Shown here piece after piece: positions 1-64,000 of a DNA stretch of 64,000 bases. Both the position numbers and the translations under genes were made by a program. The notes beneath the pieces are model-generated. The model did not search any database and was not told where the DNA came from. It saw only the letters and a program-made list of their open reading frames with translations. This DNA comes from Pseudomonadota bacterium (GTDB taxonomy: Bacteria; Pseudomonadota; Gammaproteobacteria; Burkholderiales; Ferrovaceae), in assembly GCA_021796835.1 (NCBI GenBank), contig JAKABO010000004.1:1-64000 (forward strand). Direction: 5' to 3'. Each line of letters starts with the position of its first letter. Positions within the stretch are counted from its first letter, which is position 1.

Positions 1-19
1 TGAAGAGATCATGGAGTGA
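1..19 (+). CDS. rpsE: 30S ribosomal protein S5, last codons only (partial)
   Basis: The window opens inside this gene. Reading from base 2 gives EEIME followed by TGA at 17-19, which resembles the acidic C-terminal end of S5, and S5 is the gene that precedes L30 in the spc operon. The stop codon overlaps an ATG at 19-21, so translation of L30 is probably coupled to it. The identification rests on five residues plus conserved gene order. Confidence 0.6.
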
Positions 20-24
20 TGACA

Positions 25-213
25 ATGACCCAACCAGAAATCAAGACCTTCCGGGTGACCCTGGTCAAAAGTCCGATCGGGTCGATCAAATCCCATCGTG
101 ATTGTGTGCGCGGCCTGGGTTTACGCCGCATGAATCATACCGTTGAGGTATTGGATACCCCGGAAAATCGCGGTATGGCTGCCAGTGTTCATCATCTGGT
201 CCGTAGCGAGTAA
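25..213 (+). CDS. rpmD: 50S ribosomal protein L30
   Basis: L30 is a small protein of the large ribosomal subunit. The 62-residue product has the family core [17 protein letters not shown] and the later [11 protein letters not shown] segment that characterise bacterial L30, and its length is normal. Three starts are possible: GTG at 16, ATG at 19 (overlapping the S5 stop) and ATG at 25. GGAG at 13-16 lies 8 bases before the ATG at 25 but only 2 before the one at 19, so I prefer 25. It sits between rpsE and rplO as in the standard spc operon. The extra residues of the longer starts would not affect function. Confidence 0.93.
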
Positions 214-222
214 GGAGAGAAC

Positions 223-669
223 ATGGAACTGAACACAATCAAGCCCGCAGCCGGATCCAAACAGGAACGGCGTCGTGTGGGAAGAGGGATCGGCAGTGGT
301 TTCGGGAAAACTGCCGGGCGCGGTCACAAAGGGCAGAAATCTCGCTCCGGGGGCTTTCATAAAGTGGGTTTTGAAGGCGGTCAGATGCCTTTGCAACGGC
401 GTTTGCCCAAGCGTGGCTTTGTCAGCATGACACAAGGCGCCACGGAACAGGTACGCCTGGCGGACCTGATGCGGGTCACCTCGGAAGTCATCGATTTGTT
501 GGCACTCAAACAAGCGGGCGTGATTTCGGGTTCAGCCCAGGGTGCCAAGGTGTTTCTGAAGGGGGAAATTACCCGCGCGGTTCAAATTCAGGGCATCGGT
601 GTCACCCAGGGGGCGCGTAAGGCCATCGAGGCGGCAGGCGGCACGATTCTGGATCAGAAGAGCGAGTAA
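223..669 (+). CDS. rplO: 50S ribosomal protein L15
   Basis: L15 binds 23S rRNA and acts late in assembly of the large subunit. The 148-residue protein has the typical basic glycine-rich N-terminus ([20 protein letters not shown], about residues 17-36) that threads into rRNA, then a globular C-terminal domain ending near [10 protein letters not shown]. An AAGGAGAG ribosome binding site precedes the ATG. It follows rpmD by 9 bases and precedes secY by 5, the usual spc order. Confidence 0.97.
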
Positions 670-674
670 GGACT

Positions 675-1991
675 TTGGCCTCGGTTCCAAACCATTTATC
701 AGGAAACAAACTGGACGACCTCAAACGTCGGCTCTGGTTTGTGGTGGGCGCTCTGGTGGTTTACCGCCTGGGGGCTCATATTCCTGTGCCGGGGATCAAT
801 CCGGATGAATTGTCGAAACTTTTCAGCACCCAGAAATCCGGCATCCTCGGCATGGTCAACATGTTTTCCGGGGGCGCACTTTCTCGTTTCACGGTTTTTG
901 CGCTCGGTATCATGCCGTACATCTCGTCGTCCATCATCATGCAGTTGCTGACGACGGTGGTGCCCTCCCTCGAGACCTTGAAGAAAGAAGGTGAGGCGGG
1001 ACGACGCAAGATCACCCAGTACACTCGCTATGGGACCGTGGTTCTGGCATTCTTTCAGGCCATGGGGATTGCAGTGGCACTGGAGGCTCAACCCGGACTC
1101 GTGCTCGACCCCGGACTTCCCTTCCGTCTCACCACCGCCATTACGCTGGTGACAGGAACCATGTTCCTGATGTGGTTGGGGGAACAGATTACCGAACGCG
1201 GGATTGGTAATGGAATTTCCCTGATCATTTTCAGTGGGATCGTGGCGGGATTGCCGCGTGCCGTGGGAAGTACCCTGGAGTTGGTTCGTACAGGGGCTTT
1301 CAGTTGGTTCCTGGCCCTGTCCATCTTTGCGGCGGTGGTCGCGGTGACTGCGCTCGTGGTATTCGTCGAACGTGGTCAGCGCAAGATCACGGTGAATTAT
1401 GCGAAGCGTCAGGTCGGCAACAAGATTTACGGGGGGCAAAGCACTCATCTTCCGCTCAAGATCAATATGGCGGGTGTGATTCCGCCCATCTTTGCCAGCA
1501 GCATCATTCTGTTCCCTGCTACTCTGGCCGGATGGTTCGGAAGTCGGCAGCACTTTGGCTGGCTCAAGGAAATCAGCAGCATGCTGAGTCCCGGACAGCC
1601 CATTTATGTCATGCTTTACGCCGGTGCCATCCTGTTCTTCTGTTTTTTCTATACTGCGCTGGTCTTTAACAGCAAGGAAACGGCGGATAACCTGAAAAAG
1701 AATGGCGCCTTCATTCCGGGAATTCGTCCAGGAGAGCAGACTTCGCGTTATCTGGACAAGATTCTCACCCGGCTGACACTGACGGGCGCCATCTACATCA
1801 CGCTGGTATGCTTATTGCCCGAGTTTTTGATTGTCAAGTTCAATGTGCCGTTCTATTTCGGCGGAACCTCATTGTTGATCATCGTCGTCGTTACCATGGA
1901 TTTTATGGCCCAAGTTCAAACCTATCTCATGTCCCAACAGTATGAAAGTTTGCTCAAGAAGGCGAATTTTAAAGGGCAAGGGGCAAAGTAA
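675..1991 (+). CDS. secY: Preprotein translocase subunit SecY
   Basis: SecY is the channel-forming inner membrane subunit of the Sec translocon, working with SecE, SecG and SecA. The 438-residue protein shows about ten hydrophobic segments, the N-terminal [20 protein letters not shown] motif, the plug-region sequence near [20 protein letters not shown], and the cytoplasmic loop with [14 protein letters not shown]. Length is normal. The start is TTG: no in-frame ATG occurs before the conserved N-terminus, and AAGGA lies only 2-3 bases upstream, so initiation may depend on coupling with rplO. It is followed after 2 bases by infA. Confidence 0.97.
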
Positions 1992-1993
1992 TC

Positions 1994-2212
1994 ATGGCCA
2001 AGGAAGATACCATCGAAATGCAGGGGGAAATTCTGGAAACCCTCCCGAATGCCACATTCCGGGTAAAACTGGAAAATGATCATGTGGTTTTGGGACATAT
2101 TTCCGGAAAGATGCGTATGCACTACATTCGCATTCTTCCCGGAGACAAGGTGACCGTCGAACTCACCCCCTACGATCTGAGCCGTTGTCGAATCACCTTC
2201 CGTGCCAAGTAG
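1994..2212 (+). CDS. infA: Translation initiation factor IF-1
   Basis: IF-1 occupies the ribosomal A site during initiation. The 72-residue protein is a single S1-like OB fold with the standard sequence [19 protein letters not shown] and the ending [10 protein letters not shown]. Having infA between secY and rpmJ is usual for betaproteobacteria, whereas in Escherichia coli it lies elsewhere. The gene begins 2 bases after the secY stop, which implies cotranslation. Confidence 0.97.
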
Positions 2213-2235
2213 CACGGGCTTTGCTGGAGAACATC

Positions 2236-2349
2236 ATGAAAGTACAAGCATCTGTCAAAAAAGTTTGTCGCAAGTGCAAGCTGGTCCGTCGCAAGGGCGT
2301 CCTGCGCGTCATTTGTGAAGATCCACGGCACAAACAGCGCCAAGGCTGA
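2236..2349 (+). CDS. rpmJ: 50S ribosomal protein L36
   Basis: L36 is the smallest large-subunit protein. The 37-residue ORF starts [20 protein letters not shown] and keeps the complete zinc ribbon (Cys11, Cys14, Cys27, His32), so it is the zinc-binding form rather than the zinc-independent paralogue. GGAGA at 2226-2230 provides the ribosome binding site. It closes the spc operon before the S13-S11-S4 genes. Confidence 0.96.
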
Positions 2350-2377
2350 TTGATTTTTTTTACTATCGCACTAGAAA
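2350..2377 (+). promoter_or_regulatory. Possible promoter of the alpha operon
   Basis: A TTGATT hexamer at 2350-2355 is followed after 16 bases by TAGAAA at 2372-2377, between rpmJ and rpsM. This would give a start site a few bases before the S13 gene. The match to a sigma-70 promoter is only moderate, and the operons may simply be cotranscribed. Confidence 0.3.
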
Positions 2378-2389
2378 CTGAGGACGCAT

Positions 2390-2752
2390 ATGGCTCGTAT
2401 TGCAGGGGTCAACATCCCTAACCATCAACATGCTGAAATTGCCTTGACCGCCATTTATGGAATCGGTCGTTCGCGAGCCCGAGACATCTGTGCTGCTGCC
2501 GGAGTCACGACCAGCACAAAGATCAAGGATCTTACCGACGCTGATATGGAGCGGTTGCGGGTTGAAGTCACGAAATTTGCCGTGGAAGGTGACTTGCGTC
2601 GAGAGGTTTCACTCAACATCAAACGGCTGATGGATCTCGGTAGTTACCGTGGCACTCGCCATCGACGCGGCCTGCCTTGTCGTGGACAGAGAACCCGCAC
2701 CAATGCCCGTACCCGCAAGGGCCCGCGCAAAGCTGTGCGCACAACCAAGTAA
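2390..2752 (+). CDS. rpsM: 30S ribosomal protein S13
   Basis: S13 sits in the head of the small subunit and contacts the P-site tRNA and S19. The 120-residue protein starts [20 protein letters not shown], contains the IYGIGRSRA helix-hairpin-helix-like motif, and ends in the basic [19 protein letters not shown] tail. GAGGA lies just before the ATG. It is the first gene of the alpha operon, followed 15 bases later by rpsK. Confidence 0.97.
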
Positions 2753-2767
2753 TTCCAGGAGTTAGAC

Positions 2768-3163
2768 ATGGTCAAATCCAATACGGGCGCACGTGCGCGT
2801 AAGAAAGTCAAAAAGAATGTCGCCGAGGGAATCGCGCATGTTCACGCTTCCTTCAACAATACGATCGTCACGATTACCGATCGTCAGGGCAATGCCCTGT
2901 CCTGGGCAACTTCCGGCAGCAATGGCTTCAAGGGATCCCGTAAAAGTACTCCCTTCGCAGCTCAAATTGCCGCGGAAAATGCTGGCAAGGCCGCACAGGA
3001 ATGTGGCGTAAAAAATCTTGAAGTCCGGATCAAGGGACCAGGACCGGGGCGTGAGTCCGCGGTTCGTGCCCTGAACTCTGTGGGCTTTAAAATCACCAGC
3101 ATTTCGGATGTGACACCGGTCCCCCACAATGGGTGCCGTCCTCCGAAAAAGCGTCGTATTTAA
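2768..3163 (+). CDS. rpsK: 30S ribosomal protein S11
   Basis: S11 forms part of the small-subunit platform near the E site. The 131-residue protein has a basic N-terminus ([11 protein letters not shown]), the core [19 protein letters not shown], and the conserved C-terminal [18 protein letters not shown]. Length and sequence are fully typical. AGGAG precedes the start at normal spacing. Confidence 0.97.
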
Positions 3164-3183
3164 TCAGGTAGCGGGAGAATACT

Positions 3184-3810
3184 GTGGCCAGAAACCTGGA
3201 TGCCAAATGTCGTCAATGTCGCCGCGAAGGGGAGAAACTTTTCCTCAAGGGCGAGAAATGTTTTACAGAAAAGTGCGCCATCGAGCGCCGTGCTTATCCG
3301 CCCGGACAACATGGACAGAAACAAAGCCGCCAATCCGACTATGGTGGTCAGTTGCGTGCCAAGCAAAAGGTCCGGAGAATTTACGGCGTGCTGGAAGGTC
3401 AATTTCGTCTGACCTATAAAGCCGCTGAGCGCGCCCGCGGAATTACCGGCGACAACCTTCTGAAATCTCTCGAAAGCCGCCTGGATAACGTGGCCTATCG
3501 CATGGGTTTTGGCGCATCGCGCGTGGAAGCCCGACAAGTGGTTCGCCATAACGGGATCCTGGTCAATGGCAAGCGCGTGAATATCCCCTCTTACCAGGTT
3601 CGTCCGGGGGATCAGGTGCAGGTCGCGGAAAAGTCACGGCAACAGTTGCGCATCAAGGCTGCTGCGGAAGCCGCGGAAGGGAGAGGTTTTCCCGAGTGGA
3701 TCGAGGTCGACACCAAGGCTCTGAAGGGAGTCTACAAGGCACGTCCGGAACGTAGTGAATTGCCGTCCACGATCAACGAGTCCCTGATTGTGGAACTGTA
3801 CTCCAAATAA
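3184..3810 (+). CDS. rpsD: 30S ribosomal protein S4
   Basis: S4 is a primary 16S rRNA-binding protein and, in E. coli, the translational repressor of the alpha operon. The 208-residue protein has the N-terminal domain with four cysteines ([19 protein letters not shown].. and a later Cys), the S4 RNA-binding domain at about residues 95-160 ([38 protein letters not shown]), and the usual C-terminus. The start codon is GTG, preceded by GGGAG at 3172-3176; no upstream in-frame alternative fits better. The cysteines at the N-terminus suggest the zinc-binding form. Confidence 0.97.
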
Positions 3811-3851
3811 TCGGGAGTTATGAACCTGAGATCGATCATCAAGGACAAATG

Positions 3852-4841
3852 ATGCAAGAAGATACATTGACTGCAAATTTTTTGAAACCACGTTCTATTG
3901 AAGTTCAGAACATCCATCCAAATCATGCCAAGGTTTTGATGGAGCCCTTTGAACGGGGGTATGGGCATACCTTGGGGAATGCGTTGCGACGCATCCTGCT
4001 TTCTTCCATGCCTGGCTTTGCCCCGGTTGAAGTCAAGATCTCCAATGTGCTCCATGAGTATTCCACAGTGGACGGCGTTCAGGAAGACGTTGTCGATCTG
4101 ATGCTGAATCTCAAGGGAGTCGTTCTGAAACTTCATCACCATGACGATGCGGTTTTGACCCTTTCCAAGGAAGGTCCCTGTGTGGTGACTGCGGCGGATT
4201 TCGATCCCCAGCACCAGGTCGAGATCATCAATCCGGGACATATCATTGCCCACCTCACCGCCGGTGGAAAACTGGAGATGCAGGTCAAGGTGTCCAAGGG
4301 ATTTGGCTATGAACCCGCTTCAGTGCGCCCAGACAATGACGAAAGCCATGCGGTCAGCGGCATTCAACTGGATGCCTCCTACAGTCCGGTTCGACGTGTC
4401 AGTTACGCAGTGGAAAGTGCACGCGTGGAACAGCGCACCGACCTCGATCGCCTGGTGATGGACATCGAAACCAATGGCGCCATTGAACCTGAGGAAGCCG
4501 TGCGTTTTGCTGCCCGGGTGCTGATGGAACAACTGTCGGTTTTTGCGGATTTGCAGGGTACGCCGGTCTCCAGTGAAACCGCGCGCATTCCCCAGGTGGA
4601 TCCCATTCTCCTGCAACCGGTCGATGACCTCGAACTGACGGTTCGTTCTGCCAATTGCCTCAAGGCGGAAAACATTTATTACATCGGTGACCTGATTCAA
4701 CGAACCGAGACCGAGTTGCTCAAGACTCCGAACCTTGGTCGCAAGTCGTTGAATGAGATAAAGGAAGTGTTGGCCACCAAGAGTTTGACCTTGGGCATGA
4801 AACTTGAAAACTGGCCGCCCGCAGGTTTGGAACGTCGTTAA
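3852..4841 (+). CDS. rpoA: DNA-directed RNA polymerase subunit alpha
   Basis: The alpha subunit dimerises to seed RNA polymerase assembly and contacts UP elements and activators. The N-terminal domain (about residues 1-235) includes [20 protein letters not shown], the dimer-interface motif. The C-terminal domain (about 250-310) carries [20 protein letters not shown] and [14 protein letters not shown], the DNA-binding part. The 329-residue length is normal. Two adjacent ATG codons exist (3849, 3852). AAGGA at 3841-3845 is 3 bases from the first and 6 from the second, so I chose the second. Confidence 0.97.
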
Positions 4842-4910
4842 CTCAAGCGTTTTTCATAAGCGCCTACTGGCGCAGTACCTATAAATGACTGAAATCATGA
4901 GGATCATCAA

Positions 4911-5303
4911 ATGCGTCACCGTTTAAGCAATCGCAAACTTAACCGTACCACCAGCCATCGTCTGGCCATGTTGCGGAATATGTCCAATTCATTGCTGCGC
5001 CATGAAGCGATCAAGACCACGCTGCCCAAGGCCAAAGAACTGCGCCGGGTGGTGGAACCCCTGATCACTTTGGGCAAGGAACCCACCTTGGCCAATCACC
5101 GTCTCGCTTTCGATCGACTGCGGGATCGTGAAATGGTCATGAAACTCTTCAATGAATTGGGTCCCCGTTACCAGACTCGCCCAGGCGGTTATGTCCGGAT
5201 TCTCAAGTTCGGTTTTCGCCAGGGGGATAATGCACCCATGGCTTTCGTCGAGTTGGTGGACCGGCCTGAGATTGAAGCCGTCGACGAGGACAGCGCGGAA
5301 TGA
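4911..5303 (+). CDS. rplQ: 50S ribosomal protein L17
   Basis: L17 lies near the peptide exit tunnel. The 130-residue protein begins [20 protein letters not shown] and contains the family motif [28 protein letters not shown] precedes the ATG. It is the last gene of the alpha operon, with a strong terminator 30 bases downstream. Confidence 0.97.
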
Positions 5304-5332
5304 TCCGTTTTTGGCGCGCATGACCTTTACAC

Positions 5333-5361
5333 AAAAAAGCCTGCATAACGCAGGCTTTTTT
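5333..5361. terminator. Bidirectional intrinsic terminator between rplQ and cbbY
   Basis: A GC-rich stem GCCTGC (5339-5344) and GCAGGC (5350-5355) encloses the loop ATAAC. It is flanked by A6 upstream and T6 downstream, so it can end transcription from the alpha operon on the plus strand and from the convergent cbbY unit on the minus strand. Confidence 0.9.
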
Positions 5362-5373
5362 GTGGGCCGTTCT

Positions 5374-6138
5374 TCAGGGGTGCTGGGTCTGTTGCATCAG
5401 GTGACGGCAAAGGTCGACCGTGACCCAACCTGCGGCGGATAACTGACCCTGATGCAGGGTATAGGGCTGATCCGGTTCACCCAGATCTGACAGTACGGCC
5501 TTGGCGCCGGAAAAGTCCTGTCCCCGGGTGTATTCGTTGATCGTCACCAGAGTGGTCAGTCCTGCAGCGCGGGCTGAACGTAGCCCGTTTTCGGAATCCT
5601 CGAAGGCCAGCGCCTCCGGCGCCGAGATGCCCAGTGCCTCCAGCGCCCATAAATAAATATCCGGGGCAGGTTTCTTGGCAGGAACGATGTCCCCGGCAGC
5701 AATGACCTTGAACCAGTCAAGACTTTCCGGACCCAGGGTCGTGGAAAGAAGGGAACTGACATTTTCCGGCGTGGTGGTGGTGGCGATGGCCAGAGTCAAA
5801 CCGGCCCGACGGGCCTCATCGAGCAGTCGCCGGACTCCGGGACGGAGAGGAATCGCGCCCTTTTCAAGCAACGCCATGTAGTGACGGGTTTTGGACTGGT
5901 GCAATTGAACGACCAGTTCATCAAAATGGGCATCCAGAAGTTGTTCGGGATGATGGCGGGCCACATAATGGCGAATCCGTTCCTTTCCTCCAGTGACCGC
6001 CAGCAGTTCGCCATACAGCGGAACATCCCATTCCCAGTCCAGTCCGAATTCCTTGAAAGCCAGATTGAACGAGGGGCGGTGTCCATCTCGTTCCGTATCT
6101 GCCAAGGTTCCATCCACATCAAAAATCAGTGTGTTCAT
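5374..6138 (-). CDS. cbbY: CbbY-type HAD phosphatase (xylulose-1,5-bisphosphate phosphatase)
   Basis: CbbY proteins remove xylulose 1,5-bisphosphate, a misfire product that inhibits RuBisCO. The 254-residue protein has HAD motif I (FDVDGTLADTE, near residue 5), the CbbY-like cap stretch YGELLAVTGGKERIRHYVA, motif II (ATTTT), the motif III lysine (PAKKPAPDIY) and motif IV (FEDSENGLRSA). The GGKERI segment in particular separates CbbY from generic phosphoglycolate phosphatases. An ATG three codons upstream (6147) is also possible; neither has a clear ribosome binding site. It ends a minus-strand run starting at uvrA. No RuBisCO genes are nearby, so the exact substrate is inferred from family. 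Confidence 0.82.
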   Translation of the reverse strand: MNTLIFDVDGTLADTERDGHRPSFNLAFKEFGLDWEWDVPLYGELLAVTGGKERIRHYVARHHPEQLLDAHFDELVVQLHQSKTRHYMALLEKGAIPLRPGVRRLLDEARRAGLTLAIATTTTPENVSSLLSTTLGPESLDWFKVIAAGDIVPAKKPAPDIYLWALEALGISAPEALAFEDSENGLRSARAAGLTTLVTINEYTRGQDFSGAKAVLSDLGEPDQPYTLHQGQLSAAGWVTVDLCRHLMQQTQHP

Positions 6139-6210
6139 AGGTATCATCTATCGTTGGAAATTTATTATTCAGGAAAAACAAGAAAGTTGCCGCAGGTCAC
6201 CGGATCTCGT

Positions 6211-6642
6211 TCACGGCATGAGCAGGACGAGGGAACCCGAGACGATCAGGCCTATTCCCGCCAGTCCATGCCAACTCAACCGTTCGCCCAGGAACAGAAC
6301 CCCAAAGATCAAGGCGAAGACGACACTCAATTTGTCCAGGGGGGCCACGCCGGCGAGAGGCCCCAATTGCAGGGCACGATAGTAACAGAGCCAGGACAGC
6401 CCGGTGGCAATGCCCGAGAGGATCAGAAAGGTCCAGGTAAGCAGCGAGAGGTTGGAAAAACGTTGCCATTCACCGCGCAAGGAAAGAATTCCAGCCGTGA
6501 GCGCCAGAATGATCAGGGTGCGGATAAAGGTGGCAAAATTCGAAGGGATGTTCGCCACCCCCAATTTTCCGAAAAGGGCGGTCAATCCGGCAAAGAAGGC
6601 CGAGCCGAGCGCAAACAGTGCCCAGGCAGGAACGGCCTTCAT
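6211..6642 (-). CDS. Single-domain EamA/DMT-family membrane transporter
   Basis: This 143-residue protein is hydrophobic throughout, with about five membrane segments, and matches one EamA repeat (drug/metabolite transporter superfamily): SAFFAGLTALFGKLGV at the start, then YYRALQLGPLAGVAPLDKLS and a C-terminal GLAGIGLIVSGSLVLL. Typical EamA proteins hold two such repeats (about 300 residues), so this half-size protein probably dimerises. It overlaps the DUF190 gene by 4 bases (ATGA), implying coupled translation. The substrate is unknown; its place next to crcB hints at ion export or a linked stress. Confidence 0.75.
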   Translation of the reverse strand: MKAVPAWALFALGSAFFAGLTALFGKLGVANIPSNFATFIRTLIILALTAGILSLRGEWQRFSNLSLLTWTFLILSGIATGLSWLCYYRALQLGPLAGVAPLDKLSVVFALIFGVLFLGERLSWHGLAGIGLIVSGSLVLLMP

Positions 6643-6953
6643 GGCAGGATGCCGTACTCCACAGGCATCGTGACATACAGCAGGGGAAGGCCGGCTTCCC
6701 TGACGAGGTTCAGCAATTGCCCGGATTGTTCCGGGCTGACGATGAACACCACTTCCACAGGAAGGTCATTGGCCAGTTCAAAGAAGTGATCCTCATGCAG
6801 AACGCCATGACGTCCGTATCCAGCGATGGACTTGAAGACGGATCCCCCCTGAATGCCCAGGGCGCGTGCCTGTTCGAGCAACCATTCGTAGGCAAGCACA
6901 TGATGATGCTGGCGGTTTTCATGCAGGTAGAATTTCAGATAGGTACCCTTCAT
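6639..6953 (-). CDS. DUF190 family protein (PII-like fold)
   Basis: The 104-residue protein matches the DUF190 family: an N-terminal YLKFYLHENRQHHHVLAYEW segment, ARALGIQGGSVFKSIAGYGRHGVLH, and a final VEVVFIVSPEQSGQLLNLV. Members adopt a PII-like ferredoxin fold and are very often encoded with the fluoride channel CrcB, as here (26 bases downstream of crcB). The role is unproven; a regulatory or nucleotide-sensing partner of the channel is a reasonable guess. Confidence 0.85.
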   Translation of the reverse strand: MKGTYLKFYLHENRQHHHVLAYEWLLEQARALGIQGGSVFKSIAGYGRHGVLHEDHFFELANDLPVEVVFIVSPEQSGQLLNLVREAGLPLLYVTMPVEYGILP

Positions 6954-6979
6954 GACAAGGAAGCTCCAAAATGGTCGGA

Positions 6980-7375
6980 TCAGGCTTTACCGAGGGATTT
7001 AAGCAGGCCATAACTGGCCATGCCCAGAACGGTCATCAACAACGAGCCGCCCAGGTGCATGACGATGTGACTCAAAGCCCAGAGGTATTGAGTGCGGGAA
7101 AAGAGTGTCACGGACTCGGCGGAAAAAGTCGAAAAAGTCGTCAATCCGCCCATGAATCCCGTAATGATGAACAGTCGGGCTTCTGGGGGAAGACCGGCAT
7201 GGTCGGTAAAATAGGAAACGGCCACTCCTACCAGATAACCGCCGATCAGGTTGGCCGCCAGGGTACCCAGAGGAAGGGTCGGAATCAGCGGATTGAGCAG
7301 AATACCCAACCACCAGCGCAACCAGGCCCCCAAGGCAGCACCCACACCTACCGCAAGAAATCCGTAACCCCCCAT
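6980..7375 (-). CDS. crcB: Fluoride ion channel CrcB (Fluc)
   Basis: CrcB forms a dual-topology dimeric fluoride channel that lowers cytoplasmic fluoride. The 131-residue protein has four hydrophobic helices, the N-terminal GVGAALGAWLRW motif, the LAANLIGGYLVG segment with the conserved Asn, and the signature GFMGGLTTFSTFSAES. The start is uncertain: ATG at 7375 fits the family N-terminus but has GGGAG directly abutting it; an in-frame GTG five codons upstream (7390) is possible. A longer reading to 7423 adds a polar extension not seen in the family. DUF190 and EamA genes follow on the same strand. Confidence 0.93.
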   Translation of the reverse strand: MGGYGFLAVGVGAALGAWLRWWLGILLNPLIPTLPLGTLAANLIGGYLVGVAVSYFTDHAGLPPEARLFIITGFMGGLTTFSTFSAESVTLFSRTQYLWALSHIVMHLGGSLLMTVLGMASYGLLKSLGKA

Positions 7376-7453
7376 CTCCCTTACACCCACCTTTTGGCGC
7401 TTATCACGGATATATCCTACCACAGCGCAGGAAAAGAGAAATTCGGGATCGGG

Positions 7454-10294
7454 CTATTCCGGGTTTACAGAAGGAGAAAGATGGGGTCGAAGGTATTTTC
7501 CGGTCATGCTGTGCGGATTCTCCGACACCATTTCCGGTGTACCTTGAGCCACGACTTTTCCGCCGCCATTCCCCCCCTCTGGGCCCATATCGACGATCCA
7601 GTCGGCAGTCTTGATGACGTCCAGGTTATGTTCGATGACAATGACCGTATTGCCCTGATCGCGCAGACGGTGGAGAACTTTGAGAAGGAGTTCGATGTCG
7701 TGAAAGTGCAGTCCGGTGGTGGGTTCGTCCAGAATGTAGAGTGTGCGCCCCGTATCCCGCTTGGACAATTCGAGCGACAGTTTGACCCGTTGCGCTTCGC
7801 CGCCGGAGAGGGTGGTTGCAGCCTGGCCCAGGGTGATGTAGCCCAGCCCCACATCCAGGAGAGTCTTCAGTTTGCGCGCCAGGACTGGAACAGCGTTGAA
7901 GAATTCATGGGCTTTTTCCACGGTCAGTTCCAATATCTGGTGAATATTCAGACCCCGGTAGTGGATGTCGAGCGTTTCGCGGTTATAACGTTTGCCATGG
8001 CAGATATCACAGGGCACGAAAATATCGGGCAGAAAATGCATTTCCACCTTGACCAGTCCATCCCCCTGACAGGCTTCGCATCGTCCACCCTTGACGTTGA
8101 AAGAAAACCGGCCCGGTCCATAACCCCGTTCGCGGGCCTGGGGCAACTCGGAAAACAGTTCGCGGATGGGGGTGAACAGGCCGGTATAGGTTGCGGGATT
8201 GGAGCGAGGGGTGCGACCGATGGGGCTTTGGTCTACGTTGATGACCTTGTCAAAAAAATCGAGTCCGAGGATTTCGTCATGGGGCGCGGGATCCTGGGCA
8301 CTGCCGTAGAAATGACGGGCTGCAGCAGCCTGCAGCGTATCGTTGATGAGCGTGGATTTACCCGATCCGGAGACCCCGGTAACGCAGATCAGCAGGCCGA
8401 CGGGCAGGTGCACGGTCACCTCCTGCAGATTATTGCCCCGGGCGCCGCATAGGGTCAATTGACGTGCCGGGTCGGGGGCATGGCGCTGAGCCGGAAGAGG
8501 AATGGCGCGCTGCCCTGAAAGATACTGACCCGTCAGGGAATCCGGGTGCTTGAGAATGTCCGACGGGGGACCGGCGACAATCACGTATCCGCCATGTTCC
8601 CCCGCACCGGGCCCCATGTCCACGACAAAATCCGCACTACGGATGGCATCCTCGTCGTGCTCTACCACCAGAACCGAATTCCCGAGATCGCGCAGGCGCT
8701 GCAAGGTTTCCAGAAGGCGCTGGTTATCCCGTTGGTGCAATCCGATGGAGGGTTCATCCAGGACATACATGACGCCCGTCAGTCCGGATCCGATCTGGGA
8801 GGCCAGGCGGATCCGCTGGGCTTCGCCTCCGGACAGGGTATCGGCAGACCGGTCGAGTTGCAGATACTCCAGGCCGACATTGTTGAGAAACTGGAGACGT
8901 GCAATGATTTCCTTGAGGATTTTTTCGGCGATGGCCTGTTTCTGTCCGGTCAGTTGCATGCCTTGAAACAGGGCTTCGGCCTGTTTGAGGGGGAGGGCAT
9001 TGAGCGCTTGCAAGGTCTGTCCGGCGACCCGTACAAAACGCGCTTCACGGCGCAGACGCGCTCCCTGGCATTGAGGACAGGTTTTTTGGGCGCGCAGACG
9101 CGCCAGTTCCTCGCGCACCAGGGTGGAGTCGGTTTCCCGGTAGCGTCGTTCGAGACTGGGGATGATGCCTTCGAAGGGGTGGGCACGCTGGGTTTGAACA
9201 CCGCGTACGCCGAGGGCGTGGAAGGTGATTTTTTCCTTGCCGGAGCCATACAGGAGTATTTCCTGAATGGCGGGATTCAAGGTTTCATAGGCGTGTTCGA
9301 GGTCGAAATCGTAGTGGGCGGCCAGATCGCAAAGCATCTGAAAGTAGAACTGATTGCGTCGGTCCCATCCCTTGATGGCTCCTGCTGCCAGACTCAGGGC
9401 CGGAAAGGCGACGACCCGCCTGGGATCAAAGAAACTCACCGAACCCAGTCCGTCGCAATGGGGGCAGGCACCCATGGGATTGTTGAAGGAAAACAGACGG
9501 GGTTCCAGTTCCGCCAGTCCGGCATTGCAGACGGGACAGGCAAAACGGGAGGAAAAGGTGAGGGTGGTCGTACTGTCCATGTCCACGACCAGGGCCCGGC
9601 CATCGGCATGACGCAGGGCCGTTTCAAAGGACTCGGCCAGACGCTGACGCGCATCCGGTCGGACCTTGAGGCGATCGACGACGATGTCCAGACTGTGCTT
9701 GCGATTTTTGTCGAGGTGAGGGAGAGTGTCGATGTCCAGAATCTCACCGTCCACGCGCAGACGCACAAACCCCTGGGCGCGCAGTTCATCGATGAGTTCG
9801 ATCTGCTGCCCCTTGCGCTCGGTCACCAAGGGCGCGAGGATCATGATTCTGGTGTCCGGGGGCAGGGCCAGCACGGCATCCACCATCTGGGATACAGTCT
9901 GGGCGGCCAGAGGAAGATCATGGTCGGGGCAATGAGGTTCGCCCACCCGAGCGAAAAGTAAGCGCAGGTAGTCATGGATTTCGGTCACCGTGCCCACCGT
10001 GGAACGCGGGTTATGGCTGGTGGCTTTCTGTTCGATGGCAATGGCCGGGGAAAGCCCCTCGATCAGGTCTACATCGGGTTTTTCCATCATCTGCAGGAAC
10101 TGGCGTGCATAGGCCGAGAGGGACTCGACATAGCGCCGCTGACCCTCTGCATAGAGCGTGTCAAAAGCCAGCGACGATTTGCCTGAACCCGAAAGGCCCG
10201 TGATGACCACCAACTGATGCTTGGGCAGGTCGAGGTCGATGTTCTTGAGGTTGTGGGTGCGGGCACCCCGGATGCGTAGCAGATCTTGTGTCAC
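7454..10294 (-). CDS. uvrA: Excinuclease ABC subunit A
   Basis: UvrA recognises DNA damage for nucleotide excision repair with UvrB and UvrC. The 946-residue protein has two ABC ATPase modules: Walker [14 protein letters not shown] near residue 33 and [13 protein letters not shown] near 635, two LSGGEAQR signatures, and zinc modules with CPVC/CPHC and CEAC/CDIC pairs. The chosen start is GTG at 10294, giving the usual N-terminus [17 protein letters not shown]; it has no obvious ribosome binding site. A TTG at 10354 would add 20 unrelated residues. The gene diverges from the MFS-ssb pair, the classic uvrA/ssb arrangement. I found no LexA-type operator in the divergent region. Confidence 0.97.
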
Positions 10295-10423
10295 AGTGGG
10301 CAGGTTCGATGGTGAAAGGAAAGGGGATGCCTCCAAAGAGGGGGCACGGAGCAAGGAGAATCATGGGTAAGTACGCAAGGTGCTAATATACGCCAAGTTT
10401 TCCTTTTTTTCAGATAACCTGCC

Positions 10424-11602
10424 ATGAGAAAGAAATCTAATATGACGCCTGTGGAAAGGCGTGCCAGTTTGAGTTTGGCCAGTATCTACGGCCTTCGGAT
10501 GTTGGGCATGTTCATTATCCTGCCGGTTTTTGCGTTGTATGCCGTCCAGTTGCCGGGGGGGGCGAATAAAACCCTGGTGGGATTGGCTCTGGGTATCTAT
10601 GGACTGACGCAGGCTGCGCTCCAGATCCCGTTGGGCTGGCTGTCCGACCGGATCGGACGCAAGCCCGTGATTGTAGGAGGGTTATTGATGTTCGCGCTGG
10701 GTAGTTTCGTGGCGGCCAGTGCCCATACCCTGGAAGGCATAATCGTGGGACGGGCGATTCAGGGGGCGGGTGCCATTGCGGGCGCCCTGATCGCGCTGAC
10801 GGCAGATTTGACGCGACCGGAAAACCGTACAACGGCCATGGCCATGATCGGGGTGACCATTGGACTGGCCTTCACGGCTTCCATGGCGCTTTCGCCCGTT
10901 CTTTATCCCTCGATCGGTGTGCCGGGGTTGTTCGTCTTGACTGGCGTACTGGCACTCACGGCCATTGCGGTGGTTCGATGGGTCGTGCCCAACCCGCCGG
11001 AGGTGGTGGCCACGGATCGGGTCTCCTTTGGGGCCGTCCTGTCGAATGTGGAATTGTTGCGTTTGAACCTGGGAATTTTTGTCCTTCATGCTTCCCTGAT
11101 GGCGACCTTCATGGTGGTGCCTGCGGCCTTGGTGAAAGGGGGGTTGGCCCAGGCAGACCACTGGAAATTTTACATGCCGGTCATGATCGCATCCTTCATC
11201 CTGATGGTTCCTCCGGTGGCTTTTGCCCATGGCAAGTGGCGCAAGCAGGTGTTTCTGGGCGGGCTCATGGTGGTCCTGCTGTCTCATTTCCTGATGCATT
11301 TCGCACTGGGACAGGTGTGGGGCACGGCCATTGCGCTCACCGTCTTTTTCACCGGGTTCAATGTGCTGGAGGCCAGTTTGCCTTCGCTGGTGACGCTGGT
11401 GGCCCCTCCCAATGCAAAGGGCACGGCCACTGGGGTCTACAGTACGATCCAGTTTCTCGGCACCTTCAGTGGTGCAACTTTGGCCGGGATGCTGACCCAG
11501 CATTTTGGCTCGGAAGTGGTTCCCCTCTTTACGGCAGGCCTCACCTTTCTCTGGCTGGTGGTGGCTTGGCCCATGAACGTCAACAAGCCAGTAGTATCCT
11601 GA
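10424..11602 (+). CDS. MFS transporter, YajR-like
   Basis: This 392-residue protein has about 12 membrane segments and the major facilitator motif A GWLSDRIGRKPV between helices 2 and 3. The N-terminal SIYGLRMLGMFIILPVFALYA and the region with GRAIQGAGAIAGALIAL resemble E. coli YajR. It lacks the cytoplasmic C-terminal domain of YajR (about 454 residues there). A proton-coupled exporter is likely; the substrate is unknown. The gene lies 15 bases before ssb and diverges from uvrA, an order I know from other betaproteobacteria. A second ATG six codons in is a possible start. Confidence 0.85.
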   Translation: MRKKSNMTPVERRASLSLASIYGLRMLGMFIILPVFALYAVQLPGGANKTLVGLALGIYGLTQAALQIPLGWLSDRIGRKPVIVGGLLMFALGSFVAASAHTLEGIIVGRAIQGAGAIAGALIALTADLTRPENRTTAMAMIGVTIGLAFTASMALSPVLYPSIGVPGLFVLTGVLALTAIAVVRWVVPNPPEVVATDRVSFGAVLSNVELLRLNLGIFVLHASLMATFMVVPAALVKGGLAQADHWKFYMPVMIASFILMVPPVAFAHGKWRKQVFLGGLMVVLLSHFLMHFALGQVWGTAIALTVFFTGFNVLEASLPSLVTLVAPPNAKGTATGVYSTIQFLGTFSGATLAGMLTQHFGSEVVPLFTAGLTFLWLVVAWPMNVNKPVVS

Positions 11603-11617
11603 ACGGAGGAGTTTTCG

Positions 11618-12103
11618 ATGGCATCGGTCAATAAAGTGATTTTGGTGGGAAATCTGGGGCGCGATCCAGAGGTGCGTTACATGCCCGATGGCAGTGCCAT
11701 TGCCAACATCAGTGTGGCTACGACGGATACCTGGAAGGACAAATCCGGGGTCAAGCAGGAAAAGACCGAATGGCATCGCGTGTCTTTCTTTGGTAAAACG
11801 GCTGAAATTGCGGCTCAATATCTGAAGAAGGGCAGTCAGGTCTATCTGGAAGGGCGGATTCAGACGCGTAAATGGCAGGACAAGGAAACCGGACAGGACC
11901 GTTATTCCACGGAAATCGTCGGCGACCGCATGCAAATGCTGGGCGGACGCACGGGTGGAGGGGGCGATGTGGACTTCCCGTCGCAGGATTCCGGAGGTGA
12001 GGGAGGCTTTTCGGGAGGATCTCCTTCTTCAGGGAAACAGGGGGGTAAAGGGGGCGCGAATGCCGGCGGGTTTGATAACTTTCCGGATGACGTGCCGTTC
12101 TGA
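11618..12103 (+). CDS. ssb: Single-stranded DNA-binding protein
   Basis: SSB protects single-stranded DNA during replication, recombination and repair, and recruits partners through its C-terminal tip. The 161-residue protein has the OB fold (residues 1-110: [20 protein letters not shown], then [20 protein letters not shown]), a glycine-rich linker, and the acidic tip DNFPDDVPF. The tip carries Val where most proteins have Ile (DDIPF), a conservative change. A strong GGAGGA lies 7 bases before the ATG. A terminator follows directly. Confidence 0.97.
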
Positions 12104-12139
12104 GGTTTACCTGAGACACTATTTGTATAGTTTTAAACT

Positions 12140-12168
12140 AACGCCCTGTAAATTCAGGGCGTTTTTTA
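12140..12168 (+). terminator. Intrinsic terminator of ssb
   Basis: Stem ACGCCCTG (12141-12148) and CAGGGCGT (12155-12162) with a 6-base loop is followed by a run of T. It lies 37 bases after the ssb stop and marks the left border of the accessory patch. Confidence 0.9.
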
Positions 12169-12376
12169 TTCGCCTAATTGTTTCAGAGCCGCTGGAACCT
12201 TGCGGATTGGATGGGCGAAAGTGAGCCGAAGCGGCGTCCACACTGTGCGTTAGCGTACTGAATAAATATGCTCGTTGTCGCAATATGATCCAAGGTGAAC
12301 TGCTTACCTGATGTTTGGTCGGCGTGCCACATTTGACTTAAGGTTTGAGCGAAGTAATCGGCCCGAGGAGAATACA
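12169..12376. other. Gene-free stretch, no clear feature
   Basis: I see no coding sequence or RNA gene here. A weak promoter-like pair, TTGACT at 12333-12338 and TAATCG at 12355-12360 (16-base spacer), lies shortly before the Gly-rich protein gene. Confidence 0.4.
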
Positions 12377-12784
12377 ATGAAATTTAAAACAATTTCCGTT
12401 ATCGTGATGGGATCCCTAATCAATATGGCGGGACTGGTTTATGCCGACGCGAACGCTGGGTATGTGATTGTTGCCTCCGGTATCGGTGATGACAATGGAG
12501 TGTCTGCGGGTTCTGCCAACGTATCTGGAACTTCGACCCCCTCAGGAAATGCCGGTAACGGTAACGTCGGCAATTCCGGTATATATGGAACCGGACCCAC
12601 CGGATCGGGAGCGTCAGACACACCGGGGGGAGGTGTCATTCCTGGAGCAGGTATAGGCGGAACGACTAATGGGCCCACGACCAATGGTAGCGGAGTTGGC
12701 GCAGGCGGGATAGGCAATGGCGGGACGACCGGAGGTGGTGCCGAAGGTGGTGCCGGGGGTAGTGCCGCGGGTGGTGGCAAGTAG
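12377..12784 (+). CDS. Glycine-rich secreted protein of unknown function
   Basis: I do not recognise the family. The 135-residue product starts with a clear Sec signal peptide (MKFKTISVIVMGSLINMAG, cleavage probably after LVYADA, near residue 25). The rest is low complexity: Gly, Ser, Thr, Asn and Ala with tracts such as GAGIGGTTNGPTTNGSG and a Gly-rich end GGAGGSAAGGGK. It has no cysteine and no charged core, so it is likely disordered or forms extended surface or matrix material. GAGGAG at 12365-12370 supports the ATG; an upstream in-frame ATG (12311) lacks such a site. The opposite strand also stays open, an effect of the GC-rich glycine codons. Confidence 0.6.
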   Translation: MKFKTISVIVMGSLINMAGLVYADANAGYVIVASGIGDDNGVSAGSANVSGTSTPSGNAGNGNVGNSGIYGTGPTGSGASDTPGGGVIPGAGIGGTTNGPTTNGSGVGAGGIGNGGTTGGGAEGGAGGSAAGGGK

Positions 12785-12797
12785 TTACAATTACCGA

Positions 12798-12941
12798 ATG
12801 CCCCCATCGTCAAGACAAATTTTCCACGAGATTGGGTTGTGCGTCTCCGTTGATATCACAGTTGACCAGCGCTCCACCAGCGGCGGAGTCGGCTTGATAC
12901 TGATAATCATGCTGATTTTGATCCTTCTGGGCTGGATATAG
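12798..12941 (+). pseudogene. Probable remnant of a DUF3309-type small membrane protein
   Basis: The frame ends in GGVGLILIIMLILILLGWI (stop at 12939), which closely matches the C-terminal hydrophobic half of DUF3309 proteins, usually about 50 residues with two hydrophobic stretches. The expected N-terminal hydrophobic helix and the middle Trp/Pro region are missing; the preceding residues (from ATG 12798) are polar and unlike the family, and no ribosome binding site precedes them. I read this as a decayed copy. It could instead be a diverged 47-residue protein. Confidence 0.45.
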
Positions 12942-12991
12942 GCAGTATTTTTTTGCGCTGAGTGTGGAACTTACAACAGGAGTAATCGAAC

Positions 12992-13174
12992 ATGAATAAG
13001 GACCAAGTGAAGGGTGTGGCGAAAGACGTTGTCGGAAAAGTTCAGGAACAAGTGGGCAAGCTGCTTGGAAGCGAGGAACAACAGATCAAGGGACTTTCAA
13101 AACAGATTTCCGGTAAGGCGCAGAAAGGCGTCGGTAACGCCAAGCAGTCTGTTAAGGATTTCAGCAAGGATTAG
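12992..13174 (+). CDS. CsbD family stress-response protein
   Basis: CsbD-like proteins are small, abundant, probably disordered or helical proteins induced by general stress; their molecular role is not established. The 60-residue product fits: MNKDQVKGVAKDVVGKVQEQ, LLGSEEQQIKGLSKQISGKA, then GVGNAKQSVKD. It is rich in Lys, Gln and Gly with no hydrophobic core. CAGGAG lies about 10 bases before the ATG. It stands alone between the DUF3309 remnant and the VIT transporter, a set of stress genes that often travels together. Confidence 0.85.
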   Translation: MNKDQVKGVAKDVVGKVQEQVGKLLGSEEQQIKGLSKQISGKAQKGVGNAKQSVKDFSKD

Positions 13175-13303
13175 ATGGTGGATGGTTTCCTTGGTTTCGT
13201 TTCTGACTTCGCGGACTGATTGTGTGATACCGCGCTGCGCCTGTCTAATAATTATCCGGTGACGTTGGTGCTGTTTCTTCGCTATGTGCTCGAAGCCCGG
13301 CGG

Positions 13304-13320
13304 AAAATATGAAATATTTT
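13304..13320. promoter_or_regulatory. AT-rich inverted repeat upstream of the VIT gene
   Basis: AAAATAT (13304-13310) and ATATTTT (13314-13320) flank GAA, giving a 17-base palindrome 37 bases before the VIT start codon. It could be an operator. It does not match the Fur consensus well, and AT-rich palindromes can arise by chance. Confidence 0.3.
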
Positions 13321-13357
13321 TCAGAGGGGAACAAGGATCACATCGAGATAATTCAAT

Positions 13358-14053
13358 ATGCATCCGCGTCACATAGAACGACACCGCACTAAACGCATAG
13401 GCTGGCTACGCGCCGCGGTATTGGGCGCGAATGATGGCATCGTTTCCACAGCGAGCCTGGTGCTGGGTGTGGCAACTGCTCATGTTACCCACAGCAACAT
13501 AATGGTCGCTGGGGTTGCTGGCCTGGTCGCCGGAGCCATGTCGATGGCCGCCGGCGAGTATGTGTCCGTCCACTCACAGGCAGATACCGAAAAGGCAGAC
13601 ATCGAGCTTGAACGCGAGGAACTCAAGACGGACGAAGCAAAGGAGCATAAAGAATTGGCGGCGATCTATGTCCGTCGGGGCCTTGATCTTGCGCTTGCAA
13701 AACAGGTCGCCGATCAACTCATGGCGCATGACGCGCTTGGCGCACATGTCCGCGACGAACTTGGGATCACCAAAGCGCTTAGTGCGCGTCCGATCCAGGC
13801 TGCCCTTGCTTCGGCTGCCAGTTTCGCAATTGGAGCTGCCATACCACTGTTGGTCACGTTATTGGTCCCCGCGGCAAGCCTCATCCTGCTCGTCTCAGGT
13901 ACGTCACTCGTTTTTCTCGCGCTTCTGGGCGGGGTGGCTGCGCACGCCGGCGGTGCTTCTTTGACGGTGGGTGCAATGCGTGTCACATTCTGGAGTGCAC
14001 TGGCCATGGCGTTAACTGCTGGCGTCAGTGCGTTATTTGGAGCGGTTGTGTAA
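13358..14053 (+). CDS. VIT1/CCC1 family iron or manganese transporter
   Basis: This family moves Fe(II) or Mn(II) out of the cytosol. The 231-residue protein has the N-terminal motif GANDGIVSTASLVLGVA and GLVAGAMSMAAGEYVSVHSQ (helices 1-2), then a cytoplasmic Glu-rich segment (residues about 78-105, with ELEREELKTDEAKEHKEL) that binds metal in the plant VIT1 structure, and three more hydrophobic helices. Length is normal for bacterial members. The ribosome binding site is weak (GAGAT). It lies in the accessory patch; control by iron is plausible but no Fur site is visible. Confidence 0.88.
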   Translation: MHPRHIERHRTKRIGWLRAAVLGANDGIVSTASLVLGVATAHVTHSNIMVAGVAGLVAGAMSMAAGEYVSVHSQADTEKADIELEREELKTDEAKEHKELAAIYVRRGLDLALAKQVADQLMAHDALGAHVRDELGITKALSARPIQAALASAASFAIGAAIPLLVTLLVPAASLILLVSGTSLVFLALLGGVAAHAGGASLTVGAMRVTFWSALAMALTAGVSALFGAVV

Positions 14054-14180
14054 GCGAAACGGCGCTATTCCACCGAAACACAAGGTCATACAATACCCCG
14101 GAAAGCGCGGCCGTTCCAGGCTGTTGCAAAAATTCCGCAAAACGACCGTTTTCCGACTTTAAAGCGCTTGCACAACTTCC
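14054..14180. other. Gene-free stretch before the toxin-antitoxin pair
   Basis: No gene is visible. The stretch holds a possible -35 element TTGCAC at 14168-14173 for the toxin-antitoxin operon, with CACAAT at 14191-14196 as a possible -10 after 17 bases. Confidence 0.35.
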
Positions 14181-14223
14181 ATAGATTATGCACAATATAA
14201 GCGTGAAAACACGCTTAATCTAT
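14181..14223. promoter_or_regulatory. Nested palindromes, likely operator of the toxin-antitoxin operon
   Basis: Two nested inverted repeats overlap the likely promoter. The outer arms are ATAGATTA (14181-14188) and TAATCTAT (14216-14223). The inner arms are TAAGCGTG (14198-14205) and CACGCTTA (14210-14217) around AAAA. They end 14 bases before the antitoxin ATG. Type II antitoxins usually repress their own promoter through such sites, so autoregulation is the natural reading. Confidence 0.6.
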
Positions 14224-14236
14224 AGAGGATAAGATC

Positions 14237-14683
14237 ATGAAAAGCATGACACTGGAGCAGTTGCGCGCCACGGCCAGCGCCGGCGGCGTTGTCGGCGTCA
14301 CCTTGAAAGGGCAGGGAAGCGGGTTCTTCATGGAGATTGCCACCCGCAGCGGGCAAGATGCTTTTTTGGTGAAGGCACGCAGCACCGAGCCACGCCGTTT
14401 CGGTAGCCCGAATTCCGCGCTGGTCGTGTTGCGCGATATTGGCATTGCCGTTGCGAAACTCGATGCGACCAACTGGAACCCCGACCAAAAAGAAGTCACA
14501 CAGAACCGGGATAGCCGTGCCCAAGCGATGCGCCAAGCGCACGAAGCCGCCGCCTATAACCAGTGGCTAGCCGGCGAGATTCAGGCATCCATTGACGACC
14601 CCCGGTTGAGTATCCCGCACGATGAGGTCATGGCCGAAATGGACTCCGACATTGCCGCCTTACCCAAGAAAAAACGCGCATGA
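14237..14683 (+). CDS. Type II antitoxin, two-part protein with ParD/PaaA2-like C-terminus
   Basis: The 148-residue protein precedes a ParE-type toxin and overlaps it by 4 bases. Its C-terminal part (about residues 100-148) has the pattern seen in PaaA2/ParD-like antitoxins: AYNQWLAGEIQASIDDPR, then IPHDEVMAEMDSDIAAL. The N-terminal 85 residues (TLEQLRATASAGGVVGVTLK, FMEIATRSGQDAFLVKARS) are not a ribbon-helix-helix domain that I can recognise and resemble domains of plasmid maintenance proteins. This part may bind the palindromic operator. GAGGAT precedes the ATG. The pair is typical of mobile or plasmid DNA. Confidence 0.75.
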   Translation: MKSMTLEQLRATASAGGVVGVTLKGQGSGFFMEIATRSGQDAFLVKARSTEPRRFGSPNSALVVLRDIGIAVAKLDATNWNPDQKEVTQNRDSRAQAMRQAHEAAAYNQWLAGEIQASIDDPRLSIPHDEVMAEMDSDIAALPKKKRA

Positions 14684-14982
14684 CGGCCAAGCCCTACCGC
14701 ATTGAATGGCGCACGATGGCACGCGAAGACTTGCGCGCCATCGTGCGCTACATCGGCAAGGACAACACGACGCGGGCCAAGAACTTCGGCCAGGAGTTGC
14801 GCGACAAGACAAAGCCGCTTGCACAGCATCCAGAGCTGGGCCGCCAAGGGCGGCCGGGCTTGCCCGACTGGCTGCGCGAGTTGGTTGTGCATCCGAACTA
14901 CATCGTTTTTTATCGTGTGCAGGCCGCTACCCGCACCGTCGAGATTTTGAGAGTGAAGCACGCGGTACAACAAACGTCCTGA
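14680..14982 (+). CDS. ParE/RelE-superfamily toxin
   Basis: ParE-type toxins poison DNA gyrase, while RelE relatives cut mRNA; the sequence fits the ParE side. The 100-residue protein shows the fold pattern: IEWRTMAREDLRAIVRYIGK (helices 1-2), a middle LAQHPELGRQGRPGLPDWLR, and the strand-forming RELVVHPNYIVFYRV and VEILRVKHAVQQ. All core segments are intact, so the toxin is probably active. It starts within the antitoxin stop (ATGA). The convergent TPR gene ends 57 bases downstream, with no terminator visible between. Confidence 0.87.
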   Translation: MTAKPYRIEWRTMAREDLRAIVRYIGKDNTTRAKNFGQELRDKTKPLAQHPELGRQGRPGLPDWLRELVVHPNYIVFYRVQAATRTVEILRVKHAVQQTS

Positions 14983-15039
14983 AAATTAAGGAGTCACTCG
15001 GTATCGTAGGCGACAACTACCACCCCTTCATCGAATACA

Positions 15040-16677
15040 TCAAGAGTTCGGGAGTGGTTTTCCGTCAGATGCGAAGGGATTCATTAATGAGCGGGCGGCC
15101 TTCAGCGCATCTTCGAAGGCAGGGCGGCGGTAATCCCAGACCGGATCTTCGGGCGGGGGGTGCAGCACCATGGTGGCGTTGGCCTCGAACAGCAGGACAT
15201 TTCCTTCGGGATCGAGGGCGAAGTCCATCCCCGCATAGTCCAGTCCCAGACGGTCTTGAAGGGCTTCCAGAACGCCGACTGCCGTGCTGCCCAGAAAAGT
15301 TCGGTAATCCGCCAGGAAGGCCTGTTCTTCTTCCCGAAAATCCGGGCGGGTACTCATCTCGGCGCTGAAGTAGTGCACTTTCCAGTGCGTGGAGAGGGCC
15401 AGGTGAATGGGGTACAGGTTTCCGCCCAGGGTCATGACCCGGAATTTGCGGTAGATGCCGTCTCGCCCTTGCGAGGGCAGGCATTCCAGCACCAGTAGAG
15501 AGGGGCCGGGCAAGCGTTTCAGCAGGGCAGGCAGGTCGGTGGCGCCGTGGACCCGTTCGAAATACTGGCCGCCATGAAATCCTGGTGCTCTCAGCAGGAG
15601 AGGAAAGATGTAGCCTCGGGCCGCCAGCCAGCGTTCCAGGAGATCGGCGGTTTCCCGAGGGGAAGCTTGGGCCGGGCGCAGGAAACATTCCACGCGGGCG
15701 CTGCTCAGACCAGGGATCCCGGCGCTCAGTTGACCCAGTTCGGTCCGTGCCGTGGCGCGAACTCGTTGCGGATCGTTGCGTGCCAGGATCTGTGGCGCAC
15801 GCCGTTGCCAACGCGGGAGGGCGAGGGCGAGGGCCTCCGGGCAGCGGTCGGCATCGCCCACGGCATTGAAAAGGAGATCATGGGGGGGGAGGGGCGAATT
15901 TTTCGGAAAGAATTCCAGGGCCAGGATTCGGGTATGGTGGTGCTGACGGTCCAACAAGGGTTGCCAGGGAATATTGCCGTCGGCGGCAGAGGCCAGAATC
16001 AGTACGGTGGGCAAGGCATTTTCCCGTCCAGGCAGAAAAATTTCCGGTTGTGGTCCATAGCCCAGTTGGCGATGCAGGGCTGCCTTGTCTTCCTGTCCCA
16101 GGCGACTGGCGCTGGTGGCCAGACCACGATGGGCTTCCAGGGAGTGTGGATCGATCGATAAAACCTGTTCGAACAACTGGGCGGCCCGGTCGTTTTCCTG
16201 TTGACCCAGGGCTACTTGAGCCAGATTGAGCAAGGCTCCGGGATGTTGGGGATCGATGGCCAGCGCAGCCATGAAGGCGGTCTTTGCCGCTTCGAGATGG
16301 TCGGTATCCACCAGGCCCGTGCCCAGATTGATCCAGGCGCCGAGATGGTGGGGGTCGAGGGCCAGGACGGCCAGATACTGTGCGCGGGCCAGGAGAAGGG
16401 CGGCACGGGTCCCTGGTCGGGCCAGAAAATTGGCCCAGTTGAAGCGTAAGTCGGGACTGTCGGGTGCCTGTTGAATCGCCGCTTCATGATGTTGGCGCGC
16501 TTCGCTTTCCAGACCCAGATGTTCCTCGGCCAAAGCCAGATTCGCCAGGACCAGCGGATGAGGGTGACGCGCCTCCAGCATCTGGAGGGCCTGATGAGCA
16601 AGATGCCAGGCCCCTGACTGGAGAAGGCCGAGCGCAGCTCGAAACTGGGTCTCCTCTTCTCCGGTCAGGGAAGTCAT
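15040..16677 (-). CDS. TPR and ATP-grasp fusion protein of unknown function
   Basis: The 545-residue protein has an N-terminal set of TPR-like helices (about residues 10-210; for example LALDPHHLGAWINLGTGLVD and LAIDPQHPGALLNLAQVALG), a middle region of unknown type, and a C-terminal ATP-grasp-like domain. The latter shows YFERVHGATDLPALLKRL, FRVMTLGGNLYPIHL, and the metal/ATP-binding pattern LDYAGMDFALDPEGNVLLFE followed by ANATM near residue 503. ATP-grasp enzymes join a carboxylate to an amine or thiol; the substrate is unknown. Its ATG directly follows the aspS stop codon (TAAATG), so it is cotranslated with aspS. No precursor peptide gene is adjacent. Confidence 0.65.
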   Translation of the reverse strand: MTSLTGEEETQFRAALGLLQSGAWHLAHQALQMLEARHPHPLVLANLALAEEHLGLESEARQHHEAAIQQAPDSPDLRFNWANFLARPGTRAALLLARAQYLAVLALDPHHLGAWINLGTGLVDTDHLEAAKTAFMAALAIDPQHPGALLNLAQVALGQQENDRAAQLFEQVLSIDPHSLEAHRGLATSASRLGQEDKAALHRQLGYGPQPEIFLPGRENALPTVLILASAADGNIPWQPLLDRQHHHTRILALEFFPKNSPLPPHDLLFNAVGDADRCPEALALALPRWQRRAPQILARNDPQRVRATARTELGQLSAGIPGLSSARVECFLRPAQASPRETADLLERWLAARGYIFPLLLRAPGFHGGQYFERVHGATDLPALLKRLPGPSLLVLECLPSQGRDGIYRKFRVMTLGGNLYPIHLALSTHWKVHYFSAEMSTRPDFREEEQAFLADYRTFLGSTAVGVLEALQDRLGLDYAGMDFALDPEGNVLLFEANATMVLHPPPEDPVWDYRRPAFEDALKAARSLMNPFASDGKPLPNS

Positions 16678-18441
16678 TTAGCGTACTTTGATATGCAGTT
16701 CACGCAATTGCTGTTCAGAAACTCCGCTGGGCGCCTGAGTCAGCAGACATTGGGCGCGTTGGGTCTTGGGAAAGGCGATGACATCACGGATCTGCTCTGC
16801 GCCGGTCATCATGGCCACCAGGCGATCGAAGCCGAAGGCGATTCCGCCATGGGGCGGGGCACCGTACTGGAGGGCGTCGAGGAGGAAGCCGAATTTGGTC
16901 TGGGCTTCTTCGGGGCCGATATTGAGGGCGCTGAAGACCTTGGACTGGATATCGGCACGGTGAATTCGTACCGATCCTCCCCCGATTTCCCAGCCGTTGA
17001 GGACCATGTCATAGGCCTGGGCCAGCGCCTGGGAGGGGTCGCTGTCGAGAAAGGCTTCATGACCTTCACGGGGGGCCGTGAAGGGGTGATGCAAGGCAAC
17101 CCAGCGCTGACTGTCATCGTCGAATTCAAACATGGGAAAGTCCACGACCCACAGGGGCTTCCAGCCACCCGTGGAGAATCCGCGTTCATGTCCCAATTTG
17201 ACGCGCAGGGCACCCAGTGCATCGTTCACGACTTTGGCGCGGTCGGCTCCAAAGAAGATCAGATCGTCATTTTCTGCGCCCGTGCGTTCCAGGATCAGGC
17301 GCAGGGTGGTTTCGTCCAGGAACTTGACGATCGGAGATTGCAGGCCCCGATCATTGGGTTGGGTGCGGTCATTGACCTTGATGTAGGCCAGCCCCTTCGC
17401 CCCATAAATCTTGACGAAGGTGGTGTAGTCATCGATTTCCTTGCGCGTCAGGGAACCGCCGCCAGGAATACGCAGGGCGGCGACCCGTCCATCCTTCAGA
17501 TCGGCTGCGGCACGGAACACCTTGAAATCCACCTGTTTCATGGCATCGGTCAACTCGGTGAATTCGAGGGGGATGCGCAGGTCGGGTTTGTCCGAGCCGT
17601 AACGGTGCATGGCTTCGGCCCAGGTCAGACGGGGGAAGGAGGCGCCGAGATCAGCCTGGATGGTGGTCTGAAAGAGGTGGCGGGCCAGACCTTCCATCAT
17701 CTCCATGATTTCAGGTGCGGTCAGGAAGGAAGTTTCGATATCGATCTGGGTGAATTCCGGTTGACGATCGGCGCGCAGATCTTCATCGCGAAAACATTTG
17801 GTGATCTGATAGTACCGGTCGAAACCGGACACCATCAGCAGTTGTTTGAACAATTGGGGCGACTGGGGCAAGGCATAGAATTCGCCCCGATGAACGCGGC
17901 TCGGCACCAGGTAATCGCGCGCCCCTTCCGGTGTGGACTTGGTCAGCATGGGGGTTTCGATGTCGATGAACCCCAGATCGTCCAGATAACGCCGCACAGC
18001 CATGGCAGCCCGATAGCGCAACTGGAAATTCTGCTGCATCGCCGGGCGGCGCAGGTCAAGGTAGCGGTATTCGAGGCGCACCTGTTCGGAGAGATGGTCA
18101 TCGTCCAGCATGAAGGGCGGGGTGAGTGAAGGATTCAGGACTTCCAGTCGGTGGGCCACGACCTCGATTTCCCCGCTCTTCAAGTGGTCGTTGCGGGTGC
18201 CTTCCGGGCGCAGTCGGACCTGCCCGGATACCTTCAGGACAAATTCGTTGCGGATGCCTTCGGCGATGGCGAAGGTCGCGGCGTCCTCCGGGTTGGCAAC
18301 GATCTGAACCAGTCCTGCGCGATCCCGCAGGTCGATGAAGATGACCCCGCCGTGGTCGCGACGGCGATGGGCCCAGCCAAACAGGGTGACGGTGTGATCC
18401 AGATAACGGCGGTCAATCAGGCCGCAATAGTCAGTACGCAT
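16678..18441 (-). CDS. aspS: Aspartyl-tRNA synthetase
   Basis: AspRS charges tRNA-Asp. The 587-residue bacterial-type enzyme has the N-terminal OB-fold anticodon-binding domain (residues 1-105, with [20 protein letters not shown]), class II motif 2 ([20 protein letters not shown]), the inserted GAD domain (about 290-420) and motif 3 near [14 protein letters not shown]. Length is normal. It lies downstream of DUF502 with a 45-base gap and is followed without spacing by the TPR/ATP-grasp gene. Confidence 0.97.
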
Positions 18442-18486
18442 GAACAGAGGGTCTCAAGTGATGGAACGGGACGAACGACAGCATGA

Positions 18487-19098
18487 TTATATATTCTTCG
18501 GGTGGTGCTTCTGGCGGGGTTCCACGACTCCCATGGAAATGATGTGCTTGAGCGCATCATCCACTGAAATATCCAGTTCGATGACTTCCCGACAGGGGAC
18601 CATGAGGAAGAAGCCGGAAGTGGGATTGGGGGTGGTCGGTACATACACGTTCAGGTGCGGTTCGCCCAGATGGGCCGCCACCAGTTCCTGCGGGATCCCG
18701 GTTTGAAAGGCCAGGGTCCAACTGTCGCCATGCGGGTAGCGGATGAGCAGGACTTTGCGGAACGCTTGCCCCGAACTGGAAAAAAGGGTGTCGCTGACCT
18801 GTTTGACACTGCTGTAGATGCTGTTGACGACGGGGATTTTGTCGAGCAGGCGCTCGCCCAGGGTCAACAGGCGTTGTCCAAGGAAATTGGCGGCCACGGC
18901 ACCCGTCAGGAACACGATACACAGGGTGAGAAGTACGCCCAACCCAGGGATGTTCATGCCAAACAAGGCTTCCGGGCGCAGGTTCGGCGGCAGCAGGAAG
19001 AGCGTCTGATCGAGCGTGGTGACGATGACTCGCAGAACCCACAGGGTGATGACCACCGGGATCAGGACCACGATCCCGGTAATGAAGTAGCGCTTCAT
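18487..19098 (-). CDS. DUF502 family inner membrane protein
   Basis: DUF502 proteins are membrane proteins of unknown function. The 203-residue product has two hydrophobic segments (residues about 5-27, FITGIVVLIPVVITLWVLRV, and about 50-75), then the conserved RLLDKIPVVNSIYSSVKQVS and a soluble C-terminal part with YPHGDSWTLAFQTG and VYVPTTPNPTSGFFLMVP. It overlaps the FmdB gene by 4 bases (ATGA) and precedes aspS, an order widely kept in betaproteobacteria. Confidence 0.92.
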   Translation of the reverse strand: MKRYFITGIVVLIPVVITLWVLRVIVTTLDQTLFLLPPNLRPEALFGMNIPGLGVLLTLCIVFLTGAVAANFLGQRLLTLGERLLDKIPVVNSIYSSVKQVSDTLFSSSGQAFRKVLLIRYPHGDSWTLAFQTGIPQELVAAHLGEPHLNVYVPTTPNPTSGFFLMVPCREVIELDISVDDALKHIISMGVVEPRQKHHPKNI

Positions 19099-19370
19099 CC
19101 GCAGGCCGGACAGGGGCCGTTGGCGCAGGGCGGCGGGGCGGCATCGGTGCTGGGTGCCGGACTTTCCGCGGCATTGCTCCCTTTGTTGCTCCCTTTGAAG
19201 TCCGTGGCATACCAGCCGCTACCCTTCAGTTGGAATCCTGCCGCCGTCAACTTCTTGGCCAGGGTTGCCTGACCACAGGCAGGGCATTGGACAGGGGCAG
19301 GGTCGGAAATCTTTTGCAGAACTTCGATTTCCTTGCCACAATTCGTGCAGCGGTAATCGTAAAGGGGCAT
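19095..19370 (-). CDS. FmdB family zinc-ribbon protein
   Basis: The 91-residue protein starts with the family motif MPLYDYRCTNCGKEIEVLQK and has a zinc ribbon with two Cys pairs (CTNC near residue 8 and CPAC near residue 29), followed by GFQLKGSGWYATDF. The C-terminus is Cys-rich (CANGPCPACG), which may bind a second metal. FmdB proteins are thought to be regulatory but no function is proven here. The ATG at 19370 has GGAG 8 bases upstream; a longer frame to 19469 lacks family similarity. Confidence 0.9.
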   Translation of the reverse strand: MPLYDYRCTNCGKEIEVLQKISDPAPVQCPACGQATLAKKLTAAGFQLKGSGWYATDFKGSNKGSNAAESPAPSTDAAPPPCANGPCPACG

Positions 19371-19511
19371 GATGGTATCTCCATTGAAATTCACGGAATG
19401 AACGGGGGGGAAGGTCGTTGAATGACCAAGGCTTGAACCCGCAGGCTCTTCCGTACGATTCAGAAACAATTATTGGCGATAATAGCATAGGACGATGGGT
19501 ACCTGGCTTCG

Positions 19512-19614
19512 TCACCCCGGTGTATTGGGGTGAATGTAAGGAAAATCAAGAGAAAAGGGAACCTAACCCGAAGCGGGGGTTCTACGGTGGTGGGCCCTGT
19601 GAGGGTAAGGCACC
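19512..19614 (+). promoter_or_regulatory. Structured leader upstream of the M16 peptidase gene
   Basis: Three local stems occur in the 272-base divergent region before the M16 start. They are TCACCCC/GGGGTGA (19512-19518 with 19527-19533), AACCC/GGGTT (19565-19569 with 19577-19581), and a nested pair GGTG/CACC (19586-19589 with 19611-19614) around CCCT-GTG-AGGG (19595-19605). No known riboswitch class is recognisable, and no clear promoter was found. Confidence 0.35.
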
Positions 19615-19642
19615 TGAAATAACAGACGAGGAGACAGGCAGA

Positions 19643-22378
19643 ATGCGCAAATCGATGGGGAGATGGGGGGTCGCGTGGCTGGGATTGTGGATGGTGCAGG
19701 GAGTCCTGGCCTCTGCCCTTCCTCCCGGCGTGACGGAAGTGACTCGCGTGGAAGGGGTCACGGAATATCGTCTGGCCAACGGGTTGCAAGTCTTGCTGGC
19801 GCCTGATGACAGCAAGCCGACCACGACGGTCAACGTAACCTATCGGGTGGGTTCGCGCATGGAAAGTTACGGCGAGACCGGCATGGCGCATCTGCTGGAA
19901 CATCTCATGTTCAAGGGCACCCCCAAACACCCCGATATCATGGGCGGTCTGACCAGTCACGGGATGCGTCCCAACGGGACTACCTGGTTTGACCGGACCA
20001 ATTACTTCGAATCCTTTCCTGCTTCGGACGCCAACCTGGACTGGGCGCTCAAGATGGAAGCCGACCGCATGGTACATTCCAACGTGGCGCGCAAGGATCT
20101 CGACAGCGAGATGACGGTGGTTCGCAACGAGATGGAACGGGGAGAGAATGACCCGGGCGATGTTCTGATGGACAAGATTATGGCGGCGGCATTCCAGTGG
20201 CACAACTACGGGAAGTCCACCATCGGTGCGCGAAGTGACGTGGAAAATGTCAATATCGCCCATCTGCAGGCTTTTTATCACAAGTATTATCAGCCGGACA
20301 ATGCCACCCTGGTCGTGGCCGGGCGCTTTGACACGGCCCGCACCCTCAGTGAAATCCAGGGAACTTTCGGGCAGATTGCGCGCCCCCGGCGGGTACTGGA
20401 ACCGACCTATACCCTCGATCCCGTTCAGGATGGCGAACGGCAGGTGATCCTGCGGCGGGTGGGCGATGTACAGTATGTGGAAGCGGTCTATCACACCGTG
20501 GCGGCAGCCAGTCCCGACAGTCCGGCTTTCGAGGTGTTGGCCCAGGTTCTGGGGGACACGCCGACGGGACGGCTGCACAAGACCTTGGTGGAAACCGGGT
20601 TGGCAACCAGTATTGGCGCGGACTATTTCAATCTGGCAGAGCCTGGAGTCCTGTTCCTTCAGGCCGAAGTGCGCAAGGACCAGAAACTGGATGACGTGCG
20701 CGATGCTTTCCTGGCTACCGTGGAGAAAATCAAGGAACAACCCGTCACGGCTCAGGAGGTGGCACGGGCCGAGGCCAACCTGCGCAACGATATCGACAAC
20801 ACTTTCAACGATCCCGAAAAGTTTGGCATTGCCCTGTCTACGGCGATCGCCAATGGGGACTGGCGTCTTTTCTTCCTGAACCGTGACCGCCTGGCCAAAG
20901 TGACTCCGGCGGATGTGCAACGGGTGGCCGTGTCTTATCTCATTCCCAGCAATCGTACGCTCGGGTTGTTCATTCCGACCGCCAACCCTCTGCGTGCGCC
21001 TGAGCCGCAACGGGTGGATGCCGAAGCGCAACTGCAGGGCTACCAGGGCAATCCTGATTACCAGGCGGGCGAGGCCTTTGACGTGTCTCCGGCCAATATT
21101 CAGAAGCGGACCCAATGGATGACGTTGCCCGATGGGTTGAAGGTAGCTTTGCTGTCCAAGAAAACCCGTGGCAATACGGTCCATGCTCAACTGAGTTTGC
21201 ATTTTGGGACCGCAGATTCGTTGCTGGGCAAGGAGCAGGTGGGGAACTTTGTGGCGGGATTACTGGACCGGGGGGCGGATGGCATGACTCGTTCCGAAAT
21301 CCAGGATAAATTCACGGCACTCAAGGCACAGGTGGCTTTTTCGGGGTCGGCCACGGGTCTGACGGTCTCGATCCAGACGGTCAAAGAGAATCTGCCCGCC
21401 ACTCTCGATCTGGTGACGCATATTTTGCGCCACCCTGCCTTTCCCGAGAGTGAATTCAAGCAATGGCGCGAGGCCAGTCTGGCTGACGTGGAAGAAAGCC
21501 GGAGCGACCCTCAGGCCATGGCGTCCAATTTGCTGCACCGTTATTTCAACCGTCATCCCCGAGGGGATCTGCGTTACACCGCCACGTTTGACGAAACCGC
21601 AGAAGATATCAAGGCGGTTACGCGGGATCAGGTCGTCCAGTTCTATCAGCGCTTCTATGGGGCATCCCATGGCGAACTGGCTGTCGTGGGTGATTTCGAT
21701 CCGGTGTCTGTGCGCGCTACGCTCGAGCAGGGGTTGGGCCAGTGGGCGAATGCAGAGCCCTATGTCGTGGTGCTGGATGATTATCAGGCGTTTCCCGGAA
21801 AAACACTGCAGGAGGACGTGGCGGACAAGGCCAACGCCGTGTTTCTGGCCTGGCAACCCTTGCCGATCAAGGATGATGACCCTCAGGCACAGGCGCTCAC
21901 GCTGGGCAATTACGTATTGGGCGAAGGGTTTTTGAATTCGCGCCTGGCTACCCGCATCCGTCAGAAGGAAGGGTTGAGTTACGGGGTGGGTTCCTTCCTG
22001 CGTCTCAACGACCAGGTGCCCAACAGCGCCTTCGGCGCTTACGCCATCTACGCGCCGCAAAACCGGGCACGTTTGGTCAAGGCGTTCGATGAAGTGATTG
22101 CCCAGGTACTGGGACAGGGGCTGACCCCGGCAGAAATCGAGGCAGGAAAAGCCGCCCTGATGCAGTCGCGGAAACTGTCGCGGGCCCAGGACCGCTCCCT
22201 GGCGGCTCAACTCGACAAACTGATGTTCGATCGGCGCGACGCCACTTTCCTGGCGCAACAGGATGATCAGGTCATGGCGGCCGATTCCGCCAGCGTCAAT
22301 CAGGCGCTGAAGCAGTATCTGGACCCCGCGCGCTTTGTGACCGTCTATGTGGGGGATTTTGCGGCAAGGAAACCGTGA
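19643..22378 (+). CDS. M16 family zinc metallopeptidase (two-domain)
   Basis: M16 proteases degrade peptides in a closed chamber built of two halves. The 911-residue protein has a signal peptide (hydrophobic residues 9-25, then ASALPPG), so it acts in the periplasm. The N-terminal half holds the inverted zinc motif HLLEH (residues 83-87) and a downstream acidic stretch (EMTVVRNEMERGE) with the third ligand. The C-terminal half repeats the fold without the motif, as usual. GAGGAGA lies 8 bases before the ATG at 19643. The frame is open further upstream to 19418, but that part contains the structured leader. nudB follows with a 4-base overlap. Confidence 0.92.
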   Translation: MRKSMGRWGVAWLGLWMVQGVLASALPPGVTEVTRVEGVTEYRLANGLQVLLAPDDSKPTTTVNVTYRVGSRMESYGETGMAHLLEHLMFKGTPKHPDIMGGLTSHGMRPNGTTWFDRTNYFESFPASDANLDWALKMEADRMVHSNVARKDLDSEMTVVRNEMERGENDPGDVLMDKIMAAAFQWHNYGKSTIGARSDVENVNIAHLQAFYHKYYQPDNATLVVAGRFDTARTLSEIQGTFGQIARPRRVLEPTYTLDPVQDGERQVILRRVGDVQYVEAVYHTVAAASPDSPAFEVLAQVLGDTPTGRLHKTLVETGLATSIGADYFNLAEPGVLFLQAEVRKDQKLDDVRDAFLATVEKIKEQPVTAQEVARAEANLRNDIDNTFNDPEKFGIALSTAIANGDWRLFFLNRDRLAKVTPADVQRVAVSYLIPSNRTLGLFIPTANPLRAPEPQRVDAEAQLQGYQGNPDYQAGEAFDVSPANIQKRTQWMTLPDGLKVALLSKKTRGNTVHAQLSLHFGTADSLLGKEQVGNFVAGLLDRGADGMTRSEIQDKFTALKAQVAFSGSATGLTVSIQTVKENLPATLDLVTHILRHPAFPESEFKQWREASLADVEESRSDPQAMASNLLHRYFNRHPRGDLRYTATFDETAEDIKAVTRDQVVQFYQRFYGASHGELAVVGDFDPVSVRATLEQGLGQWANAEPYVVVLDDYQAFPGKTLQEDVADKANAVFLAWQPLPIKDDDPQAQALTLGNYVLGEGFLNSRLATRIRQKEGLSYGVGSFLRLNDQVPNSAFGAYAIYAPQNRARLVKAFDEVIAQVLGQGLTPAEIEAGKAALMQSRKLSRAQDRSLAAQLDKLMFDRRDATFLAQQDDQVMAADSASVNQALKQYLDPARFVTVYVGDFAARKP

Positions 22379-22827
22379 CCTATAAAATCCCCGAATCCGT
22401 GCTGGTGGTCATTTATACGCCAGCCGGGTATGTCCTGTTGATCGAACGGGCCGATGCTCCCGGGTATTGGCAATCGGTGACGGGTAGTCGCGAGACGCCG
22501 GACGAACCGTTGTGGGAAACGGCGCGGCGTGAAGTGGCGGAGGAAACCGGCTTGTTTGCAACCCCGGCCACCTTGAAAGACTGGAAGGAGGCCCGGGTCT
22601 ACGAAATCTACCCCCGCTGGCGGCATCGCTATGCGCCGGGAGTGACCCGGAATACCGAACACCGTTTCGGGTTGCGGGTTCCGGAGCCAGTATCCGTGAC
22701 ATTGAGTTCTCGCGAGCACGTCCGGCAGGTTTGGTTGCCCTGGCAGGAAGCGGCCCTGCAATGTTTTTCCTGGACCAATCAGGAAGCCTTGCGGGATCTT
22801 CCCCGGCATATGGCTACGCCTGGGTGA
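22375..22827 (+). CDS. nudB: Dihydroneopterin triphosphate diphosphatase (Nudix)
   Basis: NudB removes pyrophosphate from dihydroneopterin triphosphate in folate synthesis. The 150-residue protein begins MTYKIPESVLVVIYTPAGYV and has GYWQSVTGSRETPDEPLWET and REVAEETGL. The Nudix box has one extra residue between the Gly and the first Glu, as I recall from other betaproteobacterial NudB proteins. The Trp-rich end (VWLPWQEAALQCF) also fits NudB. The GTG start overlaps the M16 stop (GTGA), so translation is coupled. Confidence 0.87.
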   Translation: MTYKIPESVLVVIYTPAGYVLLIERADAPGYWQSVTGSRETPDEPLWETARREVAEETGLFATPATLKDWKEARVYEIYPRWRHRYAPGVTRNTEHRFGLRVPEPVSVTLSSREHVRQVWLPWQEAALQCFSWTNQEALRDLPRHMATPG

Positions 22828-22849
22828 ACGGTTCCTTTTGGCAAAGGCA

Positions 22850-22878
22850 TTGACAGAGTGATTTTGGCGCAATATAAT
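22850..22878 (+). promoter_or_regulatory. Consensus sigma-70 promoter of rplM-rpsI
   Basis: TTGACA at 22850-22855 and TATAAT at 22873-22878 are separated by exactly 17 bases, a perfect match to the consensus at both elements. Transcription should start near 22885, about 28 bases before the rplM ATG. Confidence 0.88.
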
Positions 22879-22912
22879 CGGCAGTTCTTTTCATGAAATA
22901 GTGAACGCTGTT

Positions 22913-23341
22913 ATGAAAACCTTTTCCGCTAAAGCGCATGAAGTCCAGCGCGACTGGTTTGTGGTAGATGCCACGGACCTGGTGCTTGGACGGTTGGCCA
23001 GCCAGATTGCCCTGCGTCTGCGAGGCAAACACAAAGCCATTTATACCCCCCACGTGGACACGGGTGATTTTATTGTCGTGGTCAATGTGGAGAAGATTCG
23101 CGTGACCGGCAACAAGGGCGAAGATAAAAAGTATTACCGCCATACGGGTTATCCCGGCGGGATCTACGAAACCAATTTCAACAAGCTGCAGGCGCGTCAT
23201 CCTGCGCGGATCCTGGAAAAGGCAGTCAAGGGCATGCTTCCCAAGGGTCCTCTGGGCTATGCCATGATCAAGAAAATGAAAGTCTACGCTGGCGCCGAGC
23301 ATCCCCATGCCGCGCAGCAACCAAAAACCCTGAGCATTTGA
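22913..23341 (+). CDS. rplM: 50S ribosomal protein L13
   Basis: L13 is an early-assembling large-subunit protein. The 142-residue product begins [20 protein letters not shown] and carries [18 protein letters not shown] and the later [17 protein letters not shown]. The family start is the ATG at 22913; a GTG at 22901 would add four residues. The gene stands right behind a consensus promoter and ahead of rpsI. Confidence 0.97.
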
Positions 23342-23351
23342 GGTCCTGACC

Positions 23352-23744
23352 ATGATTGGTGATTACTACTACGGAACCGGACGACGCAAGAGCGCAGTGG
23401 CCCGGGTGTTCATGAAATCCGGCTCTGGTCGTTTTGAAATCAATGGCAAAACGCTGGACGAATATTTTTCCCGCGAAACGGGTCGGATGGTGGTCCGTCA
23501 ACCGCTGACCCTGACCAACTATCTGGACGGGTTCGATATTCGCATCAATGTGATCGGTGGCGGCGAGTCCGGTCAGGCGGGTGCGGCCCGTCACGGGATT
23601 ACCCGTGCCCTGATCGATTTCAATCCCGAACTCAAGACCGTCCTCAAGCAGGCGGGTCTGGTGACCCGCGACGCGCGCGAAGTGGAACGAAAGAAAGTCG
23701 GTTTGCACAAGGCACGGCGCCGCAAGCAGTTCAGCAAACGCTAA
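23352..23744 (+). CDS. rpsI: 30S ribosomal protein S9
   Basis: S9 reaches into the decoding region through its C-terminal tail. The 130-residue protein has [20 protein letters not shown] at the start, the [19 protein letters not shown] core, and the basic end [15 protein letters not shown], whose final Arg contacts P-site tRNA. It follows rplM by 10 bases and is closed by a terminator. Confidence 0.97.
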
Positions 23745-23761
23745 AGGTCTCACGACCCCAG

Positions 23762-23794
23762 AAAAAACCGGTGCCCCTCGCACCGGTTTTTTTT
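23762..23794. terminator. Intrinsic terminator of rplM-rpsI
   Basis: Stem CCGGTGC (23768-23774) and GCACCGG (23780-23786) with loop CCCTC is flanked by A6 upstream and T8 downstream, 17 bases after the rpsI stop. It is symmetric enough to work in both directions. Confidence 0.92.
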
Positions 23795-23842
23795 CGTGGG
23801 GGTATCAGGACTATAATCACCGGAACAAGCCAGGAGAACATA

Positions 23843-24877
23843 ATGATCAAAGTGGGCATCGTGGGGGGTACGGGGTATACCGGTGTCGAGTTGCTGCGCC
23901 TGGTGGCACAGCATCCGGAAATGAAGTTGAGCGTGATTACTTCGCGCAAGGAAGCGGGACAAAAGGTGGCGGACCTGTTTCCCAGTTTGCGGGGGCATGT
24001 GGACATCGCTTTTTCTGATCCGGCACGGGCGACGAGCCTGAACGACTGCTCGCTGGTATTCTTTGCCACCCCCAACGGGGTAGCCATGGAACAGGCGCGC
24101 GAACTGCTGGAGGCAGGCGTTCGGGTCATCGATCTGGCTGCGGACTTTCGCCTGAAAGACGTGGCAGAGTGGGAATCCTGGTATGCCCAGACCCACGCCT
24201 GTCCGGATCTGGTGGAGGGAGCCGTGTACGGATTGCCGGAAGTCAATCGGGACTCGATTCGCAGCGCCAATCTGGTCGCCAATCCCGGATGCTATCCGAC
24301 GGCGGTGCAACTGGGGTTTTTGCCGCTGGTGGAAACCGGGGTGGTGGACCTGAACCACCTCATTGCCGATGTCAAATCAGGCGCGTCCGGGGCGGGGCGG
24401 AAGGCCGAGGTCCCGCTCCTGCTGGCGGAGGCAGGGGATAATTTCAAGGCTTATGGGGTACCGGGACACCGTCACCTGCCTGAAATTCGTCAGGGTCTGG
24501 CACTGGGGGCGGGACGTGAGGTGGGGTTGACCTTCGTTCCTCACCTGCTTCCGATGATCCGGGGTATTCACGCCACCCTCTATGCACGTCTGACCCGGCG
24601 GGATGTGGATCTGCAAGCGCTGTTCGAGGCGCGCTACGCGAATGAACCCTTCGTCGATATCCTGCCCCCCGGCAGTCACCCGGAAACCCGTTCGGTACGG
24701 GCCTCCAACCATTGCCGCATCGCGGTGCATCATCCCCAGGGAGGAGACATGGTGGTGGTCCTGGCGGTGATCGACAACCTGGTCAAAGGCGCGGCGGGGC
24801 AGGCGGTACAGAACGCCAATCTGATGTTTGACTGGCCGGAAACCCTGGGGTTGACCCAGGTTCCGATTCTGCCTTGA
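23843..24877 (+). CDS. argC: N-acetyl-gamma-glutamyl-phosphate reductase
   Basis: ArgC catalyses the third step of arginine synthesis, reducing N-acetylglutamyl phosphate with NADPH. The 344-residue protein has the nucleotide-binding start [19 protein letters not shown], the active-site Cys in NPGCYPTA (near residue 153), and HRHLPEI plus the C-terminal [21 protein letters not shown] precedes the ATG; the frame is open further upstream but that part lies in the terminator. A TATAAT at 23812-23817 could serve as -10, though no good -35 is seen. argB lies elsewhere in the window (37665). Confidence 0.96.
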
Positions 24878-24902
24878 GGTTTTCGGCAGGGAATTCAAAA
24901 AC

Positions 24903-24911
24903 TGCTACAAT
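24903..24911 (+). promoter_or_regulatory. Extended -10 promoter upstream of erpA
   Basis: TG at 24903-24904, one base, then TACAAT at 24906-24911 form an extended -10 element, 36 bases before the erpA ATG. No good -35 is present, as is common for extended -10 promoters. Confidence 0.4.
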
Positions 24912-24947
24912 GGACCCATTCTAACCCGAATTTTTCAGGAGAATTCC

Positions 24948-25298
24948 ATGAATGCTCTCACAGAAATGCCTGCGCCCCTGATTCTGACCGACAGCGCTGC
25001 CGACAAGGTCAAGGCGCTGATCGATGAAGAAGACAACCAGGACTTGAAATTGCGTGTGTTTGTCACCGGCGGGGGGTGTTCTGGGTTCCAGTACGGTTTT
25101 GCGTTTGAGGACGCGGTCAACGAAGACGATACCCAGATGGTCAAGAATGGGGTGACCCTGCTCATCGACCCGATGAGTTACCAATATTTGGTGGGTGCCG
25201 AGATCGACTACAAGGAAGATCTGGAAGGGGCGCAGTTCATCATTCGCAATCCCAACGCCAAAACGACCTGTGGCTGCGGATCTTCCTTTTCTTCATGA
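24948..25298 (+). CDS. erpA: Iron-sulfur cluster insertion protein ErpA
   Basis: ErpA is an A-type carrier that passes Fe-S clusters to apoproteins, including isoprenoid enzymes. The 116-residue protein has [16 protein letters not shown], the first Cys in [13 protein letters not shown], and the C-terminal pair in [10 protein letters not shown], giving the three conserved cysteines. Its length fits ErpA. It follows argC, the usual betaproteobacterial order. AGGAGA lies at normal distance. Confidence 0.95.
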
Positions 25299-25349
25299 GT
25301 TGGTTTTGTAAATTACTATTGGATTTATAAAACTAACCTCTGTTTTATA

Positions 25350-25379
25350 TTGACTCTAAACAAATCCAGGTGTTAGACT
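25350..25379 (+). promoter_or_regulatory. Possible promoter of the cytochrome c peroxidase gene
   Basis: TTGACT at 25350-25355 and TAGACT at 25374-25379 are 18 bases apart, about 50 bases before the start codon. The -35 region reads TTGAC-TCTA-AACAA, a weak half-match to an FNR/ANR site, which would suit oxygen control of this enzyme, but the match is poor. Confidence 0.35.
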
Positions 25380-25427
25380 GAAACCTCGGGAATTTCTTCT
25401 TTCACCCTTGATTTGTGGAGAGTCCTC

Positions 25428-26462
25428 ATGAAAAAAACCCTTCTCCTGCTCTCCGCCTGGGCGATGTGGAGCGCAGTTTCGTCCGCCTGGAGTTTTGAGC
25501 CGCTGCCCGACGTGCCGCCCATTCCCGCAGACAATCCCATGAGCGCCGCCAAGATTGCCCTGGGACAGCAGTTGTATTTTGACAAGCGGCTTTCAGTCGA
25601 CGGCACCGTATCGTGTAATTCCTGCCACAGCGTGATGGGGAGCGGAACGGATAACCGACCGGTCTCAGTGGGCGTCGGCGGAAAAAAAGGAGGGCGCAAT
25701 GCGCCCACGGTATGGAATTCGGCATTCCTGAGCGTACAGTTCTGGGATGGTCGGGCCGCCACGCTGGAAGATCAGGCCAAGGGGCCGATCGTGAATTCGG
25801 TGGAAATGGGGATGCATTCGCCGGCCGATGCAGAGGCGCGCATTCGTGCCATTCCGGGTTATGTCAGCCAGTTTGAAACGGTCTTTGGCGCACAGAATCC
25901 GGTGACCTACGAGAACATTGCCAAAGCCATTGCGGCCTACGAGCGGACCTTGTTGACTCCCCGCAGCCCCTTTGATCGCTACCTGAAAGGAGACAAGACG
26001 GCGCTCTCCGAGCAAGCCTTGCGTGGCATGAAAACCGTCGAGAAGATCGGTTGTACGGCCTGCCATACGGGGCCGGATTTTGCCGGTCCTTCCATGCCGG
26101 CAGGGCAGGGGTTTTACCAGAAATTCCCCATCTTTGTCGAGAACAACCCCTATGTGGCCAAATACCGGTTGATGGAGGATGACGGTCGTTTCAATGTCAC
26201 GCATGAGGCGTCGGACAAGCACCTGTGGCGTGTTCAGACATGGCGCAACGTGGCGTTGACCGCCCCCTATTTTCATACCGGGTCCGTTCCGACCCTGGAC
26301 GAGGCGGTGCGTGTCATGGCGCGCTCCCAGTTGGGGAAGACCCTGACGGAGGCGGAAGTCCAGGATATCGTGGCTTTTCTCAACAGTCTGACGGGAGAAT
26401 TCCCGGTGCAGAACATGCCGCGTCTGCCCCAGACGCCCAATCGAACATTGACGGCGGAGTGA
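25428..26462 (+). CDS. Dihaem cytochrome c peroxidase
   Basis: Bacterial dihaem peroxidases reduce hydrogen peroxide in the periplasm using electrons from cytochrome c. The 344-residue protein has a signal peptide (MKKTLLLLSAWAMWSAVSSA), two haem-binding motifs CNSCH (near residue 66) and CTACH (near 210), and the C-terminal block WRNVALTAPYFHTGSVPTLD with VMARSQLG, which carries the distal Met ligand in known enzymes. Length and order match the CcpA/MauG group. GGAGAG precedes the ATG at 25428. A strong terminator follows, so it is probably monocistronic. Confidence 0.93.
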   Translation: MKKTLLLLSAWAMWSAVSSAWSFEPLPDVPPIPADNPMSAAKIALGQQLYFDKRLSVDGTVSCNSCHSVMGSGTDNRPVSVGVGGKKGGRNAPTVWNSAFLSVQFWDGRAATLEDQAKGPIVNSVEMGMHSPADAEARIRAIPGYVSQFETVFGAQNPVTYENIAKAIAAYERTLLTPRSPFDRYLKGDKTALSEQALRGMKTVEKIGCTACHTGPDFAGPSMPAGQGFYQKFPIFVENNPYVAKYRLMEDDGRFNVTHEASDKHLWRVQTWRNVALTAPYFHTGSVPTLDEAVRVMARSQLGKTLTEAEVQDIVAFLNSLTGEFPVQNMPRLPQTPNRTLTAE

Positions 26463-26505
26463 ACTTTACCCTCAGGATTCACTCCCAGCGTTTCCCTCTC
26501 CCTCT

Positions 26506-26530
26506 CCCTCCGCCCAGGAGGGTTTTTTTT
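26506..26530 (+). terminator. Intrinsic terminator of the cytochrome c peroxidase gene
   Basis: Stem CCCTCC (26506-26511) and GGAGGG (26517-26522) with loop GCCCA is followed by T8. Confidence 0.9.
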
Positions 26531-26626
26531 GTCCCGGCAGAATGGTATGCACCGCTCGGGTCGGTTGTATAATCCCCCTGATCTGCGGTGAGAGGGTAAA
26601 TCAGGGAACACGGGACAAGGAACACC

Positions 26627-27058
26627 ATGAAAGCACGAGTGAAATGGGTCGAAGGAATGAGTTTTCTGGGGGAAAGTGGCAGTGGTCACACTTTCTTGAT
26701 GGATGGGGCACCGGAGGCCGGTGGACGCAATATGGGGGTACGTCCCATGGAGGCGGTTCTGATGGGAACCGGAGGGTGCACGGCCTTCGATGTGGTGATG
26801 ATGCTGAAACGGGCGCGTGCCGACATCGTGGACTGCGTGGTGGAACTGGAGGCGCAGCGCGCAGAGGAAGATCCGAAGGTATTTACCCATATCCACTTCC
26901 ACTTCGTGGTGACGGGACGAAATCTCAAGGCTGAACAGGTCCGGCGTTTCGTCGACCTGTCCGCAGAAAAGTACTGCTCAGCCAGTATCATGCTTGGAAA
27001 AACTGCCAAGATCACCCACGATTTCGAATTGCGCGAGGTCTCCGGTGACACCCCGTGA
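26627..27058 (+). CDS. OsmC/Ohr family protein
   Basis: OsmC-family proteins reduce organic hydroperoxides through two cysteines; this 143-residue protein resembles the YhfA-like branch. It shows MGVRPMEAVLMGTGGCTAFD with the first Cys (near residue 51) and SAEKYCSASIMLGKTAKITH with the second (near 116). Both redox cysteines are therefore present. A TATAAT at 26568-26573 could be the -10 of its promoter, with no good -35. The gene overlaps trpD by 14 bases, so it is cotranslated with a tryptophan gene, which is unusual. Confidence 0.88.
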   Translation: MKARVKWVEGMSFLGESGSGHTFLMDGAPEAGGRNMGVRPMEAVLMGTGGCTAFDVVMMLKRARADIVDCVVELEAQRAEEDPKVFTHIHFHFVVTGRNLKAEQVRRFVDLSAEKYCSASIMLGKTAKITHDFELREVSGDTP

Positions 27059-28064
27059 GGCGCTGGAAGCTCTTTTTGCCGGCAATGATCTGACCCATGA
27101 TCAGATGACGGATGTCATGAGCGACATCATGAATGGGGTCACGACGCCCATTCAGACAGCGGCGTTGGTGACTGCCTTGCGTTACAAGGGTGAGACAGTG
27201 ACGGAATTGGCGGCTGCAGTGCAGGTGATGCGCTCCCTGTCGGTCAAGGTGGATACCACCGGACTGGCCCATGTCGTGGATACCTGCGGTACGGGAGGAG
27301 ATGGCATGCATACCTTCAACATCTCCACCACGGCGGCATTTGTGGCGGCGGCTGCCGGGGCGCGGGTGGCCAAGCACGGAGGACGGGCCGTTTCCTCCAG
27401 CGTGGGGAGTTCAGATGTACTGGAATCTCTCGGGATCGGCATGGCCAGCACAACCCCGGAACGAGCCCAGCAATCATTGCACCGGTGGGGGCTCGGGTTC
27501 ATGTTTGCGCCCCACCACCATACCGCCATGAAACATTCAGTTTCGGTGCGACGGGAACTGGGTGTGCGCACCCTGTTCAATCTGCTGGGGCCCATGACCA
27601 ACCCGGCGGGAGCGCCCAACCAGTTACTGGGGGTTTTTGCGGCCCATTTCACCCAACGATTGGCGGCAGTCCTGCGTCAATTGGGTACGCGTCACGCCAT
27701 GGTGGTTCATGGGAGCGATGGGTTGGACGAAATCACCCTGTCCGGGCCGACCCATGTGGCCGAACTCCGCGAGGGAGAAATTCGTGAATACCTGTTTCAT
27801 CCGCATCAGGTGGGCATGGAACCTGCTCCCCTGAATGGACTGTTGGTCAAGAATGCCGAGGAATCCCGTCGTCTGTTGCTGTCCGTATTGGAGGATGAAG
27901 CCGGACCCGCGCGGGATATCGTCCTGCTGAATGCGGGAGCCGCCCTCTATGTGGCGGGCGTGACGACTTCCCACCGTGACGGGGTGGAACTGGCGCGGGC
28001 CACGCTGACCTCTGGAGCCGCCCGCCAACGGCTGGAAGATCTGGTGTCCTGGAGTCGGACATGA
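27045..28064 (+). CDS. trpD: Anthranilate phosphoribosyltransferase
   Basis: TrpD joins anthranilate to PRPP in tryptophan synthesis. The 339-residue protein has [20 protein letters not shown] (PRPP-binding, near residue 78), [20 protein letters not shown], and [15 protein letters not shown]. The start is GTG at 27045, 11 bases before the OsmC stop, with GAGG 7 bases upstream; the frame is open further back but only into OsmC sequence. trpC follows with an ATGA overlap. trpE and trpG, often adjacent, are not in the window. Confidence 0.96.
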
Positions 28065-28867
28065 GCGATATCCTGTCTGCCATCATGGCCACCAAGGCCC
28101 AGGAAGTGGCCGCAGCACAGGTCCGCGTTCCTCTGGCCCAACTTAAGGAACAGGTTTTCGACGCCCCGCCTCTGCGCGATTTTACGGCAGCGCTCCGGGA
28201 CAGGGTACAGGCTGGGCAATCTGCCGTGATTGCCGAAATCAAAAAGGCCAGTCCCAGCAAGGGCGTATTGCGGGAGGATTTTGATCCCGCAGCCATTGCC
28301 CGTTCTTACGCCGGGCATGGCGCCGCCTGTTTGTCCGTGTTGACGGATCGGGAATATTTTCAGGGGAGTGCGGCGTACCTGCAGTCCGCCCGCGCAGCCT
28401 GTTCCCTGCCCGTTCTGCGCAAGGACTTTCTCTGTAGTCCCTACCAGGTTTACGAGGCCCGTTGCATGGGGGCCGATGCCATCCTGTTGATCGTGGCCGC
28501 ACTGGATTTGGCGCGTCTGCATCAACTGGAGAGCCTGGGGCATGCCCTGGGGATGGCCGTACTGGTGGAAGTTCATGATGAACGGGAACTGGCTCTGGCC
28601 CTGCAACTGGATTCGCCCCTGATCGGGGTCAACAATCGCAACCTGCGGACTTTTGAAACCCGCCTGGAGACATCCCTCGAGTTGCGTGTTCAAATCCCTG
28701 AAGACCGTTTGATGATCAGCGAAAGCGGCATCGCTACCCCGGCACAGGTGACCACTTTGAGGGAGGCGGGGATCCACGCCTTTCTGGTGGGGGAGACTTT
28801 CATGCGTGCGGCCGACCCCGGGGCGATGCTTGCCCGACTGATGGGAGATTCGGAGGGATCGGAATAG
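28061..28867 (+). CDS. trpC: Indole-3-glycerol phosphate synthase
   Basis: TrpC closes the indole ring in tryptophan synthesis. The 268-residue TIM-barrel protein has [20 protein letters not shown] (catalytic Glu and Lys), [48 protein letters not shown], and [12 protein letters not shown]. It is monofunctional, without a fused TrpF domain. The ATG overlaps the trpD stop by 4 bases. Confidence 0.97.
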
Positions 28868-28868
28868 C

Positions 28869-28889
28869 CGAGTTACAACTCGTTACAAT
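28869..28889 (+). promoter_or_regulatory. Palindrome next to a -10-like element before the lipoprotein gene
   Basis: CGAGTT-AC-AACTCG (28869-28882) is a perfect 14-base palindrome, followed after one base by TACAAT (28884-28889). The arrangement looks like an operator over a promoter for the following lipoprotein/Spy/efflux genes. No -35 of quality is seen. Confidence 0.35.
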
Positions 28890-28978
28890 GTGTCTTCGCA
28901 ACAGTCGATAGGATGGCGCACCAATCCAGTTCAACGGGGGTCGGTGCGCGGGTTGGAAATGGTTTTGAAGGAGGTACG

Positions 28979-29176
28979 ATGAAAAAATCGCTCTGGATGA
29001 GTGTCCTTTTTCTGTCGCTGGCGGGCTGTGGTCCCATGATGATGGGCGGTGGCTACGGAGGCGACTATCCCGGCTATGGAGGGTTCGGCGGGATGGACAT
29101 GGGCTTTGGCGGCATGGATGGTGGGGGAATGGAGGGTTTTGGTGATGGTGGCTTCGGTGGTGATGACGATGACTGA
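28979..29176 (+). CDS. Small Gly/Met/Asp-rich lipoprotein
   Basis: The 65-residue product has a lipoprotein signal peptide ending in the lipobox LAGC (Cys near residue 19). The mature part is only about 47 residues, nearly all Gly, Met, Tyr, Phe and Asp (for example GGYGGDYPGYGGFGGMDMGF), with an acidic DDDD end. I know no function for it. Methionine and acidic residues might bind metal. AAGGAGG at 28969-28974 strongly supports the start. A 7-bp stem GCGCACC/GGTGCGC (28916-28922 with 28943-28949) lies in the leader. The Spy-like gene starts 13 bases downstream, so the two are probably cotranscribed. Confidence 0.65.
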   Translation: MKKSLWMSVLFLSLAGCGPMMMGGGYGGDYPGYGGFGGMDMGFGGMDGGGMEGFGDGGFGGDDDD

Positions 29177-29189
29177 GAATGGAGACACA

Positions 29190-29639
29190 ATGATGAAAAA
29201 AGCCTTACGGATGACGATGTTATTGATGGCCCTCAGCGTGACTGGCGCGTATGCCCAGGATTATCCTGCCGCGCCGCCGCCGCCCAATGAGCCTGCGCCT
29301 GCACCCGGGTCGCACGGAGATCCCGTAGGGAATGCGCAGCGGCATCTCGATGAGTTCAAGCAGGAATTAAATTTGAATCCGGGTCAGCAAGCCGCCTGGG
29401 ATCGTTACGCGAAGGATACCCTGAGCGCGGTTCAGGAAATTCGGGATCAGACTGCGGCGGCAGGCAAGCAGACGGATGTGCAGCCGGCGCCGGTGCGTTT
29501 CGACCAGCACATTGCCCTGATGCGTCAGCGCCTCAAGGAATTTGAAAAGATGGATCAGGCCCTGAAGGATTTCTACAACACCTTGACCCCCGCTCAGAAG
29601 GCAATTGCCGACCAGCACTTTTCGCGTCTGCGGCATTGA
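29190..29639 (+). CDS. LTXXQ-motif periplasmic protein (Spy/CpxP-like)
   Basis: Spy and CpxP are small helical periplasmic proteins that sense or relieve envelope stress. The 149-residue product has a signal peptide (KKALRMTMLLMALSVTGAYA, cleavage before QDYPA), a Pro-rich spacer, then two LTXXQ-like repeats: LNLNPGQQAAWDRYAKDTL and LTPAQKAIADQHFSRLRH at the end. Two ATG codons are adjacent (29190, 29193), both behind GGAG at 29181-29184. The gene lies between the Gly-rich lipoprotein and the RND pump genes, which suggests an envelope or metal stress function. Confidence 0.75.
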   Translation: MMKKALRMTMLLMALSVTGAYAQDYPAAPPPPNEPAPAPGSHGDPVGNAQRHLDEFKQELNLNPGQQAAWDRYAKDTLSAVQEIRDQTAAAGKQTDVQPAPVRFDQHIALMRQRLKEFEKMDQALKDFYNTLTPAQKAIADQHFSRLRH

Positions 29640-29732
29640 TCGGCTGACGACTTCCGCTTTCCCACCCCCCCTTCAAAACTTGCTCTGAAGCACGTTCGAG
29701 ATGGTTATGTTTAGAGATCGGGATTCAACTCT

Positions 29733-32700
29733 ATGATGTCAGGTATTGTAAAGTTAGCACTGAATCGGCCATATACGTTCATCGTCATGGCGATTTTGAT
29801 CATGCTGGGGGGGATCTTTAGCGTCATCCGGACCCCGACGGATATTTTCCCCAATATCGGAATACCAGTGGTCAGCGCCGTGTGGACGTACAACGGCATG
29901 ATTCCTTCCGATATGTCAGGACGGGTCATTTATCCCTTCGAGCGTTACCTGACCAGTACGGTCACCAACATCGAGCATATCGAGTCCCAGTCACTGCCCG
30001 GGTATGGGGTGGTGAAGATCTTTTTTCAACCGAATGTCGATGTCAACACGGCCATGGCCCAGGTCACGGCCATTTCGCAAACCGTATTGCGTCAGTTGCC
30101 CTTCGGGATCACGCCCCCGCTGATCCTCAACTATAACGCGGCAACGGTGCCCATCATCCAGTTGGCGCTGTCCGGAAAAAAGTTTGGTGAATCGACCCTG
30201 TTCGATATCGGCCAGAACTTCATGCGTCCCCAACTGGCCACGGTGGAGGGGGCCGGGGTTCCTTCTCCCTACGGGGGTAAGGTGCGCGAAATCATGGTGG
30301 ATCTGAACCCCATTGCCATGCAGTCCAAGGGGGTCTCGGCCGCAGACATTGGAAAAGCTCTGGCGGAACAGAACCTTATCATTCCGGCGGGGACGGAAAA
30401 AATCGGCAGGTTCGAATATAACGTTTATCTCAATGACAGTCCGGTGGATTTCAAGGAACTGAATGAGATGCCGGTCAAGGTGGTACAGTCCAAATCCAAT
30501 ATCCACGAGGCTCAGAGCCCTGCGATCTTGTTGCGGGATGTGGCCTATATCCGGGATGGCTATCCACCCCAGATCAACATCGTAAAAGTGGATGGTCAAA
30601 AGTCCGTCTTGCTGACCATTCTCAAAAATGGGGACACCTCGACGTTGACCATTGTGGACGATGTCAAAAAGATGGTCCCCAAACTGCTCGCGGGTCTTCC
30701 CGACGGACTGAAAGTACAGCAATTGGCGGATCAATCGGTGTTTGTCAAGGAAGCCATTTCCGGCGTGGTTCGGGAAGGGGTGACGGCGGCACTCCTCACT
30801 AGTTTGATGATCTTGCTGTTCCTGGGCAGTTGGCGTTCGACATTGATCGTCAGCCTGTCGATTCCTTTATGTATCCTCTCTTCCATTGCGGTTTTGTCCA
30901 TGCTGGGCGAAACCCTGAATGTCATGACCTTGGGTGGACTTTCTCTGGCAGTGGGGATTCTCGTGGATGATGCGACGGTGATGATCGAGAATATCAATCA
31001 TCACCTGGAAATGGGCAAGAAGGTGCGGGTGGCTATTACCGAAGCGGCGGGGCAGATTGTCCAACCGGCTTTTGTTTCGACCTTCAGTATCTGTATCGTG
31101 TTTATCCCCATGTTTTTCCTGACCGGGGTCTCCAAGTATCTGTTTGTTCCCATGGCCGAGGCGGTGGTCTTTGCCATGATCGCCTCCTTTATTCTGTCCC
31201 AGACCTTTGTGCCCACCATGGCCAACTTCCTCCTGAAGGCCCATGATCATCATCATGCCCATCATGAACCCGAGGGGAAAAAAGGGCCCATGGTAAAGGT
31301 TCTTCTTGCCCTCAATCGGTTTCAGCATGGTTTTGAGAAACGTTTTACGACCCTGAGGTGGGGATATACCAGTATGCTGGAACGGGCGGTGAGCAATCGC
31401 AAACGTTTCATTCCCATCTATATGTCGGTGGTCATGGTTTCTTTTGTCCTGCTCCCATTTCTGGGCAGAGACTTTTTCCCTGCAGTAGATGGCGGGCAGA
31501 TCAAAATGCACATCCGTGCCCAGGTGGGAACCCGGGTAGAAAGTACCGCCTCGTTGACGGACAAGATCGATGCCTACATTCGGACCGTCGTTCCGTCCAA
31601 GGAACTGGAAGGGATCGTGGATAACATCGGGCTGCCCGTGTTCCCTATCAATTTGGCGTACATCAACACAGGAACCATCGGTCCTCAGGATGCGGACATC
31701 ATGATCTCGTTGAAGGAAGATCATCACCCCACGGAAAACTACGTCAGAGAACTGAGGCGTGCATTGCCGAGACACTTTCCTGGCGTAGAGTTTGCCTTCT
31801 TGCCTGCGGATATGGTGGGGCAGATCCTGAATTTCGGATCACCGGCCCCCATCGATATTCAGGTGGGTGGCCCTAACTGGGATGAAAACTACAAATACAT
31901 CCAAATGATGCGCAGCAAACTGGAACTGATCGACGGGATTGCCGATGCGCGGGTTCAGCAGTCCACCAACTATCCCCAGTTCAATGTGAACGTCAATCGG
32001 ATCCTGGCCAAAACCCTGGGGTTTTCGGAAATGGATGTGACGAACAGTTTGGTCAGCACGTTATCGGGGAGTTTTCAGGTGGCACCGACCTTCTGGCTCA
32101 ATCCACAAAACCGGGTATCCTACCCGATCGTGGTACAAACCCCCCAATATCGGGTGGACACCTTGTCGGATCTGGAGAACACCCTGGTGAGCAGCGCCAG
32201 TACGCACAAAGTACAGGTGTTGGGTGCCCTCGCTAGTATTACGCGGGACCGGGGCGATGCGGTGGTGACCCACTACACCATCATGCCCAGTTTCGACTTG
32301 CTGGCGACGACTCAGGATCGCGATCTGGGGGGCGTTTCCTCGGATGTGCATAAACTGATTGAACAGACCAAGGGGTCAATTCCCAAGGGGGCCACGGTGC
32401 GGTTGCTGGGTCAGGTGCCCATCATGGAATCTTCCTTCTCGGGTCTGCTCATGGGCCTGGTATTTTCCATCGTGCTGATTTACCTGTTGATCGTCGTGAA
32501 CTTCCAGTCCTGGCTGGACCCCTTCGTGATCATTACGGGGTTGCCAGCCGCGTTGGCGGGGATTGTCTGGATGTTATTCATCACCCATACGAGAATCTCT
32601 GTGCCCGCACTGACCGGTGCCATCATGTGTATGGGGACGGCGACGGCCAACAGTATTCTGGTGATCAGTTTTGCGCGGGAACGTCTGGCCATCAACAAGA

Positions 32701-33005
32701 ATTCCACGTTGGCCGCGATCGAAGCCGGATACTCTCGTTTCAGACCGGTGTGCATGACGGCATTGGCCATGATCATCGGGATGGCGCCGATGGCGTTGGG
32801 ACTGGGAGAAGGTGGAGAACAGAATGCTCCCTTGGGGCGCGCAGTCATCGGGGGACTGATGTTTGCGACCGTGACGACGTTACTATTTGTTCCGGTGGTG
32901 TTTAGTCTGGTCCATGCCAAGGATAAGTTTGACGTGGAAAGCGATGAGGGTAACGGTCTTGAAGGCCGATCAGAAGAAATGAATGGAGCCAGCCATGCAG
33001 GATGA
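29733..33005 (+). CDS. RND family efflux transporter permease
   Basis: RND pumps use the proton gradient to export drugs, solvents or metals across both membranes. The 1090-residue protein has the 12-helix RND architecture: helix 1 near residues 12-30, a periplasmic porter domain, helices 2-6 (SLMILLFLGSWRSTLIVSLS, then GILVDDATVMIEN with the proton-relay Asp pair near residue 412), a second porter domain, and helices 8-12 (NSILVISFARERLA). It belongs to the hydrophobe/amphiphile type rather than the CzcA heavy-metal type as far as I can tell. A His-rich stretch (about residues 503-515, AHDHHHAHHEPEG) lies in the cytoplasmic loop after helix 6. The order permease, adaptor, outer membrane factor is less usual than adaptor first. 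Confidence 0.9.
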   Translation: MMSGIVKLALNRPYTFIVMAILIMLGGIFSVIRTPTDIFPNIGIPVVSAVWTYNGMIPSDMSGRVIYPFERYLTSTVTNIEHIESQSLPGYGVVKIFFQPNVDVNTAMAQVTAISQTVLRQLPFGITPPLILNYNAATVPIIQLALSGKKFGESTLFDIGQNFMRPQLATVEGAGVPSPYGGKVREIMVDLNPIAMQSKGVSAADIGKALAEQNLIIPAGTEKIGRFEYNVYLNDSPVDFKELNEMPVKVVQSKSNIHEAQSPAILLRDVAYIRDGYPPQINIVKVDGQKSVLLTILKNGDTSTLTIVDDVKKMVPKLLAGLPDGLKVQQLADQSVFVKEAISGVVREGVTAALLTSLMILLFLGSWRSTLIVSLSIPLCILSSIAVLSMLGETLNVMTLGGLSLAVGILVDDATVMIENINHHLEMGKKVRVAITEAAGQIVQPAFVSTFSICIVFIPMFFLTGVSKYLFVPMAEAVVFAMIASFILSQTFVPTMANFLLKAHDHHHAHHEPEGKKGPMVKVLLALNRFQHGFEKRFTTLRWGYTSMLERAVSNRKRFIPIYMSVVMVSFVLLPFLGRDFFPAVDGGQIKMHIRAQVGTRVESTASLTDKIDAYIRTVVPSKELEGIVDNIGLPVFPINLAYINTGTIGPQDADIMISLKEDHHPTENYVRELRRALPRHFPGVEFAFLPADMVGQILNFGSPAPIDIQVGGPNWDENYKYIQMMRSKLELIDGIADARVQQSTNYPQFNVNVNRILAKTLGFSEMDVTNSLVSTLSGSFQVAPTFWLNPQNRVSYPIVVQTPQYRVDTLSDLENTLVSSASTHKVQVLGALASITRDRGDAVVTHYTIMPSFDLLATTQDRDLGGVSSDVHKLIEQTKGSIPKGATVRLLGQVPIMESSFSGLLMGLVFSIVLIYLLIVVNFQSWLDPFVIITGLPAALAGIVWMLFITHTRISVPALTGAIMCMGTATANSILVISFARERLAINKNSTLAAIEAGYSRFRPVCMTALAMIIGMAPMALGLGEGGEQNAPLGRAVIGGLMFATVTTLLFVPVVFSLVHAKDKFDVESDEGNGLEGRSEEMNGASHAG

Positions 33006-34176
33006 AGATCTGTTTGATATCGATGAACTAAAAAGTCTTCCCAAAAAAAGCATCAAACCGATGGCATGGGTTGCGGGGGTACTGGCCATTTGCTTGGCGG
33101 TATGGGGGATTTTTTCTCGTGACCGCGATGCCCGCGAATTGCATGTCTGGACGGAAGCCCAGGCCATTCCCTCGGTCAAGGTATTACATCCGTACCGCAG
33201 CGATAAAACGGCCAGTCTGATTTTACCGGGGAATATTCAGGCTTATTATCAGGCGCCGATTTTTGCGCGCGTCAATGGCTATCTCAAGTTCTGGTACCAC
33301 GATATCGGCGATCGGGTGAAAGCAGGGGATGTCTTGGCCGTGATCGACACGCCCGATTTGGACCAACAATACGAACAAGCCAAGTCCAAAGTTCTCAAGG
33401 CTAAAGCGGATCAGGTTTTGGCTCAAATCACGGCAGATCGCTGGCAGAAGTTAGTGGTGACCGATGCGGTCTCGAAACAGGAACGGGATCAGAAAGTAGC
33501 CAATCTGGAAGTACAAAAGGCGGAGGTGAAAGGCGCCGAAGCCGATCTTGGAAACGTACAGGCCTTTGAAGATTTCAAAAAGTTGCGAGCTCCGTTTGAT
33601 GGGGTGGTAACTGCTCGGAAGACCGATATTGGTGCACTGATCGATGCGGGTAAGGGGGAAGAATTGTTTACGGTCTCCCAGATCAATCCCCTGCGTCTTT
33701 ATGTCCCTGTCCCACAGTTCTATGTGCCCATGGTCAAGTTGGGGATAGAGGCTACGCTGGAGGTCCCCGAGTATCCGAATAGCGTATTCAACGGTACCGT
33801 CATACAGATTTCAAAAAACATCAGTCAGAAAACTGGAACCATGCTTGCCGAGTTGATTCTGGATAATTCCGAACAGCGTTTATCCCCAGGAGACTATGCG
33901 AAGGTCAAGTTCAGCCTGTCTGGAAAAGAAGATAACAGTCTGCGTGTACCTTCCAGTGCACTCATTTTGAGGACCGATGGAATACGGGTAGCCGTGGTGA
34001 ACAAGGATGACCGTATTCAACTGAAGAAAATTAATGTGGGGCGTGATTTCGGGCGCGATGTGGAGGTCCTGGCGGGAGTCACCACGTCGGATAATGTGGT
34101 GGATAGCCCACCGGATTACATCTTCGAAGGAGAAAAAGTCACCGTAATGCCTGCCAAGGCAGCCCCAGGAAAATAA
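32995..34176 (+). CDS. RND efflux periplasmic adaptor subunit
   Basis: The adaptor links the permease to the outer membrane channel. The 393-residue protein has one N-terminal membrane anchor (near residues 23-43, MAWVAGVLAICLAVWGIFS) instead of a lipobox, then the split biotinyl-lipoyl domain (ARVNGYLKFWYHDIGDRVKA and LRAPFDGVVTARKTDIGALI), a coiled-coil hairpin between them, and beta-barrel and membrane-proximal domains. The ATG at 32995 overlaps the permease end by 11 bases and has GGAG 6 bases upstream; an ATG four codons earlier lacks a binding site. Confidence 0.92.
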   Translation: MQDEDLFDIDELKSLPKKSIKPMAWVAGVLAICLAVWGIFSRDRDARELHVWTEAQAIPSVKVLHPYRSDKTASLILPGNIQAYYQAPIFARVNGYLKFWYHDIGDRVKAGDVLAVIDTPDLDQQYEQAKSKVLKAKADQVLAQITADRWQKLVVTDAVSKQERDQKVANLEVQKAEVKGAEADLGNVQAFEDFKKLRAPFDGVVTARKTDIGALIDAGKGEELFTVSQINPLRLYVPVPQFYVPMVKLGIEATLEVPEYPNSVFNGTVIQISKNISQKTGTMLAELILDNSEQRLSPGDYAKVKFSLSGKEDNSLRVPSSALILRTDGIRVAVVNKDDRIQLKKINVGRDFGRDVEVLAGVTTSDNVVDSPPDYIFEGEKVTVMPAKAAPGK

Positions 34177-34177
34177 C

Positions 34178-35590
34178 ATGAAACCACTGGGCACATTTCT
34201 CTATTCGGCGCTGACCATTGCCCTATTGGGCGGATGTTCCTTCATTCCCGATTACCATCGCCCCGACAACTGGAAGAGCGGGGTCTTCAAGGAAGACGGG
34301 CCATGGCGTCTGGTGCACCCAGCGGATGCAGAATCGCGGGGTGACTGGTGGACGTACTTTAATGACGCCACGTTGAACCAGATGGAGAAGGAACTTAATA
34401 GCGACAACTTTGTGATTCAGGAAGCGCTGGAACGGTATGACCAAGCCACGGCATTCCTGACGCAACAGGATGCCCAACTGTATCCTCAAATCAATTTCAT
34501 GGGGGACGTTACCACCAACCGCCAATCTGCCCATCGCTTGTACCGTAACGGGAATCAGGCCAATGTCAATGGTGATACGATTGGAGGGATTGGGTTTGTC
34601 TATGAGATTGACTTTTGGGGCGCCATCAGAAGTGCCATCGCTTCCGCCGAGGCATCGGCACAAGCCAGCAAGGCGGATATCGAGTCGGCGCGTCTCAGTC
34701 TGGAAGCATTGCTGGCCAGTGATTACGTCAAGTTGAGAGGGCTGGATTCGGAGATCGGTCTGCTGGAAGTGACGGTGAAGGATTACGAGCATGAACTTGA
34801 ATTGATGCAACAACGGCATGACGTGGGGATTACCTCCGGCCTCGATGTGGCACGTTCCAAGGCGCTTCTGGAAGAAACCCGGGCACAGGTGGCCAAAACG
34901 GTAGGCGCACGGGCACTCTATGAGCATTCCATTGCGGTACTGCTGGGGCGGGAACCGTCCACCTTTACCCTGAAGGCGGATACCGAGTGGATATACCATG
35001 CCCAATATGCGGCCATTCCCAAGGTCATTCCCTCGGAAGTCCTGCAACGGCGACCGGATATCGCAGCTGCAGAGCGGAACATCGTGGCGGCCAATGATCA
35101 GGTCGGTGTGGCCAGAACCGCTTTCTTCCCGACCATTTCGCTGATGGCGCTGGCCGGTTTTGAAAACAACGGGTATGGCGCACTGGCTACGGCCCCGAAT
35201 TCCTTCTGGTCCCTGGGACCCCTGGCGTTTTATAACATCTTTGATGCAGGGTTGCGTCAGGCCGTGGTGGATCAGGCAACCTCCAAGACCCGTCAACAGA
35301 CCGACAAATATCGTCAGACTGTTTTGGTCGCGTTCAAGGAAGTCGAGGACAGCCTGTCCCAGATCAATAATTTGACGACGGATGATGAACACCAGAAGTT
35401 GGCCGTGGAAGCAGCGCGCCGAACCTTCGATTTGGCGAATCATCGGTACATCGAGGGTGCTTCCAACTATCTAGATGTGATCGACGCGGAAGCCATACGA
35501 CTGCGCACCGAACGGGAAGAAATTTATGTACGTACGGCGCTCAACCAGTCCGTGGTGGATCTGGTACGCAGTATCGGGGGTTCCTGGTAA
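34178..35590 (+). CDS. RND efflux outer membrane factor (NodT/OprM type lipoprotein)
   Basis: This is the trimeric outer membrane channel of the tripartite pump. The 470-residue protein has a lipoprotein signal ending LLGGC (Cys near residue 20), followed by SFIPDYHRPD, then the two OEP repeats with long helices: DYEHELELMQQRHDVGITSG with LDVARSKALLEETRA, and EVLQRRPDIAAAERNIVAAN with VGVARTAFFPTISL. The second repeat ends in RYIEGASNYLDVIDAE. It begins 1 base after the adaptor stop. A strong terminator follows. Confidence 0.94.
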   Translation: MKPLGTFLYSALTIALLGGCSFIPDYHRPDNWKSGVFKEDGPWRLVHPADAESRGDWWTYFNDATLNQMEKELNSDNFVIQEALERYDQATAFLTQQDAQLYPQINFMGDVTTNRQSAHRLYRNGNQANVNGDTIGGIGFVYEIDFWGAIRSAIASAEASAQASKADIESARLSLEALLASDYVKLRGLDSEIGLLEVTVKDYEHELELMQQRHDVGITSGLDVARSKALLEETRAQVAKTVGARALYEHSIAVLLGREPSTFTLKADTEWIYHAQYAAIPKVIPSEVLQRRPDIAAAERNIVAANDQVGVARTAFFPTISLMALAGFENNGYGALATAPNSFWSLGPLAFYNIFDAGLRQAVVDQATSKTRQQTDKYRQTVLVAFKEVEDSLSQINNLTTDDEHQKLAVEAARRTFDLANHRYIEGASNYLDVIDAEAIRLRTEREEIYVRTALNQSVVDLVRSIGGSW

Positions 35591-35618
35591 ATCGGTAGCC
35601 TGACATTCATACAGGCAT

Positions 35619-35654
35619 AAAAAAGCGGTGGGGAAATTCCCCACCGCTTTTTTT
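35619..35654. terminator. Bidirectional terminator between the efflux operon and the porin gene
   Basis: Stem GCGGTGGGG (35625-35633) and CCCCACCGC (35639-35647) with loop AAATT is flanked by A-rich sequence upstream and T7 downstream. It serves the efflux operon on the plus strand and the porin gene on the minus strand. Confidence 0.93.
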
Positions 35655-35673
35655 GTTGGCAGTGCGTTGAAGA

Positions 35674-37470
35674 TTACATGGGGTAGAAACGAATACTCGT
35701 GAGAATCATGTTGTCAAAGGTATAGGGAGTGAATGCACCGCCGTATTGGCTGGCGCGCACCGAGAAGGCACTGACTCCGGTATGGGAATACTGTACCCCG
35801 ACTTTGGCGGCTCCATAGTAACCTTTATAGGCTGCCCACCAGAACCCGATGGTTTCCTGGGTGACGCTGTGCAAATCGTAGGGGGTGAACCCGCTCAGAG
35901 CGGCTTGGGATGTGAACTGTCCCGGATTGGCCAGGACGTTGTTTCCGTATCCGTAGGTCTGTCCGCCCGAACCGTAGGTATAACCGTTGATCCAATCCCG
36001 TCCGATATCGGCATAGATATCGAAGGTGGGCTTGACGTGCAAGGTCAGGCCGGTCAGGAGGGATCCTCCGCGCATGGGGGTCAGTTCACCGTTGGGTCCG
36101 ATGGTGGCATCACTCAGGGTGGAGGTGCCGTAACGTCCGACCCCATTTCCGTACAGTCCGCTGATCTTGAAGTCCAGGGTATGGGGGATGATTTTCAGGA
36201 CCGACCCGAAGCCCAGGGAGCCGGCCCAACTGCTCTGTCCGGCAGCCGTGACATTGGGATTGGTATAGGTGCCGTCAAAGTTGCGCAACATGCCGAAGAC
36301 TTCATAATGACCCAAATTGGTTTCCATGGCCAGTTTGCCGATGATGTCCGGAAACTTGTTGACCGAGTAATTGCCGGGAGTCAACAGTCCGCCCGCCTGG
36401 GCGGGGAGGGTGTAATTGTTGAGAACCCCATTGGGGGTGGACCCTGCTACGCCAGAAGTCTGGGATTGTTCCAGGGAAATCGCGGCCCAGTATTTCTTGT
36501 CCCAGTCTTTAACGACGCGAATCTGAGCTTGCCGGTTCCACACGAAGCCGGGCATGTACTCTGCGTCGATGACAACAGGAATTTCTTCATTGCGCGGGGT
36601 GACCCCCTGGGTGTTCAGGACGGCCAGGGACCAGCTCTGGCCCGCCAGCATATGCCACCCTACGTCCGTCCAGTCGATGTTGGTGTACAGATGCCGGACG
36701 CGCGCCGTATAAGAGTTGCTCTGGGTGCCGTTGGCTGTGGGGCTGTCTCCCAACCAGTCCATTTCGTAGTATCCGGTGACCAGAGTATTCTTGTCTGCAT
36801 TGCCCTGGGCCATCACCGAGAAGCGGGACTGGCGGGCCGTGGCGTTGAAACTGGACTGATTGTAATAGCCCGAGGCTGCCGCCTGACTTTGGGCCGGTGT
36901 CAGCAACAGATTGCCGGGGTTGGGGTTGAAAGGAATCTTGCTGAAGGGCGAGTTGATGTCTGCGCCCAGGTTGCTGCTGCGTAACGCATTTTCTTCCGCC
37001 AGATATCCGCCGAAGGCCAGGGTGACGCCATCCATGATAAAACCGCCCTGGTTCTTGTTGGTGGTGGGGATCAGGTCCCACTGGTCCTGAATGGCCTTGA
37101 ACTTTCCGGAAATCTCGAAAGTCTGGGCCTGGAGTTGCTGATGCTGGCCTTCGAGTTCCTGGCTCTTATTGGAAAGTTGTTGGGTCTTGTCCACAATCTC
37201 CTTGTTTTTATCGGCGATTTCCTTGTTCTTGTCCGCGATTTCCTTGTTCTTTTTCTGGATTTCTTCCATTTGCGCCTTCATTTCCTGCAGGCGTTGTTCC
37301 AGTTCATTGACCTGCTGCTGCATCTGCTGGATTTGTTGGTCATCGGCGAAGGCTGTCGGGAGAACCAGGGCAGAGAGCAGGGCGGCAACGGTTCGTTTGG
37401 CGGTTAAACTCTTTTTCGAGACGCCTGGACAGGCTCTCGAAGGGGATGTGTCATATCGTGTATTAGACAT
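35674..37470 (-). CDS. DcaP-like outer membrane porin with N-terminal coiled coil
   Basis: The 598-residue protein has an N-terminal signal region (hydrophobic AALLSALVLPTAFA, residues about 29-42, after a long basic n-region), a coiled coil (about 45-130) with three KNKEIAD-type heptad units, and a beta-barrel rich in aromatic alternating strands that ends with the outer membrane signature Phe-Tyr-Pro-Met. Barrel features RQSRFSVMAQG, ARVRHLYTN and LAGQSWSLAVL resemble DcaP-type trimeric porins. The start at 37470 has a GGAAA-type site 9 bases upstream; a TTG at 37485 would extend it. A Pho-box array lies 70 bases upstream, so phosphate limitation probably induces it and phosphate or organic phosphate esters are likely cargo. 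Confidence 0.8.
   Translation of the reverse strand: MSNTRYDTSPSRACPGVSKKSLTAKRTVAALLSALVLPTAFADDQQIQQMQQQVNELEQRLQEMKAQMEEIQKKNKEIADKNKEIADKNKEIVDKTQQLSNKSQELEGQHQQLQAQTFEISGKFKAIQDQWDLIPTTNKNQGGFIMDGVTLAFGGYLAEENALRSSNLGADINSPFSKIPFNPNPGNLLLTPAQSQAAASGYYNQSSFNATARQSRFSVMAQGNADKNTLVTGYYEMDWLGDSPTANGTQSNSYTARVRHLYTNIDWTDVGWHMLAGQSWSLAVLNTQGVTPRNEEIPVVIDAEYMPGFVWNRQAQIRVVKDWDKKYWAAISLEQSQTSGVAGSTPNGVLNNYTLPAQAGGLLTPGNYSVNKFPDIIGKLAMETNLGHYEVFGMLRNFDGTYTNPNVTAAGQSSWAGSLGFGSVLKIIPHTLDFKISGLYGNGVGRYGTSTLSDATIGPNGELTPMRGGSLLTGLTLHVKPTFDIYADIGRDWINGYTYGSGGQTYGYGNNVLANPGQFTSQAALSGFTPYDLHSVTQETIGFWWAAYKGYYGAAKVGVQYSHTGVSAFSVRASQYGGAFTPYTFDNMILTSIRFYPM
37189..37251 (-). repeat. Three tandem 21-base units in the porin coiled coil
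   Basis: Units at 37189-37209, 37210-37230 and 37231-37251 are nearly identical and each encodes one heptad (KNKEIAD, KNKEIAD, KNKEIVD on the minus strand). They extend the coiled coil by whole heptads and could vary in number by slippage. Confidence 0.85.
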
Positions 37471-37540
37471 GGTAAACTTTTCCAAATTAATGGGTTAGGT
37501 ATGGGACTTCCGTGACTCCGTAACACTTTGACATAGGTTT

Positions 37541-37580
37541 GTGACCGAACCGTGACAGTCAAATGACACTTTTATGACAG
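37541..37580 (-). promoter_or_regulatory. Tandem Pho-box array (PhoB binding site) of the porin gene
   Basis: Read on the minus strand, four 7-base units follow each other with 4-base spacers: CTGTCAT (37580-37574), GTGTCAT (37569-37563), CTGTCAC (37558-37552) and CGGTCAC (37547-37541). The spacing is exactly 11 bases, as in PhoB sites, and the first spacer is AAAA. Units read toward the porin start at 37470. A clear -10 is not obvious; CTATGT near 37536 is a weak candidate. The array equals two complete Pho boxes. Confidence 0.75.
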
Positions 37581-37607
37581 TTCGTTAAGGGGAAGTGCCC
37601 GAGGTGA

Positions 37608-38570
<963 letters not shown>

Positions 38571-38670
38571 GCCGCAGATTCTCGATTTATAGGAAGTTTA
38601 TCCAAAGTTATCAAAAAAACCTAAACTTGCTATAAATGGGAATGAGTTGGATTGAGGAGCGATTCGGGCG

Positions 38671-39411
38671 ATGGCTCGAATTTGGGATAGGGTGGACACA
38701 ATGCTGACAGATTTGATGGCCAAGGTGAAGTTGCCGAAATTACCCTGCGGCGCATTTTCGGGCACGGAATTCGAGGGGCGCCAGCACAGTCCCCTGGATC
38801 GGATCCTGGGTGAGTTCGATCGCGCCTTGCGAACTTTGGCCGCCCCTGCCCTGGGCACGCGCCCGAATCCGGCCCGGGGGTTGCCGGAAGCCGAGTTTGC
38901 TCCGGCCGCCCGTCAGCACACGGCCCGCCTCATGCGCATCAATCATACCGGGGAAGTTTGTGCCCAGGCGCTCTATCAGGGGCAAGCCCTGACGGCCCGT
39001 ATCTCTGCCAACCGGGAGGCCCTGCGCGGGGCGTCAAACGAAGAAGTGGACCACCTGGCCTGGTGTGAGGCGCGGATTGGCGAATTGGGTGGACGGACCA
39101 GTTTCCTCAATCCGATCTGGTACGCGGGATCGTTGGTCCTGGGGGTGGCGGCTGGGTTGGCTGGAGATCGTTGGAGCCTGGCCTTTCTCAAGGAAACGGA
39201 ACGGCAGGTGGAAGGGCATCTGGCGGGGCATCTGGCTCAGATCCCCGCCAGCGATCAGCGCACCCGCGCCATTGTGGAACAGATGAAAAAGGACGAGGCC
39301 GGGCACGCCGAGTTGGCCCAACATCTGGGGGCTGCGGAATTTTCGCCGCTGCTGAAACAGGCCATGCGCCTGTCGTCCAAACTCATGACCCGCTCGGTTT
39401 ACTGGGTTTGA
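38671..39411 (+). CDS. coq7: 2-nonaprenyl-3-methyl-6-methoxy-1,4-benzoquinol hydroxylase
   Basis: Coq7 is the di-iron monooxygenase of late ubiquinone synthesis. The 246-residue protein has MRINHTGEVCAQALYQGQAL (first iron ligands), NEEVDHLAWCEARIGELGGR with the EXXH motif, and KKDEAGHAELAQHLGA near the end. The conserved part begins at HSPLDRILGEFDRALRTL (residue 40). The first 39 residues are unusual; ATG at 38701 or 38716 could be the true start, though GAGGAG is 10 bases before 38671. The 3' end overlaps the convergent MATE gene by 13 bases. Confidence 0.9.
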   Translation: MARIWDRVDTMLTDLMAKVKLPKLPCGAFSGTEFEGRQHSPLDRILGEFDRALRTLAAPALGTRPNPARGLPEAEFAPAARQHTARLMRINHTGEVCAQALYQGQALTARISANREALRGASNEEVDHLAWCEARIGELGGRTSFLNPIWYAGSLVLGVAAGLAGDRWSLAFLKETERQVEGHLAGHLAQIPASDQRTRAIVEQMKKDEAGHAELAQHLGAAEFSPLLKQAMRLSSKLMTRSVYWV

Positions 39412-40841
39412 GTCAGCGGGGAAATACGCTTCCAGGCCCCTGAACGCCAGCGTGCCCAGAGGGCCAGTCCCAGACAGAAGGCATAGGCGAAGGCGGACAG
39501 CCATCCCCCCGTGGCGCCCCATCCCCATTGGGGCAGGAAGTTGACCCAGCCCTGCCCGGGAGAGAAGGTCAGGGCATGGCAAAGGGGCAGGAATATCCCC
39601 CAGGAACAGGCCAGCAGGAGCAGGGTGGGAACCCTGACGTCGCCTGCGCCGCGCAGGCAGAAGGCGCTGGACAGATTGAGCGCATCAAACACCTGGTACC
39701 CGGCGGCAATCCATAACAGGGAAATGCAGAGCGCCATGACCTGCGCGCCCTGCGGGTCGCCCGGCGTGAGAAAGGGGGGGACGACCCAGGACGCCGACAG
39801 GGCCAGCAGGACGCCAACCACGCCCATGTAGAGCACCGCCATGCGAATGATGACGCGGGCACAGGCCTCGGCCCAGGATTTATCCCCCGCCCCGATGGAC
39901 TGTCCCACCAGGGTGGTGCCCGCCAGGGCAATGCCGATGGCCGGAAGATAGGACACCGAGGTCAGCATCATGACGATCTGGGTGGCGGCCCCATCCACGG
40001 CACTCAGTTTGACCTGCATGAGTTGGAACAGTCCCAGGCCCACCACATCCATGGCAGGAAATAAGCCGGTGGGGATGCCAATGGCGAAGACCTGACGAAT
40101 CGAGGGCCAGTGGGGGCGCCAGGTTCGCCCGGTGTGGAAGCGGGCGCGGAAAGTGGGGCGCAGGAAAACAGCCCCCGCGATGACGACCCCGATGGCCTGG
40201 GCGGCGGTGCTGCCCCAGGCGGCCCCGGCCATGCCGAGGTGCCAGTGAAAAATGAACCATTCGTTGAGCAGGGCGTTGCTGAGGGCAACCAGCGCCATGA
40301 TCCAGAGGGTGTGGCGGGGCTGGCTGATGCCATTGAAAAAGGAATTCAGGGCAAAGAGCAGGGTGGACAGGGGACCGCCCAGCAGGCGCGGAAACCAGAA
40401 GGACGCGGCCAGATCGTGGACTTCGGGGGGGAGATCAAAGATCGCCAGGAGGGCCGGCCCTGCATATCCGATCAGCAAAAACAGGGGGGTGGTGGCCAGG
40501 GCTGCCCATAACCCGCTCCAGGTGGTGCGTCCCACGGCAGAGGCGTTTTCTGCGCCGAAGTGCTGCGCCACGATGGCCTGAACCCCGATGCCGACCCCGC
40601 CCAGCAACAGGAAGAACATGAAAATCAGGTAGTAACAGGCGGCCATGGCGGCCATGGCCGCGGTGGAAAGGTGTCCGATGAACCAGGTGTCGGTCAGGTT
40701 CAGGACGACCTGCAAACTACTGTTCAGGAACAGGGGCAAGGCCAGTGCCAGCACGGCCCGAAGGTCCACATGGCGATGCCCTTGCGGGTCCAGGCGCAGG
40801 GCGGGAAGGGCGTGCCGGACCACGCTGGGAGTGGGCTTCAA
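39399..40841 (-). CDS. MATE family efflux transporter
   Basis: MATE transporters export cationic compounds using sodium or proton gradients. The 480-residue protein has 12 hydrophobic helices and the family pattern [20 protein letters not shown] at helix 1, [16 protein letters not shown] in the first half and [20 protein letters not shown] in the second, showing the internal duplication. It overlaps tyrS by 4 bases (ATGA), and its 3' end overlaps coq7 on the other strand. The substrate is unknown. Confidence 0.93.
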
Positions 40842-42049
40842 CAGCAGCGTACGCGGGCAAATTTACGTTTTCCGGCCTGCAGGGTCAGTTCGGCGCCGGA
40901 AAAAAAACGCAGGGACTGATCCGTGGCCTTTTCTCCATCGATGCGAATACCCCCACTCTCGATCAGGCGGCGGGCTTCGGAGGTGGAGTTGGACAGCCCG
41001 GCACGGTGCAGCAGTTGGGAGAGGAGTAATCCTTCGCCGCCCACCGAAATTTCGGTGAGGGGCAGATCGTCGGGCAGGGCATGGTCCCGAAACCGGGATT
41101 CAAAGTCTTCCAGGGCCTGTCTGGCGGCGTCCTGGCCATGGAAGCGCGCGACGATTTCCTGAGCCAGGCGAACCTTGATGGTGCGCGGGTTGAGTCCCTC
41201 TTCGACGGCGCGCTTCCAGTGGGTCAGAGTGGCCAGGGATTCGAAGGAGAGCAGTTCCAGATAGCGCCACATGAGGGGGTCGGAAATGGACATCAATTTG
41301 CCGAATTGGGTGGCAGGAGGGTCTTCGATGGCAATGAAATTGCCCTGGGATTTGGACATCTTGTGGATTCCGTCGGTCCCTTCCAGCAAGGGCAGGGTGA
41401 GGATGCACTGGGGACGTTGTCCATGGTGCTTCTGCAATTCCCTGCCCATCAGAAGGTTGAATTTCTGATCGGTGCCGCCGATTTCCAGGTCGGCTTCGAG
41501 CGCTACGGAGTCATATCCCTGCACCAGGGGGTAAAGAAATTCATGGAGGGCAATGGGTTGTTCCGCGCGGTATCGTTTGGCGAAATCGTCCCGTTCCAGC
41601 ATGCGTGCCACGGTATGGGTGGCGGCCAGGCGAATCAGGCCGGCAGCGCCCAATTCGTTCATCCAGGTGCTGTTGTAGGCCAGGGTCGTGCGCTGGGGAT
41701 CGAGAATGCGGAATACCTGGCTTTGATAGGTGGCGGCATTGAGCGCCACCTGCTCCGGGGTGAGGGGAGGACGGGTGGCATTGCGTCCGGTGGGGTCGCC
41801 GATCAATGCCGTAAAATCGCCGATCAGGAAGATTATTTCATGGCCCAGGTCCTGCAGCGTCCTGAGTTTGTTGAGCAGGACGGTGTGACCGAGGTGCAGG
41901 TCCGGAGCCGTGGGGTCGAACCCCGCTTTGACCCGCAAGGGCTTACCTTCCTGAAGTCGTTGCCGGAAGTCTTGTTCGGGGAGAATCTCGTCGGTCCCCC
42001 GGCGAATTTCCTCCCAGGGGTCGATGGATGATAACTTTTTGTCATTCAT
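40838..42049 (-). CDS. tyrS: Tyrosyl-tRNA synthetase
   Basis: TyrRS charges tRNA-Tyr. The 403-residue class I enzyme has the HIGH-type motif HLGH in [19 protein letters not shown] (residues about 46-64), the KMSKS motif in [12 protein letters not shown] (near 227-238), and a C-terminal S4 RNA-binding domain ([19 protein letters not shown]). The HLGH/KMSKS sequence and 400-residue length place it in the TyrZ-like branch common in betaproteobacteria. No good ribosome binding site precedes the ATG, and only 42 bases separate it from the divergent M23 gene. Confidence 0.95.
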
Positions 42050-42055
42050 GGGGAA

Positions 42056-42084
42056 TTGTGCCTGCGGCAGGTTTCTGTTAGACT
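42056..42084 (+). promoter_or_regulatory. Promoter of the M23 peptidase gene, likely giving a near-leaderless mRNA
   Basis: TTGTGC at 42056-42061 and TAGACT at 42079-42084 have a 17-base spacer, and TG at 42076-42077 adds an extended -10. The ATG at 42092 lies 8 bases after the -10, about where transcription should start, and no Shine-Dalgarno sequence precedes it. Confidence 0.5.
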
Positions 42085-42091
42085 GGCGCGC

Positions 42092-43435
42092 ATGAACTCA
42101 ATCAAACGGCGCGCACAAGCGTTCAAACGCTGGATTCTAACCCAAAACACCACCATCGATGCGACGGATGCTCGTCGCAGCGGGCAGGTTGCGACGCTCC
42201 TCATGATGGTGTTCGGGGTAGCGGTGGCTTTCGGGATGACTCCCGGGGTTTCCATGCAGACGGTGCCCCTGGCCCCGGTCACCGAGGACATGACGGCGGA
42301 TCTGGGGACGGTTACCCCCACCCCGGGCACTTTCATTCAGCAGGATCAGATTCGTTCGGGCGATACCCTGGCTGCCCTGTTGTTCCGCATGGGGGTGAGC
42401 GACCAGGCGGCCCTTGATTTCATTGCGACCGACAGCAAGGCCCGGGTCATCTACCAGCATATGGCTCCCGGCAAACCCATTCGCGTGGAACACGCGGCCA
42501 ACGGCGACCTGGTTTCCCTGCGTTTTCCCTATGGAGACAAGGGGACCCTGGTGGTTTCCCGTACCCCTGCGGGGTTCGCCTCCAGTTTGGTGGGCGAGGG
42601 GGACTTGCACCGCATCGTCCAGGCCAACGGGACCATTCACAGTTCCCTCTTTGCTGCAGCGGACAACGCGGGCATTCCGGACAGCGTGACGCGTCAATTG
42701 ACCCGTCTGTTTTCTACGGATATCGATTTTCATAACGACCTGCGCGCCGGGGATACCTTTTCCGTGGTCTACGAAGCAACCCAGAATGACTTTGACCAGG
42801 TGGTGCCCGGCAGGATTCTGGCGGCCGAGTTTGTCAACAAGGGCGTGACGATTCGTCGCGTCTACTATGAAAATGCGGAGGGAGGGGACTACTACACGCC
42901 GGACGGGCATGGTTCCAAGGCCTCTTTCCTGCGTTCGCCCATCGAATTCTCACGCATCACCTCGGGATTTTCCGCAGCGCGCTTTCATCCGATCCTGAAA
43001 ACTTGGCGAGCCCATAAGGGCATCGACCTGGCGGCTCCCAAGGGGACCCCCATCGTGGCCGTCGCCAATGCCACGGTGACTTATGCGGGGTGGCGCAACG
43101 GTTATGGAAACATGATCGAGTTGCATCATGCCAACGGAATCGACACGGTCTATGGCCACCTTTCGGCATTCGCGGGCGGGCTGCATACCGGAGAAAAAAT
43201 TCGTCAGGGCGACCTGATCGGCTATGTGGGCATGACGGGCTGGGCCACCGGTCCCCACCTGCACTATGAATTCAAGATCAATGGCGTTCAGCATGATCCG
43301 CTGGGTCCCGAGGTGCCGCGTTTTGCCAGCACCGACCTGACTGGTCGTGCTCGTACCCAGTTCCTTTCGGCCACGGCGCCATACCTCAAGCAACTCGATG
43401 CCGTACGCGGCAGTGCCCTCGCCCGCTTCGAATAA
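42092..43435 (+). CDS. M23 family metallopeptidase (LytM domain, OapA/MepM-like)
   Basis: Enzymes of this group cut peptidoglycan cross-links or activate amidases in the periplasm. The 447-residue protein has a short cytoplasmic segment, one N-terminal membrane anchor (about residues 33-50, [17 protein letters not shown]), an OapA/LysM-like middle ([20 protein letters not shown]), and a C-terminal M23 domain with zinc ligands in [18 protein letters not shown] and [14 protein letters not shown]. It resembles E. coli MepM. The ATG at 42092 fits; the frame stays open a few codons upstream. anmK overlaps its end. Confidence 0.92.
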
Positions 43436-44546
43436 TTCCGGATCCTCCCGCTATGTGGGGTTGATGTCAGGGACCAGCCTCGACGGGATCGATGGGGTCC
43501 TGGCGGATTTTTCCCGGCCGGCCCGACCCGTGGTTCTGGCCCAGGCACAGCGGCCTTTTTCCGTGGATCTGCGTTCGGACCTGCTGGATCTGACCCATCC
43601 GGGGGTCAATGAACTGGAGCGCGCCGCCCGCCTGTCCCAGACACTTTCCACCCTCTACGCCGAAGTGGTTCATGAGTTGGTCCAACAGGCCGGGCCGGGG
43701 GGGTTTCCGGTCGCGGCGGTGGGTTGCCATGGGCAAACGGTGCGCCATCGTCCGGAACAGGGATTCAGTCTCCAGTTGGTGAATGGGGCCTTGCTGGCCG
43801 AACTGACCGGCATGGCGGTGATCACCGATTTTCGTTCGGGAGACATTGCGGCGGGCGGGCAGGGCGCGCCGCTGGTTCCTGCCTTTCATGATGCGCTGTT
43901 CCGGCACGCCTCGATTCCCCGTTTGATTCTCAACCTGGGCGGGATCGCCAATCTGACCCTGCTTCTCCCGGGGCAGGTTACCCGAGGCCATGATACCGGT
44001 CCGGCCAACCTGTTGATGGATGGCTGGATTGGTCGGTGCCTGGGGCAGGCCTTCGATCGCGGAGGGGACTGGGCGGCCCAGGGCCGATGTCATCCGGCCT
44101 TGCTGGAATCCTTGCTGGCCCATCCTTTTTTTCAGCGCAGTGCGCCCAAGAGTACCGGGCGGGAAGATTTTTCGTTGGAATGGCTGGAGAGCCGGGGGGC
44201 GTGGGTGTCTTCACTGCCGCCGGAGGATGTTCAGGCAACCCTGCTGGAATTGACGGCGCGCTCGGTGGCTGAGGCGGTACAGACGGCGTGCCGGGGATAT
44301 GAGGGGGCCGAACTGTATCTCTGTGGGGGCGGAGCCCTGAATGTCCAATTGACGAAACGCCTGCGGACCCTGATGCCCGAGGTTCGGGTAGGGCGTACCG
44401 ATGATTTGGGGGTGCCCGCGCAACAGGTGGAGGCTCTGGCCTTTGCCTGGTTGGCATGGGCGCGGGTGCAGGGGAAAGCGGGAAATCTGCCCGCGGTGAC
44501 CGGGGCACGCCACGGCGTCGTGCTGGGCGCGCTTTATTCTCCCTGA
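43398..44546 (+). CDS. anmK: Anhydro-N-acetylmuramic acid kinase
   Basis: AnmK recycles cell-wall sugar by opening and phosphorylating 1,6-anhydro-MurNAc. The 382-residue protein has the ASKHA-type ATP-binding start YVGLMSGTSLDGIDGVLADF (near residue 18), GCHGQTVRHRPEQGFSLQLV, LNLGGIANLTLL, DTGPANLLMD and the C-terminal LYLCGGGALN. The ATG at 43398 overlaps the M23 gene by 38 bases, and no ribosome binding site is obvious; a nearby GTG at 43413 is an alternative. Grouping with the M23 peptidase links two cell-wall functions. Its end overlaps convergent xerC by 13 bases. Confidence 0.94.
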   Translation: MPYAAVPSPASNNSGSSRYVGLMSGTSLDGIDGVLADFSRPARPVVLAQAQRPFSVDLRSDLLDLTHPGVNELERAARLSQTLSTLYAEVVHELVQQAGPGGFPVAAVGCHGQTVRHRPEQGFSLQLVNGALLAELTGMAVITDFRSGDIAAGGQGAPLVPAFHDALFRHASIPRLILNLGGIANLTLLLPGQVTRGHDTGPANLLMDGWIGRCLGQAFDRGGDWAAQGRCHPALLESLLAHPFFQRSAPKSTGREDFSLEWLESRGAWVSSLPPEDVQATLLELTARSVAEAVQTACRGYEGAELYLCGGGALNVQLTKRLRTLMPEVRVGRTDDLGVPAQQVEALAFAWLAWARVQGKAGNLPAVTGARHGVVLGALYSP

Positions 44547-45439
44547 GGGGGCGGGCGCCGTCGGGCGCGTGGATGCGCCTGATCATAGACCTGGGCCAAA
44601 TGCTGGAAGTCGAGGTGGGTATACATCTGGGTCGTCGTGATATGGGCGTGTCCCAGCAACTCCTGTACGGCGCGCAGGTCGCCGCTGGACTGGAGCAGGT
44701 GGGAAGCAAAGGAGTGGCGCAGGACATGGGGATGGACCTGGTCGTCCAGACCCTGCTGGCGGGTGCGCAGGGCCACGCGCGCTTCGATGGCGCGCATGCT
44801 CAGGGCCGAACCGCGGATACTGACGAACAGGGGGGTCTCCGGCGTCAGGGGCCGCAGGGGGTGATGGTCCAGCCAGAGTGCCAGGGCTTCCCGGGCCTTT
44901 TGACCCACGGGGACGATGCGGAATTTATGCCCTTTTCCCAGTACCCGCACCAGGCCCTCGCTGAGATTCAGGTCCTGTACGCGCAGATGGGCCAGTTCCG
45001 CCAGACGCAGGCCGGAGGAGTAGAACAATTCCAGCAGGGCCCGGTCCCGTTCATCCAGCATGCGGTCCCCCGGGACATTCATCAATCTGCTGGCCTGGTC
45101 CGGAGAAAGGGCATGGGGCAAGGTGCGCGGTGACTTGGGGGCGGGCACCCCATGACAGGGGTTGAGGGCGGTCTGATGAAATTTTGCCAGGTAGTCAAAA
45201 AAGCCGCGCCAGGCCGACAGACTGCGGGCCAGGCTGCGACCAGACAGCCCCTGCCCATGTAATTTTCCCAGGAGGCGACGGATGTGCTGCGCGGTCACCT
45301 GGGTGAGATCCGCGCAGGCAGCCACCAACTGGTCCAGGTCGCGCCGGTAACTGCAGATCGTGCGCGGGGACAAGCCCCGTTCGAAACGCAGTTGATCGAG
45401 ATAGGCGCGGATCAGGGCCTGGGAATCAGGAAGATTCAT
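44534..45439 (-). CDS. xerC: Site-specific tyrosine recombinase XerC
   Basis: XerC works with XerD at dif to resolve chromosome dimers. The 301-residue protein has an N-terminal SAM-like domain (FERGLSPRTICSYRRDLDQL) and a catalytic domain with Arg in SSGLRLAELAHLRVQDLN, Lys in GKGHKFRIVPVG, HVLRHSFASHLLQ (His and Arg), GHAHITTTQMYTHLD (His and the nucleophilic Tyr). It is the last gene of dapF-DUF484-xerC, overlapping DUF484 by 14 bases. This order is the standard one for XerC, which separates it from phage integrases. Confidence 0.95.
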   Translation of the reverse strand: MNLPDSQALIRAYLDQLRFERGLSPRTICSYRRDLDQLVAACADLTQVTAQHIRRLLGKLHGQGLSGRSLARSLSAWRGFFDYLAKFHQTALNPCHGVPAPKSPRTLPHALSPDQASRLMNVPGDRMLDERDRALLELFYSSGLRLAELAHLRVQDLNLSEGLVRVLGKGHKFRIVPVGQKAREALALWLDHHPLRPLTPETPLFVSIRGSALSMRAIEARVALRTRQQGLDDQVHPHVLRHSFASHLLQSSGDLRAVQELLGHAHITTTQMYTHLDFQHLAQVYDQAHPRARRRPPPQGE

Positions 45440-46082
45440 GGGCGCGCAGGGAGGTACTGATCAGGTCAGTGATGCGCTGCAGGTAGAAGATGCCCATGTC
45501 CGGGTAAAAACGGTTTTCGTCGGGCGAGGCCAGCAGCAGGGCGCCAAAGGTTTCACTGTCCCGCAGGGGCAACAGGGCGAAGGATTTCAGGCTGGGCGCC
45601 AGTTCGCCGAACCACTGGTCGCATTGTACGGGCGTGTGGTGTCCGCAGCGCGGGGTTTCTACATGGACGATGGCTTCTTTCTGGACCTCCGCCACGGGCT
45701 GGAAGGCCGGATGCTCCAGGGGGCCGCTCCGGATCCCCCAGAGGCGCAGGGTGACATGGGGAATTCCAAAATGATGCAGCATCTGGTGCTGGATGGTGTC
45801 GAGAACGCCCTTCAGGGTGCGCTGAACCAGCAATCGCACGGCCAGTTGGTGAACCTTGCCGCTGATGTTGTCATTGGTTTCGGCATAGCCGATCAATTCG
45901 GACAGGCGCTGTTCCAGCGTGCGGTTCTTGTCGCGCAGGGTCAGCAACTGGCGTTCGCTCAGGGAAACGGTATGGGTGCCGTGCGGGTGTGGAATCTGGA
46001 TTTCATTCAAGACGGCTCCGTGCAACACGAAAAATTCCGGGTTGTCCTTGAGCCAGGAGGCAACGACTTCAGCGTCCAGCAT
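45426..46082 (-). CDS. DUF484 family protein
   Basis: DUF484 proteins have a GAF-like fold and unknown function. The 218-residue product starts with [18 protein letters not shown] and includes [20 protein letters not shown], a coiled-coil stretch, and a C-terminal GAF-like part ([37 protein letters not shown]). It overlaps both dapF and xerC by 14 bases, so the three are cotranslated, as in most gamma- and betaproteobacteria. Confidence 0.93.
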
Positions 46083-46938
46083 GGGTAAGTTCCTCGATGT
46101 TCGGGATGTGGACGATCCCGGTGTAGACGGTGACCGCAGGGCCGGTCATCCATACGGGATGTCCGGCGCCCTGCCATTCGATGAGCAGTTCTCCGCCGTG
46201 GGTCGTGACGTGCACCAGCGGGTCCAGTCGCCCCAGGCGTCGACCCGCCACGACAGCGGCACAGGCACCCGTGCCGCAGGCCAGGGTTTCCCCGGCACCG
46301 CGTTCATGAACACGGAGATGGATGTGGGTGCGATCCTCGATTTCCATGAATCCGGCGTTGACTCGTTCGGGAAACAGGGGGTGACGCTCGATCAACGGGC
46401 CTTCCGTGTCGACGGGAGCGTGGGTGATCTGTTCGACCACCTGCACCGCATGGGGATTGCCCATGGAGAGTACGGAAAAAGTGCGGGTGGTCACCTGTCC
46501 GAGGGCCAGTTCATAGGTGGGTTGGAGGGCGGGGGCCAGAAATGGGATGCGGGCAGGATCGAAGAGGGGTTCGCCCATGTTGACCCGCACGTCGCCGTTC
46601 GGCAGCAACTCGGGTTCAAGCACGCCCGCCAGGGTCTCGACCCGCAGGTGGGTGCGCTGGGTCAGGTTCTGATCATGGACATAACGGGCGAAGCAACGAA
46701 CCCCATTGCCACAGTTGGCGACTTCTCCGCCATCGCGGTTGAAAATCCGGTAACGAAAGTCGTTCGTCGCATCCTGTGCCGGCTCTACCCATAGAATCTG
46801 ATCACAGCCTACGCCAAAGTGGCGATCGGCCAACCAGCGCAGTTGAACCGGGGTCAGGGCGAGAGAGGCGCGTACCCCGTCGAGTACGATGAAGTCGTTG
46901 CCCAGGCCCTGCATTTTGGTGAAAGGAAGTATCCCCAT
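46069..46938 (-). CDS. dapF: Diaminopimelate epimerase
   Basis: DapF converts LL- to meso-diaminopimelate for lysine and peptidoglycan. The 289-residue protein has [16 protein letters not shown], the two active-site cysteines in [14 protein letters not shown] and [14 protein letters not shown], and [20 protein letters not shown]. The ATG at 46938 starts just before the conserved N-terminus; a GTG at 46992 would add 18 unrelated residues. dapB, another lysine gene, lies at 61867. Confidence 0.95.
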
Positions 46939-46988
46939 GGTCCCCGTATCGGGTGATGTCGAAGGTGAAATGCTACGCTTTTTCTGGC

Positions 46989-47888
46989 TCACTGGGTAGA
47001 TTGGGGCGGTGGATGCCTGTCATAGGGCGACGCTTCTCCGGGCGGCCGGGTCTTGAACCGTTTGTGCGACCACAGGTAATTGGCGGGTTGTTCGAGGATG
47101 CGCTCCTCGATGAAGTGGTTCATGCGCTGGGTATCCGCCGCATCGTCGCCGCTGGGGAAATGCGCCCAGGCGGGGAAGAAAGTGACTTCAAACCGTCCTG
47201 CCCTGAAATCGAGATGGACGACGCAGGGAACGACCGATGCTTTGGCCAGTTTGCTCATCCGGGCCAGGGCTGGGACGGTGGCGGCCTTGACCTTGAAAAA
47301 ATCCACAAAAAGCGAATCCTTGGGGCCAAAGTCCTGATCCGGCAGGTAATAGAGCAGCCAACCCGGTTTGAATGCCCGCAATACGCTGCGCAAACTGTCC
47401 TGGCGGGCAAAGATCAGACCTTTTCCCCAACGCAGTCGGCGTTCACGGATCAAGGTGTCGAGGGTGGGATGCTTGATTTTCGAGTTGATGGTGATGACGT
47501 CGAAATCCAGGGTCAGGAAGGGGCCGATGGTGTCTACCCCGAAGAAATGGGGCGTGAGCAGGATGACCGGCCCCTTCGTTTGAGCATCGCGCACCTGTTC
47601 CAGGCCCTGAAAGTGAATCATGGTGCGCAGGCGCCGTTCAGAAGCGAACCAGGCGATCCCGAGGGCCAGGGCGCTGGTCACGAATCCCTGGAAATGACGG
47701 AGAGCCACTTCGCGGCGCTGGGCCTCGCTCCACTGAGGAAAGCACAGCGTCAGGTTGATGAGGGTGACGCGGCGCCGTTCGCGGGCGAGGACGAAGGCCA
47801 GGGCGCCGAGCAGGCGACCGGGTAGCCACAGGGCCCCGAGGGGGAGCCAGTGGAGTAACCAAAGAGGGAAAAAAATCAGGCGCATCAT
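46989..47888 (-). CDS. Lipid A biosynthesis-type lysophospholipid acyltransferase (LpxL/HtrB-like)
   Basis: These inner membrane enzymes add secondary acyl chains to lipid A. The 299-residue protein has a hydrophobic N-terminal anchor ([19 protein letters not shown]), [20 protein letters not shown], the catalytic HX4D motif in [13 protein letters not shown], and [20 protein letters not shown]. Two adjacent ATG codons occur (47888 and 47885); longer readings to 48077 run into metK on the other strand and lack similarity. Family is clear, exact acyl donor and position are not. It diverges from metK. Confidence 0.88.
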
Positions 47889-47905
47889 GGCGCTAACGGG
47901 ATTGC

Positions 47906-47914
47906 TGGTACAAT
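47906..47914 (+). promoter_or_regulatory. Extended -10 promoter upstream of metK
   Basis: TG at 47906-47907, one base, then TACAAT at 47909-47914 give an extended -10, about 48 bases before the metK ATG. No -35 match and no riboswitch-like structure are seen in the short leader. Confidence 0.4.
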
Positions 47915-47962
47915 TCCCGGCTGCAGTACTTTTCCAATTTTTGATAAAGGGCAGGGTTTGCC

Positions 47963-49120
47963 ATGAGTGAGTATATTTTCTCTTCGGAGTCGGTATCCGA
48001 GGGGCATCCGGACAAGGTGGCCGATCAGATCTCTGACGGGGTTCTGGATGCCATTCTAACGCAGGATCCGCATGCACGGGTGGCCTGTGAAACTTTGACC
48101 AGTACCGGCCTCATCGTTATTTCTGGTGAAATCACCACCAAGGCACAGATCAACTACATCGATGTGGCACGGGATGTGGTGCGGCGCATCGGCTACAACA
48201 GTTCCGACATCGGCTTTGATTATCAGACCTGCGCGGTGTTGACGGCCCTCAATCGGCAAAGTCCGGACATTGCCCAAGGGGTGGACGAAGGGAGCGGACT
48301 CGACCTCGATCAGGGGGCGGGTGATCAGGGGCTGATGTTCGGTTATGCCTGCGATGAAACCGACACGCTCATGCCTCTGCCCATCCACCTGTCCCATCGT
48401 TTGGTGCAGCGCCAGTCTGAATTGCGCAAGGACGGACGGATGCCATTTTTGCGTCCGGATGCCAAATCGCAGGTGAGCGTTCGCTATGTCGACGGGCAAC
48501 CCGCACGGATCGAGACGGTGGTCCTGTCGACCCAGCATCATCCCGAAATCTCGCACCAGCAACTCACTGAAGCGGTGATCGACGAGATCATCAAACCGGT
48601 TCTGCCCGCTCACCTGCTGGGCCCCAACACCCGTTATCTGGTCAATCCCACCGGTCGTTTCGTGATCGGGGGCCCCATGGGGGACTGCGGTCTCACCGGG
48701 CGCAAGATCATCGTGGACACTTACGGTGGCGCGGCCCGTCACGGCGGGGGGGCATTTTCGGGCAAAGACCCTTCCAAGGTGGATCGTTCTGCGGCCTATG
48801 CCATGCGCCATGTGGCCAAGAACGTGGTGGCTGCCGGGTTGGCACGCCGCTGCGAGGTACAGGTGGCTTATGCCATCGGGGTTGCCCGTCCGGTCAGCCT
48901 GATGGTCAATACGTTTGGAACCGGGAAACTTCCCGACGAGAAACTGGCTCAACTGGTCGAACGGCACTTCGATCTGCGCCCCAAGGGCATCATCCAGTCC
49001 CTCGACCTGCTCCGTCCCATTTACAGCAAGACGGCGGCTTATGGTCACTTTGGACGGGAAGAACCGGAATTTACCTGGGAAATGCGCGATCGCGTCCAGG
49101 CCCTGCAGGCAGACGCCTGA
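47963..49120 (+). CDS. metK: S-adenosylmethionine synthetase
   Basis: MetK makes S-adenosylmethionine from methionine and ATP. The 385-residue protein has the N-terminal [20 protein letters not shown] (ATP and metal site), [46 protein letters not shown] and [20 protein letters not shown]. Length is normal. It heads metK-ahcY-metF, three enzymes of the methyl cycle. Confidence 0.97.
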
Positions 49121-49165
49121 GTCCGGAATGAGCCAATACACTAAATGAACGAAGGGAGAGTTTTC

Positions 49166-50476
49166 ATGAACGCGATTCCACAGACTTTGGCCGGTGACTT
49201 CAAGGTTGCCGATATGACGTTGGCGGCATGGGGCCGCAAGGAAATCCAGATCGCCGAGAATGAAATGCCGGGCCTCATGGCCCTGCGTGCAGAATATGCC
49301 GAACGCCAGCCGTTGCGTGGGGCACGAATCGCCGGTTGTTTGCACATGACCATCCAGACCGCCGTCTTGATCGAGACACTGGTGGCTCTGGGGGCAGAAG
49401 TCCGCTGGAGTTCCTGCAATATTTTTTCCACCCAGGACCAGGCGGCAGCGGCCATTGCCGCCACGGGGGTTCCGGTGTTTGCCTGGAAGGGAGAAACGGA
49501 GGAGGAGTTCTGGTGGTGCATCGAAAAAACCATCTTCGGGCCGGACAACTGGTTGCCCAACATGATTCTGGACGACGGGGGGGATCTGACTCTGGTGATG
49601 CACGACAAATATCCTCACCTGCTCGAATCCATCCGGGGCATTTCCGAAGAAACCACCACCGGCGTGCATCGTTTGAACGAGATGCTGAAGCGCGGAGAAT
49701 TGAAGTGTCCGGCGTTCAACGTCAACGACTCGGTCACCAAGTCCAAATTCGACAACTTGTATGGGTGTCGTGAATCCCTGATGGACGGGATCAAGCGGGC
49801 GACCGATGTGATGATTGCCGGAAAGGTGGCGGTGGTGGCCGGGTATGGCGATGTGGGCAAGGGGTGTGCCCAGGCTTTTCGCGGGTTGGGGGCCACGGTG
49901 TGGGTGACGGAAATCGATCCCATTTGTGCCCTGCAGGCGGCCATGGAGGGGTATCGGGTGGTGAACATGGACGAAGTGGCGGCTTTGGGCGATATCTTCG
50001 TCACGGCAACCGGTAACGTGGAGGTCATCACCCATGCCCACATGCAGGTGATGAAAAATGACGCCATCGTATGCAATATCGGGCATTTCGATTCGGAAAT
50101 CGACATTGCTTCCCTGCGCAAATACCATTGGGACAACATCAAACCGCAGGTGGATCATGTCGTCTTTCCCGATGGCAAGCGTCTGATCGTGCTGGCGGAA
50201 GGACGTCTGGTCAATCTGGGCTGTGCAACGGGGCATCCGAGTTTTGTGATGTCGGCTTCCTTCACCAACCAGGTGATGGCCCAGATCGAGTTGTGGAACA
50301 ATCACGGCAACTATCCGGTGGGCGTGTACATCCTCCCCAAGGCGCTGGATGAGAAGGTGGCTCGCCTGCATTTGAAGCGCATCGGTGTACACCTCACCCA
50401 GTTGACGGAAAAGCAGGCCGAATACCTCAACCTGCCCGTCACAGGCCCCTACAAACCCGAGCATTACCGGTATTGA
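49166..50476 (+). CDS. ahcY: Adenosylhomocysteinase
   Basis: AhcY hydrolyses S-adenosylhomocysteine to homocysteine and adenosine, relieving inhibition of methyltransferases. The 436-residue protein has [40 protein letters not shown] (active-site Lys and Asp), and the NAD-binding [20 protein letters not shown] (near residue 215), ending in the family tail PYKPEHYRY. The ATG at 49166 has AGGGAGAG upstream; an ATG at 49145 would add seven residues. No SAH riboswitch is visible in the 45-base gap to metK. Confidence 0.97.
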
Positions 50477-50480
50477 ATCC

Positions 50481-51326
50481 ATGAATCACGCACCTCACGA
50501 GCGGGTGTTCAGCTTTGAGTTTTTCCCCCCCAAGACCCCCGAGGGGGCGGAAAAACTTCGCCACACCCGGCGCCAGCTGGCGCAACTCAATCCGGCCTTT
50601 TTTTCCGTGACCTATGGTGCAGGAGGGACCACTCAGGACCGTACCCTGGAAACCGTGGTGGAGATCCAGCACGACGGATATCCTGCGGCACCCCACCTGT
50701 CCTGTATCGGCGCGACCCGGGACAGTTTGCGCCAGGTCCTGGCACAATACCGCCACCACGGTATTCGCCATCTGGTGGCCTTGCGCGGGGACTTGCCCTC
50801 CGGCACCCTGGGCGGGGGCGAATTTCGTTACGCCAGCGACCTGGTGCGTTTCGTCCGGGAAGAAACGGGAGACCACTTTTTCATCGAAGTGGCCGCTTAT
50901 CCCGAGGTGCATCCCCAGGCACGCTCGGCGCAGGAAGGCATTCGCCACTTTCAGGAAAAAATCGAGGCGGGGGCTGATTCAGCCATCACCCAGTATTTTT
51001 ACAACCCGGATGCTTACTTCAGTTTTGTGGAGGACTGTGATGCTGCAGGGATCACCGTGCCGATTGTGCCGGGGATCATGCCCATCGCTAATTTCTCGCA
51101 ATTGAGCCGCTTTTCCGAGGCCTGTGGCGCTGAAATTCCGCGCTGGATCCGCCAGAAAATGCAGGGCTATGGGGATGACAGCGCTTCCATCAAGGCCTTT
51201 GGCCTGGAAGTGGTGACTCACTTGTGCGACCGGTTGCTGGAGGGCGGCGCACCCGGCCTGCACTTTTACACCATGAACAGCGCCGGGCTGACCTCGGTCA
51301 TCTGGGAACGCCTGCACCTGACTTGA
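50481..51326 (+). CDS. metF: Methylenetetrahydrofolate reductase
   Basis: MetF reduces methylene-THF to methyl-THF for remethylation of homocysteine. The 281-residue FAD-dependent TIM barrel has FSFEFFPPKTPEGAEKL (catalytic Glu), FSVTYGAGGTTQDRT, LVALRGDLPSG, AAYPEVHPQA, QYFYNPDAYF and PGIMPIANFSQL. It starts 4 bases after the ahcY stop, so the two are cotranslated. The convergent midA gene ends 18 bases beyond the stop. Confidence 0.96.
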   Translation: MNHAPHERVFSFEFFPPKTPEGAEKLRHTRRQLAQLNPAFFSVTYGAGGTTQDRTLETVVEIQHDGYPAAPHLSCIGATRDSLRQVLAQYRHHGIRHLVALRGDLPSGTLGGGEFRYASDLVRFVREETGDHFFIEVAAYPEVHPQARSAQEGIRHFQEKIEAGADSAITQYFYNPDAYFSFVEDCDAAGITVPIVPGIMPIANFSQLSRFSEACGAEIPRWIRQKMQGYGDDSASIKAFGLEVVTHLCDRLLEGGAPGLHFYTMNSAGLTSVIWERLHLT

Positions 51327-51344
51327 GAGGGGGGGCGTTCCGCC

Positions 51345-52508
51345 TCACAGTCCCAGAAGAGTCGATACCGACTCGTTTTCGGGGCTCCCCCGACCCAGTA
51401 CCAGCACCTTGAATAACTCGCCCATTTCTGCCGGGCTCAGGAGTTTTTGGACCGCACTGACGGCACGGTAGTCGGTACCGACCTCTCCGTGTACCTTTTC
51501 CAACTCGTGGAGAATTCCTTCCTCGATCAACCAGGCCGCCTGCGTCTGCCAGGTTTCGGGCTGCAGGCCTGCCCGGCGGGCCGCCCGGGCCATCCGGGTA
51601 AAGTCCACATGGGCCGTGATGTCCTGAAGTCCGGGGTAAAGAAAAGGATCGCCGTGGGCATGGTGCCGGTAGTGACACATCAAGGTACCGCCGCTGCGCT
51701 GGGGATGGATGAATTCGCGCGCCGGGAAACCGTAATCGATGAAAAAAGCCCGGCCGGCTTTCAAGGTCTGACCCAGCAAGGCCATCAATCCCTCTGCGGC
51801 CAAAGCAACTTCAGTGTCATAGGGTTCGGGGTAGCCGGTCATGGCCGGCATCCCCTCGAGGAGCGGGGAACCTGCGGACAGGGGGCGGGTTTGCCAGTGC
51901 CAGACCTCTTCCGTCACTGCGACTCCCCATTGATGCCATTGCCCGTCCTGCCAACGCAAGCGCTGGACGGGCAGGGCATCCAGCACTTCATTGGCCAGCA
52001 CGACGCCCTCCAACTCCGCCGGCCAATGTTCCAGCCATTCCACTCTTTGTTGCAAGGCGGGCGGCAACTGACGGATTTTTTCCTGTTGTCGCTGCCGCAA
52101 GTCAGTGCTTACTTCCAGGATTGCATAGCGTTTCGGGAGACAGTCCTGTTTTGCCAGGGCCTTCAACAGGTCCTGTGCCAACTGACCCGTTCCGGCGCCC
52201 AGTTCGAGCAGGGTGGTTTCCTGACGGTTCAATTCCCTGAGGGTGCGCGCGATGGGATGGGCCAGGGTGCGGGCAAAAAGGGGAGTCATCTCCGGGGCTG
52301 TGGTGAAGTCTCCGGCAGGGCCCAGTTTGACGGCGCCTGCTGCGTAGTAGCCCAGTCCGGGCGCGTAAAGAAGCCGGTCCATGAAATCGGCGAAGTCGAT
52401 CCATCCCCCGGCCGCGCGGATGACGTCATTGATATGCCGGATCAATTGCTGGCTGTGATTTCTCGCTGCAACGTCCGGCAACAATGCTTCAGTGGAATAC
52501 CATTCCAA
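51345..52508 (-). CDS. MidA/NDUFAF7 family SAM-dependent methyltransferase
   Basis: Relatives methylate an arginine of respiratory complex I during assembly. The 387-residue protein has AAGGWIDFADFMDRLLYAPG with GYYAAG, the DFTTAPEMTPLFARTL segment, the SAM-binding motif LLELGAGTGQLAQDLL (near residue 98), VVLANEVLDALPVQRL and IDYGFPAREFIHPQRSGGTL, which together identify the family. The start is TTG, supported by GAGGA about 8 bases upstream. It is divergent from the small membrane protein gene. The bacterial target is not established. Confidence 0.88.
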   Translation of the reverse strand: MEWYSTEALLPDVAARNHSQQLIRHINDVIRAAGGWIDFADFMDRLLYAPGLGYYAAGAVKLGPAGDFTTAPEMTPLFARTLAHPIARTLRELNRQETTLLELGAGTGQLAQDLLKALAKQDCLPKRYAILEVSTDLRQRQQEKIRQLPPALQQRVEWLEHWPAELEGVVLANEVLDALPVQRLRWQDGQWHQWGVAVTEEVWHWQTRPLSAGSPLLEGMPAMTGYPEPYDTEVALAAEGLMALLGQTLKAGRAFFIDYGFPAREFIHPQRSGGTLMCHYRHHAHGDPFLYPGLQDITAHVDFTRMARAARRAGLQPETWQTQAAWLIEEGILHELEKVHGEVGTDYRAVSAVQKLLSPAEMGELFKVLVLGRGSPENESVSTLLGL

Positions 52509-52604
52509 TCTTCAGTCCTCAAAAGGTCCAAACGGCACGGGGCACCAATCAGCGCGCATGATACTCCCATTTGGTAATATGACTACACTTGTGGATTTCG
52601 GGAA

Positions 52605-52796
52605 ATGAGAATGGGTTTTTTCTGGCAGATGGCGGGGTTCTTCCTGCTTCTGAATGTGGCCTGGTACCTGACCTACTCGGACAAACTCTGGGTGTACGTC
52701 AGCGGTTTCGTGCTCATGGGGTTGCTCATGCTCTACGCCCTGTTCGTCATCTTCAGGATTCTGCGTCGAGACACACGCCCCACTTCCGATGAGTAA
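52605..52796 (+). CDS. Small two-helix membrane protein of unknown function
   Basis: The 63-residue product has two hydrophobic segments ([16 protein letters not shown], residues about 9-24, and [19 protein letters not shown], about 31-50), then a polar basic tail [14 protein letters not shown] do not recognise a family. The gene overlaps ttcA by 8 bases, which argues that it is real and cotranslated. ATG at 52605 and 52611 are both possible. Confidence 0.6.
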
Positions 52797-53706
52797 CGCC
52801 CACAGCTCCACCTTCATCCGTCTCCAGGAAAGACTGCGCAGTGCCATGGGCAAGGCATTGGGGGATTACGCCATGATCCAGGACGGAGATACGGTCATGG
52901 TCTGTCTGAGCGGGGGAAAGGATTCGTATGCCCTGTTGACGCTGCTGCTGGACCTGCAAAAGCGCGCGCCCATCACTTTCAAACTCATCGCCGTCAACCT
53001 GGATCAGAAACAACCGGGCTTTCCGGCAGAGGTTCTTCCTGACTATCTGGATCAACTGGGCGTGGATTACCGGATCGTCGATGCCGATACCTACGCCATC
53101 GTCAAGGAAAAAATCCCGGCGGGGAAAACCACCTGCTCTCTTTGTTCGCGCCTGCGTCGGGGGGTTCTGTACCGTACCGCCAAGGCGTTGGGGGCCAACA
53201 AGATTGCCCTGGGCCACCATCGCGATGACATGGTGGAAACCTTTTTCCTCAACCTGTTTCATGGCGGACGACTGAAAGGCATGCCGCCCAAACTCGTGAC
53301 CGACGACGGACATCATGTCGTGATCCGGCCTCTGGCCTACTGCCGCGAAGAAGATCTGGCCCGCTACGCGCGCGGGATGGACTTTCCCATCATTCCCTGC
53401 AATTTGTGCGGCGCCCAGGAAAACCTGCAACGCCAGGCCATCAAACAGTGGTTGCAGGACCAGGAAAAGGCGCATCCGGGGCGCATCGACAATATCTTTC
53501 TGGGCTTGCAGTCGGTCACGCCCTCCCATCTGGCAGACCGTGACCTTTTCGATTTCGAGGGACTGGTTCCCTCCCAACGACCGGAACCGGAAGGAGATAC
53601 GCTCTTCGATTCTGCGGACGAGCGGGGGGCACTGCATCTGTCCCATGCCGAAGGACGGCATCTGCACTTCGTGAAAGCCGGAAATTTTGCTAAAATGAAA
53701 GATTGA
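52789..53706 (+). CDS. ttcA: tRNA 2-thiocytidine(32) synthetase
   Basis: TtcA thiolates cytidine 32 of some tRNAs, using ATP and a 4Fe-4S cluster. The 305-residue protein has the PP-loop [20 protein letters not shown] (near residue 37), the CSLC motif in [20 protein letters not shown] and a CNLC motif in [19 protein letters not shown], the two Cys pairs that hold the cluster. [20 protein letters not shown] is also typical. It overlaps the upstream small membrane gene, suggesting one transcript. Confidence 0.95.
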
Positions 53707-53747
53707 TTATGGAAAATGCGCCCTCAACCGGCACTCAAGGACCCCCG

Positions 53748-54986
53748 ATGACCATCCACTACCTTCCCCCCAAGAAAATCAGTTCCTTCTATCCCCCCCA
53801 ACGCACCCTGATGGGGCCGGGGCCGTCGGAAATCGCCCCCCGGGTCCTGGCGGCCATGTCCCTGCCCTGTATCGGGTATCTCGACCCGGTCTTCGTGGAC
53901 ATGATGGATGAACTGAAGATGCTGTTGCGTTACGCCTTCCAGACGAGCAATGCGTTGACCTTTCCGGCTTCGGGGCCCGGGTCCGTAGGCATGGAAATGT
54001 GTTTCGTCAACATGGTCAGTCCGGGCGACAAGGTCATCGTGTGCCGGAATGGGGTGTTCGGCGGCCGCATGATCGAAAACGTGACGCGCTGCGGCGGTAC
54101 GCCCGTGGTGGTGGAAGACACCTGGGGTGAGCCGGTCGATCCGCAAAAACTGGAAGATGCCCTGAAGCAGAATCCGGACACCAAGGTGGTGGCCTTTGTC
54201 CATGCCGAAACCTCCACGGGGTGCATGTCCGACGCCAGAACCCTGGTGGAAATCGCCCACCGTTACGGCGCCCTGACCATCGTGGACGCCGTCACCCAAC
54301 TGGGCGGTGCACCGCTTTACGTGGATGAATGGGATATCGATGCCATCTATTCGGGCAGCCAGAAATGCCTGTCCTGCACCCCGGGCTTGTCTCCCGTTTC
54401 CTATAACCAGCGGGTGGTGGATCTGGTCAAACAGCGCCGGTCCCCTTCCCAGAGCTGGTTCATGGACCTCGACCTGGTGTTGGGGTACTGGGGATCCACC
54501 AATCGCACTTATCACCATACGGCGCCCATCAACGGCCTGTTTGCGTTGCATGAATCCTTGGTACTGCTGCGCGAGGAAGGGCTGGAAAATGCCTGGGCCC
54601 GACATACCCGTCACTACCTCGCGCTCAAAGCCGGACTGGAGGCCATGGGCCTGACCTATCTGGTCAAGGAAGAATACCGCCTGCCCCAACTCAATGCCGT
54701 GCGGGTGCCTGAAGGGGTGGATGAAGCCAGGGTGCGCAAAACCCTGCTCAGCGAATTCAATCTGGAAATCGGTGCAGGATTGGGTCCCCTGGCAGGAAAA
54801 ATCTGGCGCTTTGGATTGATGGGCTATTCGGCCAAGTCTGAAAATGTCATGCTGTGTCTCTCCGCCCTGGGTTCCGTCCTCATGGATATGGGCTATCCCA
54901 TCAAGGTGGGGGTGGCCGAAGCCGCCGCGCATCAGTCTTATGCCGAGCAACATGCCCAGGCGGCCAGAAAGATCAAGGGTTCCTGA
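53748..54986 (+). CDS. Class V alanine/serine-glyoxylate aminotransferase
   Basis: The PLP enzyme moves an amino group to glyoxylate, as in photorespiratory or purine-salvage glyoxylate disposal. The 412-residue protein has RTLMGPGPSEIAPRVLAAM, ALTFPASGPGSVGMEMC, VVAFVHAETSTGCMSDA, IVDAVTQLGGAPLYVDEWDI and the PLP-Lys in YSGSQKCLSCTPGLSP (near residue 204). The donor (alanine or serine) cannot be told by eye. I place the start at ATG 53748, with AAGGA 6 bases before; ATG 53709 or TTG 53703 would add residues before it. With CbbY it could serve phosphoglycolate salvage. Confidence 0.88.
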   Translation: MTIHYLPPKKISSFYPPQRTLMGPGPSEIAPRVLAAMSLPCIGYLDPVFVDMMDELKMLLRYAFQTSNALTFPASGPGSVGMEMCFVNMVSPGDKVIVCRNGVFGGRMIENVTRCGGTPVVVEDTWGEPVDPQKLEDALKQNPDTKVVAFVHAETSTGCMSDARTLVEIAHRYGALTIVDAVTQLGGAPLYVDEWDIDAIYSGSQKCLSCTPGLSPVSYNQRVVDLVKQRRSPSQSWFMDLDLVLGYWGSTNRTYHHTAPINGLFALHESLVLLREEGLENAWARHTRHYLALKAGLEAMGLTYLVKEEYRLPQLNAVRVPEGVDEARVRKTLLSEFNLEIGAGLGPLAGKIWRFGLMGYSAKSENVMLCLSALGSVLMDMGYPIKVGVAEAAAHQSYAEQHAQAARKIKGS

Positions 54987-54991
54987 ACGGA

Positions 54992-56152
54992 TCAGGGCTT
55001 GCGCGGTGCGGCCGGGAGCGCGCACAGCGCAGCATGACGGGCTGCCCGTAAGCGCTGGGGGATTTCAGCCGGGGTCGGCGCCGAACGCACGAGCGCTGGA
55101 AGATCCAGGGCTTGACAGGCAGTAAGGGCAGCCTTGCCGCGTGTGCTCAGATCGGGTTGGAGATCTTCGAGGATTTCGCCCAGGCATTCCTGCAATTCAA
55201 GAAAGCGGAGGAATCTCTGCGGTCGCCTCCAGGCATCGCATCCTTCCAGCAGGGGGAGCCATTCCCCCGGTTGCTGGGGAGAGAGATGGCGGGCGCCGGG
55301 TCCCAGCGTGCAGGACAGTTCCGTCCACTGGTGTTGTTCCTTGCTCCAGCGCAGGTTTCCAGCCCAGGTTTCGAGGAGGGGGTGCCAGGCCTGGCGGGAA
55401 CTTCCATGAAACAGCGCCGAGACCCAGGCTGCCCAGCGCAGGGGTTGTTCCAGGTGGCGCCGGGCGGCGTGATCCACGGCGTCGTTGGCCAGACCGCCGG
55501 TATGGATCCACAGCGCATCGATGGCGGGAAAAAATTTTTTCAGGGCCCCCCATTCGGCCAATGCCGCGAACATGCGCGCAGGGTTGGCGGTTTCCATGCC
55601 CCTGTTCAGTTCCTGCAGAATGCGTTCGGGAACCAGGGCATCCACTTCGCCGTCGTCGACCATCTGCCGTAAGAGCGCGGTGGTTTCGGGCGCGACGGTA
55701 AAGCCAAAAGGGGCCAGTTTGGCCAGGAAGCGTGCAACCCGCAGGAGTCGGACCGGATCTTCGCCGAAAGCCGGGCTGACGTGACGCAGGATGCGGTTTT
55801 CCAGGTCGGCCAGTCCGCCATGGGGATCGATCAACCGACGGTCAGGGCCCCGCGCCATGGCGTTGAGGGTGAGGTCGCGACGCTTCAGGTCTTCCTCCAG
55901 CGTGACCGTGGGGTCGGCATGGAAGACGAAGCCGCGGTAGCCTGGGGCCGTTTTGCGTTCGGTACGGGCCAGGGCATATTCTTCGTGGGTGACGGGGTGC
56001 AGAAAAACCGGGAAATCCCGACCAACGGGCTGAAACCCGCGAATTTTCATTTCCTCCGGGGTGGCCCCCACCACGACCCAATCCCGGTCGGCGCCAGGAA
56101 GTCCCAGCAGTTCGTCACGGAGGGCGCCGCCCACTTCGTAAATCTGCATCAT
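54992..56152 (-). CDS. cca: CCA-adding tRNA nucleotidyltransferase
   Basis: Cca adds or repairs the 3' CCA end of tRNA. The 386-residue protein has EVGGALRDELLGLPGADRDW (class II pol beta site), RDFPVFLHPVTHEEYALART, EEDLKRRDLTLNAMARG, DPHGGLADLENRILRHVSPA and EDPVRLLRVARFLAKL, fitting the bacterial class II enzyme. The region where E. coli Cca has its HD phosphohydrolase motif reads WAAWVSALFHG, so no HD pair is visible. The ATG overlaps the slt stop by 4 bases. Confidence 0.92.
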   Translation of the reverse strand: MMQIYEVGGALRDELLGLPGADRDWVVVGATPEEMKIRGFQPVGRDFPVFLHPVTHEEYALARTERKTAPGYRGFVFHADPTVTLEEDLKRRDLTLNAMARGPDRRLIDPHGGLADLENRILRHVSPAFGEDPVRLLRVARFLAKLAPFGFTVAPETTALLRQMVDDGEVDALVPERILQELNRGMETANPARMFAALAEWGALKKFFPAIDALWIHTGGLANDAVDHAARRHLEQPLRWAAWVSALFHGSSRQAWHPLLETWAGNLRWSKEQHQWTELSCTLGPGARHLSPQQPGEWLPLLEGCDAWRRPQRFLRFLELQECLGEILEDLQPDLSTRGKAALTACQALDLPALVRSAPTPAEIPQRLRAARHAALCALPAAPRKP

Positions 56153-58119
56153 CGGGTACCTGCCAGCTCATCCAGCAGTGCATGCAGGCGATGACTGGGC
56201 GTGGAATGGAGGCGCTGTTCATAGACGATCTGGTTATACAGGATCTGCTGGACATAGTCCCGGGTTTCATCGAAGGGGATGTTTTCGAGAAAGGTGCGCG
56301 GATCGCCTATCCCGGCGGAGGTCCAGATCTGGACACGCAGGGGGCCGGCGTTATAGCCCATCGTGGCAAGGATCGGGTTGCCCAGGAGTTGCGCCAGATG
56401 GTTCAGGTAATAGGTCCCGAGAAGGATGTTGATGTCCGGTTGATCGGCCTCTTCGGCACGATAGTTTTTGAGGCCGCTGCGCCGGGCAGCCCAGCGGGCC
56501 GTTGCCGGCATCAACTGCATCAGGCCCTGGGCGCCGGTACGGGAACGGGCGATGCTGAAAAAGCGACTCTCCTGGCGGATGAGCGCAAGCACCCAGGCTT
56601 CGGAGAGATGGAATCGGGAAGCATTGGCCTGAATTTGGGACTGGTAGGGATAGGGGAAGAGCAGGGCCACATCCCTGGGCGAATCCGTATGTTCCGCGCT
56701 GTGAATGCTCCGGTCATACCAGCCCAGTTGGAAGGCCTGCTGGGCGGCTGCCAGGTGTTGGAGAGGGGTCAGGGCAGGTTCGATCTGGCTCCACTCCCTC
56801 TGGGCTTCCGGCAGCAATCCCAGGCGATAGAGGCGCAGGGGGCGCTCCAGCAGGGCACGGGTTTCCTTTTGGACATCCGGCCCCGGTGGCGCAGGCTGGG
56901 GCGGCAGGTGAAGTTCCTGACCTCGTTCTTCCAGAGCCAGCAGCCCATAGTAGGAAGGCGATTGGGCGACCTCCTCGAGCAGGGCGAGGGCTTCCGCAGA
57001 ACGGTGTTCCTCTTCCAGGGCGCGCGCTTTCCAGTATTGCCAGACGGGCTTCCGGGCCAGGGGGGGCGGTAGGCGGGTCAGAGTGTCCAGAACGGTGGCC
57101 CAGTCCTGCTGGCGCAGGGCGACCCGGATTTTCCAGGTCAGCCATTCGGCCTCGGTGGGTTGAGGAGTCACCTGCCGAAACCACTCCAGGGATTGGGGAT
57201 CCAGAGCCCAGGCGCCCTGAAGCGCGATCTGTTGCCAGCCCCAGGCCTGGTCCTCCGGGTCGAGGTGCGTGGAGGCATCCGTCCACCAGGCCGCTGCGGC
57301 CTGGGGGTCATGGGCGGCCAGGCGGAGAGTGGCATACAGCAGGAGTTCGCGTTGTGCGCGGGGGGAGTGGGCGTCCGTGGGGGGGCTCTCATCCAGAAAC
57401 TGACGCGGACGGCCTGCGGCCAGGGTCAGGTCATCTTCATTCAAGCCCTGGAAGGGCGGGAAAAAACTATTGATGTAACGGGCTTTCCGAATCTGGTTGC
57501 GGGATAGGGCGTGACGCAGTGCCTGCCAGAGGTCCTCTGCACGGATGCGATGGGCCGCGACCAGTTGCCGGAATACCGGGTCACAGGAGTCGGGCCAGGA
57601 GGCATCGGAACGCCAATAGGCCACGGCAGCGTCGAAGAAGTCCGTTTGAGCGTCAGCGAAAAGAGCCTGCCAGTGGTAGCACTGAAGGGAGGGGTGGTGG
57701 GCGTCCTCTGGACGAAATTGGGCTTCAAAGGTTTTCCAGTTCTGGTTTTGTCCCAGTTGGGACAGCCAATGGGCGCGTAACAGGGGCGTGAGCGGACTGT
57801 TGGGATAATCACTGAAAAATTCCTGCATTTCCGGAACCAGATAGGCGTTTCTCTGGGTCAGTCGCCCTTCCAGAGCCCAATATCGGGGATAATCGGAAAG
57901 TTGGCCGAGCGCGCGCGCCGCGATGGATTCGAGCGTAGCCTGGTCATGTTGCTGGAACGCGCGCTGGGCGCGCAGCAATTCTTCGTCGGTCAAGGGCGGC
58001 GCGGGAGCAGGTTGCACGCTGACCGGGGTGTCGTCGGGCACGGCCAACTCTGCGGCGGGGATGCACCAGGGGACCAGTCCGAGGAGCAGGAAGGGGAAGC
58101 GAATCAGAAAACCGGACAA
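56149..58119 (-). CDS. slt: Soluble lytic murein transglycosylase
   Basis: Slt cleaves peptidoglycan glycan strands to 1,6-anhydro ends. The 656-residue protein has a signal peptide (LSGFLIRFPFLLLGLVPWC), a long alpha-superhelical ring (about residues 60-470, full of Trp, Ala and Leu), and a C-terminal lysozyme-like domain with the catalytic Glu in WVLALIRQESRFF (near 520), GAQGLMQLMPATARWAARR and LATMGYNAGP. Size equals E. coli Slt70. I chose TTG at 58119 with GAGG 8 bases upstream, since it gives a normal signal peptide; the frame is open upstream to 58236. AnmK in this window uses the anhydro sugar it releases. Confidence 0.9.
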   Translation of the reverse strand: MSGFLIRFPFLLLGLVPWCIPAAELAVPDDTPVSVQPAPAPPLTDEELLRAQRAFQQHDQATLESIAARALGQLSDYPRYWALEGRLTQRNAYLVPEMQEFFSDYPNSPLTPLLRAHWLSQLGQNQNWKTFEAQFRPEDAHHPSLQCYHWQALFADAQTDFFDAAVAYWRSDASWPDSCDPVFRQLVAAHRIRAEDLWQALRHALSRNQIRKARYINSFFPPFQGLNEDDLTLAAGRPRQFLDESPPTDAHSPRAQRELLLYATLRLAAHDPQAAAAWWTDASTHLDPEDQAWGWQQIALQGAWALDPQSLEWFRQVTPQPTEAEWLTWKIRVALRQQDWATVLDTLTRLPPPLARKPVWQYWKARALEEEHRSAEALALLEEVAQSPSYYGLLALEERGQELHLPPQPAPPGPDVQKETRALLERPLRLYRLGLLPEAQREWSQIEPALTPLQHLAAAQQAFQLGWYDRSIHSAEHTDSPRDVALLFPYPYQSQIQANASRFHLSEAWVLALIRQESRFFSIARSRTGAQGLMQLMPATARWAARRSGLKNYRAEEADQPDINILLGTYYLNHLAQLLGNPILATMGYNAGPLRVQIWTSAGIGDPRTFLENIPFDETRDYVQQILYNQIVYEQRLHSTPSHRLHALLDELAGTR

Positions 58120-58189
58120 GACGAAAACCTCATGGGAAAGGCAGGACAGCACCGTATTATGCGGGAATTTTTTCGGAAAAGGGGGAGCC

Positions 58190-58726
58190 ATGAAGGAGGA
58201 ACAGGAACAGCGACGCCTGCTGCATCGACGCGTCATAGAAGTGAATGGTTACGCGCGACCGGACGGCTGGTACGACGTGGAGGGCGTATTGCGGGATGTC
58301 AAGGGGCATGATGTGGCCATGGTCGAAGGATGTCTGCCTGCCGGTACGCCCATCCACGACATGTTTTTGCGCCTGACCGTGGATGATGCCCTGTTGATCC
58401 GCGAGGCGGAAGCGCGCATGACCAGCCGGCCTTATCCGGGAACCTGCGAGAAGATCGTTCCCGAATACTCCTCGTTGAAGGGGGTGACCATCGCGCCGGG
58501 GTTTACCCGGATCGTACGGAATCGGCTGGGCGGCATTCATGGCTGTACGCATTTGACGGAACTGGTGGGGATCGTGGCGACGGTGGCTTTTCAAACCCGT
58601 TACGGCACGCTCTCGCCGGAGATGAAGGAACGTCCGCCTCATCTGGACGGATGCCATGCCCTGGCCAGCACGGGGGAGGTGGTGGCGCGTTTTTACCCCC
58701 ATTGGTCGCGGGCAGGCACAGAATGA
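58190..58726 (+). CDS. DUF2889 family protein
   Basis: DUF2889 proteins have no known function. The 178-residue product matches: LLHRRVIEVNGYARPDGWYD, VEGVLRDVKGHDV, PAGTPIHDMFLRLTVDDALL, and HGCTHLTELVGIVATVAFQT with conserved His/Cys residues that could bind metal. GGGGGAG lies just upstream of the ATG. It diverges from slt and precedes sucC by 62 bases. Confidence 0.88.
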   Translation: MKEEQEQRRLLHRRVIEVNGYARPDGWYDVEGVLRDVKGHDVAMVEGCLPAGTPIHDMFLRLTVDDALLIREAEARMTSRPYPGTCEKIVPEYSSLKGVTIAPGFTRIVRNRLGGIHGCTHLTELVGIVATVAFQTRYGTLSPEMKERPPHLDGCHALASTGEVVARFYPHWSRAGTE

Positions 58727-58788
58727 GGGCGGGGTTTTCAGGTACAATCAGCGCTTCACAGGCTCCTTTCATAGAGAAGACGTAGACC

Positions 58789-59952
58789 ATGAAAATCCAT
58801 GAATATCAGGCCAAAGCGCTCCTCCAGCGCTTTGGGGTGGCGGTTCCGCGCGGGTTTCCGTGCTTCACGGTCAGTGAGGCCGTGGCTGCCGGGCAGCAAT
58901 TGGGTGCAGGGGTGCGCGTGGTCAAGGCGCAGATTCATGCAGGGGGGCGCGGGAAAGGCGGGGGCGTCAAGGTGGTGCGTACGGATGCCGAACTGGAAGA
59001 GGCCGCGCGCCGGATCATGGGCATGCAACTGGTGACTCATCAAACCGGCCCCCAGGGGCAGACCGTTCGCCGGTTGCTGGTGGAAGAAGGCGCGGATATT
59101 CGTCAGGAACTCTACCTCGGCATGGTGGTGGATCGCAACACCCAGCAGGTTGCCCTGATGGGCAGCGCGGCGGGGGGGATGGACATCGAGGAAGTGGCTG
59201 CGCATCACCCGGAACAGATTCATACGGTGCAAATAGATCCGGGGCAGGGGTTGTTGCCGGCCCAGGCCGAAGCCCTGGCCCGCCGGATCGCGGTGCCGGA
59301 GGCCCTGGTGCCGCAGGCGCGGGACCTGATGCTGGGCTTGTACCGTGCCTTCGTCGACAGCGATGCCAGTCTGGCCGAAATCAACCCCATGGCCGTGACG
59401 GGAGACGGGCGGATCCTGGCGCTGGATGCCAAATTCAACTTCGACGACAATGCGGCGTTTCGCCATGGCGAATGGCAGGATTGGCGGGATCTCGACGAGG
59501 AGGATCCCAACGAGATCGCAGCTTCGCGCCACGGCCTGTCGTACATTTCCCTGGAGGGCAACATCGGATGCCTGGTCAACGGGGCTGGGTTGGCCATGGC
59601 CACCATGGATATCGTCAAACTCTACGGCGGGAGCCCGGCCAATTTTCTGGACGTCGGCGGTGGAGCCACCACGGAAAAAGTCACGGAAGCCTTCAAGTTG
59701 ATGTTGTCCAATCCGGAAGTACAGGCCATCCTGGTGAATATTTTCGGCGGCATCATGAAGTGCGACGTGATTGCCGAGGGCGTGGTGGCAGCGGCGCGAC
59801 AGGTTCATCTGACCGTTCCCCTGGTGGTGCGCCTGGAGGGGACCAACGTGGAACTGGGGAAACGGATTCTGGCGGAATCGGGGCTTCCCATTCTGTCAGC
59901 ATCCAACATGGATGACGCAGCGGCCCAGGTGGTCGCCGCAGCGCGGAGATAA
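58789..59952 (+). CDS. sucC: Succinate-CoA ligase (ADP-forming), beta subunit
   Basis: SucC with SucD makes ATP or GTP from succinyl-CoA in the citric acid cycle. The 387-residue protein has [20 protein letters not shown], the ATP-grasp region with [58 protein letters not shown] and [20 protein letters not shown]. Length is standard. The ribosome binding site is weak. sucD follows after 2 bases. Confidence 0.97.
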
Positions 59953-59954
59953 GC

Positions 59955-60836
59955 ATGGCCATTCTGATTGACAGGAATACGCGGGTACTGACCCAGGGAA
60001 TCACCGGCAAGACGGGCATGTTTCACACCCGCCTGTGTCGCGAGTATGCCTTTGGCAAGGAATGTTTCGTCGGCGGGGTGACCCCGGGCAAAGGCGGGCA
60101 GGATTTCGAGGGGGTTCCGATTTTTGATTCAGTGGCGGAAGCACGTCGGGAAACCGGCGCCAATGCTTCGGTGATCTATGTTCCTCCGCCCTATGCGGCG
60201 GCGGCCATCGATGAAGCCGTGGAAGCGGGGATCGAACTGGTGATCTGTATCACGGAGGGGATTCCGGTGCGCGACATGATCCAGACCCGTTATCGCATGC
60301 GTGGCAAATCAACCCTTCTGGTGGGCCCGAACTGTCCGGGCGTGATCACCCCCGGACAACTCAAGATCGGCATCATGCCCGGGCACATTCACCAGCCTGG
60401 CCCGATCGGGGTGGTCTCCCGTTCCGGGACGCTGACCTACGAGGCTGTGGGGCAATTGCGCGAGTTGGGGCTGGGGCAGTCCAGTTGCGTGGGAATCGGC
60501 GGCGATCCGGTCAACGGCATGAAGCATCTGGAAGTGATGCAGCGGTTCAATGACGATCCGGCCACCGAGGCGGTCATCATGGTGGGGGAAATTGGCGGTT
60601 CGGACGAGGAAATCTGTGCGCGCTGGATCAAGGCGCACATGACCAAGCCCGTGGTGGGGTTCATTGCCGGCGTGACGGCCCCGCCGGGTAAAAGGATGGG
60701 GCATGCGGGCGCCATCATTTCAGGAGGGCAGGGAACGGCTCAGGAAAAGTTGGCCACGATGGAGGAATGCGGGATCAGGATTACGCGCAATCCCGCCGAA
60801 ATGGGGCGGACTTTGCAAGCCGTGCTCAAGGGGTAG
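59955..60836 (+). CDS. sucD: Succinate-CoA ligase (ADP-forming), alpha subunit
   Basis: SucD binds CoA and carries the phosphohistidine. The 293-residue protein has DRNTRVLTQGITGKTGMFHT (CoA fold), VGPNCPGVITPGQLKIGIM, GRSGTLTYEA-like RSGTLTYEAVGQL, GIGGDPVNGMKHLEVM, and GKRMGHAGAIISGGQGTAQE with the active-site His. Its last 11 bases overlap the convergent fur gene. Confidence 0.97.
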   Translation: MAILIDRNTRVLTQGITGKTGMFHTRLCREYAFGKECFVGGVTPGKGGQDFEGVPIFDSVAEARRETGANASVIYVPPPYAAAAIDEAVEAGIELVICITEGIPVRDMIQTRYRMRGKSTLLVGPNCPGVITPGQLKIGIMPGHIHQPGPIGVVSRSGTLTYEAVGQLRELGLGQSSCVGIGGDPVNGMKHLEVMQRFNDDPATEAVIMVGEIGGSDEEICARWIKAHMTKPVVGFIAGVTAPPGKRMGHAGAIISGGQGTAQEKLATMEECGIRITRNPAEMGRTLQAVLKG

Positions 60837-61266
60837 TCTTTGGCGTGCGATGGGGGCAGGAGGCGCGCTGGCAGTTGGCGTAGATCTGGAGGGAATGCTC
60901 CTGGATCGAGAAGCCCCGCTGTTGGGCAATCTGGGCCTGGCGGTTTTCGATCTCGGCATCAAAGAACTCTTCCACGTGTCCACATTGCAGACAGACCAGA
61001 TGGTCATGATGGGTTCCCTGGTTGAGTTCAAACACGGCCTTGCCGCTTTCGAAATGATGACGGACCAGCAAGCCGGCTTGTTCAAACTGGGTCAGCACCC
61101 GGTAGACGGTGGCCAGACCGATGTCCATGCCTTCCTGCTGAAGACGGCGGTAGACTTCTTCCGCACCCAGATGGCGGGTGTCGCTGGTTTCAAACAGGGC
61201 CAACACCCTGAGGCGGGGAAGGGTGGCTTTCAGTCCGATGTCCTTGAGATCTTGGGGGGCGCTCAT
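60826..61266 (-). CDS. fur: Ferric uptake regulator Fur
   Basis: Fur represses iron-uptake genes when Fe(II) is abundant. The 146-residue protein has the winged-helix part (LKATLPRLRVLALFETSDTR, HLGAEEVYRRL, LATVYRVLTQFEQAGLLVRH), the metal site HHDHLVCLQCGHVEEFFD with the first Cys pair, and a C-terminal CQRASCPH with a second Cys pair. All known ligand positions appear present. It diverges from bamE, the usual betaproteobacterial order. Confidence 0.95.
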   Translation of the reverse strand: MSAPQDLKDIGLKATLPRLRVLALFETSDTRHLGAEEVYRRLQQEGMDIGLATVYRVLTQFEQAGLLVRHHFESGKAVFELNQGTHHDHLVCLQCGHVEEFFDAEIENRQAQIAQQRGFSIQEHSLQIYANCQRASCPHRTPKTTP

Positions 61267-61321
61267 ATTGCCTCACGGGGGGTTGGAATTGGTTCATTAT
61301 AAAAGCATTCAGGTGAAAGGG

Positions 61322-61870
61322 ATGATAAAGCGTACGGTAACGATGGGCATGCTGACTGGGGCAGGTTTGTTTCTTGCGGGATGTTCCAACTGGTCGTGGT
61401 ATTCGATTCCCGGGGCTTCTTACCTCAAACCCTATACGCTGGACATCCAGCAGGGCGTGATCATCGACTCGGACATGGTTGCGCGCCTGAAGGAAGGAAT
61501 GACCCGCGCGCAGGTGGCTTATACTTTGGGGACCCCCTTGCTCAAGGATCCTTTTCACAAGGATCGCTGGGATTATATCTACTACGTGCGAGAGAACGGG
61601 CGGTTGAGTCATCCCCATGACCTGACGGTTTATTTCAAGGACGACAAGATGGTTCGTTATGCCACGGATTATCCGATCGGTGCCGCCGCGCGGTCGTCGG
61701 ATGCCCCTCAGGCGGTTCCCGCAGCCGATGGAGCTCCTGCGGTTCCCCCCGCCGGCTCTTCTCCCCCGGCGCCGCAGCAGGAGGCCGCCCCGAATCCTGA
61801 CGGAAGTGCCGGAGGGGCCGCCGGGACGGCCAAGGGCGGTGTGATCGATGCCGGGAAGACCGGAGAATGA
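61322..61870 (+). CDS. bamE: Outer membrane protein assembly factor BamE (OmlA/SmpA)
   Basis: BamE is a lipoprotein of the BAM complex that inserts outer membrane barrels. The 182-residue protein has a lipobox LAGC (Cys near residue 20), SYLKPYTLDIQQGVIIDSDM, LKEGMTRAQVAYTLGTPLLK with DPFHKDRWDYIYYV, the SmpA/OmlA core. The last 60 residues are a Pro/Ala/Gly-rich tail (QAVPAADGAPAVPPAGSS), longer than in E. coli BamE and probably disordered. The start at 61322 has AAAGG directly before it, so spacing is short. It overlaps dapB by 4 bases. Confidence 0.9.
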   Translation: MIKRTVTMGMLTGAGLFLAGCSNWSWYSIPGASYLKPYTLDIQQGVIIDSDMVARLKEGMTRAQVAYTLGTPLLKDPFHKDRWDYIYYVRENGRLSHPHDLTVYFKDDKMVRYATDYPIGAAARSSDAPQAVPAADGAPAVPPAGSSPPAPQQEAAPNPDGSAGGAAGTAKGGVIDAGKTGE

Positions 61871-62670
61871 GCGCGCTCGTTTTGGGCATCGCGGGCAGTG
61901 GCGGGCGCATGGGGCGGGCGTTGGTGGAAGCCATTGCGGGCGCGCCGGATCTGCGTCTGGGCCTGGCCCTGGAGCAGGCGGACAGTCCCTTCATCGGGCG
62001 TGATCCGGGGGATTGGCTGGGCACGCCACTGGGTCTTGCAATCACCTCTGACGTTCAGGCCGGGTTGGAACGATGTGCGGTGCTGATCGATTTTACCCGT
62101 CCCCAGGCCACCCTCGAGCATCTGGCGGCCTGTGTGCGGCATAAGCGGGGGATGGTGATCGGGACGACCGGTTTCAGTGCGGCTGAGAAAGCGCAGATCG
62201 AGGAGGCCAGTCAGGAGATTCCCATCGTCTGTGCGCCCAACATGAGCATGGGCGTGACCGTGGCGCTGGCGCTGCTGGAGCGGGCCACCCAGTGGTTGCC
62301 CGACGATTACGATCTGGAAATCACGGAAGCCCATCATCGCCATAAAGTGGATGCTCCATCCGGGACGGCATTGCGCATGGGCGAGGTGGTCGCCAAGGCA
62401 CGTGGCTGGAACTTGCCGGAGGTGGCGGTGTATGGGCGTCAGGGGACCACGGGCCCGCGCCCTTCCCGGACCATTGGCTTTGCCACGGTGCGAGGCGGGG
62501 ATGTCGTGGGCGATCATACGGTGTCTTTCATGGGGGAAGGCGAGCGCCTGGAAATCACCCACCGTGCCAGCAACCGGGCCACCTTTGCCCAGGGTGCGGT
62601 GCGGGCCGCCCGTTTTGTGGCGGACCAGGCGGCGGGGCTTTATGATATGCGCGCCGTGCTTGGGTTGTAA
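61867..62670 (+). CDS. dapB: 4-hydroxy-tetrahydrodipicolinate reductase
   Basis: DapB reduces hydroxy-tetrahydrodipicolinate in lysine and diaminopimelate synthesis. The 267-residue protein has the nucleotide fold LGIAGSGGRMGRALVEAIAG, VLIDFTRPQATLEHL, VIGTTGFSAAEKAQIEEA, APNMSMGVTVALALLERA, the catalytic EAHHRHKVDAPSGTALRMGE and VVGDHTVSFMGEGERLEITH. Its ATG overlaps the bamE stop, so an outer membrane assembly factor is cotranslated with a lysine gene, as in related genomes. Confidence 0.96.
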   Translation: MSALVLGIAGSGGRMGRALVEAIAGAPDLRLGLALEQADSPFIGRDPGDWLGTPLGLAITSDVQAGLERCAVLIDFTRPQATLEHLAACVRHKRGMVIGTTGFSAAEKAQIEEASQEIPIVCAPNMSMGVTVALALLERATQWLPDDYDLEITEAHHRHKVDAPSGTALRMGEVVAKARGWNLPEVAVYGRQGTTGPRPSRTIGFATVRGGDVVGDHTVSFMGEGERLEITHRASNRATFAQGAVRAARFVADQAAGLYDMRAVLGL

Positions 62671-62727
62671 TTATTTGAAATAACTTGATTATTTTCTTTT
62701 CGCCGGGAGGTCTTCCGGGCCCCGGAG

Positions 62728-62756
62728 TTGCTTTTTGGCGTGTTTTGCGCTAACAT
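62728..62756 (+). promoter_or_regulatory. Probable promoter of carAB
   Basis: TTGCTT at 62728-62733 and TAACAT at 62751-62756 have a 17-base spacer, giving a start site near 62763, only a few bases before the terminator-like hairpin in the leader. Confidence 0.5.
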
Positions 62757-62769
62757 TCCAACAATCGGA

Positions 62770-62809
62770 AACGGGAAAGGTGCGCGTCGATGCGTCTTTC
62801 CCGTTTTTT
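62770..62809 (+). terminator. Terminator-like hairpin in the carA leader (attenuator candidate)
   Basis: Arms AACGGGAAAG (62770-62779) and CTTTCCCGTT (62796-62805) enclose a 16-base loop and are followed by T to 62809. It lies between the dapB stop and carA, with a promoter upstream of it. A ribosome site (AAAGG, 62776-62780) in the left arm precedes an ATG at 62790 that opens a short reading frame [13 protein letters not shown]. It could end dapB transcripts, control carAB, or both. Confidence 0.7.
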
Positions 62810-62835
62810 CACATCACCCCCTTCAGGAGTTAGTC

Positions 62836-63987
62836 ATGGCTGTAGAACTGCCCTCGTCCTCTCGTCGGGTGCCTGCCTTTCTTGTGCTGGCCGATGGCAG
62901 CGTTTTCAGAGGCTATTCCATCGGAGCCGAAGGGCACAGGGTGGGGGAGGTGGTGTTCAACACGGCCATGACCGGGTATCAGGAAATCCTGACGGACTCC
63001 TCCTATTGCCGCCAGATCGTGACCCTGACCTATCCGCATATCGGGAATGTGGGTGTCAATCCAGACGATGAGGAAGCTGCCGAATTGTTTGCGGCCGGCC
63101 TGGTCGTCCGGAACATTCCGCGTCAGTTGTCCAGTTGGCGTGCGCAGGGAGGGTTGCCCGAATATCTCAAGGCGCGGGGCATGGTTGCCATGGCGGGGGT
63201 GGATACCCGCCGCCTGACTCGCTTGTTGCGTGAAAAAGGCGCTCAAAACGGCTGTATCTGGACAGGAGAGGAGAACATTCCAGCCGCGCTGGAAGCGGCC
63301 CGTGCCTTCCCGGGTCTGAACGGCATGGATCTGGCCAGAGTGGTCAGTTGCGCCCAGCCCTATTCCTGGACGGAGGGGGTGTGGAACCGGGGCGGAGAAA
63401 AGACCCGGGCAGAGGCGCGCTTCCGGGTCGTGGCCTATGATTTTGGCGTCAAGCGCAACAGTCTGCGCATGTTGGCGGAGCGGGGGTGCGATGTTCAAGT
63501 GGTTCCCGCCATGACGCCGGCTCAGGAAGTCTTGTCCCGGCGTCCGGACGGGGTTTTTCTGTCCAATGGTCCCGGCGATCCCGAGGCTTGTACCTACGCC
63601 ATTCAGGCCGTTCGCGAGTTGATGGCGGCACGGGTTCCCCTGTTCGGGATCTGTCTGGGGCATCAACTGCTCGCCCTGGCTTCAGGGGGGCGCACCCTCA
63701 AGATGAAATTCGGGCACCATGGCGCCAATCATCCGGTCCTCGACCAGCAAACCGGGCAGGTTTTGATCACCAGCCAGAATCACGGGTTTGCGGTGGATCC
63801 CCGGGATTTGCCCGCCCATCTCACGGTAACCCATGTTTCCCTGTTCGACGGGAGTTTACAGGGGCTTGCCCGGACCGATGTTCCGGCCTTCAGTTTTCAG
63901 GGGCATCCTGAAGCCTGTCCGGGGCCTCATGACGCGGCTCCCCTGTTCGACCGCTTCATCGCGCTCATGCAAGAATCTGGAATCTGA
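62836..63987 (+). CDS. carA: Carbamoyl-phosphate synthase small subunit
   Basis: CarA supplies ammonia from glutamine to CarB for arginine and pyrimidine synthesis. The 383-residue protein has [40 protein letters not shown], and the glutamine amidotransferase domain with [33 protein letters not shown] (catalytic Cys near residue 275), [11 protein letters not shown] and [15 protein letters not shown] (catalytic His and Glu). CAGGAG precedes the ATG at 62836. carB starts 2 bases after the stop. Confidence 0.97.
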
Positions 63988-63989
63988 CC

Positions 63990-64000
63990 ATGCCCAAGAG
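63990..64000 (+). CDS. carB: Carbamoyl-phosphate synthase large subunit, start only (partial)
   Basis: An ATG at 63990 opens MPK and a further partial codon, the usual beginning of CarB, directly after carA. The window ends here, so identification rests on position and these residues. Confidence 0.65.

Follow-up and report, generated by a model that had tools for sequence, protein, structure and literature searches.

The locus described here raises the question of whether a short repeat in front of an outer-membrane porin gene is an operator for the regulator PhoB and, if so, what the pore would carry when phosphate is low. It lies in a 64,000-nucleotide stretch of contig JAKABO010000004.1 (assembly GCA_021796835.1; the whole stretch is hereafter called the window) from a member of Ferrovum, iron-oxidising bacteria that live in acid mine drainage. 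PhoE of E. coli and OprP of Pseudomonas are PhoB-controlled porins made at low phosphate. In both, an outer-membrane pore is placed under a Pho box, as is predicted for the present porin, although PhoE and OprP belong to a different porin family. Phosphate in acid mine drainage is often very low, and at one treatment plant where a relative of Ferrovum occurs it was undetectable (PMC4725956). The accessible part of the same paper, which reports the JA12 genome, names pst, pho and polyphosphate genes, includes no outer-membrane step and proposes PhoB control of pst only.

A four-unit repeat faces the porin gene

The preliminary description of this DNA had claimed four CTGTCAT-like units at an exact 11-base period, aimed at a porin gene 70 bases away, and direct reading of the sequence bears this out. 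On the minus strand, from 37580 to 37541, the array reads CTGTCATAAAA GTGTCATTTGA CTGTCACGGTT CGGTCAC (as one 40-base string, CTGTCATAAAAGTGTCATTTGACTGTCACGGTTCGGTCAC), which gives four 7-base units in the scheme CTGTCAT-N4-GTGTCAT-N4-CTGTCAC-N4-CGGTCAC (Table 1). The 70 bases are counted from the array end to the ATG at 37470; the listed open reading frame begins at a TTG (37485), and the ATG is preferred as the start. This ATG, together with a GGAAA-like Shine-Dalgarno sequence, is kept in the five closest of six Ferrovum porin promoters, the present one included. A general repeat search of the intergenic region returned nothing, the units probably being too short and varied for such a search.

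Table 1. Features of the porin–argB region, with positions in the window.
Feature	Position	Strand	Description
Porin gene	35674..37470	−	Encodes 598 aa with a signal region, a coiled coil and a barrel distantly akin to DcaP
Proposed −10 hexamer, CAAAGT	37525..37530	−	Begins 17 bases past the unit 4 start
Predicted four-unit Pho-box array (two boxes)	37541..37580	−	11-base period; faces the porin
Downstream box, units 3-4	37541..37558	−	CTGTCACGGTTCGGTCAC; weaker; one mismatch to the two-unit pattern
Upstream box, units 1-2	37563..37580	−	CTGTCATAAAAGTGTCAT; strongest box; exact match to the two-unit pattern
argB (amino-acid kinase family)	37665..38570	+	PF00696; divergent; judged not to be the target

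Such matches exceed chance expectation. A three-unit pattern (TGTCA-N6-TGTCA-N6-TGTCA, up to three mismatches) matches the window 6 times against 1.33 expected, a count reached by none of 100 shuffles, and four of the six matches overlap the array, including the only ones in the window with no mismatch or one. Across the genome (2,148,144 bases, 2.15 Mb, in 64 contigs) the array is the sole exact three-unit match, and with up to three mismatches there are 39 matches versus 8 for a reversed control pattern. Contexts were examined for the matches at C9:1499/1510, C20:22890, C10:5239, C25:729 and pstS, and two of these, C9:1510 within an acetyltransferase-type open reading frame and C10:5239 within a ribosomal-protein gene, were taken as chance. 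A four-unit GTCA pattern allowing two mismatches gave three matches in the genome, two overlapping the array and one at another operon, and its control gave none. A tandem repeat of TTGGCACCAAG at C15:3998-4046 (L019-L021) also has an 11-base period, with hits on both strands and no GTCA core.

The array shares its box with pstS and phoB

The preliminary description had counted the absence of phoB from the genome, or a low genome-wide rank of the site, against a Pho operator. In fact, phoB is present at C25:811-1479, where its product scores 338.8 bits against a curated cut-off of 296.2, and is directly followed by a gene for a PhoR-type kinase (PhoR domain, PF11808). PhoB exceeds the cut-off in seven of the eight genomes of the genus, the eighth being 74% complete. 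The pstS gene lies on the same contig as the window, about 41 kb away. A two-unit box, CTGTMAT-N6-GTCAY, with up to one mismatch, matches the genome 25 times versus 7 for a reversed control, and occurs exactly at four sites: the porin array, pstS (CTGTAATCAATCTGTCAC), phoB (CTGTAATATGACAGTCAC) and the end of one ribosomal-protein gene; this pattern was designed with knowledge of the pstS, phoB and porin sites, so that the scan is a test of specificity and no blind discovery. The porin, pstS and phoB sites thus emerge together genome-wide, which was the check proposed in the preliminary description. Two of the 21 one-mismatch sites fall in the array, and 18 of the other 19 lie inside open reading frames of at least 100 aa on either strand, some of which are surely spurious. 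The remaining site outside such frames (C8:8619-8636, L144) is accompanied by GACAAT at the spacing of the Pho promoters, lies 164 bases before an open reading frame with membrane segments, and is possibly a further Pho promoter.

Position matrices that left the porin out gave the rank of the site. The full matrix was trained on boxes from eight pstS, seven phoB and five metallophosphoesterase promoters, and 397 kb of genome sequence, giving 793,320 windows and excluding the contigs with known sites, served as background. Units 1-2 exceed every one of these background windows under all three porin-free matrices. With the full matrix, the scores are 22.9 for units 1-2 and 20.0 for units 2-3 against 15.4 for the best background window, and 12.8 for units 3-4, which six background windows reach; pstS and phoB of the same genome, both in the training set, reach 25.0 and 24.8. 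With pstS and phoB alone as training, the values are 20.6 for units 1-2 and 18.2 for units 2-3 against a background best of 13.6, and 258 background windows are as good as units 3-4. The metallophosphoesterase boxes score below zero under this matrix, so the place of that operon rests on its four-unit pattern. With pstS and metallophosphoesterase boxes, units 1-2 score 22.4 against a best of 15.7, five background windows reach units 2-3 and 12 reach units 3-4; the held-out phoB box is reached by 20 background windows, which marks the matrices as narrow. A box-like site elsewhere in the window (53695-53712, minus strand, CATAATCAATCTTTCATT) scores 17.3 under this last matrix, above all background; it lies inside a coding sequence of the opposite strand and was taken as chance.

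The array and a weak candidate −10 hexamer are conserved in Ferrovum

The porin is found in six of the eight genomes of the genus, and the two genomes in which it was not found are 86% and 73% complete. In five of the six promoters the array is kept in register. Across these five genomes the GTCA columns are invariant at 16/16 positions versus 8/24 for the others (Fisher p 1.2e-5, a guide only, the genomes being related). The sixth promoter, from genome G005, whose porin is 86% identical, has one box only, TTGTCATAAAAACGTCAT, followed by ATTTACCCCC and TACAAT. Outside the genus, no clear Pho box was seen before five distant porin homologues (L058-L062): the 9.6 kb of L058 contain a single weak three-unit match (three mismatches), 173 bases ahead of the gene, and L059-L062 have no three-unit match. 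Support for the predicted PhoB control thus comes from within the genus. Elsewhere in the family, 24 genomes were searched for the porin, and three of them gave short coiled-coil matches and no others.

A missing −10 had been named as the weak point of the locus. No sigma-70-type consensus promoter was matched in 37400-37700, and to that extent the objection holds, but a degenerate, conserved hexamer, CAAAGT, lies at the spacing of other Pho promoters. It is weak, agreeing by eye with TATAAT at three of six positions, and is identical in all five four-unit porin promoters, with TACAAT at the same place in G005. A −10 candidate likewise starts 17 bases past the start of the last unit in front of pstS (8/8, TAnnCT), phoB (7/7, TATAAC) and the metallophosphoesterase gene (5/5, TTCAAT or CTCAAT, with TTCAAT in the present genome). 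The distance from unit to −10 is the same in Pho promoters of E. coli. Since an activator-dependent promoter can have a weak hexamer, the objection is answered in part.

The same comparisons bear on which protein would bind the array and on which gene it would act. Direct repeats with a period near 11 bases can be bound by OmpR-family regulators in general, and the genome encodes other response regulators, with five further matches spanning nearly all of the PhoB model; that one of these binds here in place of PhoB is nevertheless very unlikely, as the units match the boxes of the organism's own phoB and pstS and stand at the same distance from the −10. Equally improbable, in our view, is that PhoB acts as a repressor of the porin or that its target is the divergent argB. 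The site is flanked by both genes, and there are known Pho boxes that confer no phosphate regulation (PMC4415409, in the part available), but the array is directed away from argB, which disfavours that gene as the target, and its orientation and 17-base spacing are those expected if the porin is activated, as well as those at pstS and phoB. We therefore retain activation of the porin by PhoB as the preferred reading.

Similar arrays precede lipid-remodelling-type genes and flank tRNA genes

Over the eight genomes of the genus, the four-unit GTCA pattern (up to two mismatches) has 23 matches in seven genomes and its control none. Eight are exact, five at the porin and three beside tRNA-Arg. The inexact ones include overlapping shifts of the porin array, the metallophosphoesterase gene in five genomes and phoB in G005, with one more near tRNA-Pro and one inside an open reading frame of G005. 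The present genome has its metallophosphoesterase array at C20:22880-22916 (L012 / L097); it is of the four-unit Pho type, occurs in five Ferrovum genomes, and is followed in the present genome by a glycosyltransferase gene after the metallophosphoesterase. As far as the available text goes, such a pair is known from lipid remodelling at low phosphate, in plcP-agt operons with Pho boxes (PMC4796936), and the same kind of four-unit array precedes the pair here; those operons encode enzymes, whereas the array at 37541-37580 precedes a porin. The plcP and agt names are suggested by domains and gene order, neither protein exceeding an NCBIfam cut-off.

Two further arrays were observed. In genome G004 (L090, reverse strand, array 1501-1537), a four-unit array with two mismatches lies 86 bases before a gene for an OlsB-like ornithine acyltransferase (open reading frame 672-1451, minus strand; below the NCBIfam cut-off), with GATATT at the common spacing; its control by the array would fit the making of phosphorus-free ornithine lipids at low phosphate. 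In G005 (L104, reverse strand, array 1501-1537), a four-unit array with one mismatch precedes a gene for a TonB-receptor plug domain. The genes with four-unit arrays that fit phosphate stress are thus the metallophosphoesterase operon, phoB in G005 and the OlsB-like gene in G004.

Arrays of GTCACC type with an 11-base period also stand by tRNA genes (L092, L095, L096 and L107, each at 1501-1537), just past the 3' end of tRNA-Arg in three genomes and near tRNA-Pro in one. We take these to be possible integrase arm sites at attachment sites; a Pho role for them is unlikely, and their existence means that an array of this kind does not by itself prove a Pho site. That similar GTCAC arrays adjoin tRNA-Arg and tRNA-Pro in relatives would allow the porin array to be part of a mobile element, or a chance repeat, yet it sits between the porin and argB with its cores fixed in five genomes while the spacers vary. 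A chance repeat is further disfavoured by the genome-wide rank of the site together with this conservation, and we regard an origin of either kind as extremely improbable; a PhoB operator remains the preferred reading.

The porin is remotely related to the DcaP proteins

Public homologues of the porin include those of Ferrovum myxofaciens P3G (95% identity), where the gene likewise has the four-unit array, and of a Ferrovum sp. (92%), and more distant relatives occur in a proteobacterial MAG (45%) and three Acidobacteria MAGs (33-35%). DcaP porins form a 16-stranded trimeric barrel with a periplasmic coiled coil. Searched alone up to E 10, the barrel of the present porin hit none of the Pfam or NCBIfam families, PF19577 (DcaP) included, and the full protein gave weak matches below cut-off, with coiled-coil types, at about residues 42-130, among the best 25 of 61 and the best 25 of 60. 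A barrel profile of six proteins out of a set of 11 (two Ferrovum, one proteobacterial and three acidobacterial, with the Pfam-DcaP member L062 left out) aligned with five DcaP proteins at an hhalign probability of 99.4% (E 8.5e-22, 290 columns), against 0.2% with seven OprP-family proteins. In a PDB sequence search the six-sequence profile found no DcaP, and a profile including L062 found the DcaP structure 6EUS (7.1e-8). The DcaP-like label of the preliminary description therefore holds at the level of profile kinship but not at that of the Pfam DcaP model, which the protein does not match, and we place it as a distant member of the superfamily outside the curated family. Kinship to OprP was not found, either in the profile comparison or in the genome, where PF19577, PF07396 (Porin_O_P) and PF13609 (Porin_4) were sought and none matched.

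With the DcaP porins the protein has in common an N-terminal coiled coil and a related barrel, coiled coil and trimer being reported for DcaP in the accessible part of PMC12338516. The differences are the known role, the DcaP porins studied there serving carboxylic acids, and the Pfam DcaP model, which the present porin fails to reach. At positions 216, 259, 313, 318, 396 and 446 the porin has arginines that align by eye with DcaP arginines, and a DcaP-like protein is reported, again in the accessible part of PMC12338516, to prefer anions. The charge of the barrel is close to neutral (27 basic and 30 acidic residues), with no sign of a basic phosphate pore.

These properties leave it a serious possibility, if something short of probable, that PhoB controls the porin while the pore itself is a general or a carboxylate/anion pore, produced under low phosphate so as to increase permeability broadly or to match an outer membrane whose lipids have changed. 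The near-neutral barrel, the carboxylic acid role of the DcaP porins and the sharing of the array with lipid-type genes would all agree with this, as would the lack of matches in the genome to the three porin families sought, by which the present porin could be the main general porin. Against it, co-control with pstS best fits a role in phosphate uptake, the arginines conserved in DcaP remain, and anions are the preference reported for the DcaP-like protein.

Discussion

Taken directly from the sequence are the site, its conservation in the genus, the motif and spacing common to phoB and pstS, and the presence of PhoB and PhoR. Together these strongly support the prediction that the porin is activated by PhoB. 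The joint reading, that the array is a PhoB operator and that the porin is induced at low phosphate and admits phosphate or another scarce anion, is in our judgement quite probable on this sequence evidence; we infer that PhoB binds, that it activates and does not repress, and that phosphate is what the pore carries. At low phosphate, phosphorylated PhoB would bind the four 11-base units head to tail as two dimers, replace the missing −35 element and contact sigma-70, so that transcription would begin from the weak CAAAGT hexamer. The porin would then fill the outer membrane, phosphate (or another scarce anion) would enter the periplasm, and PstS, itself under Pho control, would capture phosphate there. 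Head-to-tail binding of Pho boxes by PhoB and its contact with sigma-70 are described in the part of a review available to us (PMC4415409), and two serial boxes ahead of a weak −10 agree with a promoter that PhoB would activate strongly when phosphate is low.

Phosphate is a plausible cargo of the pore. Co-control with pstS, the anion preference of the DcaP-like protein and the scarcity of phosphate in one habitat of the group point towards it; the near-neutral barrel charge points away, as does the service of known DcaP porins to carboxylates. We advance only tentatively the more specific proposal that a branch of the DcaP superfamily, hitherto linked to organic acids, serves as the phosphate pore in an iron oxidiser from acid mines without an OprP-type porin, under its own two-box PhoB operator. 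A channel that may be compared is Omp40 of Acidithiobacillus ferrooxidans, an outer-membrane channel of an acidophile reported to rise at phosphate starvation (PMC8886135, in the part accessible); the likeness lies in the reported phosphate response alone, which for the present porin is predicted.

Pho-controlled porins are already known, and what is new, within the literature that could be searched, is the predicted Pho link for this DcaP-related branch. Our search found no DcaP paper that mentions the Pho regulon, and the accessible parts of PMC4725956, PMC8886135, PMC7236192, PMC13390463 and PMC12338516 do not describe Pho control of this porin. The result gives a first hint of what this porin branch, which no Pfam or NCBIfam model covers, may do, and a sketch of a small Ferrovum Pho regulon, comprising the porin, pstS, phoB and the lipid-remodelling-type operon, with the ornithine-lipid gene in one relative, which supplies a testable motif and spacing. 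The porin is a candidate for the outer-membrane phosphate step in Ferrovum and, if the proposal is true, it would add a third porin lineage to those of PhoE and OprP by which phosphate crosses the outer membrane.
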